Source: Subsaximicrobium wynnwilliamsii
Lineage (GTDB): Bacteria; Bacteroidota; Bacteroidia; Flavobacteriales; Flavobacteriaceae
Direction of reading: 5' to 3'
Assembly: GCF_007997225.1 (NCBI RefSeq)
Contig: NZ_VORM01000003.1
Span: 62,001-126,000 of the forward strand
Length of the DNA stretch: 64,000 nt
The position numbers were made by a program, and so were the translations under genes. Of this stretch, positions 1 through 64,000 are shown one piece after another (positions within the stretch are counted from its first letter, which is position 1; each line of letters starts with the position of its first letter). The notes below the pieces were generated by a model. It was not told the DNA's origin, ran no database searches, and was given only the letters and a program-made list of their open reading frames with translations.

Positions 1-2719
1 TCATCGTATTAAGGTCGACAAGTGGGCGCCAAGCTACGGGCAAATTTTCGTTGGTACTGGCTGCAACTGGCACTATGGTTACATTCCCCGCGCTTGTATT
101 ATTAACTCTATCACTTTTTACTTGATAATGCGGCAGACATTTTACACGATGAACCTGAGGAAATTCATCCAATACCAAGGTTTCATAATCCCATTTCGAA
201 ATTGCCCTTGTACGATGGCGCAAGCGTTCGCTGGTGCGTTTATAAAAATCGCTATCGGTATCTTTTGCGCGACCGCCAAAACTGCTATACGGCTGTTCAA
301 TTTTTTTGATTTGGTTTTTAGGTCTCAACAATTTAGTAATCGTTTTAGATTCTAGATGTTTAGTGAACAAAACACCCGTATTTTCATAATCAGTCAAAAC
401 CGCTTTGAAAGCTTGTAAATGGAGTCCAACCAAGTTGCATACAGCTGCCGTTCTTTGTGGAACTGCAATTCTCAACCAAAAGATGCTCTCCGTAAAAATT
501 GTTTGCCCAGAAAACTGAAACTCTTTAGGGACTTTAAAAAATATAATTCCAGATTGCGTAAGACCGTTTGTTTCATCACCAGCGATGTCTTCGTCAAATT
601 CACTCCAAACATTTTGCTGGTCCAAATACCTAAAATTTATTTCTGCTGGTGCTAAGGTTGGATCGGCACTGCCCTCTTCTACTTGAATAAGAAGACTTAA
701 GGGCTGCCCAGCTTTCACATCTTTAATTCCGACGATCAATTCCCCTTCATTTTCAAATTTTGGAAGTAATTCTCTTAGACTTTTCGCTTCATATCCCTTT
801 GGATAAAGATGAAATGTTTGAACTTCATTGTCATTTGAATCGGCAGAATATCTAAAACTAAAATCGGTAATTATCGGTAAATAGGGAAGATTTGTATTGA
901 CTTTATCTTTGCCGGCATCAATGAATATTTCTAAATATGAGTTTGTACCGGATTTAGAATCAGAGAAATCGTAATTAATAAATTTGATTCGTGCGATTCC
1001 ATGGACTGTTTTCTTATTAAAAGCCGGATTTTCATCATACGTAAATTCTCTTTCTTTTATTTCATTGGTATTTGTTATGGGATTGTCTAAATCTATGGTT
1101 CCCCATGTTCCTTTATTTAAGAGATTTATCGTTGTGTGTTCAAAAATATTCCATGATAAGTCATCCATCTTAATTTCAAAATTTCCGATAGCATTTTTCT
1201 TCTGAAAAAACTCATTGCTGGAAAAGTAAATGGATGATTCTTTACGAGGAATTGGGCCAAATGCCTCGAATTTTTTTGAATGGTCAATTTCACCAAAATC
1301 TGAAAAGAGGCTGAATTCTTTATAATTGTTTACTTCAACTTCCAGTATAAAAGCATTGATTGCTTTTTGAATCAATTGCCCATTCTTAGCTATTATTTTT
1401 AAAATGGGAAAAGTAGTGTCGATGGTAACCCCATCATGAAAATCAGAATTGAAAGGGATGATTGGAGATATTTCGGCAGGGAGCGTAATTATTACCATGT
1501 TATTAACCCCAACGTATTCGTTTACTTCAATCCATTCTTCTTCTGCGGTCAAATAGAAATTGAATTTGTCTTTCAAACTTTGATAATTAAAATTCGTCCA
1601 ACCATTTTCAAAAGAAAGTTTAATCTTTCTATCCCCACCTTTTAAAAAAAGCAATGGACTTGCCAGTGCAAAACCAATAGTGTGGGAAGCCGTGTGTTTT
1701 TCAAATGGCTTCCAAGCTTCTCCTGCTGTAATCAATTCTGTGAAATCATGGAAATAGTATTGGTCAAAATTTGTTTTATTTTCTAAAAAGCCACCAAAAA
1801 CTTGATCGATTTTTGCATGATTCACAGCTAAATCAGATGTGGCGGCATAATATTTTGCTTTCCCGTCATCTGTTTTACCAGCAAGTAAAACGGCGTTTTT
1901 TTCCAATAAAAATGGATCTATGTTTTTATGCGATTGCACTATGCAATGCACAAAATCGGGTTCCGCAGAATTTGCTTCAAGACGCAAAATCTTCTTATAA
2001 TAAAAATCCAAATGCCGTGTTGTGAATTGGTTTGCTTCCTTCTGCGCTTCAGAAAAAAGCTTTAAAAATGTGAGAAACAATGTATATTGTGGGCTGTGCT
2101 TTGGGTAAGAATCGATTTGCTCCTGAAAGCTTGATCCAGATTTTGTTTTCAAATCTAACAACATGCCAAATAAATTCCTGACTTGTTTATTGAATAAATG
2201 GTCGTGAAATAATTGAAGTGCATCCGTTGAAAGATCTATTTGATCCATAATATAAACCATCAACTCGTTGACTCGTATATAAAATGATAGGTAATACTCT
2301 TTGATGCTTATAGCTTCGGGCAGTTTGACCATTCTAGAATGGTACTCAGTTAACTGGTTCTGGATAGCCTGAAAAAACACTCGCATTTCAGATTTTCTAT
2401 CTGCTTCATCTGCAATAAAAAGCAATTTTCTAAGCTTCAATTTCAATTCTTGCTGCAGGGCTTTAACGTTTAGGGTAGAGAGTTCGGCAAAGAGCGATGT
2501 AGATTCCCAACTGAATAACGCGCTCCAATTGCCATCAATCACATTTTCCGCCCCATAAAAATGGATGTGTTTGGATAGTTGAATTGTGGAAACGATAAGG
2601 TCTTGGATGCTCCGCTCGTCAAGCAATACAAAGTCGGTGCTTAACCCTTTCGGAAAACGGGAAGCCTGGGTGGCTCCCGGCTGTCTGTGAATTTCGATTT
2701 GTGTATTGCAATTTGCCAT
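1..2719 (-). CDS. eCIS baseplate protein, gpJ/Afp11-like (partial, 3' end outside window)
   Basis: The frame is open for about 906 codons from the ATG at 2719 to the left edge, so the C-terminus is missing. Around residues 813-850 it has the signature of contractile-tail baseplate J proteins: FGGRAKDTDSDFYKRTSERL, then a Arg-rich stretch and the segment ISKWDYETLVLDEFPQVH. In Afp/PVC particles this protein (Afp11/Pvc11, equivalent to T4 gp6) forms the baseplate ring wedges that hold the sheath in its extended state. It starts 5 bases after the gp25-like gene, so it is the last visible member of one minus-strand operon. The long N-terminal part (residues 1-800) has no motif I recognise, which is normal for this family. 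The identification rests on the motif plus strict gene context. Confidence 0.88.
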   Translation of the reverse strand, partial: MANCNTQIEIHRQPGATQASRFPKGLSTDFVLLDERSIQDLIVSTIQLSKHIHFYGAENVIDGNWSALFSWESTSLFAELSTLNVKALQQELKLKLRKLLFIADEADRKSEMRVFFQAIQNQLTEYHSRMVKLPEAISIKEYYLSFYIRVNELMVYIMDQIDLSTDALQLFHDHLFNKQVRNLFGMLLDLKTKSGSSFQEQIDSYPKHSPQYTLFLTFLKLFSEAQKEANQFTTRHLDFYYKKILRLEANSAEPDFVHCIVQSHKNIDPFLLEKNAVLLAGKTDDGKAKYYAATSDLAVNHAKIDQVFGGFLENKTNFDQYYFHDFTELITAGEAWKPFEKHTASHTIGFALASPLLFLKGGDRKIKLSFENGWTNFNYQSLKDKFNFYLTAEEEWIEVNEYVGVNNMVIITLPAEISPIIPFNSDFHDGVTIDTTFPILKIIAKNGQLIQKAINAFILEVEVNNYKEFSLFSDFGEIDHSKKFEAFGPIPRKESSIYFSSNEFFQKKNAIGNFEIKMDDLSWNIFEHTTINLLNKGTWGTIDLDNPITNTNEIKEREFTYDENPAFNKKTVHGIARIKFINYDFSDSKSGTNSYLEIFIDAGKDKVNTNLPYLPIITDFSFRYSADSNDNEVQTFHLYPKGYEAKSLRELLPKFENEGELIVGIKDVKAGQPLSLLIQVEEGSADPTLAPAEINFRYLDQQNVWSEFDEDIAGDETNGLTQSGIIFFKVPKEFQFSGQTIFTESIFWLRIAVPQRTAAVCNLVGLHLQAFKAVLTDYENTGVLFTKHLESKTITKLLRPKNQIKKIEQPYSSFGGRAKDTDSDFYKRTSERLRHRTRAISKWDYETLVLDEFPQVHRVKCLPHYQVKSDRVNNTSAGNVTIVPVAASTNENLPVAWRPLVDLNTM

Positions 2720-2724
2720 AATGA

Positions 2725-3135
2725 TTATTGAACTAAACTACCTTCTTTTATATAAAACGGATAAACAAAATTGCTTCTAGAATTGGTTGTTCTTAATCTA
2801 TAATGGATTTGGATGTAAAGAATGCCTTCTAATTCTATAGAATTCTTTAAGGATACATTTTCCAAGTCGATTCTGGGCTCATATTTCAAAATTGACTTTT
2901 CAATGAGTCTTTTCAATTTCGTCATCATCGTGACCGTCATGTTTTCAAAACTCATCGCTTTAATACCACATCCATAATCTGACCGCAGCACTCGTTCGCC
3001 GGGAGAAGTCGTTATCAAAAGCTCCAGGCTTTGTTCAATATCCAATTCACCGCTTACTGTTATTAAAGACTTTTGAGTCTTGTTAAATGTTGGTGGAAAG
3101 CTCCATCCTGTTCCTAAAAATTGTTTTTCTTCCAT
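2725..3135 (-). CDS. eCIS baseplate protein, gp25/Afp9-like
   Basis: This 136-residue protein fits the gp25-like lysozyme-fold baseplate family in length and pattern: an early GTGWSFPPTF, then an I-x-Q-S-L-E-L-L-I segment, GERVLRSDYGCGI at about residues 46-58, and a central I-L-K-Y-E-P-R-I. Despite the family name these proteins are structural, not enzymatic; they link the sheath base to the baseplate wedge. It lies between the PAAR gene (10 bases upstream) and the gpJ-like gene (5 bases downstream). In Afp and PVC clusters gp25 (Afp9) comes before the PAAR protein (Afp10), so the order here is reversed. Confidence 0.9.
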   Translation of the reverse strand: MEEKQFLGTGWSFPPTFNKTQKSLITVSGELDIEQSLELLITTSPGERVLRSDYGCGIKAMSFENMTVTMMTKLKRLIEKSILKYEPRIDLENVSLKNSIELEGILYIQIHYRLRTTNSRSNFVYPFYIKEGSLVQ

Positions 3136-3145
3136 CCTGTTTTAT

Positions 3146-3439
3146 TTAACCACCTATTAACACCGTACCTGCACCAATTACAATGCTTCCGCCATGAGCT
3201 GTGCTATCGCCCATTCTTGCAGCAGGTTTACCTCCAATTAATACGGAACCAGAGCCCGCTACAATGACATCCGGCGGACCAGCACAAGTGCATTGGTCGC
3301 CCATGCAAGCTGCCGGTAGTCCTTCTATCAGCACCGTAGCGTTGGAACCGGGCAGAATTGGCCCTCCAACGTGCGGAGAACCATTTGGGTTTGCCATTGG
3401 ACAAACATGCATATCGTTTAATCTTGCTGCTAAAGACAT
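3146..3439 (-). CDS. PAAR-motif spike-tip protein, Afp10-like
   Basis: This 97-residue protein is a bare PAAR domain: repeated Pro-Ala-Ala-(C/R)-x-G-D segments (PAACMGDQCTC, then PAARMGDSTAHGG) and repeated V-L-I-G-G turns. Several His and Cys residues (H11, C13, H23, C46, C50, C52, H81) are available for the structural metal. PAAR proteins cap the spike and make the sharp point of contractile injection machines. There is no C-terminal extension after the last IGG, so it does not carry a fused toxin. It starts 4 bases after the spike gene, consistent with co-assembly. Confidence 0.93.
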   Translation of the reverse strand: MSLAARLNDMHVCPMANPNGSPHVGGPILPGSNATVLIEGLPAACMGDQCTCAGPPDVIVAGSGSVLIGGKPAARMGDSTAHGGSIVIGAGTVLIGG

Positions 3440-3443
3440 TTTC

Positions 3444-5087
3444 TTAATTTAATTGTATTAAAGAACCTTGTATTTCCATGATGCCTGATGCTTTGAAAGA
3501 GTTTTGAACCCCTTCAATGGTGACGCTCATATTAGCTTTCAAGTTCAGGTCTTTTGCACTTTCTATAGTAATTCCGCTACTATCCATTTGTATTTTATTT
3601 CCATTTTGATCTTCGAGGATAATACCGGATTCATCATCACTAATAACTATAATATTGCCACCTGCGGTTTTTGCTTCAATAGATTTTTTTTCATCATCAA
3701 ATATCAAATGGCTCCCTTCTTTGGTTACAATGCCTTGAATGAAATTGTCATTATTTAAGTCGAAAGGCGCAATATTATTATCACTATACAACTTACCAAG
3801 AATTACGGGGCTGTCGGGATTATCACTAAAAAACCCTAAAACAACTTCATCCCCAATATCAGGAACAAACCAACCACCACGGTTTTGTCCGGCTTGTATG
3901 GATGACAGACGAGCCCAATAGCCTTCACCCGAATCGTTTATAGAAGTAATTTGAACCTGTACACGATATTGACTTACGGGATCATCCTCCAGATTGGTAA
4001 CTTTACCAATTTGCAAGCCTGAAATTGAATTCATTTGGCCTAATCTGCTTTCGTTTTTACTTTGAACGAATGCGTTAAATTCAACATAAGATTGACTATT
4101 CTCCAGCCCAAAAGCATATTCGGTTTTCCAACCATTTTCATCAATGCTGTGATGTTCTGAAGTTATCAATAGCGATTGTTCCTCAAAATCATTACCAGAT
4201 TCTATAAAAGACATATATTCTCCATAATTCGCCTGTAAATTGCCAAAAGTTTTCACGCGACCAGAAAAGGTAGACAGTCTATTTTTTGCCGCTCTGCCTC
4301 TTGCGATTTTATTAATGGTTTCTGGTGTTAAATAAGTCTGCCCCAAATCGTTGACTTCAATACCCTCAGAACCTTCAACTTCTGTGTCCACCTCTTCTCT
4401 TTTGTTTTCCTGATCGCTGATATCCCAATATTCAATCATTACTGAGGCTACTGTTGAGGAGCGACGGTATTCTAAATCAAAAATATTAACGCCAAACTGC
4501 AGTTCTGTTGTCACTTCTCCCAGGTCTGTACTTAAAATTGCAGAAAACACACCCTTTTTAATGGTTGTTAAATATCCCAACGTATCTAAATAACTGATGA
4601 TGAAATCCCAAGGTGAGAGATTATCAACTAGGCTAATTTGCTCATCCCCCAACGATGCTATTTCTAGGGTATTTGAAATGGAATGGTGACTCAACAGACG
4701 GTCAAATCTGTCTTGAAACGTTTCATTTGGAATTATTTCTTGAACCGTTAAGAGCCTAGAAACAATATCCTTACACTCTAGTTGTACCCGAAAACCACTG
4801 GCACTCATTTTTTTTTTAATTTCTTCAATGAGGCCTTTGAATAGGGTTTTCATTTCCCCATCTTCCCGAATTTTAATTTCTATTTCATCGCTAATGGCAA
4901 ATGCAAGCGCTTTAGCCTTAGCGTTGTTTTGAAAATGATTGCCAGCTACAAGGTTTATTTTTGCGTAAGGGATTCTATTTACCTCATATTCAACTGTCAA
5001 TGATTCAATTGATGTATGTAGATTATCATTTTGGCCATTAATAAACAGCTCTAAATCAATCGTTTCGTAAAGAGGGATTATTGGCAT
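3444..5087 (-). CDS. eCIS spike protein, gp27/gp5 (VgrG-like, Afp8)
   Basis: The 547-residue protein reads as the fused hub-spike of contractile injection systems. Residues 1 to about 340 resemble the gp27/phage late control D fold; residues about 365-450 form an OB-like domain containing ARLSSIQAGQNRGGWFVPDI and DEVVLGFFSDNPDSPVILG, which is the conserved VgrG/gp5 signature. The C-terminus (about 455-547) is a run of short repeats typical of the gp5 triple beta-helix needle, ending in KASGIMEIQGSLIQLN. No effector domain follows the needle. It is preceded by the LysM gene at 4 bases and followed by PAAR at 4 bases, matching Afp7-Afp8-Afp10 roles. Confidence 0.92.
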   Translation of the reverse strand: MPIIPLYETIDLELFINGQNDNLHTSIESLTVEYEVNRIPYAKINLVAGNHFQNNAKAKALAFAISDEIEIKIREDGEMKTLFKGLIEEIKKKMSASGFRVQLECKDIVSRLLTVQEIIPNETFQDRFDRLLSHHSISNTLEIASLGDEQISLVDNLSPWDFIISYLDTLGYLTTIKKGVFSAILSTDLGEVTTELQFGVNIFDLEYRRSSTVASVMIEYWDISDQENKREEVDTEVEGSEGIEVNDLGQTYLTPETINKIARGRAAKNRLSTFSGRVKTFGNLQANYGEYMSFIESGNDFEEQSLLITSEHHSIDENGWKTEYAFGLENSQSYVEFNAFVQSKNESRLGQMNSISGLQIGKVTNLEDDPVSQYRVQVQITSINDSGEGYWARLSSIQAGQNRGGWFVPDIGDEVVLGFFSDNPDSPVILGKLYSDNNIAPFDLNNDNFIQGIVTKEGSHLIFDDEKKSIEAKTAGGNIIVISDDESGIILEDQNGNKIQMDSSGITIESAKDLNLKANMSVTIEGVQNSFKASGIMEIQGSLIQLN

Positions 5088-5091
5088 AATT

Positions 5092-5859
5092 TTATTTTAA
5101 AGGTGGAAAATGGATGTGTTCTCCTACACGAACATTTCGAAAACTAAGCAAGCCGTTTGACCGCGCCGCATCGATATAATAATTGTTGTTTTCATATACC
5201 TTTTCGGCCAACAATGGAAAACGATCTTGGAGTTTAAAAGTAAACTCATGAGTAACGTCAGGCGAAGCATCGTTTCTTTGGTTCAAAATTTCATTAAAAG
5301 ATGTACTTTGAATAAACTCACAGGTAACTGTGGCTCGAATGGGCTGCCCATCGTTCCGAAAAAGGCTGTAATTGATTTGCATATTAGACACCCTACATTC
5401 AAAAAGCAACTTTCCCCAAAGGAGTCTTAAGTATCTAGGTTCGTGCGCATCACCATGATAATGCACCAAAGCCTCTTGGAATTTTGTTAATTTTTCATGA
5501 ATACTATCAGGTGTATCAAACGGGTTTGTAACTGCTGGTTTTAAAGCTTCAATGACGGCATCACCAACAGGAAAATTATCTGCTTGCCCTTCCTCTATTC
5601 TAGCTGGTGGCAAAACTCCAGACGAATCAAATATAAAATCAAAAGAAAGTCTTTTTTGTCCCACCCATTTGAAAGTGGTTATTGTATTGGACCCTCCAAT
5701 AACATCATCTTCATAATATTCAATGTTTTTGGTTTCTGAATAGCTTTCAGGATTTATTTGAACAAAGATTGTTTTTAATATTTCACGCTCACTGTACTTA
5801 CTGGAAGGAAATACCTCTATGCGCATTTTATCAATAATACCCAAAATTCCTTTGATCAT
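5092..5859 (-). CDS. LysM-containing eCIS hub protein, Afp7/Pvc7-like
   Basis: This 255-residue protein has the layout of Afp7/Pvc7: an N-terminal phage-tail-like region (PSSKYSEREILKTIFVQINP at residues about 17-36, FDFIFDSSG in the middle) and a C-terminal LysM-like segment from about residue 210, with RFPLLAEKVYENNNYYIDAA and RVGEHIHFPPLK. In phages the equivalent proteins connect the tube to the spike hub. Its start ATG overlaps the stop of the small DUF5908 gene by four bases (ATGA), indicating translational coupling. The spike gene begins 4 bases after its stop. Confidence 0.87.
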   Translation of the reverse strand: MIKGILGIIDKMRIEVFPSSKYSEREILKTIFVQINPESYSETKNIEYYEDDVIGGSNTITTFKWVGQKRLSFDFIFDSSGVLPPARIEEGQADNFPVGDAVIEALKPAVTNPFDTPDSIHEKLTKFQEALVHYHGDAHEPRYLRLLWGKLLFECRVSNMQINYSLFRNDGQPIRATVTCEFIQSTSFNEILNQRNDASPDVTHEFTFKLQDRFPLLAEKVYENNNYYIDAARSNGLLSFRNVRVGEHIHFPPLK

Positions 5860-6026
5860 CGTCTTTGTTTTTGTTTCAATTCTTCTAAAACTTTACGTTT
5901 GCATTCACTGATAATATCAGATTTCATTTTTTTTAAAGCCCCGCTCAATAGCTCCTTATTATCGTGCTTATTGAGTGGCTCATGAACTATAATTTTGATA
6001 TCTAATTCCTTAATTTCTATAGGCAT
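5856..6026 (-). CDS. DUF5908 family small eCIS protein, Afp6-like
   Basis: A 56-residue frame runs from the ATG at 6026 to a TGA overlapping the next start. The product begins MPIEIKELDIKIIVHEP and ends in a Lys/Arg-rich helix (KRKVLEELKQKQRR). The opening MPIEIxEL is characteristic of DUF5908, the tiny family at the Afp6/Pvc6 position between the tube initiator and the LysM protein. That is its position here, 11 bases after the tube gene and overlapping the LysM gene by four. The function of the family is not known; a role in assembly is inferred from its constant location. The gene is short enough to be missed by length-filtered gene finding. Confidence 0.85.
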   Translation of the reverse strand: MPIEIKELDIKIIVHEPLNKHDNKELLSGALKKMKSDIISECKRKVLEELKQKQRR

Positions 6027-6037
6027 AATTACTGGGT

Positions 6038-6490
6038 TTAAGGGATTGGAATTTCATTAAAAAACTGATAGTCGAGTGTTAAGGTTTCAAAAACGATAGT
6101 ACTTGCTTCCGCATTAAAATCAGAAATTGAAAACGCTTTCGGAATTGCTTTTATAACATACCATGCTTTAACAGGGTTGTGTTCTTCATTGAGTAACATC
6201 ACAAGCAGGTTTGCTGGAACAAACACAAAACTTTGCAAGGCGTTGTTTACCCACAAACGCAGGCCTGAAAAATCGTTAGTAACCCCTCTTTTTAAAACCA
6301 AATCGTCAAAATCATTCCCCTTTGGCAGTGCTATTTTAAACCTGTTTTGTCCACCCTCCGAAATACTTTCCATTTCCATAGTAGAGGTTAGCCCGCTTAC
6401 GCTTTGAAATTTTGTATCAATACTAAACTGAGGCAACAGCTCAAAAACTACAGAAAAGTGGAATCCGGAAAATGGCATTGCGCTGGCCAT
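6038..6490 (-). CDS. eCIS tube protein (T4 gp19 family, Afp5-like)
   Basis: This 150-residue protein is the second of two tube-family proteins. It shows the family pattern: FSGFHFSVVFELLP at the N-terminus, SVSGLTSTMEMESISEGG, a LKRGVTNDFSGLRLWVNNAL centre, and VMLLNEEHNPVKAWYVIKAI with a late F-N-A-E. By position (after the main tube, before DUF5908 and LysM) it corresponds to Afp5/Pvc5, the tube initiator that joins the tube to the spike. It starts 3 bases after the upstream tube gene. Confidence 0.9.
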   Translation of the reverse strand: MASAMPFSGFHFSVVFELLPQFSIDTKFQSVSGLTSTMEMESISEGGQNRFKIALPKGNDFDDLVLKRGVTNDFSGLRLWVNNALQSFVFVPANLLVMLLNEEHNPVKAWYVIKAIPKAFSISDFNAEASTIVFETLTLDYQFFNEIPIP

Positions 6491-6493
6491 GGC

Positions 6494-6925
6494 TTATGCG
6501 TATTTAACTGTGAAACCATGATTTGCAAGCACCATAGTATCAATTGCGTTACCATTTTCTTCAGCATTTAAACTAGAAAATTCAATGGAAGTAATGAAGC
6601 ACTCTTTTACATTCCAGACCAGAGTTGGCTCGTGCTCTTCATTCAATAATGAAATCACTATATCTCTTTTTTCTACGGTATTTAATGCAACGGTGTTGTA
6701 CCATTTATAGAATTCGTCGTCATTTAAGAAAACGCCTCTTTTCAGGGATATATCACTCAGAGTATGCATTCCAGGCATCTTCCGTTTGAAATATTCTGGG
6801 CTTGAACCTTCTCTGTATTCCAATATTTCGAGTTCTTTTTTAAGACCCGATACTTCTTGAAAGCCAATACTTGTGCCGCCCCAATCCACTCTAAAATGAA
6901 AATTTGGTAATGGAAAATCTTTCAT
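6494..6925 (-). CDS. eCIS inner tube protein (T4 gp19 family, Afp1-like)
   Basis: The 143-residue protein carries the standard tube motif set: FPLPNFHFRVDWGG, FQEVSGLKKELEILEYREG, the SPEYFKRKMPGM stretch, ISLKRGVFLNDDEFYKWYN and ISLLNEEHEPTLVWNVKECF. Such proteins stack as hexamers to form the rigid tube that is pushed into the target. It sits between the single sheath gene (29 bases upstream) and the tube-initiator paralogue (3 bases downstream). It is probably the most abundant tube subunit, judged from the closer match to Afp1. Confidence 0.93.
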   Translation of the reverse strand: MKDFPLPNFHFRVDWGGTSIGFQEVSGLKKELEILEYREGSSPEYFKRKMPGMHTLSDISLKRGVFLNDDEFYKWYNTVALNTVEKRDIVISLLNEEHEPTLVWNVKECFITSIEFSSLNAEENGNAIDTMVLANHGFTVKYA

Positions 6926-6954
6926 AACTAATATGTTTTAGGTTTTTAATTTAT

Positions 6955-8808
6955 TTATGATCTCTGTTGCATTTGTGTAAATTCAAGTACAATAAATTCT
7001 GCTGGTCTTGATGGCGCATAACCGATTTTCACAATCATTCGCCCCTCTAAAATATCTTGGGCTGTCATGGTTTGTCCTAAACCTACGCTTACAAAAAATG
7101 CATCCTCTGGTTTTGCTCCAGACAGACCACCGTCTCGCCACACAACACTTAGAAAATTGGAAATCATCCCATTTACAGCAACCCAGGTTTGTTTTACATT
7201 TGGTTCAAACACAAAATTAAAAGCTGCTTTTTTACAGGATTCTTCTATCATGTTGGCCAAGCGACGTACATTAATATAGCGCCAGTCGTTACTATTTCCG
7301 TCTAAAGTTCGTGCACCCCAAACCAACAAGCCTTTACCTGTGAACTTCCGGATGGCGTTTATTGATTTTCCGGTTTCATGTACATTCATTGTGGCTTGTT
7401 CTTTATAATTCACATCATCCGTTAAGCCTATGATGCCATTTAAACTCACATTTGCCGGAGCTTTCCAAACCCCTCGGTTTGCATCCACATAGGCATAAAT
7501 ACCCGCCATTGCGCCACTAGGTGGAACAGTATTCATGGTTCCATTCAGTCTTGTGATGATGCCGGAATATTCAGAAAGCATGGATACCAAATTATTTTCT
7601 TCCTGAAGTTCTAAATCTCTCAAATTCGCGACTAACGAATTCAAGCTTTGAACTATTTGATTGTGTAATTTATCCAAGAGATTTTTTACTTTGGAAAAGT
7701 CGGCAGCATCAGAGTCGCTGTTTTGGTTTAGTTGATTATCATAAGGATTTGGGGTTGAAACAGGGCCGGTTGAAGAAACCTCCCAAGGTGCTATAAAATC
7801 ACTAGCACCTGTTACTAATGTAATATCTGTATTATCATCCAAGCCGTTAAAGGCGGTCGCGAAATCAAAAATTCGTTGTGCTAAAGATTGTAGAGAACCC
7901 GTAATGGCATTTTCTACTTCAGTTTCTAACAAGCCGCTTCCACTAACATCGCCTAAAGGCCTGAGTAAATTCCAAAGACTCGCATTATAATCGTTTACGT
8001 TTGATTCTGAAGTTATATCAATTTTAGCATTGGCAAGTTTAGCATCATGGCAAGCGGTGGCGAGTGTGTCTAAGTCAGATTGATATTCGTCAAATTTATC
8101 AATAGCTGTAGTTATCTCACTATTAGAACTATGCGCCGCTCTAAAATCCACACCCCCGTTTACAATATCGCGGTATCTGAATTGATGCCCAAAACTGGAT
8201 TGTAAATAAGGATAATAAGCTGCACCGTACTTTAAGTCTCTGTTGCCAACCTGATCTCTAAAAGCCGCTAAATCGGTGCCCAAATCACTTGCAATCCTAA
8301 CATCCATAATGGTAAACCGGTCCATTAGTTCACTACAATGCGTCAATGCAGCCTTTTGCACTAGTCCTAGATTTTCTGCAGTTAAATTGATGGCATCCGG
8401 AAAAAGGATCAAGGTGGGCTCATCGAAACTTTCCAAAAGTGCCAGCCCATCTTCAAACGGTGTGGAAGCACTGAAATCAGGGGCAGAATCAAAACTGCCA
8501 ATTGAAACGATATAGCAATCGCCGCCGCCATTTGCGTAGAACAAGCGTAAACTATTATAAAGTTTAAATTGGCTTTCTGTGACATCATAGATGTTTGTAG
8601 CCAAATCAATATTCATGCTAGCTGGCGGGGAAACCCCTCCAAACAATACTTCAAATTCAAGCATAGATGCTATTTTAGTTGGCTCATTTGTGCCAAATTC
8701 TGTATAACCAATAAAGGCGGGAATTGCTGTGGCTACTTGTGCCACACTAGGCGGGAATGCATTCTTTTCGATGACATAAACGCCAGGGGTTTTGAGTGTA
8801 CTCAACAT
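6955..8808 (-). CDS. contractile tail sheath protein (Afp2-4-like)
   Basis: The 617-residue product begins MLSTLKTPGVYVIEKNAFPP and continues with AIPAFIGYTEFG, the classic sheath N-terminus. It ends with the conserved sheath C-terminus: NFVFEPNVKQTWVAVNGMI, GQTMTAQDILEGRMIVKIGY and PAEFIVLEFTQ. Sheath subunits contract to drive the tube. It is clearly longer than the roughly 350-450-residue sheaths of Afp/PVC; the extra length lies in the middle (about residues 190-430), where a poorly conserved, Asp/Asn/Ser-rich surface domain is expected. Only one sheath gene is present, against three in Afp. It follows the DUF4255 gene by 12 bases. Confidence 0.95.
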   Translation of the reverse strand: MLSTLKTPGVYVIEKNAFPPSVAQVATAIPAFIGYTEFGTNEPTKIASMLEFEVLFGGVSPPASMNIDLATNIYDVTESQFKLYNSLRLFYANGGGDCYIVSIGSFDSAPDFSASTPFEDGLALLESFDEPTLILFPDAINLTAENLGLVQKAALTHCSELMDRFTIMDVRIASDLGTDLAAFRDQVGNRDLKYGAAYYPYLQSSFGHQFRYRDIVNGGVDFRAAHSSNSEITTAIDKFDEYQSDLDTLATACHDAKLANAKIDITSESNVNDYNASLWNLLRPLGDVSGSGLLETEVENAITGSLQSLAQRIFDFATAFNGLDDNTDITLVTGASDFIAPWEVSSTGPVSTPNPYDNQLNQNSDSDAADFSKVKNLLDKLHNQIVQSLNSLVANLRDLELQEENNLVSMLSEYSGIITRLNGTMNTVPPSGAMAGIYAYVDANRGVWKAPANVSLNGIIGLTDDVNYKEQATMNVHETGKSINAIRKFTGKGLLVWGARTLDGNSNDWRYINVRRLANMIEESCKKAAFNFVFEPNVKQTWVAVNGMISNFLSVVWRDGGLSGAKPEDAFFVSVGLGQTMTAQDILEGRMIVKIGYAPSRPAEFIVLEFTQMQQRS

Positions 8809-8820
8809 AATATTTGTGTT

Positions 8821-9441
8821 TTAGTTTTTTGTTAAATCGTTTGTTGTTTCTATGACAAATCCATCAGCCGTTGATTTGTCCAATAAATCGATACGGACAC
8901 GCTCAATGATGCCATATCCGTCTTCGGCAATACCTTGAATTGGAATCAGTTTTACTTTGTAAATAACAGATGGTAAGTACTTCCCTCCTATAATTGACCA
9001 TAATTGATTTTGCTGATTGAGATCCATATTTTGAATCTCAAGTACAATCTGAAGGTTTTCAGGTCTTCCCGGTAACGGAATTTCATAAATATGTTGCTCT
9101 TGAAAACATTCCAAGACCTTTTCCAGTCTTTGTAAAGAATCTGTATATCTTGCATTACTACTGCAAGCCGCGAACAATAAGTTTAAACTAAAAGATTTTT
9201 GAGGATTAGACCTTTTACTGTAATCATCGTTTCCGTCTTTGATGAAATAGACATTTTTATTATTGGCCAAGCGTTCCTCATCAATCTTAAGAACCGTGAT
9301 GAAAATTTTTGAAAAATTGACTGACTTAAATTCATCATCGCTCAAAAGTCCTACATTACCCACACTAACACTGTTAGAAGTCCCAGAAAAACTTTCGATT
9401 CGATCTTTAATAAATTCTAAGACTGGAACGATTGTGTTCAT
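8821..9441 (-). CDS. DUF4255 protein, eCIS tube terminator/cap (Afp16/Pvc16-like)
   Basis: This 206-residue protein has the DUF4255 pattern: an N-terminal helix (VLEFIKDRIESF), a central segment LNLLFAACSSNARYTDSLQR, FQEQHIYEIPLPG, and QNQLWSIIGGKYLPSVIYKV. In Afp and PVC the DUF4255 protein (Afp16/Pvc16) caps the distal end of the tube and sheath and sets particle completion. There it is the last gene; here it opens the operon, 12 bases ahead of the sheath. No TAnnTTTG element was found directly upstream, so the promoter remains unidentified. Confidence 0.9.
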   Translation of the reverse strand: MNTIVPVLEFIKDRIESFSGTSNSVSVGNVGLLSDDEFKSVNFSKIFITVLKIDEERLANNKNVYFIKDGNDDYSKRSNPQKSFSLNLLFAACSSNARYTDSLQRLEKVLECFQEQHIYEIPLPGRPENLQIVLEIQNMDLNQQNQLWSIIGGKYLPSVIYKVKLIPIQGIAEDGYGIIERVRIDLLDKSTADGFVIETTNDLTKN

Positions 9442-10035
9442 AATTATAACAAATAGTTTATATGGAAGTAAAAACCTTTATTTTCAATTGATAAATGCGA
9501 TGTTATATGATTTACAATAGAGCTTGGCATAGCATAAATGGCAGCTTTTTGATTTCATTCAATAGCCAAAATTATGCTCGTGACAATGCATCTTTTTAAT
9601 ACATTATCAAGTTCAAAACTGTACTGTTAAAATTTTTGTGGAGATAATCTAATTTTACTAAACTAGATCTATATACTCGAAATATAAAAATATTCTTTCA
9701 CAATCAGTTGTAAAAACCCGCCCTTTAATTTGAAAGTCAGGAATATAGTATGTTTTAGAAAGTGCTAATTGAAATGAATCAAGCAATTTTAGTGAAACCA
9801 AGTTCTTGAAGAAAACTGAATTTGTCAAAATGAAATTTGAAGAGAAATGCTCCACAATAAATTTTATAGTCCATGGAGGAATGGAGAAAATCCTGATATT
9901 ATAAAAGCGAAATTAAGAGTGATTAGTAAGTAAGCCAATCAATTTGGGTTTCGGCAAAATTAAAATCAAAACGAACATTGATTTTAACTCTATTTTAGTT
10001 TGCTGAATCCATAACATTTGATTGTGATTAAACAT
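9442..10035. other. Intergenic region upstream of the eCIS operon, no convincing gene
   Basis: About 590 bases of AT-rich sequence separate the first eCIS gene from the broken recombinase. The only frame of note is a 65-codon GTG-start frame at 9855-9658 (minus) whose translation has no recognisable motif and is probably chance. The eCIS promoter is expected near 9442-9560 on the minus strand, but I see no clean match to the usual -7 element. No regulator gene is present between the operon and the recombinase. Confidence 0.5.
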
Positions 10036-11050
10036 CTAATGATATCTTGATAAAATGACAATCAATGGGATAATCCTTGAATCAAGTTCTCGTTTATAAT
10101 AAACATATTCTGTGAATTTTTCCATATTATCATGGATAAGGCAGATCAATACAACAGCTTTGTCCGAAATCTCTGTATATCTAAATAAATGCAATAAGTC
10201 TGTAGCTAAATTTAAACTGTTTGTTTTTTCGGCTTCATCCTTATATTTTTCAATAATTGCCAAGGCATTGGGCAAAATGGGGATTTTGACCGTTTCATTT
10301 GTTTTTTCACGTTTGGTAAAGATCCAATAGTTGTTGTCGATGCCCCTAATAATATGGTTCAAAGTCAGTTCCCTGGCACCTAAATAAGAAAGTACCGTAT
10401 AACAGGAAAATGTAAAACAGTCCTATACACGTTCCAACCGCTCCATAGTGAAATGCATGTTTTCAATCAGTTCGAGTTCGCGCTAAGCAAGGAACTGTCT
10501 GTCAAATTTATTGTACTTAAGCTGAAACTGATTGAACGGATTTTTTGGAAACCATAATAACTTAACGGCAAGGTTGCCCATTTTTTTAAAGCGTTTCAAA
10601 TGTTTTATAATGCCATTATTGGAACGCACCAATTCCTTTTTTGGATTTCTGAAGGCTCTCAGGAACTGCTCAAATTCACCAATGAACCGATAGTTCAATT
10701 GTTTCAGGTAAATGTCATCCGCTTTTGAAACTTTACTCAAATACTTCAAAAGACATCTTCCTGTAGTGTGATATTTTTTCATGGTGCCATATTTCAAAAT
10801 GCCGACCATGCTGGCACTATGGTAGGCTATGCGCTGATTTAGTGTCTTATGGCTCTCGTCCAGACCCAAATAACGTGCTTTAATGGCGTTTGCGGTTCTC
10901 TCCTTATTCCAGAAATTGTTTATGGCAGTCCAATTAAATGGCTATTTACTTGGTCTAGGCAGGTATTGAGGACTTTTGTTTTGTAGGAACTTCCACGTGC
11001 CCTATTCCTGTTGCTGTCCCATCATAACTTGATTCCATTTGGAGGAAACA
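10036..11050 (-). pseudogene. Degraded tyrosine recombinase (Bacteroidota integrase type)
   Basis: Fragments of one integrase are spread over two frames. Near 11050-10950 the product reads SSKWNQV, then after a frameshift WDSNRNRARGSSYKTKV, matching the arm-binding domain of these integrases. Another shift leads at about 10915 to NKERTANAIKARYLGLD and the SAM-like core-binding domain (to 10483). Two in-frame TAG codons (10483-10485 and about 10426) then interrupt the frame before the start of the catalytic domain, FTFSCYTVLSYLGARELT and WIFTKREKTNETVKIPIL. The end (10036-10150) no longer resembles the HxxR...Y catalytic part. The gene is on the same strand as tRNA-Pro and starts about 120 bases beyond its 3' end, the usual place for an island integrase. 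It cannot be active. Confidence 0.85.
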
Positions 11051-11133
11051 TAAATGATATGAACTAAGTATTTCGCTTTTTTAAAAAAAAGATCTACTTA
11101 GATTGTTTACATTTTTATATCTGAAGCAAACAT

Positions 11134-11170
11134 AAAAAAAGCCAAAAAAAAATTAATTTTTTTGGCTTTT
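11134..11170 (-). terminator. Rho-independent terminator after tRNA-Pro
   Basis: An AT-rich inverted repeat, AAAAGCC followed by A/T stem and GGCTTTTTTT on the minus strand, lies 3 bases past the CCA end of tRNA-Pro. Both sides have A or T runs, so it could act in both directions. Confidence 0.7.
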
Positions 11171-11172
11171 AA

Positions 11173-11250
11173 TGGTCGGGGTGGCAGGATTCGAACCTGC
11201 GACCTCCGCGTCCCAAACGCGGCGCGATAACCGGGCTACGCTACACCCCG
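11173..11250 (-). tRNA. tRNA-Pro (anticodon TGG)
   Basis: On the minus strand the sequence folds as a tRNA: acceptor CGGGGTG pairs with CACCCCG, anticodon stem CCGCG/CGCGG encloses the loop TTTGGGA with anticodon TGG, and the T arm contains GGTTCGAATCC. The 3' CCA is encoded at 11173-11175. A TATATTTG promoter element lies 23 bases upstream and a terminator follows. The adjacent broken integrase suggests its 3' end served as an attachment site. Confidence 0.97.
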
Positions 11251-11273
11251 AATTGGTTATCTCTAACGGGATG

Positions 11274-11281
11274 CAAATATA
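11274..11281 (-). promoter_or_regulatory. Promoter -7 element for tRNA-Pro
   Basis: TATATTTG on the minus strand matches the Bacteroidota -7 consensus TAnnTTTG exactly and sits 23 bases before the tRNA 5' end. A -33 TTG is not obvious. Confidence 0.55.
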
Positions 11282-11395
11282 AATTATTTTATTCATCTGA
11301 AAAGAAAAAAAAGATAAAAAATTTGTGTTTTTTGCGCTAAGGGCCTTCGCTATTAAGCCCTAATTTTACAATTCACTTTTTGAAGCCTCTTTTAA

Positions 11396-13696
11396 ATGTC
11401 CCAGATTAAAACTTATCTCTCCATAACCCTATGTTTTTTCTGGTGCTACAGCGCATTGGCGCAAACCGAGTTTAATGCTAAGGTTATTGAAATGGCTAAC
11501 GAAACACCCTTGGCCAATGCCTTTATTATCAACACAAAAACTAAAGACACACTAATTTCCAATAAAAATGGAAATTTCAATATCACTGATTTTGGCAGCT
11601 ATCTCCTTCAAAAACCGGGTTATTTTTCAAAGACAGTCCAGTTTAGTCAAAACGATTATCGCATTGTAAGCTTGCAAATCAACCCTCAACAATTGGGCGA
11701 GGTCGTGTTTAACACAAACCATGTGCCTAAACCTTTAAAAAAGGCTACTGCAGCAATAAACATTGTCACTTCAAAAGACATAGAACGGGCAAACAACATC
11801 AATTTTTCCCCTGTCTTAAATCGGGTGCCTGGCGTTTTTATGCAGAGTGGCACCCTAAGCACCAATCGCATTGTGATTAGAGGCATTGGTTCAAGGACGC
11901 TTTACGGCACCTCCAAAATTCGGGCCTATTTTAAAGACATCCCCCTTACCAACGGAAGTGGCGAGACCAATATCGAGGATTTTGAATTGGGCAGTATCTC
12001 CAGCTTCGAGATTATCAAAGGTGCAGTCTCCAGTATTTATGGAGCTGGCCTAGGCGGCACCATTCATCTTAAGCCCGAAAGTGCAACGTTCAATCAAACG
12101 AGCTTTAGTACGGAGCTCACTTTAGGTTCATTCGGACTTGTAAAAAGCCTCAACGAACTCAATTATGGCGCTTCAAAAAGCAACTATAAAGTGGTGTATA
12201 GCCATACTGAAAGCGATGGATATCGCGATAACAACAATTACAATCGAGAAACCTTAACTTTAAACTCCAATCACTATTTAGGTGAAAAAGACGAACTGTC
12301 ATTCTTGGGAAGTTATGTTGATTTAAAAGCTTTCATCCCAAGTTCTATCAATGCATCCGATTTTGAAAATCGTCCAAAAACCGCTGCTCTCAATTGGAAA
12401 CAGGCTCAAGGATACGAAGCTGCAAAACGTGGGATTTTCGGCTTATCCTGGAAACACCAATATTCCAGTTCTTTAAACCAAAACACGAGCATTTTTACCT
12501 CTTTTAGAGATGCTTATGAGCCAAGACCTTTCAATATTTTAACTGAAAATTCTTTTGCCTTTGGCATAAGGACCAGGTTATTGGGCGACATAAAGCTACT
12601 CGAAAAGGATTTGAACTGGACGCTTGGCGCTGAAGTATTCCGGGAGCATTACCGCTCTAAAACTTTTGAAAATCTTTACGAAGCGTTTCCTATCGGGACT
12701 GGAAGTGTTCAAGGGGCAAAGGCTTCAGATTTCAAGGAAAAACGGGACTATTACAACCTCTTTTTTGAAGGCAACTATGAATTTTCAGAAGCGACTACGC
12801 TTTCCGTGGGATTGAACATGAATCAAACTGGGTATGATTTGACCGATGATTTTGCTGTTTCCGAAGAAAATCCAGACCAATCCGGCAATTTTCAGTTTAA
12901 AACCATTCTGTCACCAAAATTTGGGGTGTCGCATCTGTTTTCTGAAGCAATTTCAGCTTTTGCAAGTATTAGCCATGGCTTCTCGCCCATTTCATCGGCA
13001 GAGACCTTATTGCCCGACGGACAAATAAACACCCAACTCAAACCTGAAACGGGGTGGAATTTTGAATTGGGCACGCGTGGCACGTCTCTGGACAACAGAC
13101 TCAATTATAGCCTGAATATATACCGCTTGGATGTCAAAAACCTACTGGTCGCAAGACGCGTGGGGCAAGACCAATATATTGGGGTCAACGCTGGTAGAAC
13201 CCAACATGATGGTCTCGAATTATCGGCAGAATACCAGTGGTTTCAAAGCGCAGACTTTACTTTAAGCAGCTTTGCCAATTATAGTTTGAATCATTATAAG
13301 TTCAAGGAATTTATTGATGATGGGCAAAATTTTTCTGGTAACGAACTTACTGGCGTTCCCAATGGGATTTTCAATGCAGGAGTGGATGTGACATCTAAAA
13401 TTGGCTTCTATGGTAATATCAACTTTCAGCAGGTGGGTAAGATGCCTATTACAGATAGCAACAACTTATATTCAAATGCTTACAGCTTGACCAACCTCAA
13501 AATTGGTTACGCACCAAAATTGAGCGAGCAATTACAACTCAATCTATTTTTTGGGCTCAACAATATATTTGACACGGCTTATGCCTCGCAAATTTTAATC
13601 AACGCCAACAGTTTCGGCAACGCGGCACCTCGCTATTATTATCCTGGAGAACCGTCAAATTACTTCAGCGGAATTAGCCTAAATTATGTTTTTTAA
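11396..13696 (+). CDS. TonB-dependent outer-membrane receptor
   Basis: The 766-residue protein has a signal peptide (MSQIKTYLSITLCFFWCYSA, cleavage after ALAQ), a short carboxypeptidase-regulatory-like domain (about 25-105), a plug domain (TAAINIVTSKDIERANNINF through RIVIRGIGSRTLYGTSKIRA and GAVSSIYGAGLGGTIHL), and a barrel ending in the aromatic terminus GISLNYVF. Such receptors import a ligand across the outer membrane using TonB energy. The gene is followed after 25 bases by a PQQ-type sugar dehydrogenase and then a cytochrome c, so the three look co-transcribed. The ligand is not visible from sequence; the context allows PQQ (as for E. coli PqqU) or a sugar or metal. Confidence 0.9.
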   Translation: MSQIKTYLSITLCFFWCYSALAQTEFNAKVIEMANETPLANAFIINTKTKDTLISNKNGNFNITDFGSYLLQKPGYFSKTVQFSQNDYRIVSLQINPQQLGEVVFNTNHVPKPLKKATAAINIVTSKDIERANNINFSPVLNRVPGVFMQSGTLSTNRIVIRGIGSRTLYGTSKIRAYFKDIPLTNGSGETNIEDFELGSISSFEIIKGAVSSIYGAGLGGTIHLKPESATFNQTSFSTELTLGSFGLVKSLNELNYGASKSNYKVVYSHTESDGYRDNNNYNRETLTLNSNHYLGEKDELSFLGSYVDLKAFIPSSINASDFENRPKTAALNWKQAQGYEAAKRGIFGLSWKHQYSSSLNQNTSIFTSFRDAYEPRPFNILTENSFAFGIRTRLLGDIKLLEKDLNWTLGAEVFREHYRSKTFENLYEAFPIGTGSVQGAKASDFKEKRDYYNLFFEGNYEFSEATTLSVGLNMNQTGYDLTDDFAVSEENPDQSGNFQFKTILSPKFGVSHLFSEAISAFASISHGFSPISSAETLLPDGQINTQLKPETGWNFELGTRGTSLDNRLNYSLNIYRLDVKNLLVARRVGQDQYIGVNAGRTQHDGLELSAEYQWFQSADFTLSSFANYSLNHYKFKEFIDDGQNFSGNELTGVPNGIFNAGVDVTSKIGFYGNINFQQVGKMPITDSNNLYSNAYSLTNLKIGYAPKLSEQLQLNLFFGLNNIFDTAYASQILINANSFGNAAPRYYYPGEPSNYFSGISLNYVF

Positions 13697-13721
13697 TTAA
13701 CTTGAACCAAAAATCCATCTC

Positions 13722-14834
13722 ATGAACCATCGCTGCACGCTTTCAGTTTTAGCTTCCCTCCTTTTATGGAGTTTATTGGCCTGTGCCCAAGATAAAAATC
13801 CCATCAATACCAAAAATTCACATGAAGTGGTAGTACCCGATTTGAGCATTCCCTGGGGCTTCTGCTTTTTACCCGACGGTGCTATGCTCATTACAGAAAA
13901 GGAGGGCGAGCTCATTCATTTTAAGGATGGGAAAAAAACTCAGATTTCTGGCATTCCCGAAGTTTACAACCGTGGTCAAGGCGGACTCATGGACATAAAA
14001 TTACACCCAGATTATAAGGACAATGATTGGATTTATCTAACCTATGCCTCTTCGGAAGGCGAGGAAGAAGGAGGAAATACCGCCTTGATGCGCGCTAAAC
14101 TTAAAGACAATGCGCTTGTGGAACAGGAAATACTTTACAAAGCAACCCCAAACACCACAAGAGGACAGCATTTTGGGTCGCGCATTGTGTTTGACGATGA
14201 CGGATATTTGTTTTTTACCATTGGCGAACGTGGCAATCGCGATGAGAACCCTCAGGATATTAGCCGAGATGGCGGGAAGGTCTATCGTTTGAATGACGAT
14301 GGCAGCATCCCAGATGATAATCCGTTTGTGAACACGCCTAATGCCAAAAAAGCCATATATTCCTACGGGCATCGCAATCAGCAAGGGATGGTTATCAACC
14401 CTACAACCCAAGCCATTTGGGCGCATGAGCACGGGCCTAAAGGTGGCGACGAAATCAACATTGTCGAAGCTGGAAAAAATTACGGCTGGCCAGTTATTAC
14501 ATACGGCGTCAACTATTCTGGCACCACAATTACCGATGAAACCTCGAGACCCAACATGGCACAGCCATTGTATTATTGGGTGCCTTCCATTGCCCCCAGT
14601 GGTATGGAATTCATCTCTAGTGATGTTTACGAAGGCTGGAAGGGGAATCTCTTGGTGGGCTCCTTGAAGTTTCAGTATTTGGATAATTGCTATATTAAAG
14701 ACAATAAAGTGGTCAAGCAAGAACGCCTATTGGATGGTTTAGGACGGGTGCGCTCTATAAACCAAGGCCCAGACGGGTTTATCTATGTGGGCATTGAAAA
14801 TTTAGGTATCGTTAAATTGATTCAGACGAAATGA
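13722..14834 (+). CDS. PQQ-dependent glucose/sorbosone dehydrogenase family lipoprotein
   Basis: The 370-residue protein begins with a lipoprotein signal (LLLWSLLACAQDK, lipobox LLAC at residues 18-21) and then a six-bladed propeller of the GSDH/YliI family. Family landmarks are IPWGFCFLPDGAMLITEKEG, GQGGLMDIKLHPDYKDNDWI, SYGHRNQQGMVINPTTQ and the PQQ-site segment AHEHGPKGGDEINIVEAGKN with the conserved His residues. These enzymes oxidise aldose sugars in the periplasm with PQQ and Ca2+. Its stop overlaps the cytochrome c start by four bases (ATGA), fitting direct electron transfer to that partner. No PQQ synthesis genes are in the window. Confidence 0.88.
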   Translation: MNHRCTLSVLASLLLWSLLACAQDKNPINTKNSHEVVVPDLSIPWGFCFLPDGAMLITEKEGELIHFKDGKKTQISGIPEVYNRGQGGLMDIKLHPDYKDNDWIYLTYASSEGEEEGGNTALMRAKLKDNALVEQEILYKATPNTTRGQHFGSRIVFDDDGYLFFTIGERGNRDENPQDISRDGGKVYRLNDDGSIPDDNPFVNTPNAKKAIYSYGHRNQQGMVINPTTQAIWAHEHGPKGGDEINIVEAGKNYGWPVITYGVNYSGTTITDETSRPNMAQPLYYWVPSIAPSGMEFISSDVYEGWKGNLLVGSLKFQYLDNCYIKDNKVVKQERLLDGLGRVRSINQGPDGFIYVGIENLGIVKLIQTK

Positions 14835-15286
14835 AAAATTCCTTAATAATCATACTTGCGGTTTTGATGTTCTGTGCTTGCAATACTACAGAAAAAAAAC
14901 AGGGTTTAGCAGTCGCTTCTTCTTCCGAACTAAAACCGGTAAAACAGGATTCCGAACTTAGCGAAAGCATTGCACGAGGTGAGAGTATCTATACCGATTT
15001 CTGCATGAGTTGCCATTTACCAAACGGCCAAGGTGTTGCGAATGTGTATCCGCCCCTTGCAAATTCTGACTATCTCAAAAACAAGCAAACGGAAAGTATT
15101 AAGGCCATAAAATATGGATTGTCTGGCAAAATTGTGGTCAACGGAAGCCCTTACAATAACGTCATGTCGCCCATGGGACTTGAAGATGATGAAACCGTCG
15201 ATGTGATGAATTACATCAACAACAGTTGGGGTAACACTTTTGGTACGTTGATAACTGAAACACAAGTTTCAAAAATTGAACAGTGA
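14831..15286 (+). CDS. Class I cytochrome c lipoprotein
   Basis: This 151-residue protein has a lipobox (LMFCAC, Cys17 or nearby) and one haem-binding site CMSCH followed by LPNGQGVANVYPPLANSDYL. A distal Met ligand is likely in NVMSPMGLEDDE, and the helix DDETVDVMNYINNSWGN closes the fold. It is probably a lipid-anchored electron acceptor for the dehydrogenase encoded just upstream, with which it overlaps by four bases. Electrons would pass on to a terminal oxidase encoded elsewhere. Confidence 0.9.
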   Translation: MKNSLIIILAVLMFCACNTTEKKQGLAVASSSELKPVKQDSELSESIARGESIYTDFCMSCHLPNGQGVANVYPPLANSDYLKNKQTESIKAIKYGLSGKIVVNGSPYNNVMSPMGLEDDETVDVMNYINNSWGNTFGTLITETQVSKIEQ

Positions 15287-15303
15287 AAATAGTTGTGAAT
15301 TGC

Positions 15304-15311
15304 TAAATTTG
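15304..15311 (+). promoter_or_regulatory. Promoter -7 element upstream of udk
   Basis: TAAATTTG matches TAnnTTTG exactly and lies 24 bases before the udk ATG. It would drive the overlapping udk, septum protein and mutA genes. No well-spaced -33 TTG was found. Confidence 0.45.
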
Positions 15312-15335
15312 TAACCTAAACAAGTTATAAAAAAT

Positions 15336-15950
15336 ATGCTCATTATAGGAATCGCAGGCGGAACAGGCTGCGGAAAAACAACTGTGGTCAACCAAATACT
15401 CAACGAATTACCAGAAGGCGAAGTTGGTATTCTGTCGCAAGATTCGTATTATATGGATACCACGCATTTAAGTTATGAAGAACGTACCAAAATCAATTTT
15501 GATCATCCAAGATCTATCGATTTTGAGCTATTGGAGGCGCACCTCAAGGCTTTGCGCAGAGGAGAACATGTGGATCAACCCGTATATTCCTTTGTAAAAC
15601 ACAATCGAACCGGCGATACCATCAAGACCAAGCCCAGAAAAGTGATGATCGTTGAAGGCATCCTTATTTTGACGCACCCTGAGTTACGCAAGCTATTTGA
15701 TATTAAGATTTATGTGCATGCCGATAGTGATGAGCGCCTCATAAGACGACTCAAACGCGATATTTCAGAACGTGGTCGGGATCTTGATGAAGTGCTTGCC
15801 CGTTACCAAAATACTTTAAAGCCTATGCATCAACAATTTATAGAACCTATGAAGGAGTATGCAGATATCATCATCCCAAATAACCGCCATAATATGGTGG
15901 CCATTGGCATTGTGAGAACCATTATAAATGAGAAACTCAACTATGTTTAA
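15336..15950 (+). CDS. udk: Uridine kinase
   Basis: The 204-residue protein has Walker A GGTGCGKT at residues 8-15, QDSYYMDTTHLSYEERTKIN and FDHPRSIDFELLEAHLKALR (the nucleoside-binding region), KVMIVEGILILTHPELR and the lid RLIRRLKRDISERGRD. This is the complete uridine/cytidine kinase pattern for pyrimidine salvage, making UMP and CMP. Length is normal. The end overlaps the next gene by 8 bases, so translation is probably coupled to the septum protein. Confidence 0.95.
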   Translation: MLIIGIAGGTGCGKTTVVNQILNELPEGEVGILSQDSYYMDTTHLSYEERTKINFDHPRSIDFELLEAHLKALRRGEHVDQPVYSFVKHNRTGDTIKTKPRKVMIVEGILILTHPELRKLFDIKIYVHADSDERLIRRLKRDISERGRDLDEVLARYQNTLKPMHQQFIEPMKEYADIIIPNNRHNMVAIGIVRTIINEKLNYV

Positions 15951-16248
15951 ATATCTCAAAAATATCTTTGTGCTCATCTTCATCTGTTTTGCAATTTGGA
16001 TGCTGTTTTTTGATGCCAATTCGCTAATAATCCACAGTGAACTCAACTCTGAAATCAGTGACCTCGAAGACCAAAAGGTCTATTATGGCAATGAAATCAT
16101 CAAGGATAAAAAAGCCATTAAGCAACTGAGTACCGATGAAGGTATCGAGAAAATGGCACGTGAAAAGTATTACATGAAGAAAGAAAATGAAGACATCTAC
16201 ATCATTGAATATGAAGATAGCCTGAAATTAGAAACACAAGATGACTAA
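15943..16248 (+). CDS. FtsB/DivIC-type septum formation protein
   Basis: Starting at the ATG at 15943, the protein has 101 residues: a short cytoplasmic tail, one membrane helix (IFVLIFICFAIWMLFF) and a coiled coil (SELNSEISDLEDQKVYYGNE, then a Lys-rich heptad run) followed by the family motif EKMAREKYYMKKENEDIYII. FtsB/DivIC proteins form a complex with FtsL and FtsQ at the division septum. An in-frame ATG 15 bases earlier is possible, but the start at 15943 puts Lys residues just before the helix and gives a shorter overlap with udk. The gene overlaps mutA by 8 bases. Confidence 0.88.
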   Translation: MFKYLKNIFVLIFICFAIWMLFFDANSLIIHSELNSEISDLEDQKVYYGNEIIKDKKAIKQLSTDEGIEKMAREKYYMKKENEDIYIIEYEDSLKLETQDD

Positions 16249-17605
16249 GCCATTATTCGAACAATTCAAAGCAGTTTCCGCAAAGCAATGGAAGCAAAAA
16301 ATCCAGGCCGATTTAAAAGGTGCAGATTATAACGACACCTTAATCTGGCATTCCAACGAGGGCATTAACGTGAAACCTTTCTACCATGCCGATGATTTTG
16401 AACATTTGCCCAACACTTCAGAAGCGCGCGCGAGCCAGTTCAAAATTTGTCAGACTATTTTTGTTGCCAACGTGCAAATGTCCAACAAAAAAGCATTGGA
16501 CGCCATAGAACGTGGTGCAGAGTCGATAAAGTTCATTATCCCTGCAGAAGACATTTCCATAGAGCAACTGCTTCAGAACATAACTCTAAGCAGCATTCCT
16601 ATATATTTTGAATTGCAGTTTTTATCTTCGGATTATGTAAAAAACATCCCTTCAGAAAATACTGTTATTCTAAATGATATCATCGGAAGACTGACTTCAA
16701 CGGGAAATTGGTTCAAGACGCTTAACGAAGATTTCTCAAAATTCGAAACCATTGTAAAACAAACCGCAAGCTTTTCCGTCGATGCGTCCATTTATCAAAA
16801 TGCAGGTGCGAACATGACCCAGCAATTGGCCTATTGTTTGGCTCATGCTGCGGAATATTTGCAGGTTTTAGACCATAAATTAACTGAAGCAGAGAAAGCC
16901 AAATTAGAAGTGCATTTTACGGTTGCGGTAGGCAGCAATTATTTTTTTGAAATCGCCAAATTACGGGCTTTAAGAACCCTTTGGCGCAGTCTGGCTTCAG
17001 AATTTAACGTCAACCCGAAGTGTGAGATTTTTGCCATACCCACAAAACGCAACAAAACGCTTTATGACTATAACACCAACATGCTGCGCACCACTACAGA
17101 ATGTATGAGTGCAATTCTTGGTGCTGCCAATACTGTTTGCAATTTAGCTTACGACGCCATTTACCATAAAGACAACGAGTTTGGCGAGCGCATTGCTAGA
17201 AACCAATTGCTCATTTTAAAAAATGAAAGTTATTTTGATAAGGTCGATAATCCAGCCGACGGCGCTTATTATATTGAAACACTAACAACCGAATTAGCCA
17301 CTAAGGCCTTAGAAATATTTAAAGACATCGAAGCCAATGGCGGATTTTTAGCCCAATTGAAAGAAGGTACCATCCAACGAAAATCAAAGGAAAGCGCCCA
17401 ACAGGAACAGCAACAGTTTGATCAGGGAAAAATCACGCTTTTAGGCAGTAACAAACATCCCAACCCCGAAGACCGCATGAGCGATGACATTGAGCTTTAC
17501 CCGTTTGTCAAGACAAATCCCGTTAAGACCTTGATTGAGCCCATTATCGCAAAACGTTTGGCAGAAACCATTGAAAAAGAACGCCTCAAGGCTGAAACGG
17601 AGTAA
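16241..17605 (+). CDS. mutA: Methylmalonyl-CoA mutase small (non-catalytic) subunit
   Basis: The 454-residue protein opens KPLFEQFKAVSAKQWKQKIQ and contains the TIM-barrel-like motifs of the mutase family (YQNAGANMTQQLAYCLAHAA, FTVAVGSNYFFEIAKLRALR, TTTECMSAILGAANTVCNLA, ARNQLLILKNESYFDKVDNP, DGAYYIETLT). It stops before any cobalamin-binding domain and lacks the D-x-H-x-x-G motif, as expected for the beta (small) subunit. It pairs with MutB, encoded 1.8 kb downstream, to convert methylmalonyl-CoA and succinyl-CoA. Its start lies within the end of the septum-protein gene. Confidence 0.92.
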   Translation: MTKPLFEQFKAVSAKQWKQKIQADLKGADYNDTLIWHSNEGINVKPFYHADDFEHLPNTSEARASQFKICQTIFVANVQMSNKKALDAIERGAESIKFIIPAEDISIEQLLQNITLSSIPIYFELQFLSSDYVKNIPSENTVILNDIIGRLTSTGNWFKTLNEDFSKFETIVKQTASFSVDASIYQNAGANMTQQLAYCLAHAAEYLQVLDHKLTEAEKAKLEVHFTVAVGSNYFFEIAKLRALRTLWRSLASEFNVNPKCEIFAIPTKRNKTLYDYNTNMLRTTTECMSAILGAANTVCNLAYDAIYHKDNEFGERIARNQLLILKNESYFDKVDNPADGAYYIETLTTELATKALEIFKDIEANGGFLAQLKEGTIQRKSKESAQQEQQQFDQGKITLLGSNKHPNPEDRMSDDIELYPFVKTNPVKTLIEPIIAKRLAETIEKERLKAETE

Positions 17606-17653
17606 TCATCAATGGAAATACATTTTTATTTTAAACCATAATTTTTTTTACAA

Positions 17654-18313
17654 ATGAAGCTAAAGATTACCCTTATCGTATTTTGCCTGTGTGTATGCAC
17701 TTGCCAAAAAGACAACAAAGCCACATTAGAGTACACTTATGCTACAGACACTTCCATTTTGGATTGCGGCACAACAAATACCAAACTTTTTGAGGAAGCA
17801 TTGCTATCTTTTGAAAATGATATCGTGGCCTTTTACAAGCCTTTTAATGGCCAAGTGGGCAATGCGTATAAACAGTTCATAACTGCTACCACGAATAGGC
17901 GTGCAACGTATAACGATATCATTTCAGACCACAGCAAAGCAGTTTTCGAGGCATTGAAAACTGATAAATCACTTTGGAAAGAAGGGCAGCAAGGTAAGGC
18001 ATACAACTACAGTCATCCCATTTTTAGTTGCATTAGCGAGCACATAACCGATGAAAAACTTGGCACCACCTATAGGGCATTATTAAGCACAAACAGCATG
18101 TCACCACGCATGTTGGAATATGAAATCCAGCGTCGCGTGTTCAGCCTAAGTACCGATAAATTTTTTGCGACACACGTAGCCTTAGATCTGTTCTACGGAA
18201 AATTGCATGAAGTCGATTTTACCAAACCTAAAGCAGACCTTTCGGGAGAAATAATAGACCGAAAAAATAATCCGAAAACTGAAAAAGACCCGCATGCAGG
18301 GCATAATCATTAG
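17654..18313 (+). CDS. Lipoprotein of unknown function with His-rich tail
   Basis: I do not recognise a named family for this 219-residue protein. It has a lipoprotein signal (VFCLCVCTCQKD; the lipid-carrying Cys is most likely in CTC at about residues 16-18), a largely helical body, and a C-terminal tail ending DPHAGHNH, which could bind a metal ion. Two further Cys residues occur (C37 and one in PIFSCISEHI). It lies between the two mutase subunit genes and is followed at once by a long repeat array. Whether it has a link to the mutase is unknown. Confidence 0.75.
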   Translation: MKLKITLIVFCLCVCTCQKDNKATLEYTYATDTSILDCGTTNTKLFEEALLSFENDIVAFYKPFNGQVGNAYKQFITATTNRRATYNDIISDHSKAVFEALKTDKSLWKEGQQGKAYNYSHPIFSCISEHITDEKLGTTYRALLSTNSMSPRMLEYEIQRRVFSLSTDKFFATHVALDLFYGKLHEVDFTKPKADLSGEIIDRKNNPKTEKDPHAGHNH

Positions 18314-18314
18314 A

Positions 18315-18360
18315 TTGACGAGTGACGATTGACGATTGACGATTGACGATTGACGATTTT
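18315..18360. repeat. Tandem 7-bp repeat (GACGATT)
   Basis: Six consecutive copies of the 7-base unit gacgatt (the first with one change) begin two bases after the lipoprotein stop codon and run to 18360, directly ahead of the long repeat array. Confidence 0.9.
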
Positions 18361-19303
18361 AGAATTTAGAATTTGGATTATTAATTGTTTACCAATAAAA
18401 TACGATTGATGAAAATGTATCACTAATCACTAAAAAGCGCCATTCATGCAACGCCTCGCCTTTGCGCCTTTGCGCCTTTGCGAGATAAAATATAACTTTA
18501 TTAGGAATTTGAATTATTAATGGGTTACCAATAAAATACGATTGATGAAAAAGTATCACTAATCACTAAAAAGCGCCATTCATGCAACGCCTCGCCTTTG
18601 CGCCTTTGCGAGATAAAATATAACTTTATTGGGAATTTGAATTATTATTAATGGGTTACCAATAAAATACGATTGATGAAAACGTATCACCAATTACTAA
18701 AAAGCGCCATTCAAGCAACTCTGCGCCTTTGCGCCTTTGCGAGAGAAAATATAACTTTATTAGGAATTTGGAATTTGATTTATTAATTGTTTACCAATAA
18801 AATACGATAGATGAAAATGCATCACTAATTACTAAAAAGCGCCATTCATGCAACGCTGCGCCTTTGCGCCTTTGCGAGAGAAAATATAACTTTATTAGGA
18901 ATTTGATTTATTAATTGTTTACCAATAAAATACGCTTGATGAAAATGCATCACTAATCACTAAAAAGCGCCATTCATGCAACTCTGCGCCTTTGCGCCTT
19001 TGCGAGAAAAAATATAACTTTATTTAGAATTTGAATTATTAATGGGTTACCAATAAAATACGATTGATGAAAACGTCTCACTAATTACTAAAAAGCGCCA
19101 TTCATGCAACGCCTCGCCTTTGCGTCTTTGCGAGATAAAATATAACTTTATTAGGAATTTGATTTATTAATTGTTTACCAATAAAATACGCTTGATGAAA
19201 ATGCATCACTAATCACTAAAAAGCGCCATTCATGCAACGCCTCGCCTTTGCGCCTTTGCGCCTTTGCGAGATAAAATATAACTTTATTGGGAATTTGGAA
19301 TTT
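18361..19303. repeat. Array of seven imperfect 128-136-bp tandem repeats
   Basis: The anchor TACCAATAAAATACG recurs at 18390, 18526, 18657, 18792, 18920, 19048 and 19176, so spacing is 136, 131, 135, 128, 128 and 128 bases. Each unit also carries CACTAATnACTAAAAAGCGC, a CGCCTTTGCGCCTTTGCGAG segment and AATATAACTTTATT. The CGCCTTTG sub-repeat varies from two to three copies (three in units 1 and 7). In each unit the bases left of it (CCTCGC or CTCTGCG) can pair with GCGAG or GCGAGAG to its right. No long frame or protein match is seen. The array fills the gap between the lipoprotein gene and mutB. Confidence 0.95.
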
Positions 19304-19383
19304 TAAAACATTAAACCTTTCTCAATAACTCACAAATTTCACTTTGTACTTTGTACTTTGATCTTTCTACTATAAACAAAATT

Positions 19384-21507
19384 ATGCGTAAAAACCTCCA
19401 ACATATTCAGCTAGAGCCCGAAGGAAACAATAATTCTACGGAAGCATCCTCAGCTTCGTTTAAGACTGCCGAGAATATCGAACTCAAGCTTCAGTATTCA
19501 AAAACAGACCTTGAGCATTTAGAACATTTGAATTTTGTGGCGGGCATTTCGCCTTACTTGCGTGGTCCCTATTCCACGATGTACGTTCGCCGCGCTTGGA
19601 CCATTAGGCAATACGCTGGTTTTTCCACTGCAGAAGACAGTAATGCCTTTTACAGGAGAAATCTCGCTGCGGGACAAAAAGGACTTTCCGTAGCTTTTGA
19701 TTTGGCCACACATCGCGGATACGATAGCGACCATGAACGCGTCACTGGCGATGTTGGTAAAGCTGGGGTGGCCATTGATTCGGTTGAGGATATGAAATTG
19801 CTTTTCGACCAGATTCCGCTAGATAAAATGAGCGTGTCCATGACGATGAACGGTGCGGTTTTGCCCATTATGGCTTTTTATATTGTTGCCGCGGAAGAGC
19901 AAGGCGTAGCTGCAGAAGCGCTGCAGGGTACCATCCAAAATGATATCCTCAAGGAATTTATGGTGCGAAATACCTACATTTATCCGCCAACGCCTTCCAT
20001 GAAAATCGTATCCGATATTTTTGAATACAGCAGCAAACACATGCCCAAATTCAACAGCATCAGCATTTCGGGCTACCACATGCAGGAAGCAGGTGCCACT
20101 TGCGATATTGAATTGGCCTACACGCTTGCCGACGGACTCGAATACATCAAAAAAGGGCTTGAAGCGGGGATGGATATTGATACCTTCGCCCCAAGATTGT
20201 CCTTCTTTTGGGCCATTGGCATGAATCATTTCATGGAAATCGCCAAAATGCGCGCTGCTCGTATGTTGTGGGCAAAGTTGGTGTCGCGATTTAATCCGAA
20301 AAACGAAAAATCCTTATCCTTACGCACCCATTGCCAAACTTCAGGCTGGAGTTTAACTGAACAAGACCCATTCAACAACGTGGCGAGAACCACCATTGAA
20401 GCTGCGGCAGCAGCCTTTGGTGGCACACAGAGTTTACACACCAATGCGCTTGATGAAGCCATTGCGCTCCCCACAGATTTTTCGGCACGTATCGCCAGAA
20501 ACACACAAATCTATTTACAAAGCGAAACCCAAATCACAAAAACAGTTGACCCTTGGGCGGGCAGTTTTTATGTCGAAAAATTAACCCACGACATTGCAGA
20601 GGAAGCTTGGAAACTAATAGAAGAAGTTGAGGAATTGGGTGGTATGACCAAGGCGATTGAAGCCGGCATCCCTAAATTGAGAATTGAGGAAGCTGCTGCT
20701 CGAAAACAGGCGAGAATCGATTCTGGCAGAGATGTGATTGTTGGCGTCAATAAATACAGACGCGCTGAAGAAGACCCTATTACTACCTTAGAAGTAGATA
20801 ACCAAACCGTTAGAAATGGCCAAATTGAACGCTTGGAACATATAAAAGCCACCCGAGATTCAAAGAAAGTCACTTCTGCCCTATCCAATTTAACCAAAGC
20901 TGCAAAATCTGGCACTGAAAATCTTTTAGAATTAGCCATTGAAGCTGCAAGACATCGCGCGACCCTTGGCGAGATAAGTGATGCGCTAGAAGTAGAATTT
21001 GGACGTTATAAAGCAGAAATAAAATCCTTTTCAGGCGTGTATAGTAAAGAAATAAAAGACGATAGCAGCTTTCAAAAAGCAAGAGAGCTCGCCGATAAAT
21101 TTGCCGAGCAAGATGGCAGAAGACCAAGAATCATGATTGCCAAAATGGGACAGGACGGCCATGACCGTGGTGCCAAAGTGGTTGCCACAGGCTATGCCGA
21201 TGTGGGTTTTGATGTTGATATTGGTCCGCTCTTCCAAACACCAAAGGAAGCAGCCAAACAAGCTGTTGAGAACGATGTGCATATTTTGGGCGTTTCCTCT
21301 CTCGCTGCCGGCCACAAAACGCTGGTGCCTCAAGTGATTGAGGAACTTAAAAACTATGGTCGCGAGGACATTATGGTCATTGTTGGTGGCGTGATTCCGC
21401 AACAGGACTATCAATACCTATTCGATGCGGGTGCAGTCGCTGTTTTTGGACCTGGCACTAAAATTAGTGAAGCCGCCATCGAAATTCTCGATATTTTGAT
21501 GGGTTAA
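19384..21507 (+). CDS. mutB: Methylmalonyl-CoA mutase large (catalytic) subunit
   Basis: From the ATG at 19384 the protein has 707 residues. The N-terminal barrel shows the substrate-binding stretch [40 protein letters not shown] and [20 protein letters not shown]. The C-terminal cobalamin domain has the base-off motif [11 protein letters not shown] with cobalt-ligating H593, then [20 protein letters not shown] and [20 protein letters not shown]. This is the full adenosylcobalamin-dependent enzyme that interconverts methylmalonyl-CoA and succinyl-CoA. An upstream in-frame non-ATG start exists in the repeat-rich leader, but the ATG fits the family N-terminus. A B12 riboswitch is not evident upstream. 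Confidence 0.96.
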
Positions 21508-21676
21508 ATTATGATTTCTCTTACGCTGAAAACACTTTTTTTAAAATCCCTTTCAGTTGGAATTCTTTTTCTAAAAAAAAGACGAATCCTTTAATTCACT
21601 ATCTTGTTAAATAATATCTAAAAATCATTGGGGCTTTGCCCTATACGAATTTATGACATCCCTTCGGGATTGGATT
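21508..21676. other. Gap after mutB with a small hairpin
   Basis: T-rich sequence without a gene. Near its end, ATCCC-TTC-GGGAT (about 21658-21670) is a compact hairpin placed just before the duplicated REP-like unit. Confidence 0.4.
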
Positions 21677-21850
21677 CAGTCCTGAAGGGACCACATACAC
21701 TAACGATGGACGCAGTTCGTCATTATGGATGCGAGGCGTCATATCTAGCGATAGATGCCGAAAAGTCTCGCCCCGCTCTCGATGCGCAGCACAGCATAGC
21801 CAGTCCTGAAGGGACGACATACACTAACGACGGATGCAGTCCGTCACTAT
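21677..21850. repeat. Two 50-bp REP-like units upstream of the Y1 transposase
   Basis: The unit beginning cagtcctgaagggac and ending in a hairpin plus tat occurs at 21677-21726 and 21801-21850, with 5 differences in 50 bases. Its 3' half folds as GACGGA-tgcag-TCCGTC in the second copy and GATGGA-cgcag-TTCGTC in the first; the two stem changes keep pairing by G-T wobbles. The 5' part gives a small GTCC/GGAC hairpin. Position and structure resemble the REP pairs mobilised by RAYT-type transposases, and the transposase start is 10 bases further on. Confidence 0.75.
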
Positions 21851-21860
21851 AACCATCACT

Positions 21861-22313
21861 ATGGGACAGTCACTAGTTAAAAACTATCTTCACATCGTGT
21901 TCAGCACCAAATACAGGCAAAAACTCATACATGCACCCTACGAAAAAGAACTACATGCTTACATCGGTGGTGTATGCAACGAACTAGAGTGTACAGTACT
22001 AATCGTAGGTGGCTACACAGACCATATTCATATCTTATGCATGCTCAGTAAGAAAATCGCCCTAATGAACTTAGTTCAAAAAGTAAAAGCCAATTCCTCA
22101 AAATGGTATAAAACGAAAGATAAGCGTTTAGAAGACTTCTTTTGGCAGGATGGTTATGGCGCCTTTTCAGTGAATCCAAAGGGGGTGGATGTGGTATATC
22201 GGTACATCCAAAATCAGCATGCACATCATGAGAAAACAGAATTTCAGACTGAATATCGCGCTATACTGAAAAAACACAAGGTGGAATATGACGAAAAGTA
22301 CGTTTGGGATTAA
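21861..22313 (+). CDS. IS200/IS605-type Y1 transposase (TnpA, RAYT-like), solitary
   Basis: From the ATG at 21861 the protein has 150 residues and begins MGQSLVKNYLHIVFSTKYRQ. It has the HUH motif in GGYTDHIHILCML, the segment SSKWYK followed by FFWQDGYGAFSV, and the candidate catalytic Tyr in VVYRYIQNQHAHH. This is a Y1 single-strand transposase. No tnpB-like gene is next to it, and duplicated hairpins lie immediately upstream, which suits a REP-associated or single-gene element. The frame is intact. Confidence 0.9.
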   Translation: MGQSLVKNYLHIVFSTKYRQKLIHAPYEKELHAYIGGVCNELECTVLIVGGYTDHIHILCMLSKKIALMNLVQKVKANSSKWYKTKDKRLEDFFWQDGYGAFSVNPKGVDVVYRYIQNQHAHHEKTEFQTEYRAILKKHKVEYDEKYVWD

Positions 22314-22365
22314 AGCTTAGATAGATCAAGCGTAACCAACATGAATCGATTTCAAATTAAACCAC

Positions 22366-22391
22366 AATGGACTTCAAGTCCATAGTTTTTT
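22366..22391 (+). terminator. Hairpin with T-tract after the transposase
   Basis: ATGGAC-TTCAA-GTCCAT followed by AGTTTTTTT lies about 55 bases after the transposase stop. It can act as an intrinsic terminator; it could also be a transposon-end hairpin. Confidence 0.6.
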
Positions 22392-22740
22392 TGAAACCGA
22401 CTGAAAGTCTATTGAATTCGTGAAATGAATGGTATCTCATGACGTCATTTTTAGATAACAAACGGTTTCGTGAAAACCTGCCTACCGGACAGGCAGGTTT
22501 GTGAAATTCGTGGCAAAACATTTTAACTTTATTTGAGACCAATAAAATGTAAACTCTAAAATCGACTTAGCGTTTATTCAAAATGTTCAAAATACACTCT
22601 TTTATGCTTATATTAGAGCATCTCAAAAAGTTCAAGGTTCAAAGTTCAAGGTTCACAATTTGGAATTTGGAATTTGGTCCCGATAAATATCGGCATGGAA
22701 TTTAGAATTTTATCAACAATAAACTTAAAACAGCAAACAT
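22392..22740. repeat. Intergenic region with palindromes and low-complexity repeats
   Basis: No gene. It contains a perfect 9-bp stem hairpin at 22475-22499 (AACCTGCCT...AGGCAGGTT), the sequence AACTTTATT...ACCAATAAAAT at about 22525-22548 that resembles part of the 130-bp array upstream of mutB, direct repeats of GTTCAA(A/G)G at 22630-22655, GGAATTTGGAATTTGG, and the near-palindrome CCCGATAAATATCGG at 22679-22693. Confidence 0.7.
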
Positions 22741-23622
22741 ATGAATTACACCAACAAAATGCTTCGCGATGACGCGCTCAAAGGAAAAACCATAGTGGTC
22801 ACTGGTGGTGGCAGCGGCCTGGGAAAAGCCATGTCCAAATATTTTATGGAACTCGGTGCCCAAGTCGCCATCACGTCGCGAGATTTAGATAAATTAAAAA
22901 ACACAGCCAGTGCGCTTGAGAAAGAAACAGGAGGCTCATGTCTTCCCGTGCAGTGCGACGTGCGCCATTATGACCAAGTGGAGGCCATGCACGATGCGGT
23001 TATTGCCAAATTTGGTAAGGTAGATGTCTTGCTCAATAATGCTGCTGGCAATTTTATTTCGCCAACCGAGCGATTATCTGCCAATGCTTTTGATGTGATT
23101 ATTGACATCGTTTTAAAAGGCTCCAAGAACTGTAGTCTCGCATTCGGTAAACATTGGATTGATAGCAAACAGGAAAACACCAGTGTGCTCAACATCGTTA
23201 CCACTTATGCTTGGACCGGTTCGGGCTACGTTGTGCCAAGCGCTGCTGCAAAAGCTGGCGTACTCGCTATGACCCGCAGTTTGGCTGTGGAATGGGCAAA
23301 ATATGGGATGCGCTTCAATGCCATTGCACCAGGACCATTTCCTACGAAGGGCGCTTGGGACCGTTTGATGCCTGGCAACCTTCAGGAAAAATTTGATATG
23401 GCCAAAAAGGTACCACTCAATCGTGTTGGAGAGCACCAAGAACTGGCCAACTTAGCGGCTTATTTAGTCTCTGACTTTTCGGCATATATCAATGGAGAGG
23501 TCATCACTATCGATGGTGGCGAATGGCTTCAAGGCGCGGGACAATTTAATATGCTTTCTGAAATTTCTGAAGATCAGTGGGATCAATTGGAAGCTATGAT
23601 TCGCAAGAAAAAGAATAAGTAA
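22741..23622 (+). CDS. SDR-family oxidoreductase, 2,4-dienoyl-CoA reductase-like
   Basis: The 293-residue protein has the NADP-binding motif TGGGSGLG at 21-28, NNAAGNF, and a catalytic region YAWTGSGYVVPSAAAKAGV. As in mitochondrial DECR1, the usual YxxxK spacing is absent: Tyr occurs in GSGY and Lys follows in SAAAK. The substrate loop APGPFPTKGAWDRLMPG also matches DECR1-type enzymes. The likely reaction is NADPH-dependent reduction of 2,4-dienoyl-CoA during breakdown of unsaturated fatty acids. It stands alone between repeat-rich DNA and the protease gene. Confidence 0.85.
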   Translation: MNYTNKMLRDDALKGKTIVVTGGGSGLGKAMSKYFMELGAQVAITSRDLDKLKNTASALEKETGGSCLPVQCDVRHYDQVEAMHDAVIAKFGKVDVLLNNAAGNFISPTERLSANAFDVIIDIVLKGSKNCSLAFGKHWIDSKQENTSVLNIVTTYAWTGSGYVVPSAAAKAGVLAMTRSLAVEWAKYGMRFNAIAPGPFPTKGAWDRLMPGNLQEKFDMAKKVPLNRVGEHQELANLAAYLVSDFSAYINGEVITIDGGEWLQGAGQFNMLSEISEDQWDQLEAMIRKKKNK

Positions 23623-23754
23623 GCCCTTTTCTTTAGTCTTCATTTATCGATTTTGTCAAATTAATTGAAAGAAAATCAGTACAACACTAAAGTTTAAACT
23701 AAATTTTTAGTTATTTTAGTGCCCTATTTTAAATCCATAAAACACTCTAAAACA

Positions 23755-26601
23755 ATGATTAGAAAATCTAAACAACTACAGAGGCTCGCTTTTGCCCTTT
23801 GCTTTGTCTTGACCTCTTCGGTATTTGCTCAAGAAACGCTCAGCAAAAAGGCCTCAACAAACCTTTCCGAAGAAAAAATTCCATTCAACCCTGAAGTTAA
23901 AATGGGTAAATTGGATAATGGTCTTACCTATTACATTAAAAATAATGGGAAGCCTGAAAATAAGGTCGAACTGCGCTTGGTGGTCAACGCAGGCTCTATA
24001 CTCGAGAATGACGAGCAACGGGGCCTCGCGCATTTCATGGAACACATGAACTTTAACGGTACCAAAAATTTCGAGAAGAACGAACTTGTGGATTACCTTC
24101 AAAGTATTGGTGTTAAATTTGGCGCACACCTCAATGCCTACACCAGTTTTGATGAGACGGTTTACATTCTTCCCATCCCAAGTGATGACCCTGAGAAACT
24201 TGAAAAAGGCTTTCAGATTATCGAGGACTGGGCACACAATGCCTTATTGACCGACGAGCAAATCGAAAGTGAGCGCGGTGTCGTGCTTGAGGAGTATCGT
24301 TTGGGTCAAGGTGCCAATGAACGCATGATGCAAGAGTACCTTCCTAAAATGCTTTACGGCTCAAAATATGCAGACCGCCTTCCGATAGGTCAAAAAGAAG
24401 TGCTTGAAAATTTTGATTACGACACATTAAGACAATTCTATAAAGACTGGTATCGCCCAGATTTGATGGCTGTTATTGCCGTTGGAGATGTGGATGTGGC
24501 TACTTTGGAAGCTAAAATCAAAGAGCACTTCGGAAATATTCCAAAACCAAATAACCCAAAACCTCGCGAGAGCTTCGAACTGCCAAACCACAAGGAAACT
24601 CTTGTTTCGGTAGAGTCAGACAAAGAAGCGTCTTTCTCTCAAGTGCAAGTGATGTTCAAGGACACCGAAGATGCCCAACCAGACACTACGCTAGAAGATT
24701 ATAGAAAATCAATCGTTGAAAACGTGTTCTCCCAAATGATAAACAATCGTTTGGATGAATTGACCAATGGTGAGAATCCGCCCTTTGTATTTGGTTCCAG
24801 TTATTACGGAGGTACTTATGCCAAGACCAAAAACGCCTACCAATCTTTCGCCATGACCAGTGAAACTGGACAACTCAAAGCCTTACAAACACTTTTGGAG
24901 GAAAACCAACGCGTTAAACAACATGGTTTTTATGAGGGCGAATTTGAACGTGCCAAAAAAGACATCATGGCGCGCATGGAAAAAAGTTTCAAGGATCGCG
25001 ATAAAATGGAATCCAATCGCATCGTCGGTGAGTACATTCGGAATTTTCTTGAAAACGAACCTATGCCAGGAATTGAATGGGAATATAATTTTTATAAAGA
25101 ACAACTACCAAAAATTGATTTGACAGAAGTCAACGCTCTAATTTCTGATTACATCAAAGATGAAAACCGCGTGATCATTCTTACTGGCCCAGAAAAAGAA
25201 GGCCTTACCAATGCAACGGAAGCTGAAGTTCGCAGCATCTTGGAAGAAGTTGGCGAGGAAGAATTAGCACCTTACGAAGATACCGAAGTGGCCTCTTCAC
25301 TTATAACAGACGTGCCAAAAGCTGGCACAGTGACCGATTACAAAACCAATGACGTCTTAGGAACTACTACCCTAACGCTAAGCAATGGTGCCAAAGTGAC
25401 TTACAAAGTAACCGATTTCAAAAACGATGAAATTCTGTTTGATGCGTATAGTTACGGTGGAAACTCACTCTATTCGCTAGAAGATTACAAGGCGACAGCA
25501 AATGCCAATGGCGGACTTTCAGAAGCCGGCGTTAATGGCTTTGACAAAACCGAAATGGGCAAAATGATGTCTGGTAAAATAGTGAACGTGAGACCTCGAA
25601 TCAGCACTTATAGTGAAGACATTTCTGGGAATGCCTCGCCAAAAGATTTGGAAGATTTGTTCCAATTGGTGCATCTCTATTTTACGGCTTTAAATAAGGA
25701 TGAAAAAGCGTATAACTCTTACATTGACAAACAAAAATCATTTTTAGGCAATATGATGTCTAATCCGCAAACCTATTTTTCCATTAAAATGGGCGAATGG
25801 ATGTATGGCGACAACCCAAGATATATGGGCTTCCCAACACCAGAAATGATGGATGAGGCCAATTATGATTTGGCTTATGAAAAATATAAGGAACGTTTTG
25901 CAGATGCAGGTGATTTCCATTTTTATTTCGTCGGAAATATCGATGAAAAAAAACTGGTAGACTTCGCAAGTCAATATATTGCAAGCTTGCCCGGGAAGAA
26001 TTCCAACGAAATGTATGAAGTGAATGATTTTAGACCCTTAACTGGGCAACATGAGAAAATCATTGAAAAAGGTGCAGACCCAAAAAGTTCGGTAAGAATA
26101 ACCTACCACGGGCCAACCACTTATGATACGAAGGAAGATTTTGCCTTGGAAACCCTAGGTGAAATATTGACCATAAAATTGGTAGAGCAATTACGAGAGG
26201 AAGAAGGTGGCGTTTATGGCGTTGGTGCAAGAGGAAACATGAGCAATATGCCTTATGATTGGTACTCCTTCACCATCGGTTTCCCATGTGGTCCAGAAAA
26301 TGTGGACAAACTCAAAAATGCTGCCCTGGCAGAAGTTGATAAATTAGTAGCCAACGGCCCAACCCAGAAAGATCTGGACAAGGTCAAGGAAACCTATTTA
26401 TTAGACCATAAAGAAGATATGAAAGACAATCGCTTTTGGTTGAACAGCTTAAAAAATGCCGATTATCTTAAAAAAGATGCCAACAAGCTCATGGATTACA
26501 ACAAGAACGTAGAAGGCTTAACTACTGAGTATTTGCATGAAGTAGCTAAGAAATATCTCTCAGGAGATTATTTGGTGGGAATTCACAACCCAGAATCTTG
26601 A
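23755..26601 (+). CDS. M16 family zinc metalloprotease (pitrilysin/insulinase type)
   Basis: From the ATG at 23755 the protein has 948 residues, with a signal peptide (LAFALCFVLTSSVFAQ) that the alternative start 36 bases upstream would bury. The inverted zinc motif HFMEH is at 93-97, with the third ligand expected in ESERGVVLEEYR about 75 residues later. The C-terminal half repeats the M16 fold (GGVYGVGARGNMSNMPYDWY, FPCGPENVDKLKNAAL) without the zinc motif, as is usual. It is probably a periplasmic peptidase. A terminator follows. Confidence 0.92.
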   Translation: MIRKSKQLQRLAFALCFVLTSSVFAQETLSKKASTNLSEEKIPFNPEVKMGKLDNGLTYYIKNNGKPENKVELRLVVNAGSILENDEQRGLAHFMEHMNFNGTKNFEKNELVDYLQSIGVKFGAHLNAYTSFDETVYILPIPSDDPEKLEKGFQIIEDWAHNALLTDEQIESERGVVLEEYRLGQGANERMMQEYLPKMLYGSKYADRLPIGQKEVLENFDYDTLRQFYKDWYRPDLMAVIAVGDVDVATLEAKIKEHFGNIPKPNNPKPRESFELPNHKETLVSVESDKEASFSQVQVMFKDTEDAQPDTTLEDYRKSIVENVFSQMINNRLDELTNGENPPFVFGSSYYGGTYAKTKNAYQSFAMTSETGQLKALQTLLEENQRVKQHGFYEGEFERAKKDIMARMEKSFKDRDKMESNRIVGEYIRNFLENEPMPGIEWEYNFYKEQLPKIDLTEVNALISDYIKDENRVIILTGPEKEGLTNATEAEVRSILEEVGEEELAPYEDTEVASSLITDVPKAGTVTDYKTNDVLGTTTLTLSNGAKVTYKVTDFKNDEILFDAYSYGGNSLYSLEDYKATANANGGLSEAGVNGFDKTEMGKMMSGKIVNVRPRISTYSEDISGNASPKDLEDLFQLVHLYFTALNKDEKAYNSYIDKQKSFLGNMMSNPQTYFSIKMGEWMYGDNPRYMGFPTPEMMDEANYDLAYEKYKERFADAGDFHFYFVGNIDEKKLVDFASQYIASLPGKNSNEMYEVNDFRPLTGQHEKIIEKGADPKSSVRITYHGPTTYDTKEDFALETLGEILTIKLVEQLREEEGGVYGVGARGNMSNMPYDWYSFTIGFPCGPENVDKLKNAALAEVDKLVANGPTQKDLDKVKETYLLDHKEDMKDNRFWLNSLKNADYLKKDANKLMDYNKNVEGLTTEYLHEVAKKYLSGDYLVGIHNPES

Positions 26602-26636
26602 TCTTAATCACAAGCTTTAAAAAGCATTTATGCATA

Positions 26637-26664
26637 AAGCAGTCCGCGAGGGCTGCTTTTTTTG
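26637..26664 (+). terminator. Rho-independent terminator after the M16 gene
   Basis: AAGCAGTCC-GCGA-GGGCTGCTT followed by a run of seven T lies about 35 bases after the stop codon; one G-T pair is in the stem. Confidence 0.85.
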
Positions 26665-26986
26665 TTTTCTCATATCCAATCAGTAATTGTATTAGGATTG
26701 AAAACCTGAATTTTTCAGTGGTTTCAAGACTTTTTAAAACTTTTCGATTTGCGCTTTAATGATTTTTAGAAGACAAACATTTGAAAAATATAGAGGAACG
26801 ATTACACGGTTTGTCAACTAGGTAAAATCATCCTGACCATTTTGGGGATTGTTCATGATTCTCAAAGCGTAGGGGTCTCTAATCTTAACCGGGCAACAAT
26901 GCGTTTTATAAGATAGTGTTAACAACTTCAATTTTCTAAACTCACAAATAATCGTATTTTTACAGCTCAAAAAACCAAATCAATTA
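26665..26986. other. Intergenic region upstream of parA
   Basis: About 320 AT-rich bases without a gene. The parA promoter must lie here; a TATTTTTA stretch at about 26955-26962 is the nearest thing to a -7 element. No obvious parS-like palindrome was recognised. Confidence 0.4.
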
Positions 26987-27751
26987 ATGGGTAAGATCAT
27001 TGCTATTGCCAATCAAAAAGGAGGTGTGGGGAAGACCACAACATCGGTTAATCTCGCGGCATCCTTGGGCGTTCTTGAAAAAAAAGTATTACTTATTGAT
27101 GCCGATCCGCAGGCTAATGCCACTTCAGGACTTGGCATTGATGTAGAAACCATAGAAGTGGGATCCTACCAACTTTTGGAACATACCGCCAAGGCGGAAG
27201 ACTGCATCATTAGCACCGATTCGCCCAACGTGGATATCATCCCTGCACACATAGACTTGGTGGCCATTGAGATTGAGCTGGTCGATAAGGATCAGCGCGA
27301 GTATATGATGAAACAGGCCATTTCCCATCTTCGGGAGCAGTACGATTACATTCTCATTGACTGCGCTCCCTCATTGGGTTTGCTAACCTTAAATGCACTT
27401 ACGGCTTCAGATTCGGTCATTATCCCAATCCAATGTGAATATTTTGCCTTGGAAGGTTTGGGTAAATTACTTAATACCATAAAAAGTGTTCAGAAAATCC
27501 ATAATAAGGATTTGGATATTGAAGGCATGTTATTGACCATGTACGACCAACGCTTACGCCTATCCAACCAAGTGGTAGAAGAAGTTCAAAAACATTTTAG
27601 TGATATGGTTTTTGAAACGATCATTCAACGAAACGTGCGTTTGGGTGAAGCACCAAGTTACGGTGAGAGCATTATTAAATATGATGTGAGCAGCAAAGGT
27701 GCTTCAAATTACTTAAGTTTGGCGAAGGAAATCATAAACAAGAATTCATAA
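26987..27751 (+). CDS. parA: Chromosome partitioning ATPase ParA (Soj)
   Basis: The 254-residue protein has the deviant Walker A KGGVGKTT at 11-18, LLIDADPQANATSGLGID, DYILIDCAPSLGLLTLNAL and IPIQCEYFALEGL, the full ParA/Soj set. It works with ParB to segregate replication origins. The gene overlaps parB by one base (TAATG). It is a chromosomal type by length and by its neighbours, not a plasmid ParA with an N-terminal HTH. Confidence 0.96.
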   Translation: MGKIIAIANQKGGVGKTTTSVNLAASLGVLEKKVLLIDADPQANATSGLGIDVETIEVGSYQLLEHTAKAEDCIISTDSPNVDIIPAHIDLVAIEIELVDKDQREYMMKQAISHLREQYDYILIDCAPSLGLLTLNALTASDSVIIPIQCEYFALEGLGKLLNTIKSVQKIHNKDLDIEGMLLTMYDQRLRLSNQVVEEVQKHFSDMVFETIIQRNVRLGEAPSYGESIIKYDVSSKGASNYLSLAKEIINKNS

Positions 27752-28650
27752 TGGCGAAGGCAACAAAAAAACAAGCTTTAGGTAGAGGCTTATCGGCCTT
27801 GTTGAAAGATCCTTCCAACGATATCAATTCGATACAGGATAAAAATGCCGATACCATTATTGGCAATATCGTGGAACTGGATATTGAGGCGATAGAAATC
27901 AACCCCTTTCAGCCCAGAACCAATTTCAACGAGGAAACCTTAAGGGAACTTGCCTCTTCCATTCGCGAATTAGGCGTTATACAACCCATTACGGTTCGTA
28001 AAATGGAGTTCAATAAATTCCAATTGGTCTCTGGAGAGCGTCGTTTTAGAGCCTCAAAACTCATCGGTCTCCAAACAATCCCTGCGTACATAAGGATTGC
28101 GAACGATCAAGAATCCCTGGAAATGGCCTTGGTGGAAAACATACAACGCCAAGACCTCGATCCTATTGAAATTGCCTTGTCCTACCAACGCCTTATCGAC
28201 GAAATTGCCTTGACTCAAGAGCAAATGAGTGAGCGTGTTGGCAAAAAACGATCTACCATTGCCAACTATTTACGCTTATTGAGGCTAGATCCCATCATAC
28301 AGACTGGCATGCGTGACGGATTTATCTCCATGGGTCACGGCCGGGCCATTATCAATATAGAAGACCAAGAAAAGCAACTGGAAATCTACGAAAAGATCAT
28401 TAGCGACAAACTCTCTGTTAGAGCTACAGAAACTTTAGTGAAAGCTTACCAAAACCCCAAAGAAACAAAGGCTCCTGAACCTGAGGAACTGCCGAAGTTT
28501 GTTAAAAAAGGCATAAAAGATTTTTCAGAATACTTCGGACATAAAATCAACGTTAAGGTCTCAAAGAATGGCAAAGGACAAATTACGATTCCATTCCATT
28601 CCGAAGAAGATTTTAACCGCATCAAAAAACTGGTTCAGAGTGCCAAATAA
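27751..28650 (+). CDS. parB: Chromosome partitioning protein ParB (Spo0J)
   Basis: The 299-residue protein contains the CTPase/N-terminal region (IEINPFQPRTNFNEETLREL, GVIQPITVRKM, LVSGERRFRASK), the box ENIQRQDLDPIEIALSYQRL, and an HTH (ALTQEQMSERVGKKRSTIANYLRLLRL). It binds parS sites and loads as a clamp next to the origin. It overlaps parA by one base and the following DUF5683 gene by 11 bases, so the three are translated as one unit. Confidence 0.96.
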   Translation: MAKATKKQALGRGLSALLKDPSNDINSIQDKNADTIIGNIVELDIEAIEINPFQPRTNFNEETLRELASSIRELGVIQPITVRKMEFNKFQLVSGERRFRASKLIGLQTIPAYIRIANDQESLEMALVENIQRQDLDPIEIALSYQRLIDEIALTQEQMSERVGKKRSTIANYLRLLRLDPIIQTGMRDGFISMGHGRAIINIEDQEKQLEIYEKIISDKLSVRATETLVKAYQNPKETKAPEPEELPKFVKKGIKDFSEYFGHKINVKVSKNGKGQITIPFHSEEDFNRIKKLVQSAK

Positions 28651-29242
28651 ATCAATATATAGCTTTGCCTTGCTTTGTTTTTGGTCGCTATTATCCTTTT
28701 CCCAAGAAGATAAGCCTCCTGAGGACGTCAGTACCAAAAACGAGGTCCAAACAAACTTGATTCGCATCCAGGATTCAGTAAAGACCGAGCCATTAAACGT
28801 CCTTGCTCCTGCAAAAGCCGCCTTCTACTCCGCAGTCCTTCCTGGACTGGGCCAAGCATACAATAAAAAATATTGGAAAATTCCTCTGGTATACGCTGCC
28901 ATAGGGATTCCTGCTTATTTTTACGTTAGCAATGACAAAGAGTATAAGCGCGTTCGAGATGCCTATAAAGACCGCTTGGCTGGTGTTGACCAATCTGGAA
29001 CGGAGTTTGCCAACGTTTCAAACGATGGCCTTATAAGAGCGCAACGCGGCTACAGAAGAAACAAGGAATTAGCACTTTTATTGAGCATTGTTGGTTATGC
29101 TTTAAATATCATAGATGCCAACGTAGATGCACATTTGATGCAATTCAATGTCGATGAAAACCTTTCGTTAAGACCACACATCCAATACAATCAAAGAGAA
29201 AATGCATCGGACGTGGGATTAACCCTTAATTTTAAATTTTAA
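28640..29242 (+). CDS. DUF5683 family membrane-associated protein
   Basis: I place the start at the GTG at 28640, giving 200 residues with a signal peptide (SIYSFALLCFWSLLSFSQ). An ATG at 28568 would add 24 residues, lie deep inside parB and hide the signal. The body has the family pattern PAKAAFYSAVLPGLGQAYNK, WKIPLVYAAIGIPAYFYVSN and LLSIVGYALNIIDANVDAHL, suggesting two membrane segments. Its function is unknown; in flavobacteria it is commonly found between parB and dapB, as here. Confidence 0.8.
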   Translation: MPNKSIYSFALLCFWSLLSFSQEDKPPEDVSTKNEVQTNLIRIQDSVKTEPLNVLAPAKAAFYSAVLPGLGQAYNKKYWKIPLVYAAIGIPAYFYVSNDKEYKRVRDAYKDRLAGVDQSGTEFANVSNDGLIRAQRGYRRNKELALLLSIVGYALNIIDANVDAHLMQFNVDENLSLRPHIQYNQRENASDVGLTLNFKF

Positions 29243-29246
29243 ATCC

Positions 29247-29948
29247 ATGAACATTGCACTTTTAGGCTACGGAAAAATGGGCAAGACCATTGAAACCATT
29301 GGCATAAATCGCGGGCATCACATCGTTTTGAAATATGATGGCGGTGCAGAAAATTTCAATTTGGAAAATTGTGATGTTGCCATCGATTTTAGTCTCCCCA
29401 CTGCTGCCGTCAATAACATAAGCACCTGTTTAAAAGCGGGAGTCCCTGTGATTTCTGGAACCACCGGATGGTTGAAGGATTACGATAAAATAGTGGCGCT
29501 CTGTAAAGAAAACAAAGGCACGTTTTTATATGCCTCCAATTTCAGTTTAGGCGTCAATATTTTTTTTAAACTCAATGCCACCTTGGCAAAGTTGATGTCA
29601 AAACTTGAGCAATATAAAGCCAACATCACAGAAACCCATCACACACAAAAACGCGATGCACCAAGTGGTACCGCGATTACGCTTGCTGAAGGGCTTATTG
29701 AAAATTCCGACTATTCCAGCTGGACTTTAGACAGCCCTAAGGCCAAGCAATTAGGGATTGAAGCCAAACGTATTGACGACGTGCCCGGAACTCACGAGGT
29801 CGTTTACAAATCCCAGGAAGATAGCATTCAAATAACCCATACCGCACATTCGAGGCAGGGCTTTGCTCTGGGTGCTGTTATTGCTGCGGAATTTGTTCAT
29901 GACAAAAAAGGGATTTTTACAATGAAAGACGTGCTAAATATTAGTTAA
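29247..29948 (+). CDS. dapB: 4-hydroxy-tetrahydrodipicolinate reductase
   Basis: The 233-residue protein has the NAD(P) motif GYGKMGK near the N-terminus, DFSLPTAAVNNISTCLKAGV, SGTTGWLKDYDK, and the active-site segment ETHHTQKRDAPSGTAITLAE with the catalytic His pair and Lys. It reduces the cyclic intermediate of lysine and diaminopimelate synthesis. It is at the short end of the family range, as in other Bacteroidota. It starts 4 bases after the DUF5683 gene. Confidence 0.94.
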   Translation: MNIALLGYGKMGKTIETIGINRGHHIVLKYDGGAENFNLENCDVAIDFSLPTAAVNNISTCLKAGVPVISGTTGWLKDYDKIVALCKENKGTFLYASNFSLGVNIFFKLNATLAKLMSKLEQYKANITETHHTQKRDAPSGTAITLAEGLIENSDYSSWTLDSPKAKQLGIEAKRIDDVPGTHEVVYKSQEDSIQITHTAHSRQGFALGAVIAAEFVHDKKGIFTMKDVLNIS

Positions 29949-30009
29949 TTTGCAAAACCGCAGTTGCTTTTCTATAGCCTTATACCTCTATATACCTTAA
30001 ATTACAATT

Positions 30010-31587
30010 ATGACAATTACGCAGTGGTTCATCTTTATTCTGGTCATTCAAATCATACATGGTCTTGCAACTTGGAAATTGTATCAAAAAGCAGGTCGCC
30101 AAGCTTGGGAAGCCTTTGTGCCTATCTACAACGCGGTCATCTTGATGAAGATCATTCGGCGCCCTTGGTGGTGGACGATACTTCTTTTTGTCCCCATTGT
30201 GAACCTGATCATGTTCCCAGTGGTTTGGGTGGAAACCGCGAGAAGTTTCGGCAAAAACCAATATCTCGATACTTTTTTAGCCATTGTCACTTTGGGTTTC
30301 TATAACTTTTACTTGAACTATGTGGCCGATGTGCACTACATTGAAAACAGGGATTTGCATCCAAAATCGAGTTCTGGGGATTGGGTAAGTTCCATTCTTT
30401 TTGCGATTGTTGCGGCCACCATTGTGCACACTTACTTTATACAACCGTTTACCATCCCAAGTTCCTCTTTGGAAAAATCATTGTTGGTAGGCGATTTCTT
30501 GTTTGTGAGTAAATTTCACTATGGCGCACGTATCCCAATGACTACCGTTGCGGCGCCTATGGTGCATGATACGATCCCATTTCTGAATAAAAAGTCCTAT
30601 TTGTTTGATGACCATAAGGAAAAAAACAAAACCTCTTGGAAAAACAAACTTCAATTGCCCTACATGCGTCTACCCGGTTTTGAGGATATTGAGCGCAATG
30701 ACATTGTGGTATTCAATCAGCCAGCAGATACCTTGCTGAATATGAATGACTTCAATCCAGATCGTAATTATTACAAACCCATCGATAAAAAAACCAACTT
30801 GGTAAAACGTTGTGTGGGCATTCCTGGGGATTCGTTGGAAGTTCGCGATGGTCTTGTCTTTATCAATGGCAAGCAAAATGAACTTCCAGACCGTGCATTA
30901 CTTCAGTTTGACTATGACATTGTATTCAAGAACATAAGCTCAGATGAACAAGTGTATAGCATGCTAAAACGCTATGACATTACCGATCGTGTTGGTTTTG
31001 ACCCAAAACAAGAATCCTATTATATTCAAGCGAGTCCGCAAGCAGTTGCCCAAGCCATAAACCACCCAAATATCGTTAGCATTACCAGACGCAGCACTCC
31101 TAAGGATTATGACCAAAATCTATTCCCACGTGAACCGCAGTTTCCTTGGAGCTACAATAATTTCGGACCTATTTACATCCCTAAGAAAGGCGTAACGGTT
31201 GATCTCAACCTCGATGTTCTACCCTTGTACAACCGCCTCATTTCCGAATATGAAAGTAACGACCTAAAGGTGAGAGGCAATCAAATCCTCATCAATGGGC
31301 AAGCAGCCACCTCGTACACCTTTCAGCAAAATTATTATTGGATGATGGGTGACAACCGAAACAACTCCATTGATGCACGCGCTTGGGGTTATGTGCCTTT
31401 TGACCACGTGGTTGGAAAACCCGTATTTATTTGGATGAGTTGGGACGGCTTAAAGAATCCACGTTGGGAACGATGGTTTACCACGGTTGGCGGAAGCGGA
31501 AAAGCGATTTCTTTCTTCATCCCGTTCTTGATCTTATTGGCCGTAATTTTTGCCTTCAATAAATTTAGAAAACGGAAGAAGGCTTAA
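30010..31587 (+). CDS. lepB: Signal peptidase I with N-terminal DUF5684-like membrane domain
   Basis: The 525-residue protein is much longer than E. coli LepB. Residues 1-105 form a multi-helix membrane domain (WFIFILVIQIIHGLATWKLY, PWWWTILLFVPIVNLIMFPV) of the DUF5684 type. Then follow a membrane anchor and the peptidase: the catalytic Ser is S153 in IPSSSLEKSLLVGD, with Leu in place of the usual Met after it, and the general-base Lys is K266 in NLVKRCVGIPGD. The box MMGDNRNNSIDARAWGYVP comes about 185 residues later, after a large insertion. A second hydrophobic helix ends the protein. It removes signal peptides from exported proteins. Confidence 0.93.
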   Translation: MTITQWFIFILVIQIIHGLATWKLYQKAGRQAWEAFVPIYNAVILMKIIRRPWWWTILLFVPIVNLIMFPVVWVETARSFGKNQYLDTFLAIVTLGFYNFYLNYVADVHYIENRDLHPKSSSGDWVSSILFAIVAATIVHTYFIQPFTIPSSSLEKSLLVGDFLFVSKFHYGARIPMTTVAAPMVHDTIPFLNKKSYLFDDHKEKNKTSWKNKLQLPYMRLPGFEDIERNDIVVFNQPADTLLNMNDFNPDRNYYKPIDKKTNLVKRCVGIPGDSLEVRDGLVFINGKQNELPDRALLQFDYDIVFKNISSDEQVYSMLKRYDITDRVGFDPKQESYYIQASPQAVAQAINHPNIVSITRRSTPKDYDQNLFPREPQFPWSYNNFGPIYIPKKGVTVDLNLDVLPLYNRLISEYESNDLKVRGNQILINGQAATSYTFQQNYYWMMGDNRNNSIDARAWGYVPFDHVVGKPVFIWMSWDGLKNPRWERWFTTVGGSGKAISFFIPFLILLAVIFAFNKFRKRKKA

Positions 31588-31598
31588 GCTGTAGCCTT

Positions 31599-32027
31599 GT
31601 TTGTTGTGGAGTTGAATCTGAAATTTAACATTTGAGTTCGATTTTACATCGAAGTGCTAAATGGGATCTAAACGTTTTGCTTTAAATGGTATTTGGATTA
31701 GGCAATAGCACCACAACGAATGAGTTTAATCGTTTGATGATTGGTGTTGAATAGTAATTTGTTGAGTTGAAAAAATAAAATCACAACTTCGAATGAATCA
31801 AAAATTCAAGGACTCAGCAAATGCCGCTCATTCTAACTCAATAATCAGCAGCAGCGAAATATAACAATCAATAAGCTCGAGGCAAGCCCACGAGGTATGA
31901 TTTGAAAGATGTTATTTGTATTTTGAGGCAAGCCTCGGGGAATAAAACCCTCTGGAGAGATTCAATATTAAAATGTCATGTAGAGCCGTTCAATATATTT
32001 AAAGAGGCTTGCAACTCCACAACAAAC
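31599..32027. mobile_element. Putative non-coding element with 16-bp inverted ends (MITE-like)
   Basis: GTTTGTTGTGGAGTTG at 31599-31614 recurs as a perfect inverted copy (CAACTCCACAACAAAC) at 32012-32027. The 429 bases between the outer ends hold no gene but contain one copy of the ~100-bp dispersed repeat. It starts 12 bases after the lepB stop. No target-site duplication is obvious, so the call as a mobile element is tentative. Confidence 0.5.
31867..31971 (+). repeat. Dispersed ~100-bp repeat, copy A
   Basis: It runs from ATCAATAAGCTCG through a GAGGCAAGCCTC hairpin and AATAAAACCCTCTGGAGAGATTC to ATTCAATATT. Copies B (39262-39361) and C (55199-55302) share the order and most bases. No frame is maintained among copies. 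Confidence 0.85.
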
Positions 32028-32086
32028 GATTCATCACCAAACAAATAAACAACAAACAACTTAACACCAAACAGCTTAACAACGAA

Positions 32087-32710
32087 ATGACCGTCCTACT
32101 CCATCCAGCCTATTTCCCGAACGTGGCGCATTTTGTGGCGATGCTTCAGGCAGATGAGATCCTTTTTGAAGCTTGTGATAATTATCAAAAACAAACCTAT
32201 CGAAACCGAACTACCATCTTTGACGCCAATGGCAGTTTGGATTTGAATGTTCCAGTAGTCTATTCCCAAAAAAACCGACAGCAATACAAAGATGTAAAAA
32301 TTTTCAATGTTGAACCTTGGCAACAGCAACATCTTAAATCCTTGGAATCGGCATACCGCACTTCCCCATTCTTTGAATACTATATCGATGACCTGTTACC
32401 TGTTTTTACTGAAGAATTCACAAATATAATGACACTCAATATGTCGTGTTTGGAATTGATTTTCGAATGTTTACAACTGCCGTTCAACTATAAACTGACC
32501 AATAATTTTGAAATCGAGCCTGAACATGTTATGGATGCACGGCGCCTGATCAATTGCAGAAAGGAAATCAAGCAGAATTTCAATGCTTACGCCCAAGTAT
32601 TTGATAAAAATCATAATTTCTTATCCAATTTAAGCATTTTGGATCTATTGTTCAATGAAGGTCCAGCAACTGAATTGTACTTGAAAAAACAAATCCTTCA
32701 GACAAAATGA
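32087..32710 (+). CDS. WbqC family protein
   Basis: I use the ATG at 32087, which gives 207 residues starting MTVLLHPAYFPNVAHFVAML, the normal N-terminus of the family. An in-frame start 78 bases upstream would only add Asn/Lys/Gln-rich sequence encoded by low-complexity DNA. Other family features are DNYQKQTYRNRTTI, LDLNVPVVYSQ and SAYRTSPFFEYY. WbqC proteins have been linked to O-antigen sugar modification, but the exact reaction is uncertain. The stop overlaps the next start by four bases. Confidence 0.88.
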   Translation: MTVLLHPAYFPNVAHFVAMLQADEILFEACDNYQKQTYRNRTTIFDANGSLDLNVPVVYSQKNRQQYKDVKIFNVEPWQQQHLKSLESAYRTSPFFEYYIDDLLPVFTEEFTNIMTLNMSCLELIFECLQLPFNYKLTNNFEIEPEHVMDARRLINCRKEIKQNFNAYAQVFDKNHNFLSNLSILDLLFNEGPATELYLKKQILQTK

Positions 32711-33021
32711 TTCAATCCCTGATACACTACGGCATTCATTTTGTTGCGCCAATGCTTGTCGCACTGCTGTTCTACAAACCAAAATGGATTCGTGCCTATC
32801 TCATCATGTGTTGTGGCATATTGATAGACCTTGACCATCTTTTGGCAACACCCATGTTCGATCCCAATCGCTGTAGCATTGGTTTTCATCCCTTACATTC
32901 TTATTATGCCATTGGCTTTTACCTGTTATTGTTGTTACCGAAGAAAACACGACTCGTGGGCCTAGGGCTCGTGATTCACATCATGGCAGACTTGGCAGAT
33001 TGTGCATTGATGGGGTCTTGA
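32707..33021 (+). CDS. DUF6122 family small membrane protein
   Basis: The 104-residue protein has three hydrophobic helices and the family landmarks MIQSLIHYGIHFVAPMLVAL, DLDHLLATPMFDPNRCSIGF and HPLHSYYAIGFY. Conserved His and Asp residues (D42, D44, H45, H60, H63) recall metal-dependent membrane hydrolases of the YdjM/LexA-regulated type, but this is only a resemblance. It overlaps wbqC by four bases. Confidence 0.8.
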   Translation: MIQSLIHYGIHFVAPMLVALLFYKPKWIRAYLIMCCGILIDLDHLLATPMFDPNRCSIGFHPLHSYYAIGFYLLLLLPKKTRLVGLGLVIHIMADLADCALMGS

Positions 33022-33022
33022 A

Positions 33023-33130
33023 GATGAAGGAATGAAGAAAATAGACGGAAGACGGGAGAGAGAAGACGGAAGACCGGAGACGGGAGAGAGAAGACGGAAG
33101 ACCGGATACGGGAGACGGAAAACTGTTGAC
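33023..33130. repeat. G/A-rich tandem repeat, 28-bp period
   Basis: Just after the DUF6122 stop, a 28-base unit starting gacgggagagagaagac occurs at 33051 and 33079, with a partial third copy near 33107, inside a wider GAAGAC-rich tract. Confidence 0.85.
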
Positions 33131-33150
33131 TGTGGACTGAAAACTCTAGA

Positions 33151-34167
33151 CTATAATTTTACCTTCGTCATAATGGGATAGTGGTCGCTATATTTTACGT
33201 CGAAAGTTTTATAGGCGTTGATCTCAAATACAGGATCCACTAAGATGAAATCGATACGCACAGGAAAGAACCGAAAATCGAAGGTACGCCCGAAGCCATT
33301 GCCGGCTTCCACAAAAGCATCTTGCATATCGCCTTTTACTTCCTTATAAACATAAGAATAGGCTGTATTATTAAAGTCCCCACAAATGATCATGGGATGC
33401 GGAGATTTTTGTTTGTGAATTATAAATTGCTCGGCTTGTAATTGTTGGAGTTTAAAGGTTTTGCTAACGCGCCTTAAGAGGTTCTCAGAATCTTCATTGG
33501 CTAGTTTTTCTACCGTAGGGTCAATACCCATGGATTGAAGATGCACATTGTAAATTCTAATCGTGTCTTTAGCTTTGACCACATCCACAAAAATGGCATT
33601 ATTCGAGGTATTGGGAAATTTGATGGAACCTGAGTTCACAATCGGAAATTTTGTCAAAATCGCTTGACCATTTTTTACTTTGTGACCAGTAACTTGCTCA
33701 TATTTAAAATAGCCTTCAAATTTCATCTCGGTATCTGGACGGTATTCTTGAAGACACAGCACATCTGGATTTCTTTCAGCAATAAAACGAGAAAGCTTAC
33801 TTTTCAAATCGGGATCATCAATCCATTCAAAAACATTGAACAGGCGCACATTGTAGTTCATGATTGAGATGTTTTCAGCATGGGCCACATTTTTAGAAGC
33901 TGAAAACTTATAGAGCGAAAACACATAAGTATATCCAATGGCAAGCACCACAATTGATAGAAACATTTGTTTTTGCACCTTGAGCAACCAATACACAACA
34001 AACAATAAATTAAAGATGATCAAAAACGGAACTGCCAGACCAAGCACAGACACCACAGGAAAACGCTTGGGTTCTACGTACGGTAGAATGTAAGACAATA
34101 AAAGCAAAAATGCCATCAATGAATTGAGGATAAACATCAATTTCTCAAACGACTTCAGTTTACGCAT
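33151..34167 (-). CDS. Endonuclease/exonuclease/phosphatase family membrane protein
   Basis: The 338-residue protein starts with three membrane helices (to about residue 90) and then the EEP fold: MNYNVRLFNVFEW, DVLCLQEYRPD with the metal-binding Glu, MIICGDFNN, and the catalytic-end SDHYPIMTKV. All the expected catalytic residues (Asn, Glu, Asp-x-Asn, Asp-His) are present. The substrate could be nucleic acid, a phosphoinositide-like lipid or another phosphodiester; it cannot be told from sequence. It follows the rhomboid genes by 9 bases on the same strand. Confidence 0.87.
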   Translation of the reverse strand: MRKLKSFEKLMFILNSLMAFLLLLSYILPYVEPKRFPVVSVLGLAVPFLIIFNLLFVVYWLLKVQKQMFLSIVVLAIGYTYVFSLYKFSASKNVAHAENISIMNYNVRLFNVFEWIDDPDLKSKLSRFIAERNPDVLCLQEYRPDTEMKFEGYFKYEQVTGHKVKNGQAILTKFPIVNSGSIKFPNTSNNAIFVDVVKAKDTIRIYNVHLQSMGIDPTVEKLANEDSENLLRRVSKTFKLQQLQAEQFIIHKQKSPHPMIICGDFNNTAYSYVYKEVKGDMQDAFVEAGNGFGRTFDFRFFPVRIDFILVDPVFEINAYKTFDVKYSDHYPIMTKVKL

Positions 34168-34176
34168 ATGGTTAGG

Positions 34177-35049
34177 TTACTTTCCTGCTTTGAATAAAAA
34201 TTCCTTCTCCTCTTTTGTCAAACTCTCATAGCCACTTTTTGAAATTTTATCAAGAATGATGTCAATCTTCTTTTGATGACTAAACTCATTAAATTCATTC
34301 TTATTATGGCCCGCAAAAGGTTTCTTTTTAGTGCGGTGCACTGTTTTTAGATTTGATTTTGGTTTAAACCAATTGCTTACTTGATCTACCAATTTCCCAA
34401 AGCCGATGCCAATATCAGAACCTTTCAGCAAATTGGAAGCATACAAGTAGCCTAAAAGCGAGCCTCCCAGATGTGCCACTTTACCACCTTGATTCACGCC
34501 GAATAGTCCGATGATATCAAAAACAACGATGGCAACGCCAATATGCCACAATTTAATTCGAATCGTAAAAAAACGCGCTTCTTGATTCGGCATATAGGTA
34601 CACAAGAAAATCAGCAAAGCATTGACCCCCGCCGAAGCGCCCACCAAAGCACCAACCGTAGCCATCATAGATTCTGGCAGCACATTATAAATCAAAAGAT
34701 ATGAGAACCCACCTGCCAAAATACCCATGAAATATATGTTCAAGGATTGTTTTGACGGAAACATATTAACCATGCTACGCGACACAAAATAAAGCACCAA
34801 CATGTTGAACAACAGGTGTAGAAAATCGTAGTGTGTAAAACCGTAAGTCAATAGCGACCAAGGTTTAACAATAAAGTCGGTAAAATCTCTAGGCAGTTCC
34901 AGCCAAGACAAACCATAGCCACGGGGCAGCTTCAAAATCAATTGAATCAACCAACCCAATAGATACAGCAGCACATTCGCGATCATGATTTTCTCAAAAA
35001 CATTCAGGTTTTTGAGTTTCTCTTTGAAATCGTAGTTTAATGAAGTCAT
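34177..35049 (-). CDS. Rhomboid family intramembrane serine protease
   Basis: This 290-residue membrane protein has the rhomboid motifs: LLTYGFTHYDFLHLLFNMLV with the HLLFN segment, the active-site GASAGVNALL with the catalytic Ser, and AHLGGSLLGYLYA with the catalytic His. It ends with a soluble tail of about 85 Lys-rich residues. It overlaps the upstream rhomboid gene by four bases. Cleavage targets are unknown. Confidence 0.9.
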   Translation of the reverse strand: MTSLNYDFKEKLKNLNVFEKIMIANVLLYLLGWLIQLILKLPRGYGLSWLELPRDFTDFIVKPWSLLTYGFTHYDFLHLLFNMLVLYFVSRSMVNMFPSKQSLNIYFMGILAGGFSYLLIYNVLPESMMATVGALVGASAGVNALLIFLCTYMPNQEARFFTIRIKLWHIGVAIVVFDIIGLFGVNQGGKVAHLGGSLLGYLYASNLLKGSDIGIGFGKLVDQVSNWFKPKSNLKTVHRTKKKPFAGHNKNEFNEFSHQKKIDIILDKISKSGYESLTKEEKEFLFKAGK

Positions 35050-35870
35050 TTGTCCCAGCGGTTTTGGTTAAACTGTGTACGTTTCCAGTACCACATGATG
35101 ATAAAACCAGTAAGGGCTCCACCAATATGCGCCATATAGGCCGTATTGCTTGGGCTGAAGAAAGACTGACCCGAAATGGCAGAAATCACATCCAAAGCAA
35201 TGATCCCAGGAATAAAGTATTTCGCCTTTATGGGAATGGGCAAGAAAATAAGCATCAATTTCGCATTGGGATTCATCATCCCAAAGGCTGCCAATATGCC
35301 CATGATACAACCCGAGGCACCAACCATGGAGGCTGCGACAATATTGTTCATCTCAAAAAGGGAAATGAAGGCATTTTGATTTATAAGATCGGCATTAAAA
35401 TTAAAATTATTAAGGATGGGATAAAGTCCCTTTTCAAAGAGGGTAGGTTTAATATATTGACCGTCAATCGCATTAATATTCACAATTTCATGAATCATTT
35501 GCGAGGTCATTCCCAATCCTTGAATGCCGTCAAAAGCAAAATAGTATTTTACGTAATAAAAACCCAACTGAAACAAGACCGCTCCCAAACCTGCCGAAAA
35601 ATAAACAAACAAAAACTTCTTACTGCCTAACACCTGCTCTACTGCGGTACCAAACATCCAAAGCGCGAACATATTGAATAGGATATGCATGAAATTACCA
35701 TGCATGAACATGTGCGTAATGATTTGCCATGGCTGAAACATGTCGTTCTTCGGAAAATGCAATGCAAACCAATCGTAGAACAAATTGTTTCCAACTGCCA
35801 TAGTTCCAATGAACAGGATTGCATTGATGATTATCAAATGTTTAACGGAGTCTGTTATTCCTCGCATCAT
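35046..35870 (-). CDS. Rhomboid family intramembrane serine protease (paralogue)
   Basis: The 274-residue protein has QIITHMFMHGNFMHILFNMF, the active-site box GASGCIMGILAAF (GxSG) and AHIGGALTGFIIMW with the catalytic His. Between the second and third helices it has a longer insertion (about residues 110-165) than its neighbour. The two rhomboids overlap and lie downstream of mutL, a common flavobacterial arrangement. Confidence 0.92.
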   Translation of the reverse strand: MMRGITDSVKHLIIINAILFIGTMAVGNNLFYDWFALHFPKNDMFQPWQIITHMFMHGNFMHILFNMFALWMFGTAVEQVLGSKKFLFVYFSAGLGAVLFQLGFYYVKYYFAFDGIQGLGMTSQMIHEIVNINAIDGQYIKPTLFEKGLYPILNNFNFNADLINQNAFISLFEMNNIVAASMVGASGCIMGILAAFGMMNPNAKLMLIFLPIPIKAKYFIPGIIALDVISAISGQSFFSPSNTAYMAHIGGALTGFIIMWYWKRTQFNQNRWDK

Positions 35871-35879
35871 AAGCTTTAA

Positions 35880-37730
35880 TTATATAAATTTTTTATCAAA
35901 ATCATCAACGCTCATCGTAATAAACGTGACTCTGTTGGTTGGTGATACCGAGGGTTCCTTACAAGCGAACAAGCTATTTACCAAATGCTCCTGCTCCATC
36001 CTGGTTAAAGATTGCCCCGTTTTAATGGCCAAACTCTTGGCCATGGATTTGGCCATCAAATCCATCGCACTAAAATTAGTGTCTGGCACTTCTTGCTGCA
36101 CATCGCTCAATAACTGTTCTAAAATTATGGCGACCTCGCTTTCAGCCACATTAATGGGAACACCTGTGATCTCGACATTCCCTTTTACAAATTCTGAAAA
36201 CAGAAAACCCGTATGTTCCAGATCCTCCTTTAATTCCTGAAGCACTTCCATTTCTGAAGTTGAAAATTGCAACTGCAACGGAAACAACAGTTGTTGGCTC
36301 ACGGCTTCCCTAACGGTCAAACTTCTTAACAAGCCTTCGTACAGCACCCGTTGATGGGCGCGATTTTGATCTAAAATCATCATCCCAGATTTAATCGTGC
36401 TAATGATGTATTTATTGTGAAGTTGATACGTGGTTTGTCTGCTTTCCGCGGAAGCGTCATTAAACAAGCCCTGCGATTCTGGCTGACTCTCAAATTCCAC
36501 CTGGCTAAAATTAGACCCGGTTTTGGTGCCCTTCGATTCCATCCCAACATACAAACTTTCCCATTGGGCAGATTCTTTTTTAAAGGGTTTTGCCAAGGAG
36601 CGCTTGTTGAAATTTTGCTCTTCCTGAAACGGATTGTAATTACGATCTACCTCTACGCTAGGCGTAGAAGCCCGCTTATTTTGATAATCATAAGGCGTAT
36701 CAAGATTTCTGTCACGCTCAAAATCCAAGACTGGCGCGATATTGAATTGTCCCAAACTGTGCTTTACCGAAGCTCTTACAATGGCATAAAGCGTATGCTC
36801 ATCATCAAACTTGATTTCGGTTTTTGTAGGATGGATGTTGATGTCTATGGTTTTTGGATCTACGCTAAGATTCAAAAAATAACTGGGATGACTGCCGTCT
36901 TTTAGGAGACCGTCGAAAGCCGAATTGATGGCGTGATTCAAATACGGACTTTTAATAAACCGATTATTGACAAAGAAAAACTGTTCATTCTTGCTGCGTT
37001 TGGCAAATTCTGGCTTTCCAACGAAGCCTGAAATTTTAAGGACTTCGGTCTCCTCTTCCACAGGCACCAATTTCTCGTTGGTTTTTACACCAAAGATATT
37101 GACGACCCGTTGCCTATAATTGCTTTTAGGAAGGTTGAAGGTCTCACTGCCATTGTGAAACATGGAAAACGCGATGTCTGGATGCGCCAAGGCCACCCGG
37201 TGAAATTCATCAATGATGTGCCGAAGTTCAACGGTATTTGATTTCAAGAAATTACGCCGTGCCGGAATATTGAAAAACAAGTGCTTTACAGCAATGGCGG
37301 TACCTTTAGGAGTTACGGTTACTTCTTGTGCCTTGATTTCGCTGCCTTCAATTTCAATTTGAGTGCCCAGCTCTTCCTGAGAACGCTTGGTTTTCAATTC
37401 AACATGGGCTATCGCAGCAATACTGGCCAAAGCCTCACCACGGAAACCTTTGGTATTGAGACTAAATAAATCATCGGCAGATTTTATTTTGGAAGTCGCA
37501 TGACGCTCAAAACTGAGTCGCGCATCGGTAGCGCTCATCCCATGGCCATCGTCAATCACTTGCACCAAAGTCTTGCCTGCGTCCTTGACCACCAGTTTTA
37601 TGTGCGTCGCAGCGGCATCAATGGCATTTTCCATTAATTCCTTCACTACGGAAGCAGGACGTTGTACAACTTCACCAGCAGCAATTTGATTGGCAACATG
37701 GTCGGGTAGCAATTGAATGATGTCAGACAT
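35880..37730 (-). CDS. mutL: DNA mismatch repair protein MutL
   Basis: The 616-residue protein has the GHKL ATPase motifs VVKELMENAIDAAAT, VIDDGHGM, and TKGFRGEALASIAAI, followed by a variable linker (about 340-420) and a C-terminal dimerisation domain. I see no DQHAxxER endonuclease motif; the corresponding place reads MILDQNRAHQRVLYEGLL, so Ala and His are kept but the Glu-Arg pair is replaced. It couples MutS recognition to strand removal. Its start overlaps the stop of the upstream small gene by one base. Confidence 0.95.
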   Translation of the reverse strand: MSDIIQLLPDHVANQIAAGEVVQRPASVVKELMENAIDAAATHIKLVVKDAGKTLVQVIDDGHGMSATDARLSFERHATSKIKSADDLFSLNTKGFRGEALASIAAIAHVELKTKRSQEELGTQIEIEGSEIKAQEVTVTPKGTAIAVKHLFFNIPARRNFLKSNTVELRHIIDEFHRVALAHPDIAFSMFHNGSETFNLPKSNYRQRVVNIFGVKTNEKLVPVEEETEVLKISGFVGKPEFAKRSKNEQFFFVNNRFIKSPYLNHAINSAFDGLLKDGSHPSYFLNLSVDPKTIDINIHPTKTEIKFDDEHTLYAIVRASVKHSLGQFNIAPVLDFERDRNLDTPYDYQNKRASTPSVEVDRNYNPFQEEQNFNKRSLAKPFKKESAQWESLYVGMESKGTKTGSNFSQVEFESQPESQGLFNDASAESRQTTYQLHNKYIISTIKSGMMILDQNRAHQRVLYEGLLRSLTVREAVSQQLLFPLQLQFSTSEMEVLQELKEDLEHTGFLFSEFVKGNVEITGVPINVAESEVAIILEQLLSDVQQEVPDTNFSAMDLMAKSMAKSLAIKTGQSLTRMEQEHLVNSLFACKEPSVSPTNRVTFITMSVDDFDKKFI

Positions 37731-38017
37731 TAGCGATTCGGAAAGAAAATGGAAAGATCGAAATCTATGATAAACAGAAAAATCAAGATGAGCGCTGCGA
37801 CAATATAGACCACACGTCTATTGGCACCGTTGGTATCTGCATTGTATTTGTAATCGCCAACAGCGTTGTTCAGTTTGGTCTTTAAACCTTTATCACTCCC
37901 AGCAGTAACCCTAAAGTCGTCAAACTTGTGTTTAAGTTCATAGGGATTCCCTTCGCCTTTGTAATAACGCGGCTGATAGCTGTATTTCTTGTTTTTTCTT
38001 GTGTTTAAAATTCCCAT
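37730..38017 (-). CDS. Small membrane protein, flavobacterial family often misnamed riboflavin synthase beta
   Basis: This 95-residue protein has a basic N-terminus (MGILNTRKNKKYSYQPRYYK), a charged linker and one C-terminal membrane helix (VVYIVAALILIFLFIIDFDL). It has no lumazine-synthase features. It shares its N-terminal pattern with the next small gene, so the two look like paralogues. The function is unknown; the position between mutL and ribH is conserved in the group. Confidence 0.75.
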   Translation of the reverse strand: MGILNTRKNKKYSYQPRYYKGEGNPYELKHKFDDFRVTAGSDKGLKTKLNNAVGDYKYNADTNGANRRVVYIVAALILIFLFIIDFDLSIFFPNR

Positions 38018-38020
38018 AAG

Positions 38021-38266
38021 TTATGTGGTTTCGTAATGCGTTAAAAGGTACCATATCACAATGATCATACCTAAACCCAATAGAAGCAATGGTAAACCGT
38101 TTTTTGTTTTTCCGCGTTGTCTTTCGTGACCCCTAACCGATTCCCAATCCTCTTTTAATTTAGATGGAGCGTCCTCGCTGTTAGATTCAAAAGATCCCTT
38201 CGAATCTTTGTGATGGCGCGGCTTGTAATTAAAACGCTTGTTCTTACGTTGTTTGAATAAACCCAC
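38021..38266 (-). CDS. Small membrane protein, paralogue of the neighbouring 95-residue protein
   Basis: The 81-residue protein starts MGLFKQRKNKRFNYKPRHHK, closely resembling the N-terminus of its downstream neighbour, followed by an acidic/Ser-rich linker and one membrane helix (LPLLLLGLGMIIVIWYLLTH). It is 3 bases from that neighbour. Probably a tandem duplication; function unknown. Confidence 0.7.
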   Translation of the reverse strand: MGLFKQRKNKRFNYKPRHHKDSKGSFESNSEDAPSKLKEDWESVRGHERQRGKTKNGLPLLLLGLGMIIVIWYLLTHYETT

Positions 38267-38356
38267 TGCAAAACCCAGTATATGTTATCCTTCAAAAATA
38301 CAGAATTTACAAGGAACACGAGCGTTTCAAACGCTAAAAATTGTTAACAGTCTTGA
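38267..38356. other. Short leader upstream of the small membrane-protein pair
   Basis: It contains the probable promoter region for the minus-strand genes from 38266 to mutL; no clear consensus element was found. Confidence 0.3.
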
Positions 38357-38530
38357 GAAGATGAAGATGAAGATGAAGATGAAGATGAAGTTGAAGATGA
38401 AGACGAAGATGAAGATGAAGACAAAGACGAAGATGAAGATGAAGATGAAGATGAAGATGAAGATGAAGATGAAGACGAAGATGAAGATGAAGATGAAGTT
38501 GAAGATGAAGATGAAGATGAAGACGAAGTT
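38357..38530. repeat. Hexanucleotide microsatellite (GAAGAT), about 29 units
   Basis: The unit GAAGAT repeats with occasional single changes (GAAGAC, GAAGTT, AAAGAC). Because the unit is two codons long and free of stops, both strands look open (Met-Lys on plus, His-Leu on minus), but neither frame resembles a gene. Confidence 0.95.
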
Positions 38531-38532
38531 GA

Positions 38533-38550
38533 TCCCGATAGCTATCGGGA
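38533..38550. repeat. Perfect 18-bp palindrome TCCCGATAGCTATCGGGA
   Basis: A perfect inverted repeat immediately after the GAAGAT tract. A related imperfect form, CCCGATAAATATCGG, occurs at 22679-22693. Confidence 0.9.
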
Positions 38551-38590
38551 GAAATTGAAATCGAACTCAATTTTGTGATTTGTAGTTTAG

Positions 38591-38670
38591 GACTGAAGAC
38601 TGGAGACCGAAGACTGGAGACCGAAGACCGAAGACCGAAGACTGGAGACTAAAGACTGAAGACTGAAGAA
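38591..38670. repeat. GACTGAAGACTGGAGACC-type tandem repeats
   Basis: Short units of the form GA(C/G)(T/C)(G/A)AAGACTGGA repeat through this tract. Further on, at about 38705-38732, is CCTTGAACTTTGAACCTTGA, the reverse complement of a repeat near 22627-22652. Confidence 0.8.
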
Positions 38671-38740
38671 TTTAATTATAAACCACGAAAGCTGAAACTA
38701 CCCAACCTTGAACTTTGAACCTTGAACCTTCGAAATTGAA

Positions 38741-39226
38741 CTAAAAAGTGCGTCGTAGGTGTGCCATTTTAATCGCAGCGATAGCCGCTTCCGTACCTTT
38801 GTTACCGAGCTTTCCTCCAGAGCGATCTAGGGATTGCTGCATGGTATTATCGGTCAAGACACAAAAAATAACAGGAGTATCACTTATCACATTCAAATCC
38901 TTGATGCCTTGGGTTACCCCTTCGCACACAAAATCGAAATGCTTGGTTTCCCCTTGTATCACACTACCTATGGCAATAACCGCATCCACTCGATGCTCAA
39001 TCATTTTCTTGGCACCGTAAATCAACTCAAAGCTACCTGGAACATTCCATTTAATAATGTTGTCTTCATTGGCACCACAATCAATTAAGGCATCGTAAGC
39101 GCCTTGAAACAGGCCGTTGGTTATGGTGTCGTTCCACTCAGAAACAACAATCCCAAACCGAAAATGTTCTGCGTTTGGGAGTGTGCTTTTATCGTAATTG
39201 GATAAATTATGATTGGCTGTAGCCAT
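38741..39226 (-). CDS. ribH: 6,7-dimethyl-8-ribityllumazine synthase
   Basis: The 161-residue protein has the family segments FGIVVSEWNDTITNGLFQGA, VPGSFELIYGAKKM, and the active-site AIGSVIQGETKHFDFVCEG with the catalytic His, then PVIFCVLTDNTMQQSLDR. It makes the riboflavin precursor from a pyrimidine and a four-carbon phosphate. Length is typical. The neighbouring small membrane proteins are not riboflavin enzymes. Confidence 0.96.
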   Translation of the reverse strand: MATANHNLSNYDKSTLPNAEHFRFGIVVSEWNDTITNGLFQGAYDALIDCGANEDNIIKWNVPGSFELIYGAKKMIEHRVDAVIAIGSVIQGETKHFDFVCEGVTQGIKDLNVISDTPVIFCVLTDNTMQQSLDRSGGKLGNKGTEAAIAAIKMAHLRRTF

Positions 39227-39261
39227 AGTTGATTGTTTTTCTGGGTTTTTTCGGAAATCTT

Positions 39262-39361
39262 AATCAATAACCTCGGGGCAAGCCAACAAGGTACGAATTG
39301 AATGATGTTCTTTCCATTTCGAGGCAGGCCTCGGGGAATAAAACCTTCTAGAGAGATTTAA
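39262..39361 (+). repeat. Dispersed ~100-bp repeat, copy B
   Basis: It runs from AATCAATAACCTCGGGGCAAG through CGAGGCAGGCCTCGGGGAATA to CTTCTAGAGAGATTTA and overlaps the last codon of the TPR gene by a few bases. The hairpin arms differ from copy A. Confidence 0.85.
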
Positions 39362-40125
39362 TTAGCACTTGCTTCCGCACGACCAATAAACACCTCAATA
39401 TTCTTAGCTTGATCTGAATCTGAAAATTCTTGTTGGATTCTTTCGAAATACTGCAAAGCCTTATCTTTTTGTCCTAAAGATTGCGCCACATTACCTGCTT
39501 TGAACAAATACATAGGGGTTGTATAATCGTTGGTAGATGCTGAAATCGCTTTTTCATAATAATCGAGCGCATCCTCCAATTGGTTAAGCTGTACAAAAGA
39601 ATCACCAATACCGCCTTTGGCCACAGGACCCAAAACCGCGTCATCTGTTGTGAAGTCGCTTAAATATTTTACCGCATTGGTATAATCCTTAGTATTCAAA
39701 TAGGCCATGCCTGCATAATAATTTGCAAGATTTCCTGCAGGTGTACCACTGTATTCACTTGCAATATCCACCATCCCAAATTTACCTTCACCACCTTTTA
39801 GTGCTAAGGTATATAGCGAATCTGCCGACTCGCCTGTGACGGCCTGATTAAAGTATTTTTGGGCTGTAAACATCTCATTCATTGCCTCTTCGGCTTTAGG
39901 GCCGGCAATAAATTTATTGTAAGCCAAATACCCTAAAAGGATAACTGCAGCTACGCCAATGATGATAAAGATCCCTTTTTGGTTCTTACCAACCCAAAGC
40001 TCTGCTTTATTTGCGCCTTCGTCCAAAGTGTTGAAAACTTCGGCAGTTGTTGAGTTATCCTCAATTACCTCAGTTTTTTCCTTTTCCGTTTTGGGCTTAT
40101 ATCCTCTTTTCTTGTATGTTGCCAT
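39358..40125 (-). CDS. Membrane-anchored TPR protein (YfgM/YbgF-like)
   Basis: The 255-residue protein has a Lys/Glu-rich cytoplasmic start, one membrane helix (GIFIIIGVAAVILLGYLAYN, residues about 50-69) and three or more TPR units (YYAGMAYLNTKDYTNAVKYL, NQLEDALDYYEKAISAS, GQKDKALQYFERIQQEFSDS). It is probably an envelope protein that holds partners during folding or secretion, as inferred from YfgM. It is divergent from recF with exact TAnnTTTG elements on both sides. Its stop codon overlaps repeat copy B. Confidence 0.85.
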   Translation of the reverse strand: MATYKKRGYKPKTEKEKTEVIEDNSTTAEVFNTLDEGANKAELWVGKNQKGIFIIIGVAAVILLGYLAYNKFIAGPKAEEAMNEMFTAQKYFNQAVTGESADSLYTLALKGGEGKFGMVDIASEYSGTPAGNLANYYAGMAYLNTKDYTNAVKYLSDFTTDDAVLGPVAKGGIGDSFVQLNQLEDALDYYEKAISASTNDYTTPMYLFKAGNVAQSLGQKDKALQYFERIQQEFSDSDQAKNIEVFIGRAEASAN

Positions 40126-40143
40126 GTTTGCTTATTTGTGGCG

Positions 40144-40151
40144 CAAAAATA
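40144..40151 (-). promoter_or_regulatory. Promoter -7 element of the TPR gene
   Basis: TATTTTTG on the minus strand (an exact TAnnTTTG) is 19 bases before the TPR start codon, implying a very short leader. Confidence 0.5.
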
Positions 40152-40187
40152 TAATTTTTATTGAGAATTAAAAGGTAATTTATTTGT

Positions 40188-40195
40188 TATTTTTG
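40188..40195 (+). promoter_or_regulatory. Promoter -7 element of recF
   Basis: TATTTTTG on the plus strand matches TAnnTTTG exactly, 50 bases before the recF ATG. Confidence 0.5.
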
Positions 40196-40244
40196 ATATC
40201 ACATTCCAACGCAATTTCTAAAGTCGCAAATTCCAACTTTTTCT

Positions 40245-41324
40245 ATGATTTTAAAAGCCCTCAGTCTCGTCAATTACAAGAATTTTGAAAGTCAGGATTT
40301 TGAATTTGACGATAAGATCAATTGCTTTGTAGGCGCCAATGGCGTAGGAAAAACCAATGCCTTGGATGCCATTTACCACTTGTCTTTTGGTAAAAGTTAT
40401 TTCAACCCAATCGCTTCACAAAACATCAATCACGATGCTGAATTTTTTGTGGTGGATGGCATATTTGAAAAGCACGAAAAGACCGAAAAAATCATTGTAT
40501 CCTTAAAACGCGGTCAAAAAAAGATGATTAAGCGCAACGCAAAGGCTTATGAAAAGTTTAGTGATCACATCGGGTTTGTACCTTTGGTCATCATTTCGCC
40601 TGCCGATCGCGACTTGATCATTGAAGGCAGCGAAACCCGCCGTAAATTTATAGACAGCGTCATTTCACAAAGCGATAAAGCCTACCTTAACAATCTCATA
40701 AGTTATAATAAGGTGGTTGCCCAGCGCAATGCCTTGCTCAAATATTTTGCGCTTAACAACACCTTTAACGCGCAAACACTCGAAATTTATAATGAACAAC
40801 TCGATAGTTATGGCGCGGAAATTTTCAATACAAGGCGCGAGTTTTTAGAAACCTTCATTCCCATTTTCAAAGCACGTTACAAGGCAATAAGTAACGATAA
40901 TGAAGCGGTCAATCTTGTCTATAAATCTGATTTGCACGAACAGCGATTAAAAGATTTATTGGTTCAAAACCTCAATAAGGACAAAGCTTTACATTACACC
41001 AGCGTTGGCACGCACAAGGACGATTTGGTGTTTGAGATTGAGACCTATCCCATCAAAAAATTTGGGAGTCAAGGGCAGCAAAAATCATTTCTGATTGCCT
41101 TGAAGTTGGCGCAATTCGATTTTATCAAGGCCCAAAGTGGCGTGACACCCTTGCTGCTTTTGGATGATATTTTTGATAAATTAGATGAAAATCGCGTGGC
41201 ACAGATCATCGGTTTGGTGGATGATGATAATTTCGGACAACTATTCATCAGTGATACCCATCCAGAACGCACAGAGCAAGTGATCAAACAAATCCATCAG
41301 TCTTATAAAATGTTTAAGCTTTAG
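40245..41324 (+). CDS. recF: DNA replication and repair protein RecF
   Basis: The 359-residue protein has Walker [10 protein letters not shown] at about residues 29-37, the [20 protein letters not shown] segment, [20 protein letters not shown] (RecF family signature), and the C-terminal signature/Walker B region [20 protein letters not shown] and [16 protein letters not shown]. It helps load RecA at single-strand gaps. It stands apart from dnaA/dnaN, as in other flavobacteria. Confidence 0.95.
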
Positions 41325-41383
41325 AAGGATTTTCGAATGTTTCCAAATGATAAAAATTATTAATCGCAGAACCTAATTGAAAA

Positions 41384-41806
41384 ATGAGTAGCAAATATCT
41401 TCTTATCGCAATCCTTTCCGCAGTTTTAATGAGCTGTAGCAAAGACCCCTCCCCTATGATTCCTCATCTCAGCGGGTATTGGGAAATAGACGAAGTCACG
41501 ATGCCAAACGGCCAAATCAAGGATTATAACTATAATGCTACCATTGATTATATAGAACTGACCGATAGTTTGAGTGGTTTTAGAAAAAAACTGAGACCTA
41601 ATTTCAAGGGCACTTATGAAACTTCTCAAAGTGAAGAACAACTGCAGATCAAAATCGAAAACGACAGTCTGAATATTTATTACTCCACCCCTTTTGCCCA
41701 ATGGAAAGAAACCGTGCTCAAAGCCAATGAAACCGAGCTGTTGATTATAAATGACCGCAAGGTTAGGTACCTTTATAGACAGTATGAGCCTTTGGATTTG
41801 GATTGA
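41384..41806 (+). CDS. Lipocalin-like lipoprotein of unknown function
   Basis: The 140-residue protein has a lipobox (AVLMSCSKD, Cys18) and a body of predicted beta-strands beginning with LSGYWEIDEVTMPNGQIKDY, the pattern of small lipocalin-like Bacteroidota lipoproteins. No catalytic motif is seen. It follows recF on the same strand by about 60 bases. Confidence 0.75.
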   Translation: MSSKYLLIAILSAVLMSCSKDPSPMIPHLSGYWEIDEVTMPNGQIKDYNYNATIDYIELTDSLSGFRKKLRPNFKGTYETSQSEEQLQIKIENDSLNIYYSTPFAQWKETVLKANETELLIINDRKVRYLYRQYEPLDLD

Positions 41807-41862
41807 AAATAGGTTAAGTGAAAGTCCATTTGAAAGTTTGATTGAAATAAAAAACAGAACAC

Positions 41863-42711
41863 ATGTCAAAACACATCATCTTAAACGACGGAAACAAAAT
41901 CCCCATGCTTGGATTTGGAACATATAAGTCCACCGATCAGGAAGGAACCGAAGCGGTGAGATTCGCATTATCCAATGACTACCAACTCATTGACACCGCC
42001 GCTATTTACAAAAACGAGGCAGCCGTTGGCAAGGGCATAAAAGCCAGTGGCATCAACAGGGATGAGCTTTTTGTAACCACCAAATTATGGCGAACGCACT
42101 TGGGCTACGAATCGGCCAAAGAACAATTTGCCGAATCTTTAGAACGGCTTCAGTTGGATTATATTGATTTATACTTGATCCATTGGCCCGCAAACGCCAA
42201 AAACTACGAGAATTGGCAGCAAGCCAATGCCGATGCTTGGAAGGCCATGGAGAAATTGCAGGCCGAAGGCAAAATCAAATCCATTGGTGTAAGTAATTTT
42301 TGGCAGGAACATTTGGAGGCTTTATTTCAAACCGCCAAGGTGAGGCCTTCAATCAATCAAATTGAATTTCATCCAGGCTATTGGCAAAAGGATTTGGTGG
42401 CGTATTGCAAAACACAAAATATTGCGGTGGAATCCTGGTCACCTTTGGCACGAGGCGAAGTGTTTGAAAATGATCTTTTAAAACGTATCGCAGCGACCCA
42501 TCAAAAATCGGTAGCTCAAGTGTGTTTGCGTTGGATCCTTCAACACAATGTGATTGTGATACCTAAATCCACAACCAACAAAAGAATTCTAGAAAATAGG
42601 GAAGTATTTGATTTTGAATTGTCTGCAGAAGAGATGGACCGTATAGACCACATGCCAAAAATGGGTTTTAGTGGCGAATCGCCCAACATGTGGCCCGATA
42701 GCGTTGAATAA
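41863..42711 (+). CDS. Aldo/keto reductase
   Basis: The 282-residue protein shows the AKR set: MLGFGTYKS, LIDTAAIYKNEAAVG (catalytic Asp and Tyr), TTKLWRTHLG with the catalytic Lys, DLYLIHWP with the catalytic His, and VIPKSTTNKRILEN for NADPH binding. It is probably a cytosolic NADPH-dependent reductase of aldehydes or ketones; the substrate is not evident. It is monocistronic as far as seen. Confidence 0.93.
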   Translation: MSKHIILNDGNKIPMLGFGTYKSTDQEGTEAVRFALSNDYQLIDTAAIYKNEAAVGKGIKASGINRDELFVTTKLWRTHLGYESAKEQFAESLERLQLDYIDLYLIHWPANAKNYENWQQANADAWKAMEKLQAEGKIKSIGVSNFWQEHLEALFQTAKVRPSINQIEFHPGYWQKDLVAYCKTQNIAVESWSPLARGEVFENDLLKRIAATHQKSVAQVCLRWILQHNVIVIPKSTTNKRILENREVFDFELSAEEMDRIDHMPKMGFSGESPNMWPDSVE

Positions 42712-42846
42712 TTTTAGCTTTGCAGATTAATCAAACCTGTATCTTATTTTATAAATAGACGGGCATTGCTTTCAGAATCCGTACCTTTATTTTAATAGAA
42801 AAAACTGTGATTTTCATCAAACCACGGGCTTTAAAACAATACTATC

Positions 42847-43143
42847 ATGGCAAGACGCAACAACGATAATCAATCCATCAGTGACATCCTTAAGGAATTT
42901 GTTGATTCCAACCGCTTACAATCTGGATTGAATAAGGTAGATGTGCAAGATGCTTGGGCCAAAATGATGGGCAACGGCGTGAACAACTACACCACAGCAG
43001 TGCAATTGGATAAGGATACGCTTTATGTTTCGCTAAGTTCTAGCGTTTTGCGTGAGGAATTGAGCTACGGAAAACAGAAAATCATTGACATGCTCAACGA
43101 ATCCTTGGGCAAAGAAGTGATTTCGAAATTGGTTTTGAGATAG
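42847..43143 (+). CDS. DUF721 (DciA-like) protein
   Basis: The 98-residue protein reads NQSISDILKEFVDSNRLQSG, VQDAWAKMMGNGVNNYTTAV and LSSSVLREELSYGKQKIIDM, the DUF721 pattern with the V-x-x-x-W centre. DciA proteins of this family load the replicative helicase in bacteria lacking DnaC, so a replication role is likely. It is a short form that lacks a long C-terminal tail. Confidence 0.85.
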   Translation: MARRNNDNQSISDILKEFVDSNRLQSGLNKVDVQDAWAKMMGNGVNNYTTAVQLDKDTLYVSLSSSVLREELSYGKQKIIDMLNESLGKEVISKLVLR

Positions 43144-43307
43144 GTTTTCATCTGAAGACTTCTGAAATGAAATCTGAAATGACCTAAGACGCAATGACTT
43201 AGGACTTATGACAGTTTGGAATACCTGTGTTTGTTTTTTTTTAGAAAAATCATTTTCTCAAAAGTCGCTAAAATATGCGCGAATACTATCCCGTGAATCC
43301 CATTCAT

Positions 43308-44534
43308 TTACTCAGCCTCTTCCGCCAACAACTCATTTATAAAATCATCAAATTCAACTTTAAAATCGCTGTACTTCTCCCCTGTTGCTGGCCCATTGAA
43401 ACCGGTATGAATTTTTCGAACCTTGCCCTTTTTATCTATAAAAATCGTGGTGGGATAGGATAACACGTGATTCAGCATGGGCAATTTCTCTTCAGCCTGC
43501 AATTTGCTTGAGCTTCCGTATTGTGCCAAAAGAATGGGATAATTGATTCCGACTTCGTTTTTTAAACGGGTGATGCTTTCAAAAGCTTCTGCTTCGGTTT
43601 TGGCATATTCAAAAGCCAAAGCCACAAATTCCATATCCTTGGTAAGATTGGCATTGTCATATTCCGCATAAAAACGACTTTCATCCAAACAGTTGGGACA
43701 CCAGGTGCCCATGAGTTGCACTACCGTCACTTTGCCCTTAAAGCGCTCGTCAGACAAAGCTATGATTTTACCAGAGGCATCTGGAAAAGAAAACTCCAAA
43801 CGCTCATAGCCGTCCTTTAAAAACGTAAGCGCATTGGCATCTGGCAACTCATAACTGGGATTGCGTTTAGCGGTAAAGGGCTCTTCCCAGTGGTTACCAG
43901 AATAAAACTTGCCGTTCATTGTGCTATCTGTCACTTTTGCAGTAAACAAAAAGGCATGAGCCCCGTCAAATGTGGAAAGTTTCATCACATCGCCATCCAT
44001 CACACCTTCCAGATAACGGTAGTCGCCCGTGGTAGTTTCAAAAGTACCGGTGACCTTGCTGCCATCCTGCTTAAAAACACCTTTGGCAAGGTATCGATCT
44101 GCTTCAAGGTTTGGACTGAAAAGCGCTTCCCAAGTACCCGAAACATTTTCCAGCGATTCCTTAGAGGTGCTTTCAAAACGAAACTCCTTGCCAAATTCGG
44201 CAGAAAACGGGACACGACGGTCCAAACTTTCAATCACAAAGCTTCCCTTTAACCTGTTACTGCTGTGAATCGCCTCGATATAACCTTCAAAAACAGGCAT
44301 TTGAATACGAACCGTGTCGCCACTGTAACCAATGTCATGCACTTCTATTTGTTCCTCTGCATTAAAAATAGTTAAGGTTTCCGCAGCAGTCACTTCAAAA
44401 TTGAAAGGCAAGGCTTCGTCATTAGTGAGTTGTAATTCCGCCCTCCATAAACCTGCTTCCAAAGATTGGGAGGGTTTTGATTTGCAGGAAATTAAAAAAA
44501 TAAGGACGCTAATATATACGAGTGCTTTCAGCAT
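43308..44534 (-). CDS. TlpA-like thioredoxin-fold lipoprotein
   Basis: The 408-residue protein has a lipobox (FLISC, Cys17), an N-terminal beta-rich region (about 25-235) with internal lipocalin-like repeats, and a TlpA/ResA thioredoxin domain from about 245 with the active site GTWCPNC (C279, C282) and the cis-Pro loop near LSYPTTIFIDKKG. It is probably a periplasmic reductant for disulphides or cytochrome c assembly. The gene is convergent with the DUF721 gene and divergent from pheT. Confidence 0.9.
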   Translation of the reverse strand: MLKALVYISVLIFLISCKSKPSQSLEAGLWRAELQLTNDEALPFNFEVTAAETLTIFNAEEQIEVHDIGYSGDTVRIQMPVFEGYIEAIHSSNRLKGSFVIESLDRRVPFSAEFGKEFRFESTSKESLENVSGTWEALFSPNLEADRYLAKGVFKQDGSKVTGTFETTTGDYRYLEGVMDGDVMKLSTFDGAHAFLFTAKVTDSTMNGKFYSGNHWEEPFTAKRNPSYELPDANALTFLKDGYERLEFSFPDASGKIIALSDERFKGKVTVVQLMGTWCPNCLDESRFYAEYDNANLTKDMEFVALAFEYAKTEAEAFESITRLKNEVGINYPILLAQYGSSSKLQAEEKLPMLNHVLSYPTTIFIDKKGKVRKIHTGFNGPATGEKYSDFKVEFDDFINELLAEEAE

Positions 44535-44624
44535 AAAATGGTTTTTTAGAACTTAATTGTCTGAAAAATATGAAAATCTTACAATAAAACGTAACAACGA
44601 ATTAATAAAACTAGCGAGAGTTAT

Positions 44625-44632
44625 TATCTTTG
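44625..44632 (+). promoter_or_regulatory. Promoter -7 element of pheT
   Basis: TATCTTTG matches TAnnTTTG exactly and is 21 bases before the pheT ATG. A clear -33 TTG is not seen. Confidence 0.55.
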
Positions 44633-44653
44633 CCCCTTATTTAGAACTCACAA

Positions 44654-47080
44654 ATGAAAATTTCTTACAACTGGTTAAAACAGTTTTTAAAAACCGATTG
44701 GCCTGCAGAACGAACCGGCGAATTACTTACCAATTTAGGTCTCGAGATCGAAGGCATTGAACCTTACCAAACCGTCAAAGGCGGCTTAGAAGGCATTGTG
44801 GTTGGCGAAGTACTTACCTGCGTGCAGCACTCCAATGCCGACCGCCTCAAAGTGACCACTGTAGACATTGGCGCCGAGAGTCCCTTGCAAATTGTATGCG
44901 GGGCAGCCAATATTGCGGTTGGACAAAAAGTGCCGGTAGCCACCATTGGCACTACGCTTTATTCTGCGGAAGGCGAGCCATGGACCATCAAAAAAGGCAA
45001 TATAAGAGGCGAATCCAGCCACGGAATGATATGTGCTGAAGACGAACTCGGCCTTGGAAATTCCCACGAAGGGATCCTGGTTTTAGATGCAAAAACCAAA
45101 GTGGGCACACCTGCTGCCCAACTTTTTGAGATTGAAAACGACCAAGTCTTTGAGATTGGCCTTACCCCCAATCGCGCCGATGCCATGAGCCATTTTGGCG
45201 TGGCGAGAGATTTAAAAGCTGGTTTCGTGCAGCAAGGTCTAAACACCGAGCTCATTACCCCATCGGTAAGTGCCTTTCACGTTGAAAACCGAACGCTCAA
45301 AATTGATATAGACGTTAAAAACAGCGATTTGGCACCACGTTATTGTGGACTTACCATCTCTGGCATCAAAGTGGCCGATTCTCCCAAATGGCTTCAAAAC
45401 CGACTCAAAGCCATTGGTATAACACCCAAAAATAACGTGGTGGATATTACCAATTACGTGTTACACGAATTGGGACAGCCGCTTCATGCCTTTGATGCCG
45501 CCAAGATTGTGGGCAATAAAGTCATTGTTAAAACATTGCCAGAGGGCACAAAATTTCAAACCCTCGATGGGATTGAGCGCGAATTGAGCGCTGAAGACCT
45601 CATGATTTGCGATGCTGAAAAACCAATGTGTATTGCAGGTATTTTTGGCGGAATACATTCTGCCGTCAACGAGCATACCACGAGTATTTTTCTGGAAAGC
45701 GCTTATTTCAATCCGGTAAGCATTAGAAAAACGGCTAAACGTCATGCCCTCAATACCGATGCTTCGTTTAGATTTGAAAGAGGTATCGATCCTAAAATCA
45801 CAGAATATGCGCTCAAACGCGCTGCAATCATGATTCAGGATATTGCTGGAGGCGATGTAACCAGTGATCTTTTGGAATATTACCCAAAGAAAATCGAGGA
45901 TTTTCAAGTGCGCGTGAGTTTTGAGAACGCCAGAAAATTAATTGGGGAGGACATTCCCAAGGAAACCATCAAAAGTATTTTAACCTCCTTGGAAATCAAG
46001 ATCAATAATGTTACAGAAACAGGACTCGGACTTACCGTGCCTGCCTATAGAAACGATGTGCAACGCGAGCCAGATGTGATTGAGGAACTCTTGCGTGTTT
46101 ACGGCTATAACAAAATCAAGACTACTGAAAAATTAAATGCATCCATCTCAAATACCTCTAAATTTGAGGATTACAAGTTACAGAACGTCATCGGGAACCA
46201 ATTGGCCTCCCAAGGCTTTTTCGAGATTCTATCAAATTCCTTGACTACGCCAAAGTACGCTGCCTTGAGCGATCAATTAAAAGCAGAACACAATGTCGAA
46301 ATGCTTAACCCTTTGAGCCATGATTTGAGTGTGATGCGTCAAAGCCTATTATTTTCGGGATTGGAAACCGTAAGTCACAACCTGAACAGAAAGCGCGAGG
46401 ATTTAAAATTGTTTGAATTTGGAAAAACCTACCATAATTATAATGGAACCCACGAAGAAAATAAGCACCTTTCGTTTCTGCTTACAGGAGACAAAACAAA
46501 ACAACGCTGGAATAGCACAGCATCACCCAGCGATTTTTTCTACCTAAAAGGCACTATCGAAGCGGTCTTGATGCGTTTGGGACTTTCAAATTACAAGACA
46601 GCTCCCGTAAAAAATGATGTGTTTTCTGAAGGGATAAGTCTTAGTTTGGGTAAAAATCACTTGGTGGATTTTGGAATCGTCCAAAAACGCATTCTAAAGC
46701 ATTTTGGCATTGACCAAGAAGTGTTGTTTGCCGATTTCAATTGGGACAGCGTTATTGATATGGCGAAACATAACAAAGTCAATTTCCAGAACGTGACCAA
46801 ATACCCAGAGGTAAGACGTGATTTTGCGCTTTTATTGGACCATGCCGTAAGCTTTGAGCAAATAGACGCCATTGCCAATAAAACTGAAAAGCGCCTGCTT
46901 AAGGATGTCGATCTTTTTGATGTATATCAAGGAGAGAACCTTCCTGAAGGGAAGAAAAGTTATGCGGTAAGTTTTGTGTTTCAAGATGAGCAAACAACAT
47001 TGACCGATAAGCAAATTGACAAGATCATGAGCAAACTCCAAAGCAATTTTGAACGAGAGCTTGGCGCAGAATTAAGATAA
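44654..47080 (+). CDS. pheT: Phenylalanine--tRNA ligase beta subunit
   Basis: The 808-residue protein is a full bacterial PheT: MKISYNWLKQFLKTDWPAER, a tRNA-binding EMAP-like domain (VVGEVLTCVQHSNADRLKVT and GAANIAVGQKVPVATIGTTL), the B3/B4 editing region, GIFGGIHSAVNEHTTSIFLE, and the C-terminal ferredoxin-fold anticodon domain (KYPEVRRDFALLLDHAVSFE, VFQDEQTTLTDKQIDKIMSK). It works as a heterotetramer with PheS, which is not in the window, so the two are unlinked here. Confidence 0.97.
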   Translation: MKISYNWLKQFLKTDWPAERTGELLTNLGLEIEGIEPYQTVKGGLEGIVVGEVLTCVQHSNADRLKVTTVDIGAESPLQIVCGAANIAVGQKVPVATIGTTLYSAEGEPWTIKKGNIRGESSHGMICAEDELGLGNSHEGILVLDAKTKVGTPAAQLFEIENDQVFEIGLTPNRADAMSHFGVARDLKAGFVQQGLNTELITPSVSAFHVENRTLKIDIDVKNSDLAPRYCGLTISGIKVADSPKWLQNRLKAIGITPKNNVVDITNYVLHELGQPLHAFDAAKIVGNKVIVKTLPEGTKFQTLDGIERELSAEDLMICDAEKPMCIAGIFGGIHSAVNEHTTSIFLESAYFNPVSIRKTAKRHALNTDASFRFERGIDPKITEYALKRAAIMIQDIAGGDVTSDLLEYYPKKIEDFQVRVSFENARKLIGEDIPKETIKSILTSLEIKINNVTETGLGLTVPAYRNDVQREPDVIEELLRVYGYNKIKTTEKLNASISNTSKFEDYKLQNVIGNQLASQGFFEILSNSLTTPKYAALSDQLKAEHNVEMLNPLSHDLSVMRQSLLFSGLETVSHNLNRKREDLKLFEFGKTYHNYNGTHEENKHLSFLLTGDKTKQRWNSTASPSDFFYLKGTIEAVLMRLGLSNYKTAPVKNDVFSEGISLSLGKNHLVDFGIVQKRILKHFGIDQEVLFADFNWDSVIDMAKHNKVNFQNVTKYPEVRRDFALLLDHAVSFEQIDAIANKTEKRLLKDVDLFDVYQGENLPEGKKSYAVSFVFQDEQTTLTDKQIDKIMSKLQSNFERELGAELR

Positions 47081-47084
47081 ACTA

Positions 47085-47936
47085 TTGAAAACAATTTACA
47101 TAAATACCTGGCTGACCCTGCTTTTGGTTGCGCAACTCTCTTATGGGCAAAGCTTAGAGTCTAAAAAGGATAAAGACACAACATCTATTTGGCAATTGAT
47201 GAAGCATGATGCTACGTACACTGCAAAAGGTGTTGGTTATTCGTTAAGCCGTCCTATTTATTGGAAAGCCAAGGATTTTACCAAAATGGGAACTCTCATT
47301 GCAGGAACTGCATTATTGAGTTTGGCAGATGATCCTGTAAGAGATTTTGCTTCTAACGGAAGAGAGCATGTACCCGAAATACTGCGTGATTTTGGATGGT
47401 ATTTTGGGAGTCCGCAAAACTATTTCATGGCGAACGCTGGTTTATATGGTTTTGGCTTGCTCACAAAAAATGAACAGGTTAGAAAAACAAGTGTGCTCAT
47501 CATTACTTCGTCTATTACGAGTGGCTTGATACAATCTTTTACCAAAACTGCTATTGGTCGTGCGAGGCCTGGCACTGAACTTGGGAACCACAGTTTTTCT
47601 CCATTTTCAAAAGAAGGTAGATTTCACTCTTTCCCTTCAGGACATACCATATTATCTGTAACTATGGCACATTCCATTGCCAAGCAGTTCGATAATATTT
47701 GGATAAAAACCGGGATATATGCTATAGGTGCTATTCCTCCTATGTCTCGTCTTATTGACGACGCGCATTGGATTACAGATATCGCGTTTAGCACAGCTTT
47801 AAGTATTATTATTGTAGATGGGGTGGACAAGTTCTTGTTTAATGAAGACGCATACAATTACCCTAAAAGACCAAAAACAATCTCTTGGAACATAACTTTT
47901 GGTTCAAATACTATTGGGGTCGTAGGTCAATTTTAA
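47085..47936 (+). CDS. PAP2 family phosphatase, membrane or secreted
   Basis: I use the TTG at 47085, four bases after pheT, because it supplies the signal peptide (LTLLLVAQLSYGQS). The 283-residue protein carries the three PAP2 motifs: KTAIGRARPGTE, FPSGHTILSVTMAHS and SRLIDDAHWITDIAFS, with all conserved His, Arg and Asp residues. Likely substrates are lipid phosphates such as undecaprenyl pyrophosphate or phosphatidic acid. It may be co-transcribed with pheT. Confidence 0.9.
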   Translation: MKTIYINTWLTLLLVAQLSYGQSLESKKDKDTTSIWQLMKHDATYTAKGVGYSLSRPIYWKAKDFTKMGTLIAGTALLSLADDPVRDFASNGREHVPEILRDFGWYFGSPQNYFMANAGLYGFGLLTKNEQVRKTSVLIITSSITSGLIQSFTKTAIGRARPGTELGNHSFSPFSKEGRFHSFPSGHTILSVTMAHSIAKQFDNIWIKTGIYAIGAIPPMSRLIDDAHWITDIAFSTALSIIIVDGVDKFLFNEDAYNYPKRPKTISWNITFGSNTIGVVGQF

Positions 47937-48085
47937 GGACACTGCAAATTATCTTTTGTTTTATTTATTTCCATTGGGATTTTTAGAGCTTCCGTTTTGT
48001 TAAACAATTCCAAAATTACGCTCGCAATTCTCGTTTAGAGCTCAAAAAATCCGTAAATTTAACATTCATCAAAACTCTATATATT

Positions 48086-48586
48086 ATGGCACAAGTCACA
48101 CTTCATGGCGATAAAATTCACACCCAAGGCACACTTCCGAAGAAAGGAAGCACTGCGCCAAACTTCAAATTAACCGCGACAGACCTGTCCACAAAAACCT
48201 TAAAGGATTATTCCGGTCACAATGTGATCTTGAATATTTTCCCGAGTGTTGATACAGGTACCTGCGCCCAATCGGTAAGATCATTCAATAAAAAGGCGGG
48301 AGACGTTGAAAACACCAAAGTGTTATGCATCTCTAAAGATTTACCATTTGCCTTCTCACGTTTTTGTGCTGCGGAAGGCTTAGACCATGTTGAAAGTCTT
48401 TCAGATTTTAAAGATGGAAACTTCGGAAAGCATTATGAGGTCACTTTTACCGATGGCCCAATGGAAGGCTTATTATCAAGAGCCGTTGTAGTTATTGATC
48501 CTGATGGCAAGGTCATATATACCCAGCAAGTTCCGGAAATTGCCGATGAGCCAGATTATGAGTCGGCATTGCAGGCCTTAAAATAA
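48086..48586 (+). CDS. tpx: Thiol peroxidase
   Basis: The 166-residue protein is a typical Tpx: peroxidatic Cys60 in FPSVDTGTCAQSVRSFN and resolving Cys94 in DLPFAFSRFC. It reduces hydroperoxides in a thioredoxin-dependent way. The stop codon overlaps the dgkA start by one base (TAATG). Confidence 0.96.
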   Translation: MAQVTLHGDKIHTQGTLPKKGSTAPNFKLTATDLSTKTLKDYSGHNVILNIFPSVDTGTCAQSVRSFNKKAGDVENTKVLCISKDLPFAFSRFCAAEGLDHVESLSDFKDGNFGKHYEVTFTDGPMEGLLSRAVVVIDPDGKVIYTQQVPEIADEPDYESALQALK

Positions 48587-48963
48587 TGGCAAAGAAAGAA
48601 TCACTATTAATCAATAGACTAAAAAGTGTGCGCTATGCTTATAATGGCGCCCTTTTTTTGTTTAAAACAGAAGCCAGTATCAAGGTTCAAGTGGCATTTG
48701 CCATTTTGGTCACTGTTGCTGGCTTCTATTTTAAAATTTCAAATACCGAATGGATCCTACAAGTCATTTGCATAGGTCTGGTATTGAGTTTGGAGGGAAT
48801 AAATACTGCTGTTGAATATATGGCAGATTTTATTCATCCAGACCATCACACAAGCATAGGGAGAATCAAGGATATTGCGGCAGGAGCAGTTTTTATGGCC
48901 GCCACCAGTGCTTTCATTGTGGCGCTTATTATATATCTACCCAGGCTTATAGACCTTCTCTAA
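48586..48963 (+). CDS. dgkA: Diacylglycerol/undecaprenol kinase family protein
   Basis: The 125-residue membrane protein has an amphipathic N-terminus, three membrane helices and the family motif LEGINTAVEYMADFIHPDHH followed by RIKDIAAGAVFMAATSAFIV, with the conserved Glu, Asn and Asp residues of the active site. It phosphorylates diacylglycerol or undecaprenol. It is translationally coupled to tpx, a frequent pairing in this family. Confidence 0.92.
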   Translation: MAKKESLLINRLKSVRYAYNGALFLFKTEASIKVQVAFAILVTVAGFYFKISNTEWILQVICIGLVLSLEGINTAVEYMADFIHPDHHTSIGRIKDIAAGAVFMAATSAFIVALIIYLPRLIDLL

Positions 48964-49086
48964 ATACTGTTTATAGGATGTATTAGGTGCCGATAGGCAT
49001 TCTTAAAGCATCAGCCAACCTGCTTCTCAACTCTAAATATTTCTTTATCTTGCGATTTCCTAAATCTATAATCCAAATAATATTAG

Positions 49087-50190
49087 ATGATTTACAAGTT
49101 CAAGTCCCTTATCCTGATAGTCTTAGTATTTCTACTAAATCATTTACAACCCAATCTTTACGCTCAAAACACCAACCGTATAAGCTCAAAAGACACCTTA
49201 CAGGTAGGTATTGCGGGCAGTGAGCCCTTTGTTTTTAGCGATGCTGCGAATGCTGAAGGAATTGCCATCGAAATATGGGAAAACATTGCCAAGCAAAAAA
49301 AATGGAATTTTAAATACAGGCCTTTCGATACCGTTGAGGATGCGCTGCATTCTTTAGAAAACGGCAAATTGGATTTGGTCGTTGGTCCTATAAGCATAAC
49401 GGCCAACCGGGTAGAGTATCTTCGTTTTTCACAGCCTTTCTACAATTCAAGTTTAGCCATTCTCTCTAGAGCCGACGCCCTCAATATCTGGCAAAAGATC
49501 AAGCCTCTATTTAGTGCAAAACTTATTGTGGCCGTTTTTATTTTTCTGTTCATACTCGCTATTGTAGGAACCCTGTTATGGCTGGCAGAGCGCAAACAAT
49601 CTCCAGACCAGTTCTCTCAAAGCCCTGTCAAAGGCGTGGGAACGGGTATGTGGTTGGCGATCGTCACCATGAGTACCACAGGTTATGGTGACAAAGCCCC
49701 CATAACCCTTGCAGGCCGAATCATTGCTGGAAGTTGGATGATCATCTCCATAATTTTTGCAACGTCCATGATAGCTGGTATTGCGAGCACATTGACCTTA
49801 ACCTCGATGGGGTCATCCACAGTATCTACTATTGAAGAATTGTCTGGCAGAAAAACGGCAACAGTTATTGGCTCTCCAACTGAATCCTATCTTAAAGCCT
49901 ATAAGACAAAAATCACGGGTGTAAGCACACTAGACGACGCCATTTCAAAACTTAGGGAAAAGGAAGTGGATGCGGTGGTTTACGACAGACCACAATTGTT
50001 ATATTATTTGAAGAACCATCGCAATGACGATCTTTTCATTGCCAAGGCAGAATACTACAAACAAGGCTATGGCTTTGCGTTTCCGCTGAGTTCTACTTTG
50101 GTTTATGATGTGAATAGAGCATTGTTAAGGCTCGCTGAAGCTCAAAAAACCACAAAAATAATAGACTTCTATTTGGATAAAGATGAATGA
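49087..50190 (+). CDS. Prokaryotic ionotropic glutamate receptor-like potassium channel (GluR0 type)
   Basis: The 367-residue protein has a signal peptide (1-27), the first lobe of a periplasmic solute-binding domain (38-135), a membrane helix (about 145-167), a pore loop with the potassium filter TTGYGD (197-202), a second membrane helix (about 210-235), and the second binding lobe (about 245-367). This interrupted-domain layout is that of GluR0. The ligand-contact segment ISITANRVEYLRFSQPFY holds the conserved Arg expected to bind the amino-acid carboxylate. It should gate potassium when an amino acid binds in the periplasm. The exact ligand is unknown. Confidence 0.88.
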   Translation: MIYKFKSLILIVLVFLLNHLQPNLYAQNTNRISSKDTLQVGIAGSEPFVFSDAANAEGIAIEIWENIAKQKKWNFKYRPFDTVEDALHSLENGKLDLVVGPISITANRVEYLRFSQPFYNSSLAILSRADALNIWQKIKPLFSAKLIVAVFIFLFILAIVGTLLWLAERKQSPDQFSQSPVKGVGTGMWLAIVTMSTTGYGDKAPITLAGRIIAGSWMIISIIFATSMIAGIASTLTLTSMGSSTVSTIEELSGRKTATVIGSPTESYLKAYKTKITGVSTLDDAISKLREKEVDAVVYDRPQLLYYLKNHRNDDLFIAKAEYYKQGYGFAFPLSSTLVYDVNRALLRLAEAQKTTKIIDFYLDKDE

Positions 50191-50249
50191 GCAATCGTCA
50201 AATTATATGGCGGAATAACCATTTGATTGACTATTTAAAAACCTAACAA

Positions 50250-50858
50250 CTATTCAGTTTCTTCCTTCCTTTTGGGATTGTACATCACAATAATCTGAAT
50301 CACAATGGCCAGGAAAATCAGGAGATAGATTTCGATCTGGGTAAAGAGCTCCACCGTATTCATGGCTTTTTTGCTAATAGAAAGCTGCCTTTTTCCTTCA
50401 TTCAATTGGATTTTTGACAATTCGTGAAGGTTAATCCTAATTTTGGAAATACGATTTGATGCTTTTGTGTTTTGATTTGGCCAAAGCCGTTCAAGGTTAG
50501 TTTCGACCGTCATTAAGGTTTCTATATTGCTTTTTAGCTCATCAAAAACCTGTTCTTCCTTTCGGGTTAATCTGGTAAGTTCAAATTGCGCCAAATTATC
50601 ATTAATTTCCTCATTGACTTGACGGTTTCGTTTTGAAAAATACAAACTATCATTGGTGGCAAGAGAAATATCCTTTTCATGAATCAATCGCGACATTTCA
50701 AAAATCAAATCATTGGCCACCAGTCTATCCTCATATAAGGTAACGACCGATTCCTTAACCCTAGCAAAATTATTTCTATCAATTAAATTTGTACTTAAAA
50801 TGAGTATAAAAACCATTAAAATACCGAGTACCCATTTAACCTTGTTGTAAAAATTCAT
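50250..50858 (-). CDS. Four-helix-bundle membrane sensor (4HB_MCP-like), no output domain
   Basis: The 202-residue protein has a membrane helix at the N-terminus (VLGILMVFILILSTNLID), a periplasmic helical region (about 35-165) with heptad-like pattern of the MCP ligand-binding four-helix bundle, a second membrane helix (IYLLIFLAIVIQIIVMYN), and only about ten cytoplasmic residues. No HAMP, methyl-accepting or kinase domain follows. It is convergent with the channel gene. The function is unknown. Confidence 0.75.
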   Translation of the reverse strand: MNFYNKVKWVLGILMVFILILSTNLIDRNNFARVKESVVTLYEDRLVANDLIFEMSRLIHEKDISLATNDSLYFSKRNRQVNEEINDNLAQFELTRLTRKEEQVFDELKSNIETLMTVETNLERLWPNQNTKASNRISKIRINLHELSKIQLNEGKRQLSISKKAMNTVELFTQIEIYLLIFLAIVIQIIVMYNPKRKEETE

Positions 50859-51272
50859 AATTACAGTTGTTTATTGTTTAATGCTAACGAAAATACGAAA
50901 AAAGTGCGCAATCTATGTGAATAAATCCAACTATGAGCTGCCAGTATTTCCGAAGAGGTCACTGCATCTATAGCAGTGAAATAAGGCATAACGCCTGGAA
51001 CCGATTTTTTAAATAAAGCCTTAAACTATCATGGGAAGAATGAAATGTAGTGGGCACTCATTTAGACAAGTACAAAACAGCAAGTTATCGTATTGGCCAG
51101 TGTTCTTAAATTGAATGGTGCTGTAACATTAGTCACTATCGTGAAACGCCAATTTCAATTTTTTCATGGAAGTAAAACAGGGGTTGCCCTAAAGAACAAC
51201 GCCATTGCACAAAAGGTTATTGATCAAGAGCGATTATTGAAAAAGCGGTCAAGGAATTGGATTTTAAGTGTT
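50859..51272. other. Intergenic region, one doubtful short frame
   Basis: No recognised gene. A 67-codon TTG-start frame at 51093-51296 (plus) runs into the end of the convergent barrel gene; its translation (FFHGSKTGVALKNNAIAQ in the middle) has no family I know, and it may be a relic. Confidence 0.3.
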
Positions 51273-51908
51273 CTAATCCAACATAAAGCCCACTGAAATT
51301 TGAATCACATTATTTTGACGTTTAAGGTCGCTGGCTTCAATATCTACAATATTTGCCAAGCCAAGATAATAGCGCGCGCTCATAATTGTGCCGCTTCCAA
51401 TTTGGTAACTAAACCCCAAGGCGGCACCATAATCAAAACTTTTAGTAGAATCCTTGTAATCTTCTGAACCTGATTCTGATGCATTGAACCCACCAGAGAC
51501 CGTTTCCACAAACTCTCGCTTAGCAGAAATTAGATATGCAAGCTGCGGTCCGGCTTCAACACTAAAGCCCTTTGCAAAAAAATACTTGGCCAGCAAAGGC
51601 ACACTAACGTAATCTAAGGTAACGGTCTCATTGAGGCTTCTCGTTATACCTGTAGTGGTTTTTGAAAATTCATTAGTATAACCTTGTCCGGAATAGAGGA
51701 TTTCGGGCTGAAAGGAGAACTTATCGGAATATTGGATCTCCATGACCAACCCAGCGTGAAAAGCGGTTAAGCCACCTACACCCCCTGTGTCATCGCCACC
51801 AATGGACGATAAATTGACGCCAGCTCTGGCGCCTAACTTAAATTCTTGGGCATTGGAACTGGCTATAATGGAAATGGCAATAATTGCGAACATTGAGATT
51901 CTTTTCAT
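51273..51908 (-). CDS. Outer-membrane beta-barrel protein, PorT-like
   Basis: The 211-residue protein has a signal peptide (MKRISMFAIIAISIIASSNA) followed by FKLGARAGVNLSSIGGDDTG, the start of the OMP_b-brl_2/PorT-type eight-strand barrel, and features shared with its neighbours: FQPEILYSGQGYTNEF, VPLLAKYFFAKGFSVEAGPQ and a C-terminal VIQISVGFML. It is probably a small outer-membrane barrel of unknown function. It is the first of four such genes on this strand; a terminator separates each from the next. Confidence 0.88.
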   Translation of the reverse strand: MKRISMFAIIAISIIASSNAQEFKLGARAGVNLSSIGGDDTGGVGGLTAFHAGLVMEIQYSDKFSFQPEILYSGQGYTNEFSKTTTGITRSLNETVTLDYVSVPLLAKYFFAKGFSVEAGPQLAYLISAKREFVETVSGGFNASESGSEDYKDSTKSFDYGAALGFSYQIGSGTIMSARYYLGLANIVDIEASDLKRQNNVIQISVGFMLD

Positions 51909-52052
51909 AACTAAGGTAGATTAACAGGGGTTATTTGAAAAATTAAGCTGTAAACTTAGTTTAAGAATTCATGTCTTGCAAGAAAAAATACATAAAACAA
52001 AGTATTTTAACTGTGGTTTATGTATTTAATCGATACTTATTCCTATTTTAAA

Positions 52053-52084
52053 CTAAAAAAACCGAAGCTTGGAAACTTCGGTTT
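52053..52084 (-). terminator. Terminator after the second barrel gene
   Basis: AAACCGAAG-TTTCCAAG-CTTCGGTTT followed by T-rich sequence on the minus strand, about 20 bases beyond the stop at 52106. Confidence 0.85.
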
Positions 52085-52105
52085 AGATAAAATTAAATGT
52101 TTTTA

Positions 52106-52723
52106 CTAGTTAAAGAAATATCCAATAGAAACACTAAGATTGGAGTTGTTGAGGTCATCTTGGAAAACACCCTCGTTACTCCCTTGATATACACTGGTCA
52201 AACCATGCACATAACGCGCTTGAACAAAAAGTCCAGAAGGAAGGGTGTAGGAAACGCCTCCGCCAATACCAAAATCAAATGCTTCAACACCATCCTCGAC
52301 ATCGCTTTGGGTAGAAGCCAATTCTTCACCATCTTGACCCTCGATTTGTATTTCATATTTAGAGGAGATGTTGAATCCAAATTGCGGACCAGCTTCAAGC
52401 GCGAATCCTTCAGCAACATAATATTTTGCCATTACTGGCACGTTAATGTAATCCAATTTCAACTTAGACTCACCCCCTTGAAAATCTTCTTGGAGTCCTT
52501 GTTGAGAATACAATACTTCAGGTTGCACTTTAAAAGTTTCCGTAATCCCGATTTCTGCAACAAGTCCTGCATTCAAACCTGTACGGCCGTCAGCATTTTC
52601 CACATCATCACCAGAAAGATTGGCGAAATTAACACCAGCTTTTGCTCCAAATCTTATTGCCTGAGCATTGACAGTTGTAAATCCTAATACTGCAACCGCA
52701 GCACATAACATTAATTTTTTCAT
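52106..52723 (-). CDS. Outer-membrane beta-barrel protein, PorT-like (paralogue 2)
   Basis: With the ATG at 52723 the protein has 205 residues and a proper signal peptide (MKKLMLCAAVAVLGFTTVNA). An upstream in-frame start at 52849 would place 42 extra residues before it. The mature start IRFGAKAGVNFANLSGDDVE, FKVQPEVLYSQQGLQEDFQG and ISVGYFFN closely match the barrels at 51273 and 53078. The sequence similarity between the three is visible by eye. Confidence 0.88.
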   Translation of the reverse strand: MKKLMLCAAVAVLGFTTVNAQAIRFGAKAGVNFANLSGDDVENADGRTGLNAGLVAEIGITETFKVQPEVLYSQQGLQEDFQGGESKLKLDYINVPVMAKYYVAEGFALEAGPQFGFNISSKYEIQIEGQDGEELASTQSDVEDGVEAFDFGIGGGVSYTLPSGLFVQARYVHGLTSVYQGSNEGVFQDDLNNSNLSVSIGYFFN

Positions 52724-53019
52724 AGTAAAAAGAGTTTTATAATTATTAGTCAGCCAAAGGACTCGCTTATTTATTGAACCATCAAATTTAGGTTTGACCT
52801 TATCAACAAATTTATTAACCTTACCGATTAAGTGATTATCATTCAACATTTTGAAAATTCACTTATTAACAATTTTTTGGGAATTGCCAACAAAAGCCGA
52901 AGTTCTATTAAGGAATCTTTAAGAGTTATTGCATGTTTTTCGGTCTCAAAACTTGAGAAATGGATTTTTGAAATCGGAAACGATGCGATATCAATAGTTC
53001 CTGCTAATTTTTTAGGCAT

Positions 53020-53050
53020 AAAAAAAACCGAAGCATAAAAGCTTCAGTTT
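53020..53050 (-). terminator. Terminator after the third barrel gene
   Basis: AAACTGAAGC-TTTTAT-GCTTCGGTTTTTTT on the minus strand, about 30 bases after the stop at 53078. Confidence 0.85.
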
Positions 53051-53077
53051 ATAAAACACTGTATTAAGGTTACTAAA

Positions 53078-53710
53078 TTAAAAGAAATAACCTACAGAAA
53101 CCTGAATTACATTATTTTGCGTTTCAAAATCATCCGCAATTTCCGCGTTACCATTTTCAGATATATTTGATAAGCCCAGGTTATAGCGCGCTCCAAAAAA
53201 CAAGCCATTTTCCAATTTGTAAGATACACCCGCTCCGAGACCAAAGTCGATGCCTTTGTAAAAGTCTTTTACATCTTCGGTATTCGATTCTGAAGTTCCA
53301 TTAGATGTACTTTCTATTTTAGATTTTGCAGCAACAAGGAAACCTATTTGCGGCCCAGCTTCAATAGCGAACTGTTCTGCAACATAGAATTTAGCCATTA
53401 AAGGTAGGTTGATATACTCTAATTTTAAGGTTTGCTCAACATCAATTGCCACCCCAATGGTATAGTCGGTCCCGTTTACTTTGAAGCCTTGGGAAGAATA
53501 CACCAACTCAGGCTGAAAAGAGAACTGCTGGGAGATCACAATCTCTGCAACAGCCCCAATATGAAAGCTAGTTCTGCCATCAACATCTTTGAGGTCTCCA
53601 CCAAGAGACGCAAAATTCACACCAGCCTTCGCCCCGAATTTTATTTCTTGTGCATTACTAATAGCCAATCCGAACACTAGCATCGAAGTTAATAACATTA
53701 ATTTTTTCAT
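53078..53710 (-). CDS. Outer-membrane beta-barrel protein, PorT-like (paralogue 3)
   Basis: The 210-residue protein starts MKKLMLLTSMLVFGLAISNA and continues IKFGAKAGVNFASLGGDLKD, FQPELVYSSQGFKVNGTDY, FAIEAGPQIGFLVAAKSKI and ends VIQVSVGYFF. It resembles both flanking paralogues strongly, so the group arose by tandem duplication. Confidence 0.88.
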   Translation of the reverse strand: MKKLMLLTSMLVFGLAISNAQEIKFGAKAGVNFASLGGDLKDVDGRTSFHIGAVAEIVISQQFSFQPELVYSSQGFKVNGTDYTIGVAIDVEQTLKLEYINLPLMAKFYVAEQFAIEAGPQIGFLVAAKSKIESTSNGTSESNTEDVKDFYKGIDFGLGAGVSYKLENGLFFGARYNLGLSNISENGNAEIADDFETQNNVIQVSVGYFF

Positions 53711-53909
53711 ATTAAAAGTTTATGAGTTTGGATAAGCTAACAACGTGATTTATTCTTTAATACTCTAATTTAATATTCATCAATTGACAAATACCTTAGA
53801 ATCTTGAACCCTATAAATGATACGCAGCACTTTATGAAACCTTCAGTTGAGACTTAATATTAGCGACGTTTACAGATAGATAGTGATTTATTAAAAGTCG
53901 CTATGTTTT

Positions 53910-53940
53910 AAAATAGAAAGGAACGCTAAAAAAGCGTCCC
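53910..53940 (-). terminator. Terminator after the fourth barrel gene
   Basis: GGGACGCT-TTTTT-AGCGTTCC on the minus strand (one G-T pair), followed by a weak T tract, about 25 bases after the stop at 53965. Confidence 0.7.
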
Positions 53941-53964
53941 TTCATAAATATGCTAAACTAGCTC

Positions 53965-54483
53965 TTACAAACCAAATTCAATACCGAGAGAAACAATATC
54001 AAATGAACCACCATCCAGACTAACACCTCTATATGCAGCAACGATGTCTAAAGATTGGGTTATACCATATTGAACTTTTGGTGCATAATAAAAGCCACCA
54101 TCACTGCCACTTGGCGAGACAGCTATGGCATAGCCCAAATCGAGGCCAATGGTGAAATCTTCAGATGCGTTAAAACGTCCGGCGGCTCCAATTGGAATAT
54201 AACCGAAATCTTCAGTCTCAATATCAAAGGATCCGAAATCACCTAGATCCAAATTGAGATCCTCATCTTTACCAAAAGAGTGAGAGTAGCCAACAGTCAC
54301 ACCCGCATCAAATTGCTCTGACACTTCCCAAAGATAATTGACGTCAACAATTACGCTGAACGAATATAAATCGCTAAAATCTCCAATAGGAAGCCCGGCG
54401 CTAATACCCGCATTAAAATTTTGTGCATTGACGTTCGCCAATCCAAAAACTGCTACAACAGCAACTAAGATTAATTTTTTCAT
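53965..54483 (-). CDS. Outer-membrane beta-barrel protein, divergent member of the cluster
   Basis: From the ATG at 54483 the protein has 172 residues with signal peptide MKKLILVAVVAVFGLANVNA. The body (FNAGISAGLPIGDFSDLYSF, LDLGYAIAVSPSGSDGG, GVSLDGGSFDIVSLGIEFGL) fits a small eight-strand barrel but is not as close to the other three as they are to each other. Function unknown; the longer alternative start at 54522 would precede the signal peptide. Confidence 0.85.
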   Translation of the reverse strand: MKKLILVAVVAVFGLANVNAQNFNAGISAGLPIGDFSDLYSFSVIVDVNYLWEVSEQFDAGVTVGYSHSFGKDEDLNLDLGDFGSFDIETEDFGYIPIGAAGRFNASEDFTIGLDLGYAIAVSPSGSDGGFYYAPKVQYGITQSLDIVAAYRGVSLDGGSFDIVSLGIEFGL

Positions 54484-55504
54484 AATAAAGAGTTTTAAAA
54501 TGTTCATTACAAAAGAAGCCATTTTTTTCGAGAGTAGGAAATTTTAGGATAAAGTTATTAACATTTTTTTGAACATTTATATCATAACAAGTTTAATATC
54601 ATACCTCTAAATTTTAGAGTTATCAACAATTAACATATCGGCATCGCTGGTTAAACTGATTTTATTCTCAATCAAATCACGGTACTATCAGCGCTTTTGA
54701 AGTTTGGTCCTTGCTGTGAATTCATTTGCGCCTGCACCTATTCAATACCTCGTTATGACTAGAACTAGTGCCTGCGGAGTTGAGCCTATTAAGATCTGGT
54801 ATTTTATACAATCGCTCAATCAGCAGTTTCTCTTTTTCCATACAGAATTCAATTTTTTTTGCAGAATTAAGATAGATCGTGTCACTACTTCACAAGTCCT
54901 CATCTGGGAATAAACTTTTTAAACCGCCCGGTAAATAACTGGTAAGCATACATATAAACACGTGCTGATTTGAAATAGGTAAAGCTGAAAGGTGTTTATA
55001 CAGAAGCCTGATGCTTTCTAAATAGTGCCATATTCAGCATAGGAAACCTGGGTTTTGCGAGGGCGTTGAGTACCTTACAATTTAGGAATGGTTTAAATCT
55101 TACCTGCCATATGGAATAATAAGAAACCTTTGACTTTTTTTGAATGCTCATAAAATAATTTACTTAAGAAGTTCTTGAAGCATCACCGGGACGTATTACA
55201 TCAATAAGCTCGGGGCAAGCCCACAAGGTATAAATTGAAGGCTGTTCTTTGTATTACGAGACACGCCTAGCGGAATAAATCCCTCTGCAGGGATTCAATA
55301 TCGAATCATTTAGACGCGTGCAGATTTTCTCCATATTCTCAAAGTAAGTCACTTTCTTTAAGCAGCCTTTTTCGGATTCAAACCCTAAGAATCGAGCGGT
55401 TTTTACTAAAACCGACATTTAAAAGCTAAATTTGACGAGATAAGTTGAAACATCTGATCCAATCGATGGCAATCTGCTTTTCTATTTCCAATAAAAACTA
55501 AAGC
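54484..55504. other. Long gene-free region upstream of xerD
   Basis: About 1 kb with no supported gene on either strand. It contains repeat copy C (55199-55302). Short frames near 54704-54913 lack any motif. The sequence may hold decayed genes, but I cannot identify a parent. Confidence 0.5.
55199..55302 (+). repeat. Dispersed ~100-bp repeat, copy C
   Basis: It runs from CATCAATAAGCTCGGGGCAAG to TCCCTCTGCAGGGATTCAATA. The terminal arm TCCCT-CTGC-AGGGA pairs perfectly here. The central hairpin seen in copy A (GAGGCAAGCCTC) is degraded. Confidence 0.85.
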
Positions 55505-56413
55505 ATGCTCTGGTCCCAAGCCCTCAATGATTATAAATACTATCTCAAAATAGAGCGAGGCCTCTCAAGCAACTCCATAAAGAATTATGAATACGACGTT
55601 CTAAAACTCATCAAATTTCTGGATGAAAATCAAATTTCAATCTCACCAACCGAAATTGATTACCAAAAAATTCAGCAATTTATTTACGAAGCGTCCAAAA
55701 AGCTTAATGCACGTTCCCAAGCCAGACTCATCTCTGGTTTGCGCAGTTTTTTTAGTTACTTGGTGTTTGAAGACTACCGTGACACCAATCCATTAGATCA
55801 TATTGAGTCCCCAGAAATCGGCAGAAAACTTCCAGACACCTTGAGTATTGGCGATATTGACCGACTAATCGCAGCTATAGATCTCGCTAAAACTTATAAC
55901 AATGTGGCCATTGGCGAACGCAACCGCACAATTTTGGAGACCTTATATAGCTGCGGACTTCGAGTGAGCGAGTTGATAGCATTGAAAATTTCAGATCTGT
56001 TTTTTGACGAAGGCTTCATCAAAGTTACCGGCAAGGGCGATAAAGAGCGGTTTGTTCCCATAAACCCAAATACGCAAAAGTACATAGCCATTTGGACACA
56101 GCTAAGACGCCATATGAATGTGGACCCAAGATTTAATGACACCCTTTTTCTAAATAATCGTGGAAAACAGCTTACCCGAGCGATGATTTTTACAATCATC
56201 AAGGATTTGGCCAAAGCCATAAATCTCAATAAAACCATCTCACCGCACACTTTTCGCCACTCCTTTGCAACACATCTTTTAGAGAATGGTGCCGATTTAA
56301 GAGCCATTCAAATGATGTTAGGTCACGAAAGCATTACCACTACAGAAATTTATGTGCATGTAGATAGATCCCATTTAAAAAAGACCTTAATGCAGTTTCA
56401 TCCTAGGAAATAG
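55505..56413 (+). CDS. xerD: Site-specific tyrosine recombinase XerD
   Basis: The 302-residue protein has the full catalytic set: R153 in LYSCGLRVSELIAL, K177, H248 and R251 in HTFRHSFATHLLENG, H274 in GHESITTTEIYVHV, and nucleophile Y283. Length and an N-terminal SAM-like domain match XerC/D, which resolve chromosome dimers at dif. It is intact, unlike the mobile-type integrase at 10036-11050. Confidence 0.95.
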   Translation: MLWSQALNDYKYYLKIERGLSSNSIKNYEYDVLKLIKFLDENQISISPTEIDYQKIQQFIYEASKKLNARSQARLISGLRSFFSYLVFEDYRDTNPLDHIESPEIGRKLPDTLSIGDIDRLIAAIDLAKTYNNVAIGERNRTILETLYSCGLRVSELIALKISDLFFDEGFIKVTGKGDKERFVPINPNTQKYIAIWTQLRRHMNVDPRFNDTLFLNNRGKQLTRAMIFTIIKDLAKAINLNKTISPHTFRHSFATHLLENGADLRAIQMMLGHESITTTEIYVHVDRSHLKKTLMQFHPRK

Positions 56414-56505
56414 TTCATTTTATCGAATATATTTGCTTTTTATCGATTTTTGTTTATATTTGTAAAATTAGACCCCTAAATCTACTAATCTATTACCTAA
56501 TTTAT

Positions 56506-57657
56506 ATGTTTATGAATCAGGCCGAAATTGAGGAATCTGATAAGGAATATTCAGACTTATTGCATAATAAACTCATTTACAAATACGCCCTGGAGAATTC
56601 CAGTATTGGTGTTTGGGACTTCGATATTTCCAAAAACCACATTCACCATAGCAAAGAATCAAAGTCCATTTATGGATATAGCATATCAGAATTTGATTAC
56701 TCGCAATCTGATTGGAGACTGCGCATTCATCCCGATGACTTAGAAGAGCTTTCAAAATTAGTCGATGCCCATCTCAAAGGCGAAACGACAGAATATTCCA
56801 GTGAACACCGTATTAGATGTAAAGATGGCTCTTACAAGTGGATCCTGGACCGCGGAAAAATAATAGCTTTTGACATCAATGGCAACCCCACGCGCTTTAT
56901 TGGCACCACCCTGGACATTACCAAGAAGAAGGCCGAAGAGGAAGAGAGTGTCCAAAACTTAATGATCATTTCAAACCAGAATAAAAAACTCAACAACTTT
57001 GCACACATCGTTACCCATAATTTAAAGGAATATGCTGGCAATTTTGAAAGTTTATTGACTTTTTATGATGAAGCTCAAACCAACGCAGAAAAATCAGACC
57101 TGGTTGAGCACCTTAAAACCGTATCAAAGTCACTTTCAAATACCATTAAAAATCTCAATGAGATTGTACAGAGACAATCCAAAACCAACATCGATTGTGA
57201 ACTTTTGAACGTGAATGCGTATATTGATAAAATCTCCAAGTTGTTGGACTTAGAGATTGCGAGTAAAAATGCCACAATCAACAACAATGTAAGTGATCAA
57301 CTGTTCTTGTATAGCAATCCTGCCTATTTGGAAAGCATCATTTTCAATTTAGCGTCGAACGCTCTAAAATATGCACATCCAGATCGAGCACCCATTATTG
57401 ATATTGATTCTAAAATATCTCAAAGTGAAGTGTTGATTACCATTAAAGACAATGGCCTGGGAATTGATCTCGAAAAACATGGTGAGTCTTTGTTTGGTTT
57501 ATACCAAACGTTTCATGGCAATGAAAACTCTGAAGGTATTGGTCTTTACATTACCAAAAACCAGATTGAGACCTTAGGAGGTATGATTGATGTGGAAAGC
57601 CAAGTTGGCATTGGCACCACATTTAAGATTTCCATAAAAGAAAAAAAACAGCGCTAG
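56506..57657 (+). CDS. PAS-domain sensor histidine kinase (soluble)
   Basis: The 383-residue protein has no membrane segment. A PAS fold with PAC tail spans about 25-140 (IGVWDFDISKNHIHHSKESK, FIGTTLDITKKK), then the dimerisation helix with phospho-acceptor H171 in AHIVTHNLKEYAGN, and an ATPase domain with N box IIFNLASNALKYA, G1 KDNGLGID and G2 GIGLYITKNQIETLGG. No response regulator is adjacent, so it is an orphan kinase. A terminator overlaps its 3' end. Confidence 0.9.
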   Translation: MFMNQAEIEESDKEYSDLLHNKLIYKYALENSSIGVWDFDISKNHIHHSKESKSIYGYSISEFDYSQSDWRLRIHPDDLEELSKLVDAHLKGETTEYSSEHRIRCKDGSYKWILDRGKIIAFDINGNPTRFIGTTLDITKKKAEEEESVQNLMIISNQNKKLNNFAHIVTHNLKEYAGNFESLLTFYDEAQTNAEKSDLVEHLKTVSKSLSNTIKNLNEIVQRQSKTNIDCELLNVNAYIDKISKLLDLEIASKNATINNNVSDQLFLYSNPAYLESIIFNLASNALKYAHPDRAPIIDIDSKISQSEVLITIKDNGLGIDLEKHGESLFGLYQTFHGNENSEGIGLYITKNQIETLGGMIDVESQVGIGTTFKISIKEKKQR

Positions 57658-57669
57658 GCTGTTTTTTTT
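57640..57669. terminator. Bidirectional terminator between the kinase and rny
   Basis: AACAGC-GCTAG-GCTGTT is flanked by A and T runs on both sides and includes the kinase stop codon. It can serve both convergent genes. Confidence 0.8.
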
Positions 57670-57689
57670 ATGTCAAATTTACTTTCCAA

Positions 57690-59267
57690 CTATTTCGCAA
57701 TATTCACAGCTCTGGTTTCTCTAATTACCGTCACTTTTACTTGCCCTGGATAGGTCATATCCGTTTGGATTTTTTGTGAAATCTCAAATGAAAGATTAGA
57801 CGCATCTTCGTCTGACACCTTATCACTCTCCACCATAACACGCAATTCACGACCAGCCTGGATGGCATAAGCCTTGTTGACCCCATTAAACCCAAAGGCG
57901 ACTTCTTCCAAATCTTTAAGACGCTGAATATAACTATCCAATACCTGACGTCTTGCGCCTGGACGTGCTCCAGAAATGGCATCACACACTTGTACTATTG
58001 GTGCCAATAAGGTGGTCATTTCAATTTCATCGTGGTGTGCACCTATGGCATTGCAAACCTCTGGTTTCTCGCCGTGTTTTTCTGCCCATTGCATCCCAAG
58101 AATGGCATGGGGTGTTTCCATATCTGCTTCAGATGATGGTACTTTACCAATATCATGCAGCAAACCAGCTCGTTTGGCTAATTTTGGGTTCAATCCCAAT
58201 TCCGCAGCCATTACGCCACAGAGTTTCGCCACCTCGCGGGAGTGTTGCAATAAGTTTTGACCGTATGAAGAGCGGTATTTCATGCGCCCCACCAACTTGA
58301 TCAACTCTGGATGCAAACCATGAATGCCCAAGTCTATAACTGTACGCTTTCCATTTTCTATGATCTCCTGCTCAATTTGTTTCTCGGTTTTTTGAACAAT
58401 TTCCTCAATACGTGCTGGATGGATTCGCCCATCGGTCACCAATTTATGAAGTGACAAACGTGCCACTTCCCGTCTCACAGAATCAAAGCAGGACAAAATA
58501 ATGGCCTCTGGCGTATCGTCAACAATGATCTCCACACCCGTGGCAGCTTCAATCGCTCTAATATTACGACCTTCACGACCAATGATGCGACCTTTAACGT
58601 CATCAGACTCAATATTGAACACAGAAACACAATTGTCAATAGCTTCCTCTGTGCCTATGCGCTGTATGGTATTTATGATTATTTTTTTGGCATCTTGCTC
58701 GGCAGTCAATTTCGCTTCTTCCATGGCGTTTTGCACATAAGCCATGGCATCGCTCTTAGCTTCGCCTTTTAAGGACTCTATGAGTTGCGATTTCGCATCT
58801 TCCGCAGAAAGACTGGAGATAACTTCCAACTGTTTGATTTGGCTTTTTTGAGCCTTATCCAATTCGTCGTTCTTTTTATCTAAGTATTCTAATTTGAAAT
58901 CGTAATCCTTGATTTTATCCTCTAAGCTTTGGTTGGACTTTTTATATTTTGCCAATTCGCTTGAGACTTGGCTTTCTTTGTCTTTCGTTCGCTTTTCTGC
59001 ATCGGCCATTTTTTTATCTCTGCCCAGGATCACTTTTTCATGTTCAGACTTAAGCTCTATAAATTTCTCTTTGGCTTGAAGAATCTTTTCTTTCTTGATG
59101 GATTCACCTTCACTGTTGGCATCCTTCAGAATCGATTTCGCATCAGCTTCGGCGTTTTTAATGAGTTTCGAGGCATTGCTTTTTTCTAAAGTCTTAGCTG
59201 TAATAAACCCGAGTATGACGCCTATAATGACGCCTCCTACGATAAATAAAATTATATTGGTATCCAT
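57690..59267 (-). CDS. rny: Ribonuclease Y
   Basis: The 525-residue protein has an N-terminal membrane helix ([17 protein letters not shown]), a long coiled coil (about 30-190), a KH domain ([20 protein letters not shown]), and an HD domain with [20 protein letters not shown]. This is the complete RNase Y, which starts mRNA decay at the membrane. It lies after the 6S RNA candidate and zapA on the same strand. Confidence 0.96.
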
Positions 59268-59372
59268 GAGTGTTTAGTTAGTTAATTTTCAAAATATGTA
59301 GCACTTGACTTTAAGCAATCAAAGCACTGTTAAAAAATTTCAGGCAGGACCATAAAACCTAATGTATTGGCC

Positions 59373-59564
59373 AAAAAAAAGCCTACATCAGTTTAGAATT
59401 TTGCATAAACCCCTTAAAAACAAGTTTAGGGCTAACAAGCTGATCAAAAATCTGCTCGAGATACTGAAGCAAGTTCAGCACTAGCAGCTCGATTTTACAA
59501 CTTAAACTCACCCTTCTTAAAGAATTAACGTTGAGTTTATCAAATATAAATAACTAATGTAGGC
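59373..59564 (-). ncRNA. ssrS: Probable 6S RNA (6S-Flavo type)
   Basis: On the minus strand a 13-bp closing stem (GCCTACATTAGTT at 59564-59552 with AACTGATGTAGGC at 59393-59381, one G-T pair) encloses about 160 bases and is followed at once by eight T residues. Inside are a hairpin AAACTCA/TGAGTTT (59538-59504) and a terminal hairpin CTGAA-CTTGC-TTCAG (59478-59464). There is no frame. The position between zapA and rny is where flavobacterial 6S RNA is usually found. 6S RNA binds RNA polymerase in stationary phase. The assignment is by structure and place, not by alignment. Confidence 0.6.
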
Positions 59565-59590
59565 AGTAACCTATTGTATTTTAAAGAACG

Positions 59591-59884
59591 TTAAGCACTT
59601 ATATGTGCTTGCAAGAGTTGATTCAATGCTTCCAGCTTTGTTTCAACTTCATGGCTAACATCGGCTGTATCTATTGTTTTCTGCTCCACTTGAGAGGCAA
59701 ACTGCAAGGCGCACATCGCCAATACATCTTGTTTATCTCTAACGGAATAATTTTGTTCAAATTGCCCTATCATGGTCTCAATTTTCTTTGCTGCACTGCG
59801 CAACCCTTCTTCCTGGCCCGGTGCAATGGTCAAGGGATATACCCTGTTTGCTATGGATAGCTTTATTTTAAGCTGTTCTGCCAT
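59591..59884 (-). CDS. zapA: Cell division protein ZapA
   Basis: The 97-residue protein matches ZapA: MAEQLKIKLSIANRVYPLTI, EEGLRSAAKKIETMIGQFEQ, and YSVRDKQDVLAMCALQFASQ leading to a coiled-coil C-terminus. ZapA bundles FtsZ protofilaments at midcell. It follows a coiled-coil gene by 19 bases and probably shares its promoter. Confidence 0.93.
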   Translation of the reverse strand: MAEQLKIKLSIANRVYPLTIAPGQEEGLRSAAKKIETMIGQFEQNYSVRDKQDVLAMCALQFASQVEQKTIDTADVSHEVETKLEALNQLLQAHISA

Positions 59885-59903
59885 GTTGTTTGCTTTGCAC
59901 TAA

Positions 59904-60194
59904 TTATTCAGACAATTGAGCGATACAATAATCAATATCACGAATCAATGTGTTTATCTTGAGCTTTGTTTCTCTGTTATTCTCATCACTGCCCAGTAAA
60001 GAGTTTGCTATTTTTAGAGTTTCATGCTTTTCCGTCCAAACTTCGATTTGCTCTTGCAACTCGAGATTCTTTTGTTTTTCAATCACTAACTCCTGCGTTA
60101 AACTGGCATTGGCCTGTTTTAAAACGTCCTGTCTCTGTAAAACCTCACCAATTTTATGCTCTAACGAATCAACAATAGCTTCAATTTTACTCAT
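59904..60194 (-). CDS. Coiled-coil protein, possible division partner of ZapA
   Basis: The 96-residue protein is mostly coiled coil (VDSLEHKIGEVLQRQDVLKQ, LELQEQIEVWTEKHETLKI) with a polar C-terminus (LKINTLIRDIDYCIAQLSE). I cannot assign a named family. Size, coil and the position directly ahead of zapA suggest a ZapB-like role, but that is inference. Confidence 0.75.
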   Translation of the reverse strand: MSKIEAIVDSLEHKIGEVLQRQDVLKQANASLTQELVIEKQKNLELQEQIEVWTEKHETLKIANSLLGSDENNRETKLKINTLIRDIDYCIAQLSE

Positions 60195-60218
60195 TTACAA
60201 ATTTCAATACTGTTGAAA

Positions 60219-60249
60219 CAAAGTTAACATACCAATTTAAAAATCGCAA
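60219..60249 (-). promoter_or_regulatory. Promoter of the coiled-coil/zapA operon
   Basis: On the minus strand TAACTTTG (60226-60219) matches TAnnTTTG, and TTG (60249-60247) lies 20 bases upstream, the best spaced promoter seen in this window. It is 25 bases before the start codon at 60194. Confidence 0.65.
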
Positions 60250-60374
60250 TTGTTTTCGCATAAATTTTAAATAATTTAGTTATACTCTTAATATCATTAG
60301 CTTAGAATACTTTTATTGCAATAGCATTTTGTGGATACTATTCTTATTGATATTTTAGCAGTCTACTTAAATTT

Positions 60375-62060
60375 ATGAAATACCTAATATTCCCTATACT
60401 CTGCTTACAATTCGTCTTAGCCCATGCGCAATATCCGCAAGATTATTTTAGAAGTCCGTTGGATATTGATCTGGTGCTCGCTGGCACGTTTGGTGAATTG
60501 CGATCCAATCATTTCCATTCAGGCATGGACATCAAAACACAACAGCGCACCGGGCTTAATGTTTACGCCGTCGCGGAAGGCTATGTGAGTCGAATTGACG
60601 TTTCAAACTATGGCTACGGAAAAGCGCTCTACATCACCCACCCAAATGGCTATGTTAGCGTGTATGCACACCTTGAAAAATATGCACCAGAAATTGAAAA
60701 ATACGTGAAAGCCTGCCAATACGCGAAGGAAAGCTATGAGGTGGAAGAATTTCCCGCAGCTTCAGAATTACCAGTTTCAGCTGGCGATCTTGTTGCTCTT
60801 AGCGGCAATACAGGTAGTTCTGGCGGCCCGCATCTTCATTTTGAAATTCGCGATAACGCCGAGCGACCTATAAACCCCATGCTATTTGGCTTTGAGGTAC
60901 CAGATAAGAAACTTCCTTACATCTCTAGTGTTTACGCTTATCCCAAAGACAGAAACTCCCATGTTAATGAATCCAAGAAAAGGGTCGAGCTGCGGTTGAT
61001 CCCAAAAAGTGATGGCGACTACACCGTAGCGCCCATTGAAGCTTTTGGGGAAATTGGTTTTGGAATTGAAAGCAACGATGAGTTGGATGGCGCCAATAAT
61101 AAAAATGGCTTGGGCAGTATTGAAACGTTTTTTAATGGCAACAAGAATTTTCAAATTGATTTCAAACGCTTCAGTTTTGCTGAGACCAAACACCTCAATC
61201 GCTACATTGATTATGAACTTTATAAGGACAAATCTGCCCGCGTTCAGAAATTATTTATTCAACCTGGCAATACGCTAAGCATGTTCAAAGATGTTGAGAA
61301 CGATGGCTATGTAAAGATTGAAGACAGCACAGATTCCGTTTACAAAATTAGAATTCTCGATTTCAAGGGTAATGACACCTGGCTTTCCATACCCATTGTG
61401 GCCAAACCAGCCAAGGAAATTCTCGAGGCCTATGAGCTCAATCCCAACACCTATATCAATGCCAGCACGGCCAATGAGCTTGAACAAGAAAATGTATCGG
61501 TCAACTTTCGTCCCAATACCTTCTATGAGGATTTCAACATTGATTTTAGTGTGCGCAGCGATACGTTGAGACTGCATAAAGACGTGGTTCCGCTTATGAA
61601 TTATTACAGCATACAATATGATATTAGCAATTATGCCGACGACGACAAACAGCAACTTTTTATCGCACAACTTTACGGGTATTACCAAAGGCCAAGTTAC
61701 ATCAGCACGAAGCGTATAGGTGATAAATTATCTGCAAGCACTAAAACCTTGGGTACTTTTGCCCTGGCACGCGATACGGTAAACCCATCAATTAGACCCG
61801 TGAATTTTAAGGATAAGCAGTGGCTGAGCAAGTCAAGCTCGCTCGTCTTAAAAATTTCAGATGATTTATCTGGGATTAGTAATTACCGCGCCACCATAAA
61901 TGGCAAATGGATTTTGATGGAATATGAGTATAAGAGAAATACGCTTACCTATGATTTTAGCGACAATATCAATACAGATACTGAAAATAATTTCAAACTC
62001 ATTGTAACCGATAATGTAGGAAATAGCGCTACTTTTGAAGCAACCTTCTATAGAAAATAA
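60375..62060 (+). CDS. M23 family peptidase, secreted
   Basis: The 561-residue protein has a signal peptide (LIFPILCLQFVLAHAQ), and a LytM/M23 domain within about residues 35-165: NHFHSGMDIKTQQ with ligands His and Asp, YVSVYAHLEKY and GPHLHFEIRDN with the HxH motif. The remaining 390 residues form a beta-rich region of unknown role, ending in an Ig-like stretch. It is expected to cut peptidoglycan cross-links or act in the envelope. A TonB-type gene begins 11 bases later. Confidence 0.9.
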   Translation: MKYLIFPILCLQFVLAHAQYPQDYFRSPLDIDLVLAGTFGELRSNHFHSGMDIKTQQRTGLNVYAVAEGYVSRIDVSNYGYGKALYITHPNGYVSVYAHLEKYAPEIEKYVKACQYAKESYEVEEFPAASELPVSAGDLVALSGNTGSSGGPHLHFEIRDNAERPINPMLFGFEVPDKKLPYISSVYAYPKDRNSHVNESKKRVELRLIPKSDGDYTVAPIEAFGEIGFGIESNDELDGANNKNGLGSIETFFNGNKNFQIDFKRFSFAETKHLNRYIDYELYKDKSARVQKLFIQPGNTLSMFKDVENDGYVKIEDSTDSVYKIRILDFKGNDTWLSIPIVAKPAKEILEAYELNPNTYINASTANELEQENVSVNFRPNTFYEDFNIDFSVRSDTLRLHKDVVPLMNYYSIQYDISNYADDDKQQLFIAQLYGYYQRPSYISTKRIGDKLSASTKTLGTFALARDTVNPSIRPVNFKDKQWLSKSSSLVLKISDDLSGISNYRATINGKWILMEYEYKRNTLTYDFSDNINTDTENNFKLIVTDNVGNSATFEATFYRK

Positions 62061-62071
62061 AACGATAACTC

Positions 62072-64000
62072 TTGAAATTACAGCTTACTTTTTGCCTGGC
62101 CTTTTTTGCCTGCATGTTCTACGGAAACTCCCAAACCGCAACCATCAAAGGGGTCATCTTGAACGATGACAACCAACCTATTCCCAGCGTGAGCATTAGC
62201 TCTGGCAACCTAGGCACCACTTCTAATGACAATGGCTTTTTTGAACTCAAAGTCCCTGCCGATGAAGACGTTGTGGTTACATTTACCCATATCTCACATA
62301 GAAACGTCGTGGCTACCTTCAATTTGAAAAACGGTCAGGCCTTAGAATTCAATCCGGTGATGAAGGTTGAAGTGGAGCAAATTGCTGCAGTGGTCATCAA
62401 TACCAACACCAGGCAGTCGGTTGATGGCGTGCTGTCCATTTCTCCCGAAATTTTAAGAACCATAAAAGGTGCGCAACCGGGTATCGAGAACATCTTAAAA
62501 ACGCTTCCTGGATTTAATATTTCCAACGAATTGAGCACCCAATATTCAGTACGCGGTGGCAATTTTGATGAAAACTTAGTGTATGTCAATGAAATTGAAG
62601 TGTATCGTCCCTTCTTGATTCGCTCTGGCCAACAGGAAGGCCTCAGCTTTGTAAATACAGATATGGTGCAAAACGTCGATTTTTCAGCAGGCGGGTTTCA
62701 GGCCAAATATGGCGATAGGCTCTCTTCGGTCTTGGATATAACCTATCGCAATCCCATCAATTTTGGGATCAGGGCAGATGCGAGCCTTCTGGGTGGAAGT
62801 GTCACTGCGGAAGCGGTAAGTAAAGATTCCAAATTTTCGGGGATCGTAGGTTTGCGCTACCGTGACAATAGTCTTTTCATCAATTCTTTAGAAACCGAAA
62901 GCGACGTCGTACCGGTTTTTGCCGATGTGCAGACCTTTTTGACCTACAAGTTCAGTGATAAGTTTCATTTAAATTTCCTCGGAAACATCTCACTCAACCA
63001 ATATGATTTCACACCACAGAATCGCCAAACCAATTTTGGCACCTTAGATGAACCTGTGGCGCTGCAGGTGTTTTATGAAGGTCAGGAAAAAGACAAATAC
63101 CTAACCACTTTTGGCGCTTTTAAAGCCAACTATTTTGCTTCGGAAGACTTAAACCTCAAATTGATCGCGTCTGCCTATCACACCACTGAACAGGAATATT
63201 TTGATATTCTGGCACAGTACAGACTTGGTGAGGTCAATACGAATATTGGCGATGAAAACCTTGGCGAAGTGGAATTCACGGAAGGCATAGGCTCCCAATT
63301 CACACACGCCAGAAACGATTTGGATGCCGTGATCGTGAACATTGAGCATAAAGGCGATTACAAATTGAAGGATGAAAGCACCTTGGAATGGTCCCTAAAA
63401 TACACCCATGAAGATTTGCGTGACCGCTTGGTGGAATGGGAAGTGATAGATAGTGCAGGTTTTTCAGTCAGGCCTCCCATTTTCAACATCCCAAACAATC
63501 AACCTTACCAACCTTTTGAAGGTCCCTTGACCGCTTTTCAAAATATACGTGCCACCAATTACGTAAAAATCGATAGACTTCAGGCTTATGCACAGTGGAG
63601 CAAACGCACCATGCTGGGCAGCAATGAAGTGTTTTACAATGCAGGACTTCGTGCCCACAGTTGGAACGTCAATAGCGAAATCCCGAACGAGGAAGGGGTC
63701 TCCAGTTCCAATCAACTAGTTGTTAGCCCAAGAGCGCAGTTTGCCATTAAACCAGATTGGGAGAAGGATATGATGTTTAGAATTGCTGGTGGGGTGTATT
63801 ACCAACCACCATTATACAGAGAATTACGAGATTCCTCGGGCATTGTGCAACCCGATGTAAAAGCACAAAAATCCATTCACTTGGTAGTGGGCAATGAATA
63901 CAGTTTTAAAATGTGGGATCGCCCCTTCAAATTGGTCACTGAAGCCTACTATAAACATTTAAGCGATGTGAATCCCTATACTTTGGAGAATGTTCGGATT
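62072..64000 (+). CDS. TonB-dependent receptor with carboxypeptidase-regulatory domain (partial)
   Basis: The frame opens at a TTG at 62072 and is still open at the right edge (643 codons visible). It has a signal peptide (LTFCLAFFACMFYGNSQ), a carboxypeptidase-regulatory-like domain (IKGVILNDDNQPIPSVSISS, about 25-105), a plug (GIENILKTLPGFNISNELST, QYSVRGGNFDENLVYVNEIE, FSAGGFQAKYGDRLSSVLDI) and the first part of a barrel. It is a SusC-like or general TonB-dependent transporter; its ligand is unknown. An ATG further in would remove the signal peptide, so TTG is preferred. Confidence 0.88.
   Translation, partial: MKLQLTFCLAFFACMFYGNSQTATIKGVILNDDNQPIPSVSISSGNLGTTSNDNGFFELKVPADEDVVVTFTHISHRNVVATFNLKNGQALEFNPVMKVEVEQIAAVVINTNTRQSVDGVLSISPEILRTIKGAQPGIENILKTLPGFNISNELSTQYSVRGGNFDENLVYVNEIEVYRPFLIRSGQQEGLSFVNTDMVQNVDFSAGGFQAKYGDRLSSVLDITYRNPINFGIRADASLLGGSVTAEAVSKDSKFSGIVGLRYRDNSLFINSLETESDVVPVFADVQTFLTYKFSDKFHLNFLGNISLNQYDFTPQNRQTNFGTLDEPVALQVFYEGQEKDKYLTTFGAFKANYFASEDLNLKLIASAYHTTEQEYFDILAQYRLGEVNTNIGDENLGEVEFTEGIGSQFTHARNDLDAVIVNIEHKGDYKLKDESTLEWSLKYTHEDLRDRLVEWEVIDSAGFSVRPPIFNIPNNQPYQPFEGPLTAFQNIRATNYVKIDRLQAYAQWSKRTMLGSNEVFYNAGLRAHSWNVNSEIPNEEGVSSSNQLVVSPRAQFAIKPDWEKDMMFRIAGGVYYQPPLYRELRDSSGIVQPDVKAQKSIHLVVGNEYSFKMWDRPFKLVTEAYYKHLSDVNPYTLENVRI

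Follow-up and report, generated by a model that had tools for sequence, protein, structure and literature searches.

The operon at the left end of the window (the whole stretch of DNA analysed, 64,000 nucleotides) probably encodes a complete extracellular contractile injection system (eCIS) of the AlgoCIS type, within a clade that lacks a detectable cap adaptor and in which the cap alone would close the tube and hold the last sheath ring. The 19-locus clade without a cap adaptor gene found is well supported. Sequence similarity assigns the system to the AlgoCIS type (subtype Ib), its structural proteins appearing nearer to those of AlgoCIS than to those of Afp or PVC.

All the genes named in the original prediction are present at window positions 1-9441, colinear and on the minus strand (Table 1). 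The window edge cuts the operon, which spans C67:50083-71441 of the assembly and comprises 17 genes, all open in this genome; it extends some 12 kb beyond the window's left edge, and its Afp11/Alg11-type gene, which runs off base 1, was read across the edge on the same contig. The locus had been proposed to be an eCIS and neither a T6SS nor a prophage, and extension to the left bore this out, bringing in an AAA ATPase, a CIS_TMP tape measure, an Alg19-type fibre and two eCIS_core cargo genes, with T6SS and head families not found. Pfam families for sheath, tube, spike, PAAR, gp25, baseplate J, DUF4255 cap and AAA ATPase occur together in this one cluster, and the two eCIS_core (DUF4157) proteins, both in the operon, are the sole matches in the assembly. 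A T6SS was rejected because neither IcmF_C nor TssJ (SciN) had a match in the whole assembly, an E. coli control having matched both, and a prophage because ten flanking proteins scanned carry no head or packaging family. The DUF5908 and LysM genes had also been taken to favour an eCIS. DUF5908 was confirmed by Pfam; LysM is the weak point, the protein at the Afp7 position giving only a sub-threshold LysM2_NFP match (residues 206-252, E 0.025), yet its gene occupies the Alg7 position. An integrase remnant adjoins the operon, near the cap gene.

Table 1. Features of the operon, with window positions or, left of the window, assembly coordinates
Feature	Coordinates	Strand	Evidence or remark
Cap / tube terminator, Alg16A/Afp16 type, single domain, 206 aa, C-terminal extension	8821..9441	-	Pfam Pvc16_N/DUF4255 5e-21
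Cap-sheath gap, 12 bp; site of the Alg16B cap adaptor gene in most relatives	8809..8820	-	no ORF between
Single contractile sheath protein, 617 aa	6955..8808	-	Pfam sheath families 3e-10
Inner tube protein, Afp1 position	6494..6925	-	Pfam gp19 7e-42
Second tube protein / tube initiator, Afp5 position	6038..6490	-	Pfam gp19 2e-30
DUF5908 plug, Alg6/Afp6 position	5856..6026	-	Pfam DUF5908 1e-14
CIS tube-type initiator, Afp7/Alg7 position, weak LysM	5092..5859	-	Pfam CIS_tube 6e-42
VgrG-like central spike, Afp8	3444..5087	-	Pfam Phage_base_V 3e-20
PAAR spike tip, Afp10	3146..3439	-	Pfam PAAR 1e-24
gp25-like sheath initiator, Afp9	2725..3135	-	Pfam GPW_gp25 2e-24
Baseplate wedge, Afp11/Alg11 type, 1052 aa	1..2719, on to C67:61561	-	Pfam Baseplate_J 9e-7 on larger part
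Alg12-type baseplate protein	C67:58553-61573		left of window
Alg19-type fibre, 855 aa	C67:55973-58540		left of window
Small knob-like protein, 183 aa	C67:55409-55960		left of window
CIS_TMP tape measure	C67:54055-55422		left of window
eCIS_core cargo	C67:53042-54022		left of window
AAA ATPase	C67:51572-52849		left of window
eCIS_core cargo	C67:50083-51534		left of window

The gene order 16-2-1-5-6-7-8-10-9-11 had been read as a rearrangement and, as written, it is one when set against Afp; in this branch it is the standard. The same applies to its separate elements: a single sheath, where Afp has several, is usual among related loci (127/151), the cap gene, which leads here, precedes the sheath in 143/143 evaluable loci and is the first recognised gene in 141/143, and the swapped PAAR stands before gp25 in 140/141. 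Gene order, near-invariant in the 151 loci with a recognised spike, was consequently rejected as a novelty, and the predicted lineage of its own holds by the trees and the missing cap adaptor, not by gene order. In Afp and PVC the cap gene comes last. With the cap-first order and the single sheath as the norm of the branch, Afp numbering is poorly suited to judging rearrangement. The cap-first order also fits the Anabaena system, for which PMC8894136 gives a promoter upstream of all3327 and an operon all3327-all3315, since All3327 is the cap-like chain of 7b5i.

The nearest solved relatives of the sheath, spike, cap, Alg12-type baseplate protein and fibre belong to AlgoCIS or to the Anabaena system. 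The sheath matches AlgoCIS 7adz at E 2e-117, against 8e-61 for 9qgl (which we take for a PVC chain from the title of 9qgn), 1e-59 for Pvc3 and 2e-57 for Afp3. For the spike the values are 5e-69 (AlgoCIS 7aef_q) against 4e-21 for the best Afp/PVC-type chain, and for the Alg12-type protein 5e-106 (AlgoCIS) against 2e-25. Parts 1-16 of Afp and PVC are homologous by position and family, but these systems have several sheath proteins (Afp2-4, Pvc2-4), a larger two-domain cap and much lower similarity.

As described in PMC8894135 and PMC13314943, AlgoCIS of Algoriphagus machipongonensis (PDB 7adz, 7aeb, 7aef, 9wt0) has one sheath protein, a short single-domain cap, a plug, an Alg11/12-type baseplate, an Alg19-type fibre and two DUF4157 cargo proteins, all of which recur in the genes of the present system. 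Alg7 of AlgoCIS combines a tube domain with LysM, and the Afp7-position gene sits at the same place. The two systems differ in the cap adaptor Alg16B, found in AlgoCIS and not here, and in the fibre, which in AlgoCIS has 1443 aa, its distal part being without a counterpart of that length; the 183-aa knob-like gene is extra here, and the cap tail is longer than in adaptor-bearing loci. The thylakoid-anchored CIS of Anabaena (all3313-all3327; PDB 7b5h, 7b5i) has counterparts by locus number in the cap All3327, the sheath All3325, the spike All3320, the Alg12-type All3315 and the Alg19-type All3314; it also has an adaptor, All3326, and, according to PMC8894136, a transmembrane Cis13, whereas in the present operon no adaptor was found and the structural proteins show no hydrophobic segment. 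The Streptomyces coelicolor CIS (class IId; PDB 9gts) is alike in its one-protein cap, Cis16, which terminates tube and sheath (PMC12237407) and gives the third-best fold match to the window's cap. Its cap sequence matches only weakly (E 0.09), its wedge is different and, according to PMC12237407, it is without fibre and tape measure gene, unlike the operon described here.

Where present, the adaptor gene normally lies between cap and sheath. The gap there is 554-1445 bp in adaptor-bearing loci, against 3-55 bp in the clade. An adaptor profile had no match in 15/15 adaptor-less genomes, that of the window included, and matched 4/5 adaptor-bearing controls. The cap adaptor is usual, not universal, in the AlgoCIS type: of the 138 loci judged, 109 have it and 29 lack it. 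Dropped before these counts were L118, L120 and L139, with spikes identical to that of another locus, five loci whose cap-sheath gap could not be judged and three in which that gap holds an unrecognised stretch; L114, with a fragmented spike, is also adaptor-less and is in no tree. A profile search of contigs with the sheath alignment confirmed at least 541 relatives, the best 80 of which were kept, and a contig search queried with the portion of the Afp11-type protein that lies inside the window gave no match. Adaptor presence is tabulated in Figure 6a of PMC8894135, and we do not claim the adaptor-less state as unreported.

In the spike, Afp11-type and sheath trees the window and 18 relatives are set apart from all other rows by a branch of support 100; all 19 loci are adaptor-less, nearly all are assigned by title or kinship to Flavobacteriales, and the stem is long. 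Lutibacter citreus (L106) and Aureisphaera galaxeae (L105) are among the members. The clade nests among adaptor-bearing rows in the sheath tree (support 92, not starred), where outgroup rows sit on very long branches and the window's place within the clade is unresolved. The window falls outside the other 18 members in the spike tree, which has no outgroup, and the Afp11-type tree places it within a starred set of 8 rows. The spike tree covers loci whose spike ORF reaches 480 aa or more, the Afp11-type tree (144 rows) those with an ORF of that type of at least 850 aa, and the sheath tree 111 of 180 sheath ORFs; none took in AlgoCIS or Afp sequences. The clade may have lost the adaptor or may never have carried one; the change counts do not distinguish gain from loss.

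The caps themselves differ at their C-terminus, with a tail of 14-33 aa in 19/19 clade caps against 0-6 aa in 111/111 adaptor-bearing caps (109 in the tree test, for which duplicates were removed). The tail-adaptor link has two independent supporting cases only and is not significant by a sign test (p 0.5): the tail is alike within four of the six independent pairs, and 9/29 adaptor-less loci have a cap tail of at most 5 aa. In the monomer model of the window's cap, pLDDT is below 50 at residues 170-179 and 181-206. The predicted fold is nearest the AlgoCIS cap 7adz_0A, and the nearest solved chains are All3327 and the AlgoCIS cap. In our proposal the cap needs no partner to lock the distal sheath, and we infer a role for the tail in this lock. 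More tentatively, and with doubt prevailing, the extension may have replaced a separate adaptor lock, a single protein then both terminating the tube and gripping the last ring of the sheath. If true, this would be a second, simpler lock for the loaded sheath where an adaptor was thought to be required.

By analogy with solved relatives, particles would assemble in the cytoplasm, the AAA ATPase would help to load eCIS_core (DUF4157) proteins into the tube, and release would occur through lysis. The Alg19-type fibre, helped by the small knob-like protein, would attach to the target, and the single-protein sheath, on contracting, would push the tube and the VgrG/PAAR spike across the envelope. 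The cap, with one domain and a longer, flexible C-terminus, may close the tube and hold the last sheath ring without an adaptor, in a manner similar to the one-protein cap Cis16 of S. coelicolor. The clade and several scattered loci seem to manage without one; if such particles work, they would show the minimal needs of the distal lock, with a bearing on firing and on the evolution of CIS assembly.

The absence of the adaptor could also mean a poor particle, since AlgoCIS without Alg16B is reported in PMC8894135 to give mis-assembled, empty particles, and the adaptor has been described as important for assembling and locking AlgoCIS particles. The adaptor would then have been lost, leaving unstable or defective particles and a gap that reflects decay, not design, which we consider unlikely. 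The close relatives L056 (without adaptor) and L057 (with it), outside the clade, resemble a recent loss, and the integrase remnant adjoins the operon; however, the 17 genes here are open, and the adaptor-less state is common to 19 loci on a long stem of support 100 whose structural genes, as far as in view, are intact, a preservation unexpected under decay.

There is likewise only a small chance that another protein takes the adaptor's place, either an adaptor of strongly diverged sequence encoded at a different site of the genome or a further product of the operon itself. The adaptor evolves fast (20-43% identity to the first of the rows in a set of 8), one of the five controls escaped the profile, and the three loci with an unrecognised stretch at its position (gaps of 646-1001 bp) lie outside the clade. 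Against this, the short gaps of the clade leave no room, and the small gene in the clade loci read resembles a fibre knob, not an adaptor, in a low-confidence model.

A system that stays with the cell, anchored in a membrane (subtype-4 T6SS or thylakoid-type), in place of a released particle is very improbable. In a simple hydropathy scan none of the operon's 15 non-cargo proteins showed a hydrophobic segment, and the lack of IcmF_C and TssJ matches points the same way, although subtype-4 systems may also be without both. Sequence kinship alone leaves the mode unsettled, subtype-4 T6SS and AlgoCIS sharing subtype Ib in the account of PMC8894135. A phage tail, prophage or tailocin is hardly credible: every structural part is tail-derived and the integrase remnant lies near the cap gene, but eCIS_core cargo, AAA ATPase, CIS_TMP and DUF5908 are present and the flanking proteins scanned are devoid of head and packaging families.

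For the adaptor-less eCIS that we favour, the cargo C-termini gave no family above its cut-off besides eCIS_core, and none in PHROGs or PADLOC; of the two cargo proteins (326 and 483 aa), the 483-aa one was searched for a solved relative and had none. The 855-aa fibre matches 9wt0_a (E 7e-51), with its best stretch at residues 5-542.

Extension of the operon past the left edge of the window (C67:62001-126000 of the 4.9-Mb assembly) brought it to 17 genes in 21.4 kb. On the minus strand, from window position 9441 downwards, it encodes the cap, the sheath, two tubes, DUF5908, CIS_tube, the spike, PAAR, gp25 and an Afp11-type baseplate protein. The AAA ATPase, tape measure, fibre and cargo genes that the original prediction had proposed to look for left of base 1 are all present, the cargo as eCIS_core proteins. 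The fibre's AlgoCIS match has the length given for Alg19, 1443 residues (PMC13314943, in excerpt).

Features of the operon beyond the window, its flank and other sheath cassettes
Feature	Position	Description
Alg12-type baseplate protein	left of window	best solved matches All3315 (1e-119) and AlgoCIS Algo12 (5e-106)
Fibre, 855 aa	left of window	residues 5-542 match AlgoCIS 9wt0_a (1443 aa)
183-aa protein	left of window, between fibre and tape measure	knob-like by low-confidence model
Tape measure	left of window	CIS_TMP family
eCIS_core protein, 326 aa	left of window	
AAA ATPase	left of window	
eCIS_core protein, 483 aa	left of window	
Tyrosine recombinase remnants	window 10036-10869 (minus), beside the operon's cap end	Phage_int_SAM_5 N-terminal part
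Second, lone sheath gene of the window's genome	contig C110; L019:14251-18151, L020:2276-7585	broken over two overlapping frames
Reduced cassette, same genus	L026:14584-16654	sheath and tube
Reduced cassette, same genus	L029:11544-17187	cap, adaptor, sheath, proteins of 582 and 277 aa

For the sheath, spike, cap, Alg12-type and Alg19-type proteins, the nearest solved relatives belong to AlgoCIS or the Anabaena system, with Afp and PVC chains far behind; the sheath is also near that of a third solved system, 9r9h (2e-104). IcmF_C and TssJ had zero matches across the assembly, an E. coli control giving both, and the scanned neighbours of the operon are of housekeeping type (TonB receptor, sorbosone dehydrogenase, cytochrome c, kinase, ankyrin protein, formate/nitrite transporter, release-factor-like protein, methyltransferases, AraC-type regulator). 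The proposed assignment to eCIS rather than type VI secretion is thus borne out. A simple hydropathy scan detected a hydrophobic segment in none of the 15 non-cargo operon proteins. The locus is an AlgoCIS-type eCIS, ordinary in gene order and parts.

The leading cap gene, single sheath and PAAR/gp25 swap had been regarded as a rearrangement, which holds against Afp but is nothing unusual among relatives. A CIS_tube search of the phylum matched 73 of 395 genomes at 76 places, and all 76 loci, the window's and that of genome G037 among them, were examined. The set further took in relatives from a sheath search and 80 named-genome loci, the best 80 of at least 541 relatives, chosen by sheath similarity and therefore not a random sample. 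With genes labelled by profiles grown from the window proteins, order was counted over the 151 loci in which a spike was recognised. The cap gene lies ahead of the sheath gene in 143/143 evaluable loci, the sheath ahead of the tube in 148/148 and PAAR ahead of gp25 in 140/141; sheath genes number one in 127 of the 151 loci, two in 18, three in 3, with none in view in 3. In Anabaena, work on the operon running from all3327 to all3315 placed its promoter ahead of all3327 (PMC8894136, in excerpt), the gene for the cap-like chain of 7b5i. Given these counts and the all3327-first operon, the window's arrangement is the rule in this branch.

Most loci carry a gene between cap and sheath, mostly of 250-450 aa, and one such protein matches the cap adaptors of Anabaena (All3326, 5e-10) and AlgoCIS (1e-4). 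In the window, the cap and sheath genes are 12 bp apart. Of the 75 loci of the first set that have a cap, a sheath and a spike, 15 (the window and genome G008, of the same genus, among them) show a gap below 200 bp that holds no such gene; an adaptor profile matched 0/15 adaptor-less genomes and 4/5 controls. Among the 146 non-identical loci of the spike tree, 109 have the adaptor, 29 lack it, 3 carry an unrecognised stretch in its position and 5 are not judgeable. This distribution needs 7 changes on the tree, at least 6 forced by well-supported branches, a count that does not distinguish gain from loss.

In each of the spike, Afp11-type and sheath trees, a support-100 branch separates the window, G008 and 17 further loci from the rest, and all 19 loci have a single sheath and no adaptor. 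The named records are titled Aureisphaera, Lutibacter, Ulvibacter, Aquimarina, Flavobacterium, Chryseobacterium, one Flavobacteriaceae bacterium and one Bacteroidia bacterium, the other members being genomes from the same family or order. The spike tree sets the window apart from the other 18 members, but the Afp11-type tree nests it in a group of 8 rows. The adaptor-less lineage to which the window's system belongs is real and has a distinctive cap. Ten adaptor-less loci fall outside this clade, some from draft metagenome-type assemblies.

Two other situations were encountered. L056 and L057 have near-identical spikes (end branches 0.009) and the adaptor in one locus only, providing, if this is not an assembly effect, a natural pair for the study of adaptor loss. 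L024 and L087, from one genus, each have three genes for sheath proteins and lack the cap adaptor; directly after the cap gene comes a divergent sheath paralogue that might itself form the terminal ring.

The distinctive part of the clade caps is a C-terminal tail, counted as the residues that follow the final well-filled column in an alignment of 152 caps. It measures 14-33 residues in clade caps (19/19), 0-6 in adaptor-bearing ones (111/111) and 1-19 in other adaptor-less ones (n=11). Over the 138 tree-usable loci, tails of at least 10 residues occur in 20/29 adaptor-less and 0/109 adaptor-bearing loci, the sole non-clade case being L088 (18-residue tail, 2-bp gap). In independent pairs, tail and adaptor absence go together in 2/6, with no tail difference in 4/6 (p 0.5), so that the link is suggestive only.

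In AlgoCIS, the cap C-terminus contacts the N-terminus of the adaptor (PMC8894135, in excerpt), which makes a longer cap C-terminus the natural site of a replacement contact. We infer that the tail could do the adaptor's job. The S. coelicolor particle is closed by Cis16 alone (PMC12237407, in excerpt), indicating that a cap made of a single protein can work in another class. Against such a replacement, particles of AlgoCIS without Alg16B are aberrant and empty (PMC8894135, in excerpt), and locking of the pre-firing state is ascribed to the adaptor (PMC13314943, in excerpt). The window cap model (pLDDT 74) is most like the AlgoCIS cap, followed by those of Anabaena and S. coelicolor; almost every residue from 170 to 206 has a pLDDT below 50.

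The 183-aa gene has counterparts at the same place in 4/4 other clade loci read downstream, that of L187 by position and N-terminal alignment only; none was recognised in three non-clade loci read downstream. One of the latter, L190, has a different 312-aa gene behind its fibres and no recognised tape measure in view. The low-confidence model (pLDDT 63) combines an N-terminal helical hairpin with a beta-sandwich. Structural hits to it are weak, starting at E 0.02 in the PDB (none below 0.001) and at 3e-4 in BFVD, and include unrelated folds, but trimeric fibre heads make up many of the likelier ones (reovirus sigma1, adenovirus fibre and a lactococcal phage receptor-binding protein). The gene directly precedes the tape measure, the position of Afp13, which makes its product a putative short receptor-binding protein; this reading is no more than a lead.

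The two cargo candidates (L003:7042-8022 and L003:4083-5534, in the locus of the window's genome) have unlike C-terminal parts, and nothing besides eCIS_core exceeded the family cut-off. The hydropathy scan gave three strongly hydrophobic segments in one and one in the other, which hints that they act on membranes.

A full-length sheath match was found in 1/22 other same-genus genomes, so the operon has a patchy distribution across the genus; together with the recombinase remnants, this suggests that it arrived horizontally. A second short ORF in the remnant resembles a catalytic-domain piece by eye, with zero Pfam family matches. Next to the lone sheath gene on C110 is one for a 1769-aa protein that matches CHAT, DUF7379 and LCAT/esterase; tube, spike and baseplate genes were not recognised in its vicinity. 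The L026 cassette adjoins an MFS-like transporter ORF similar, by eye, to that of C110, and the 277-aa protein of L029 is coiled-coil-like by sub-threshold matches. Spike and baseplate were not recognised in either cassette; the sheath tree puts both sheaths together with sheaths from complete eCIS loci.
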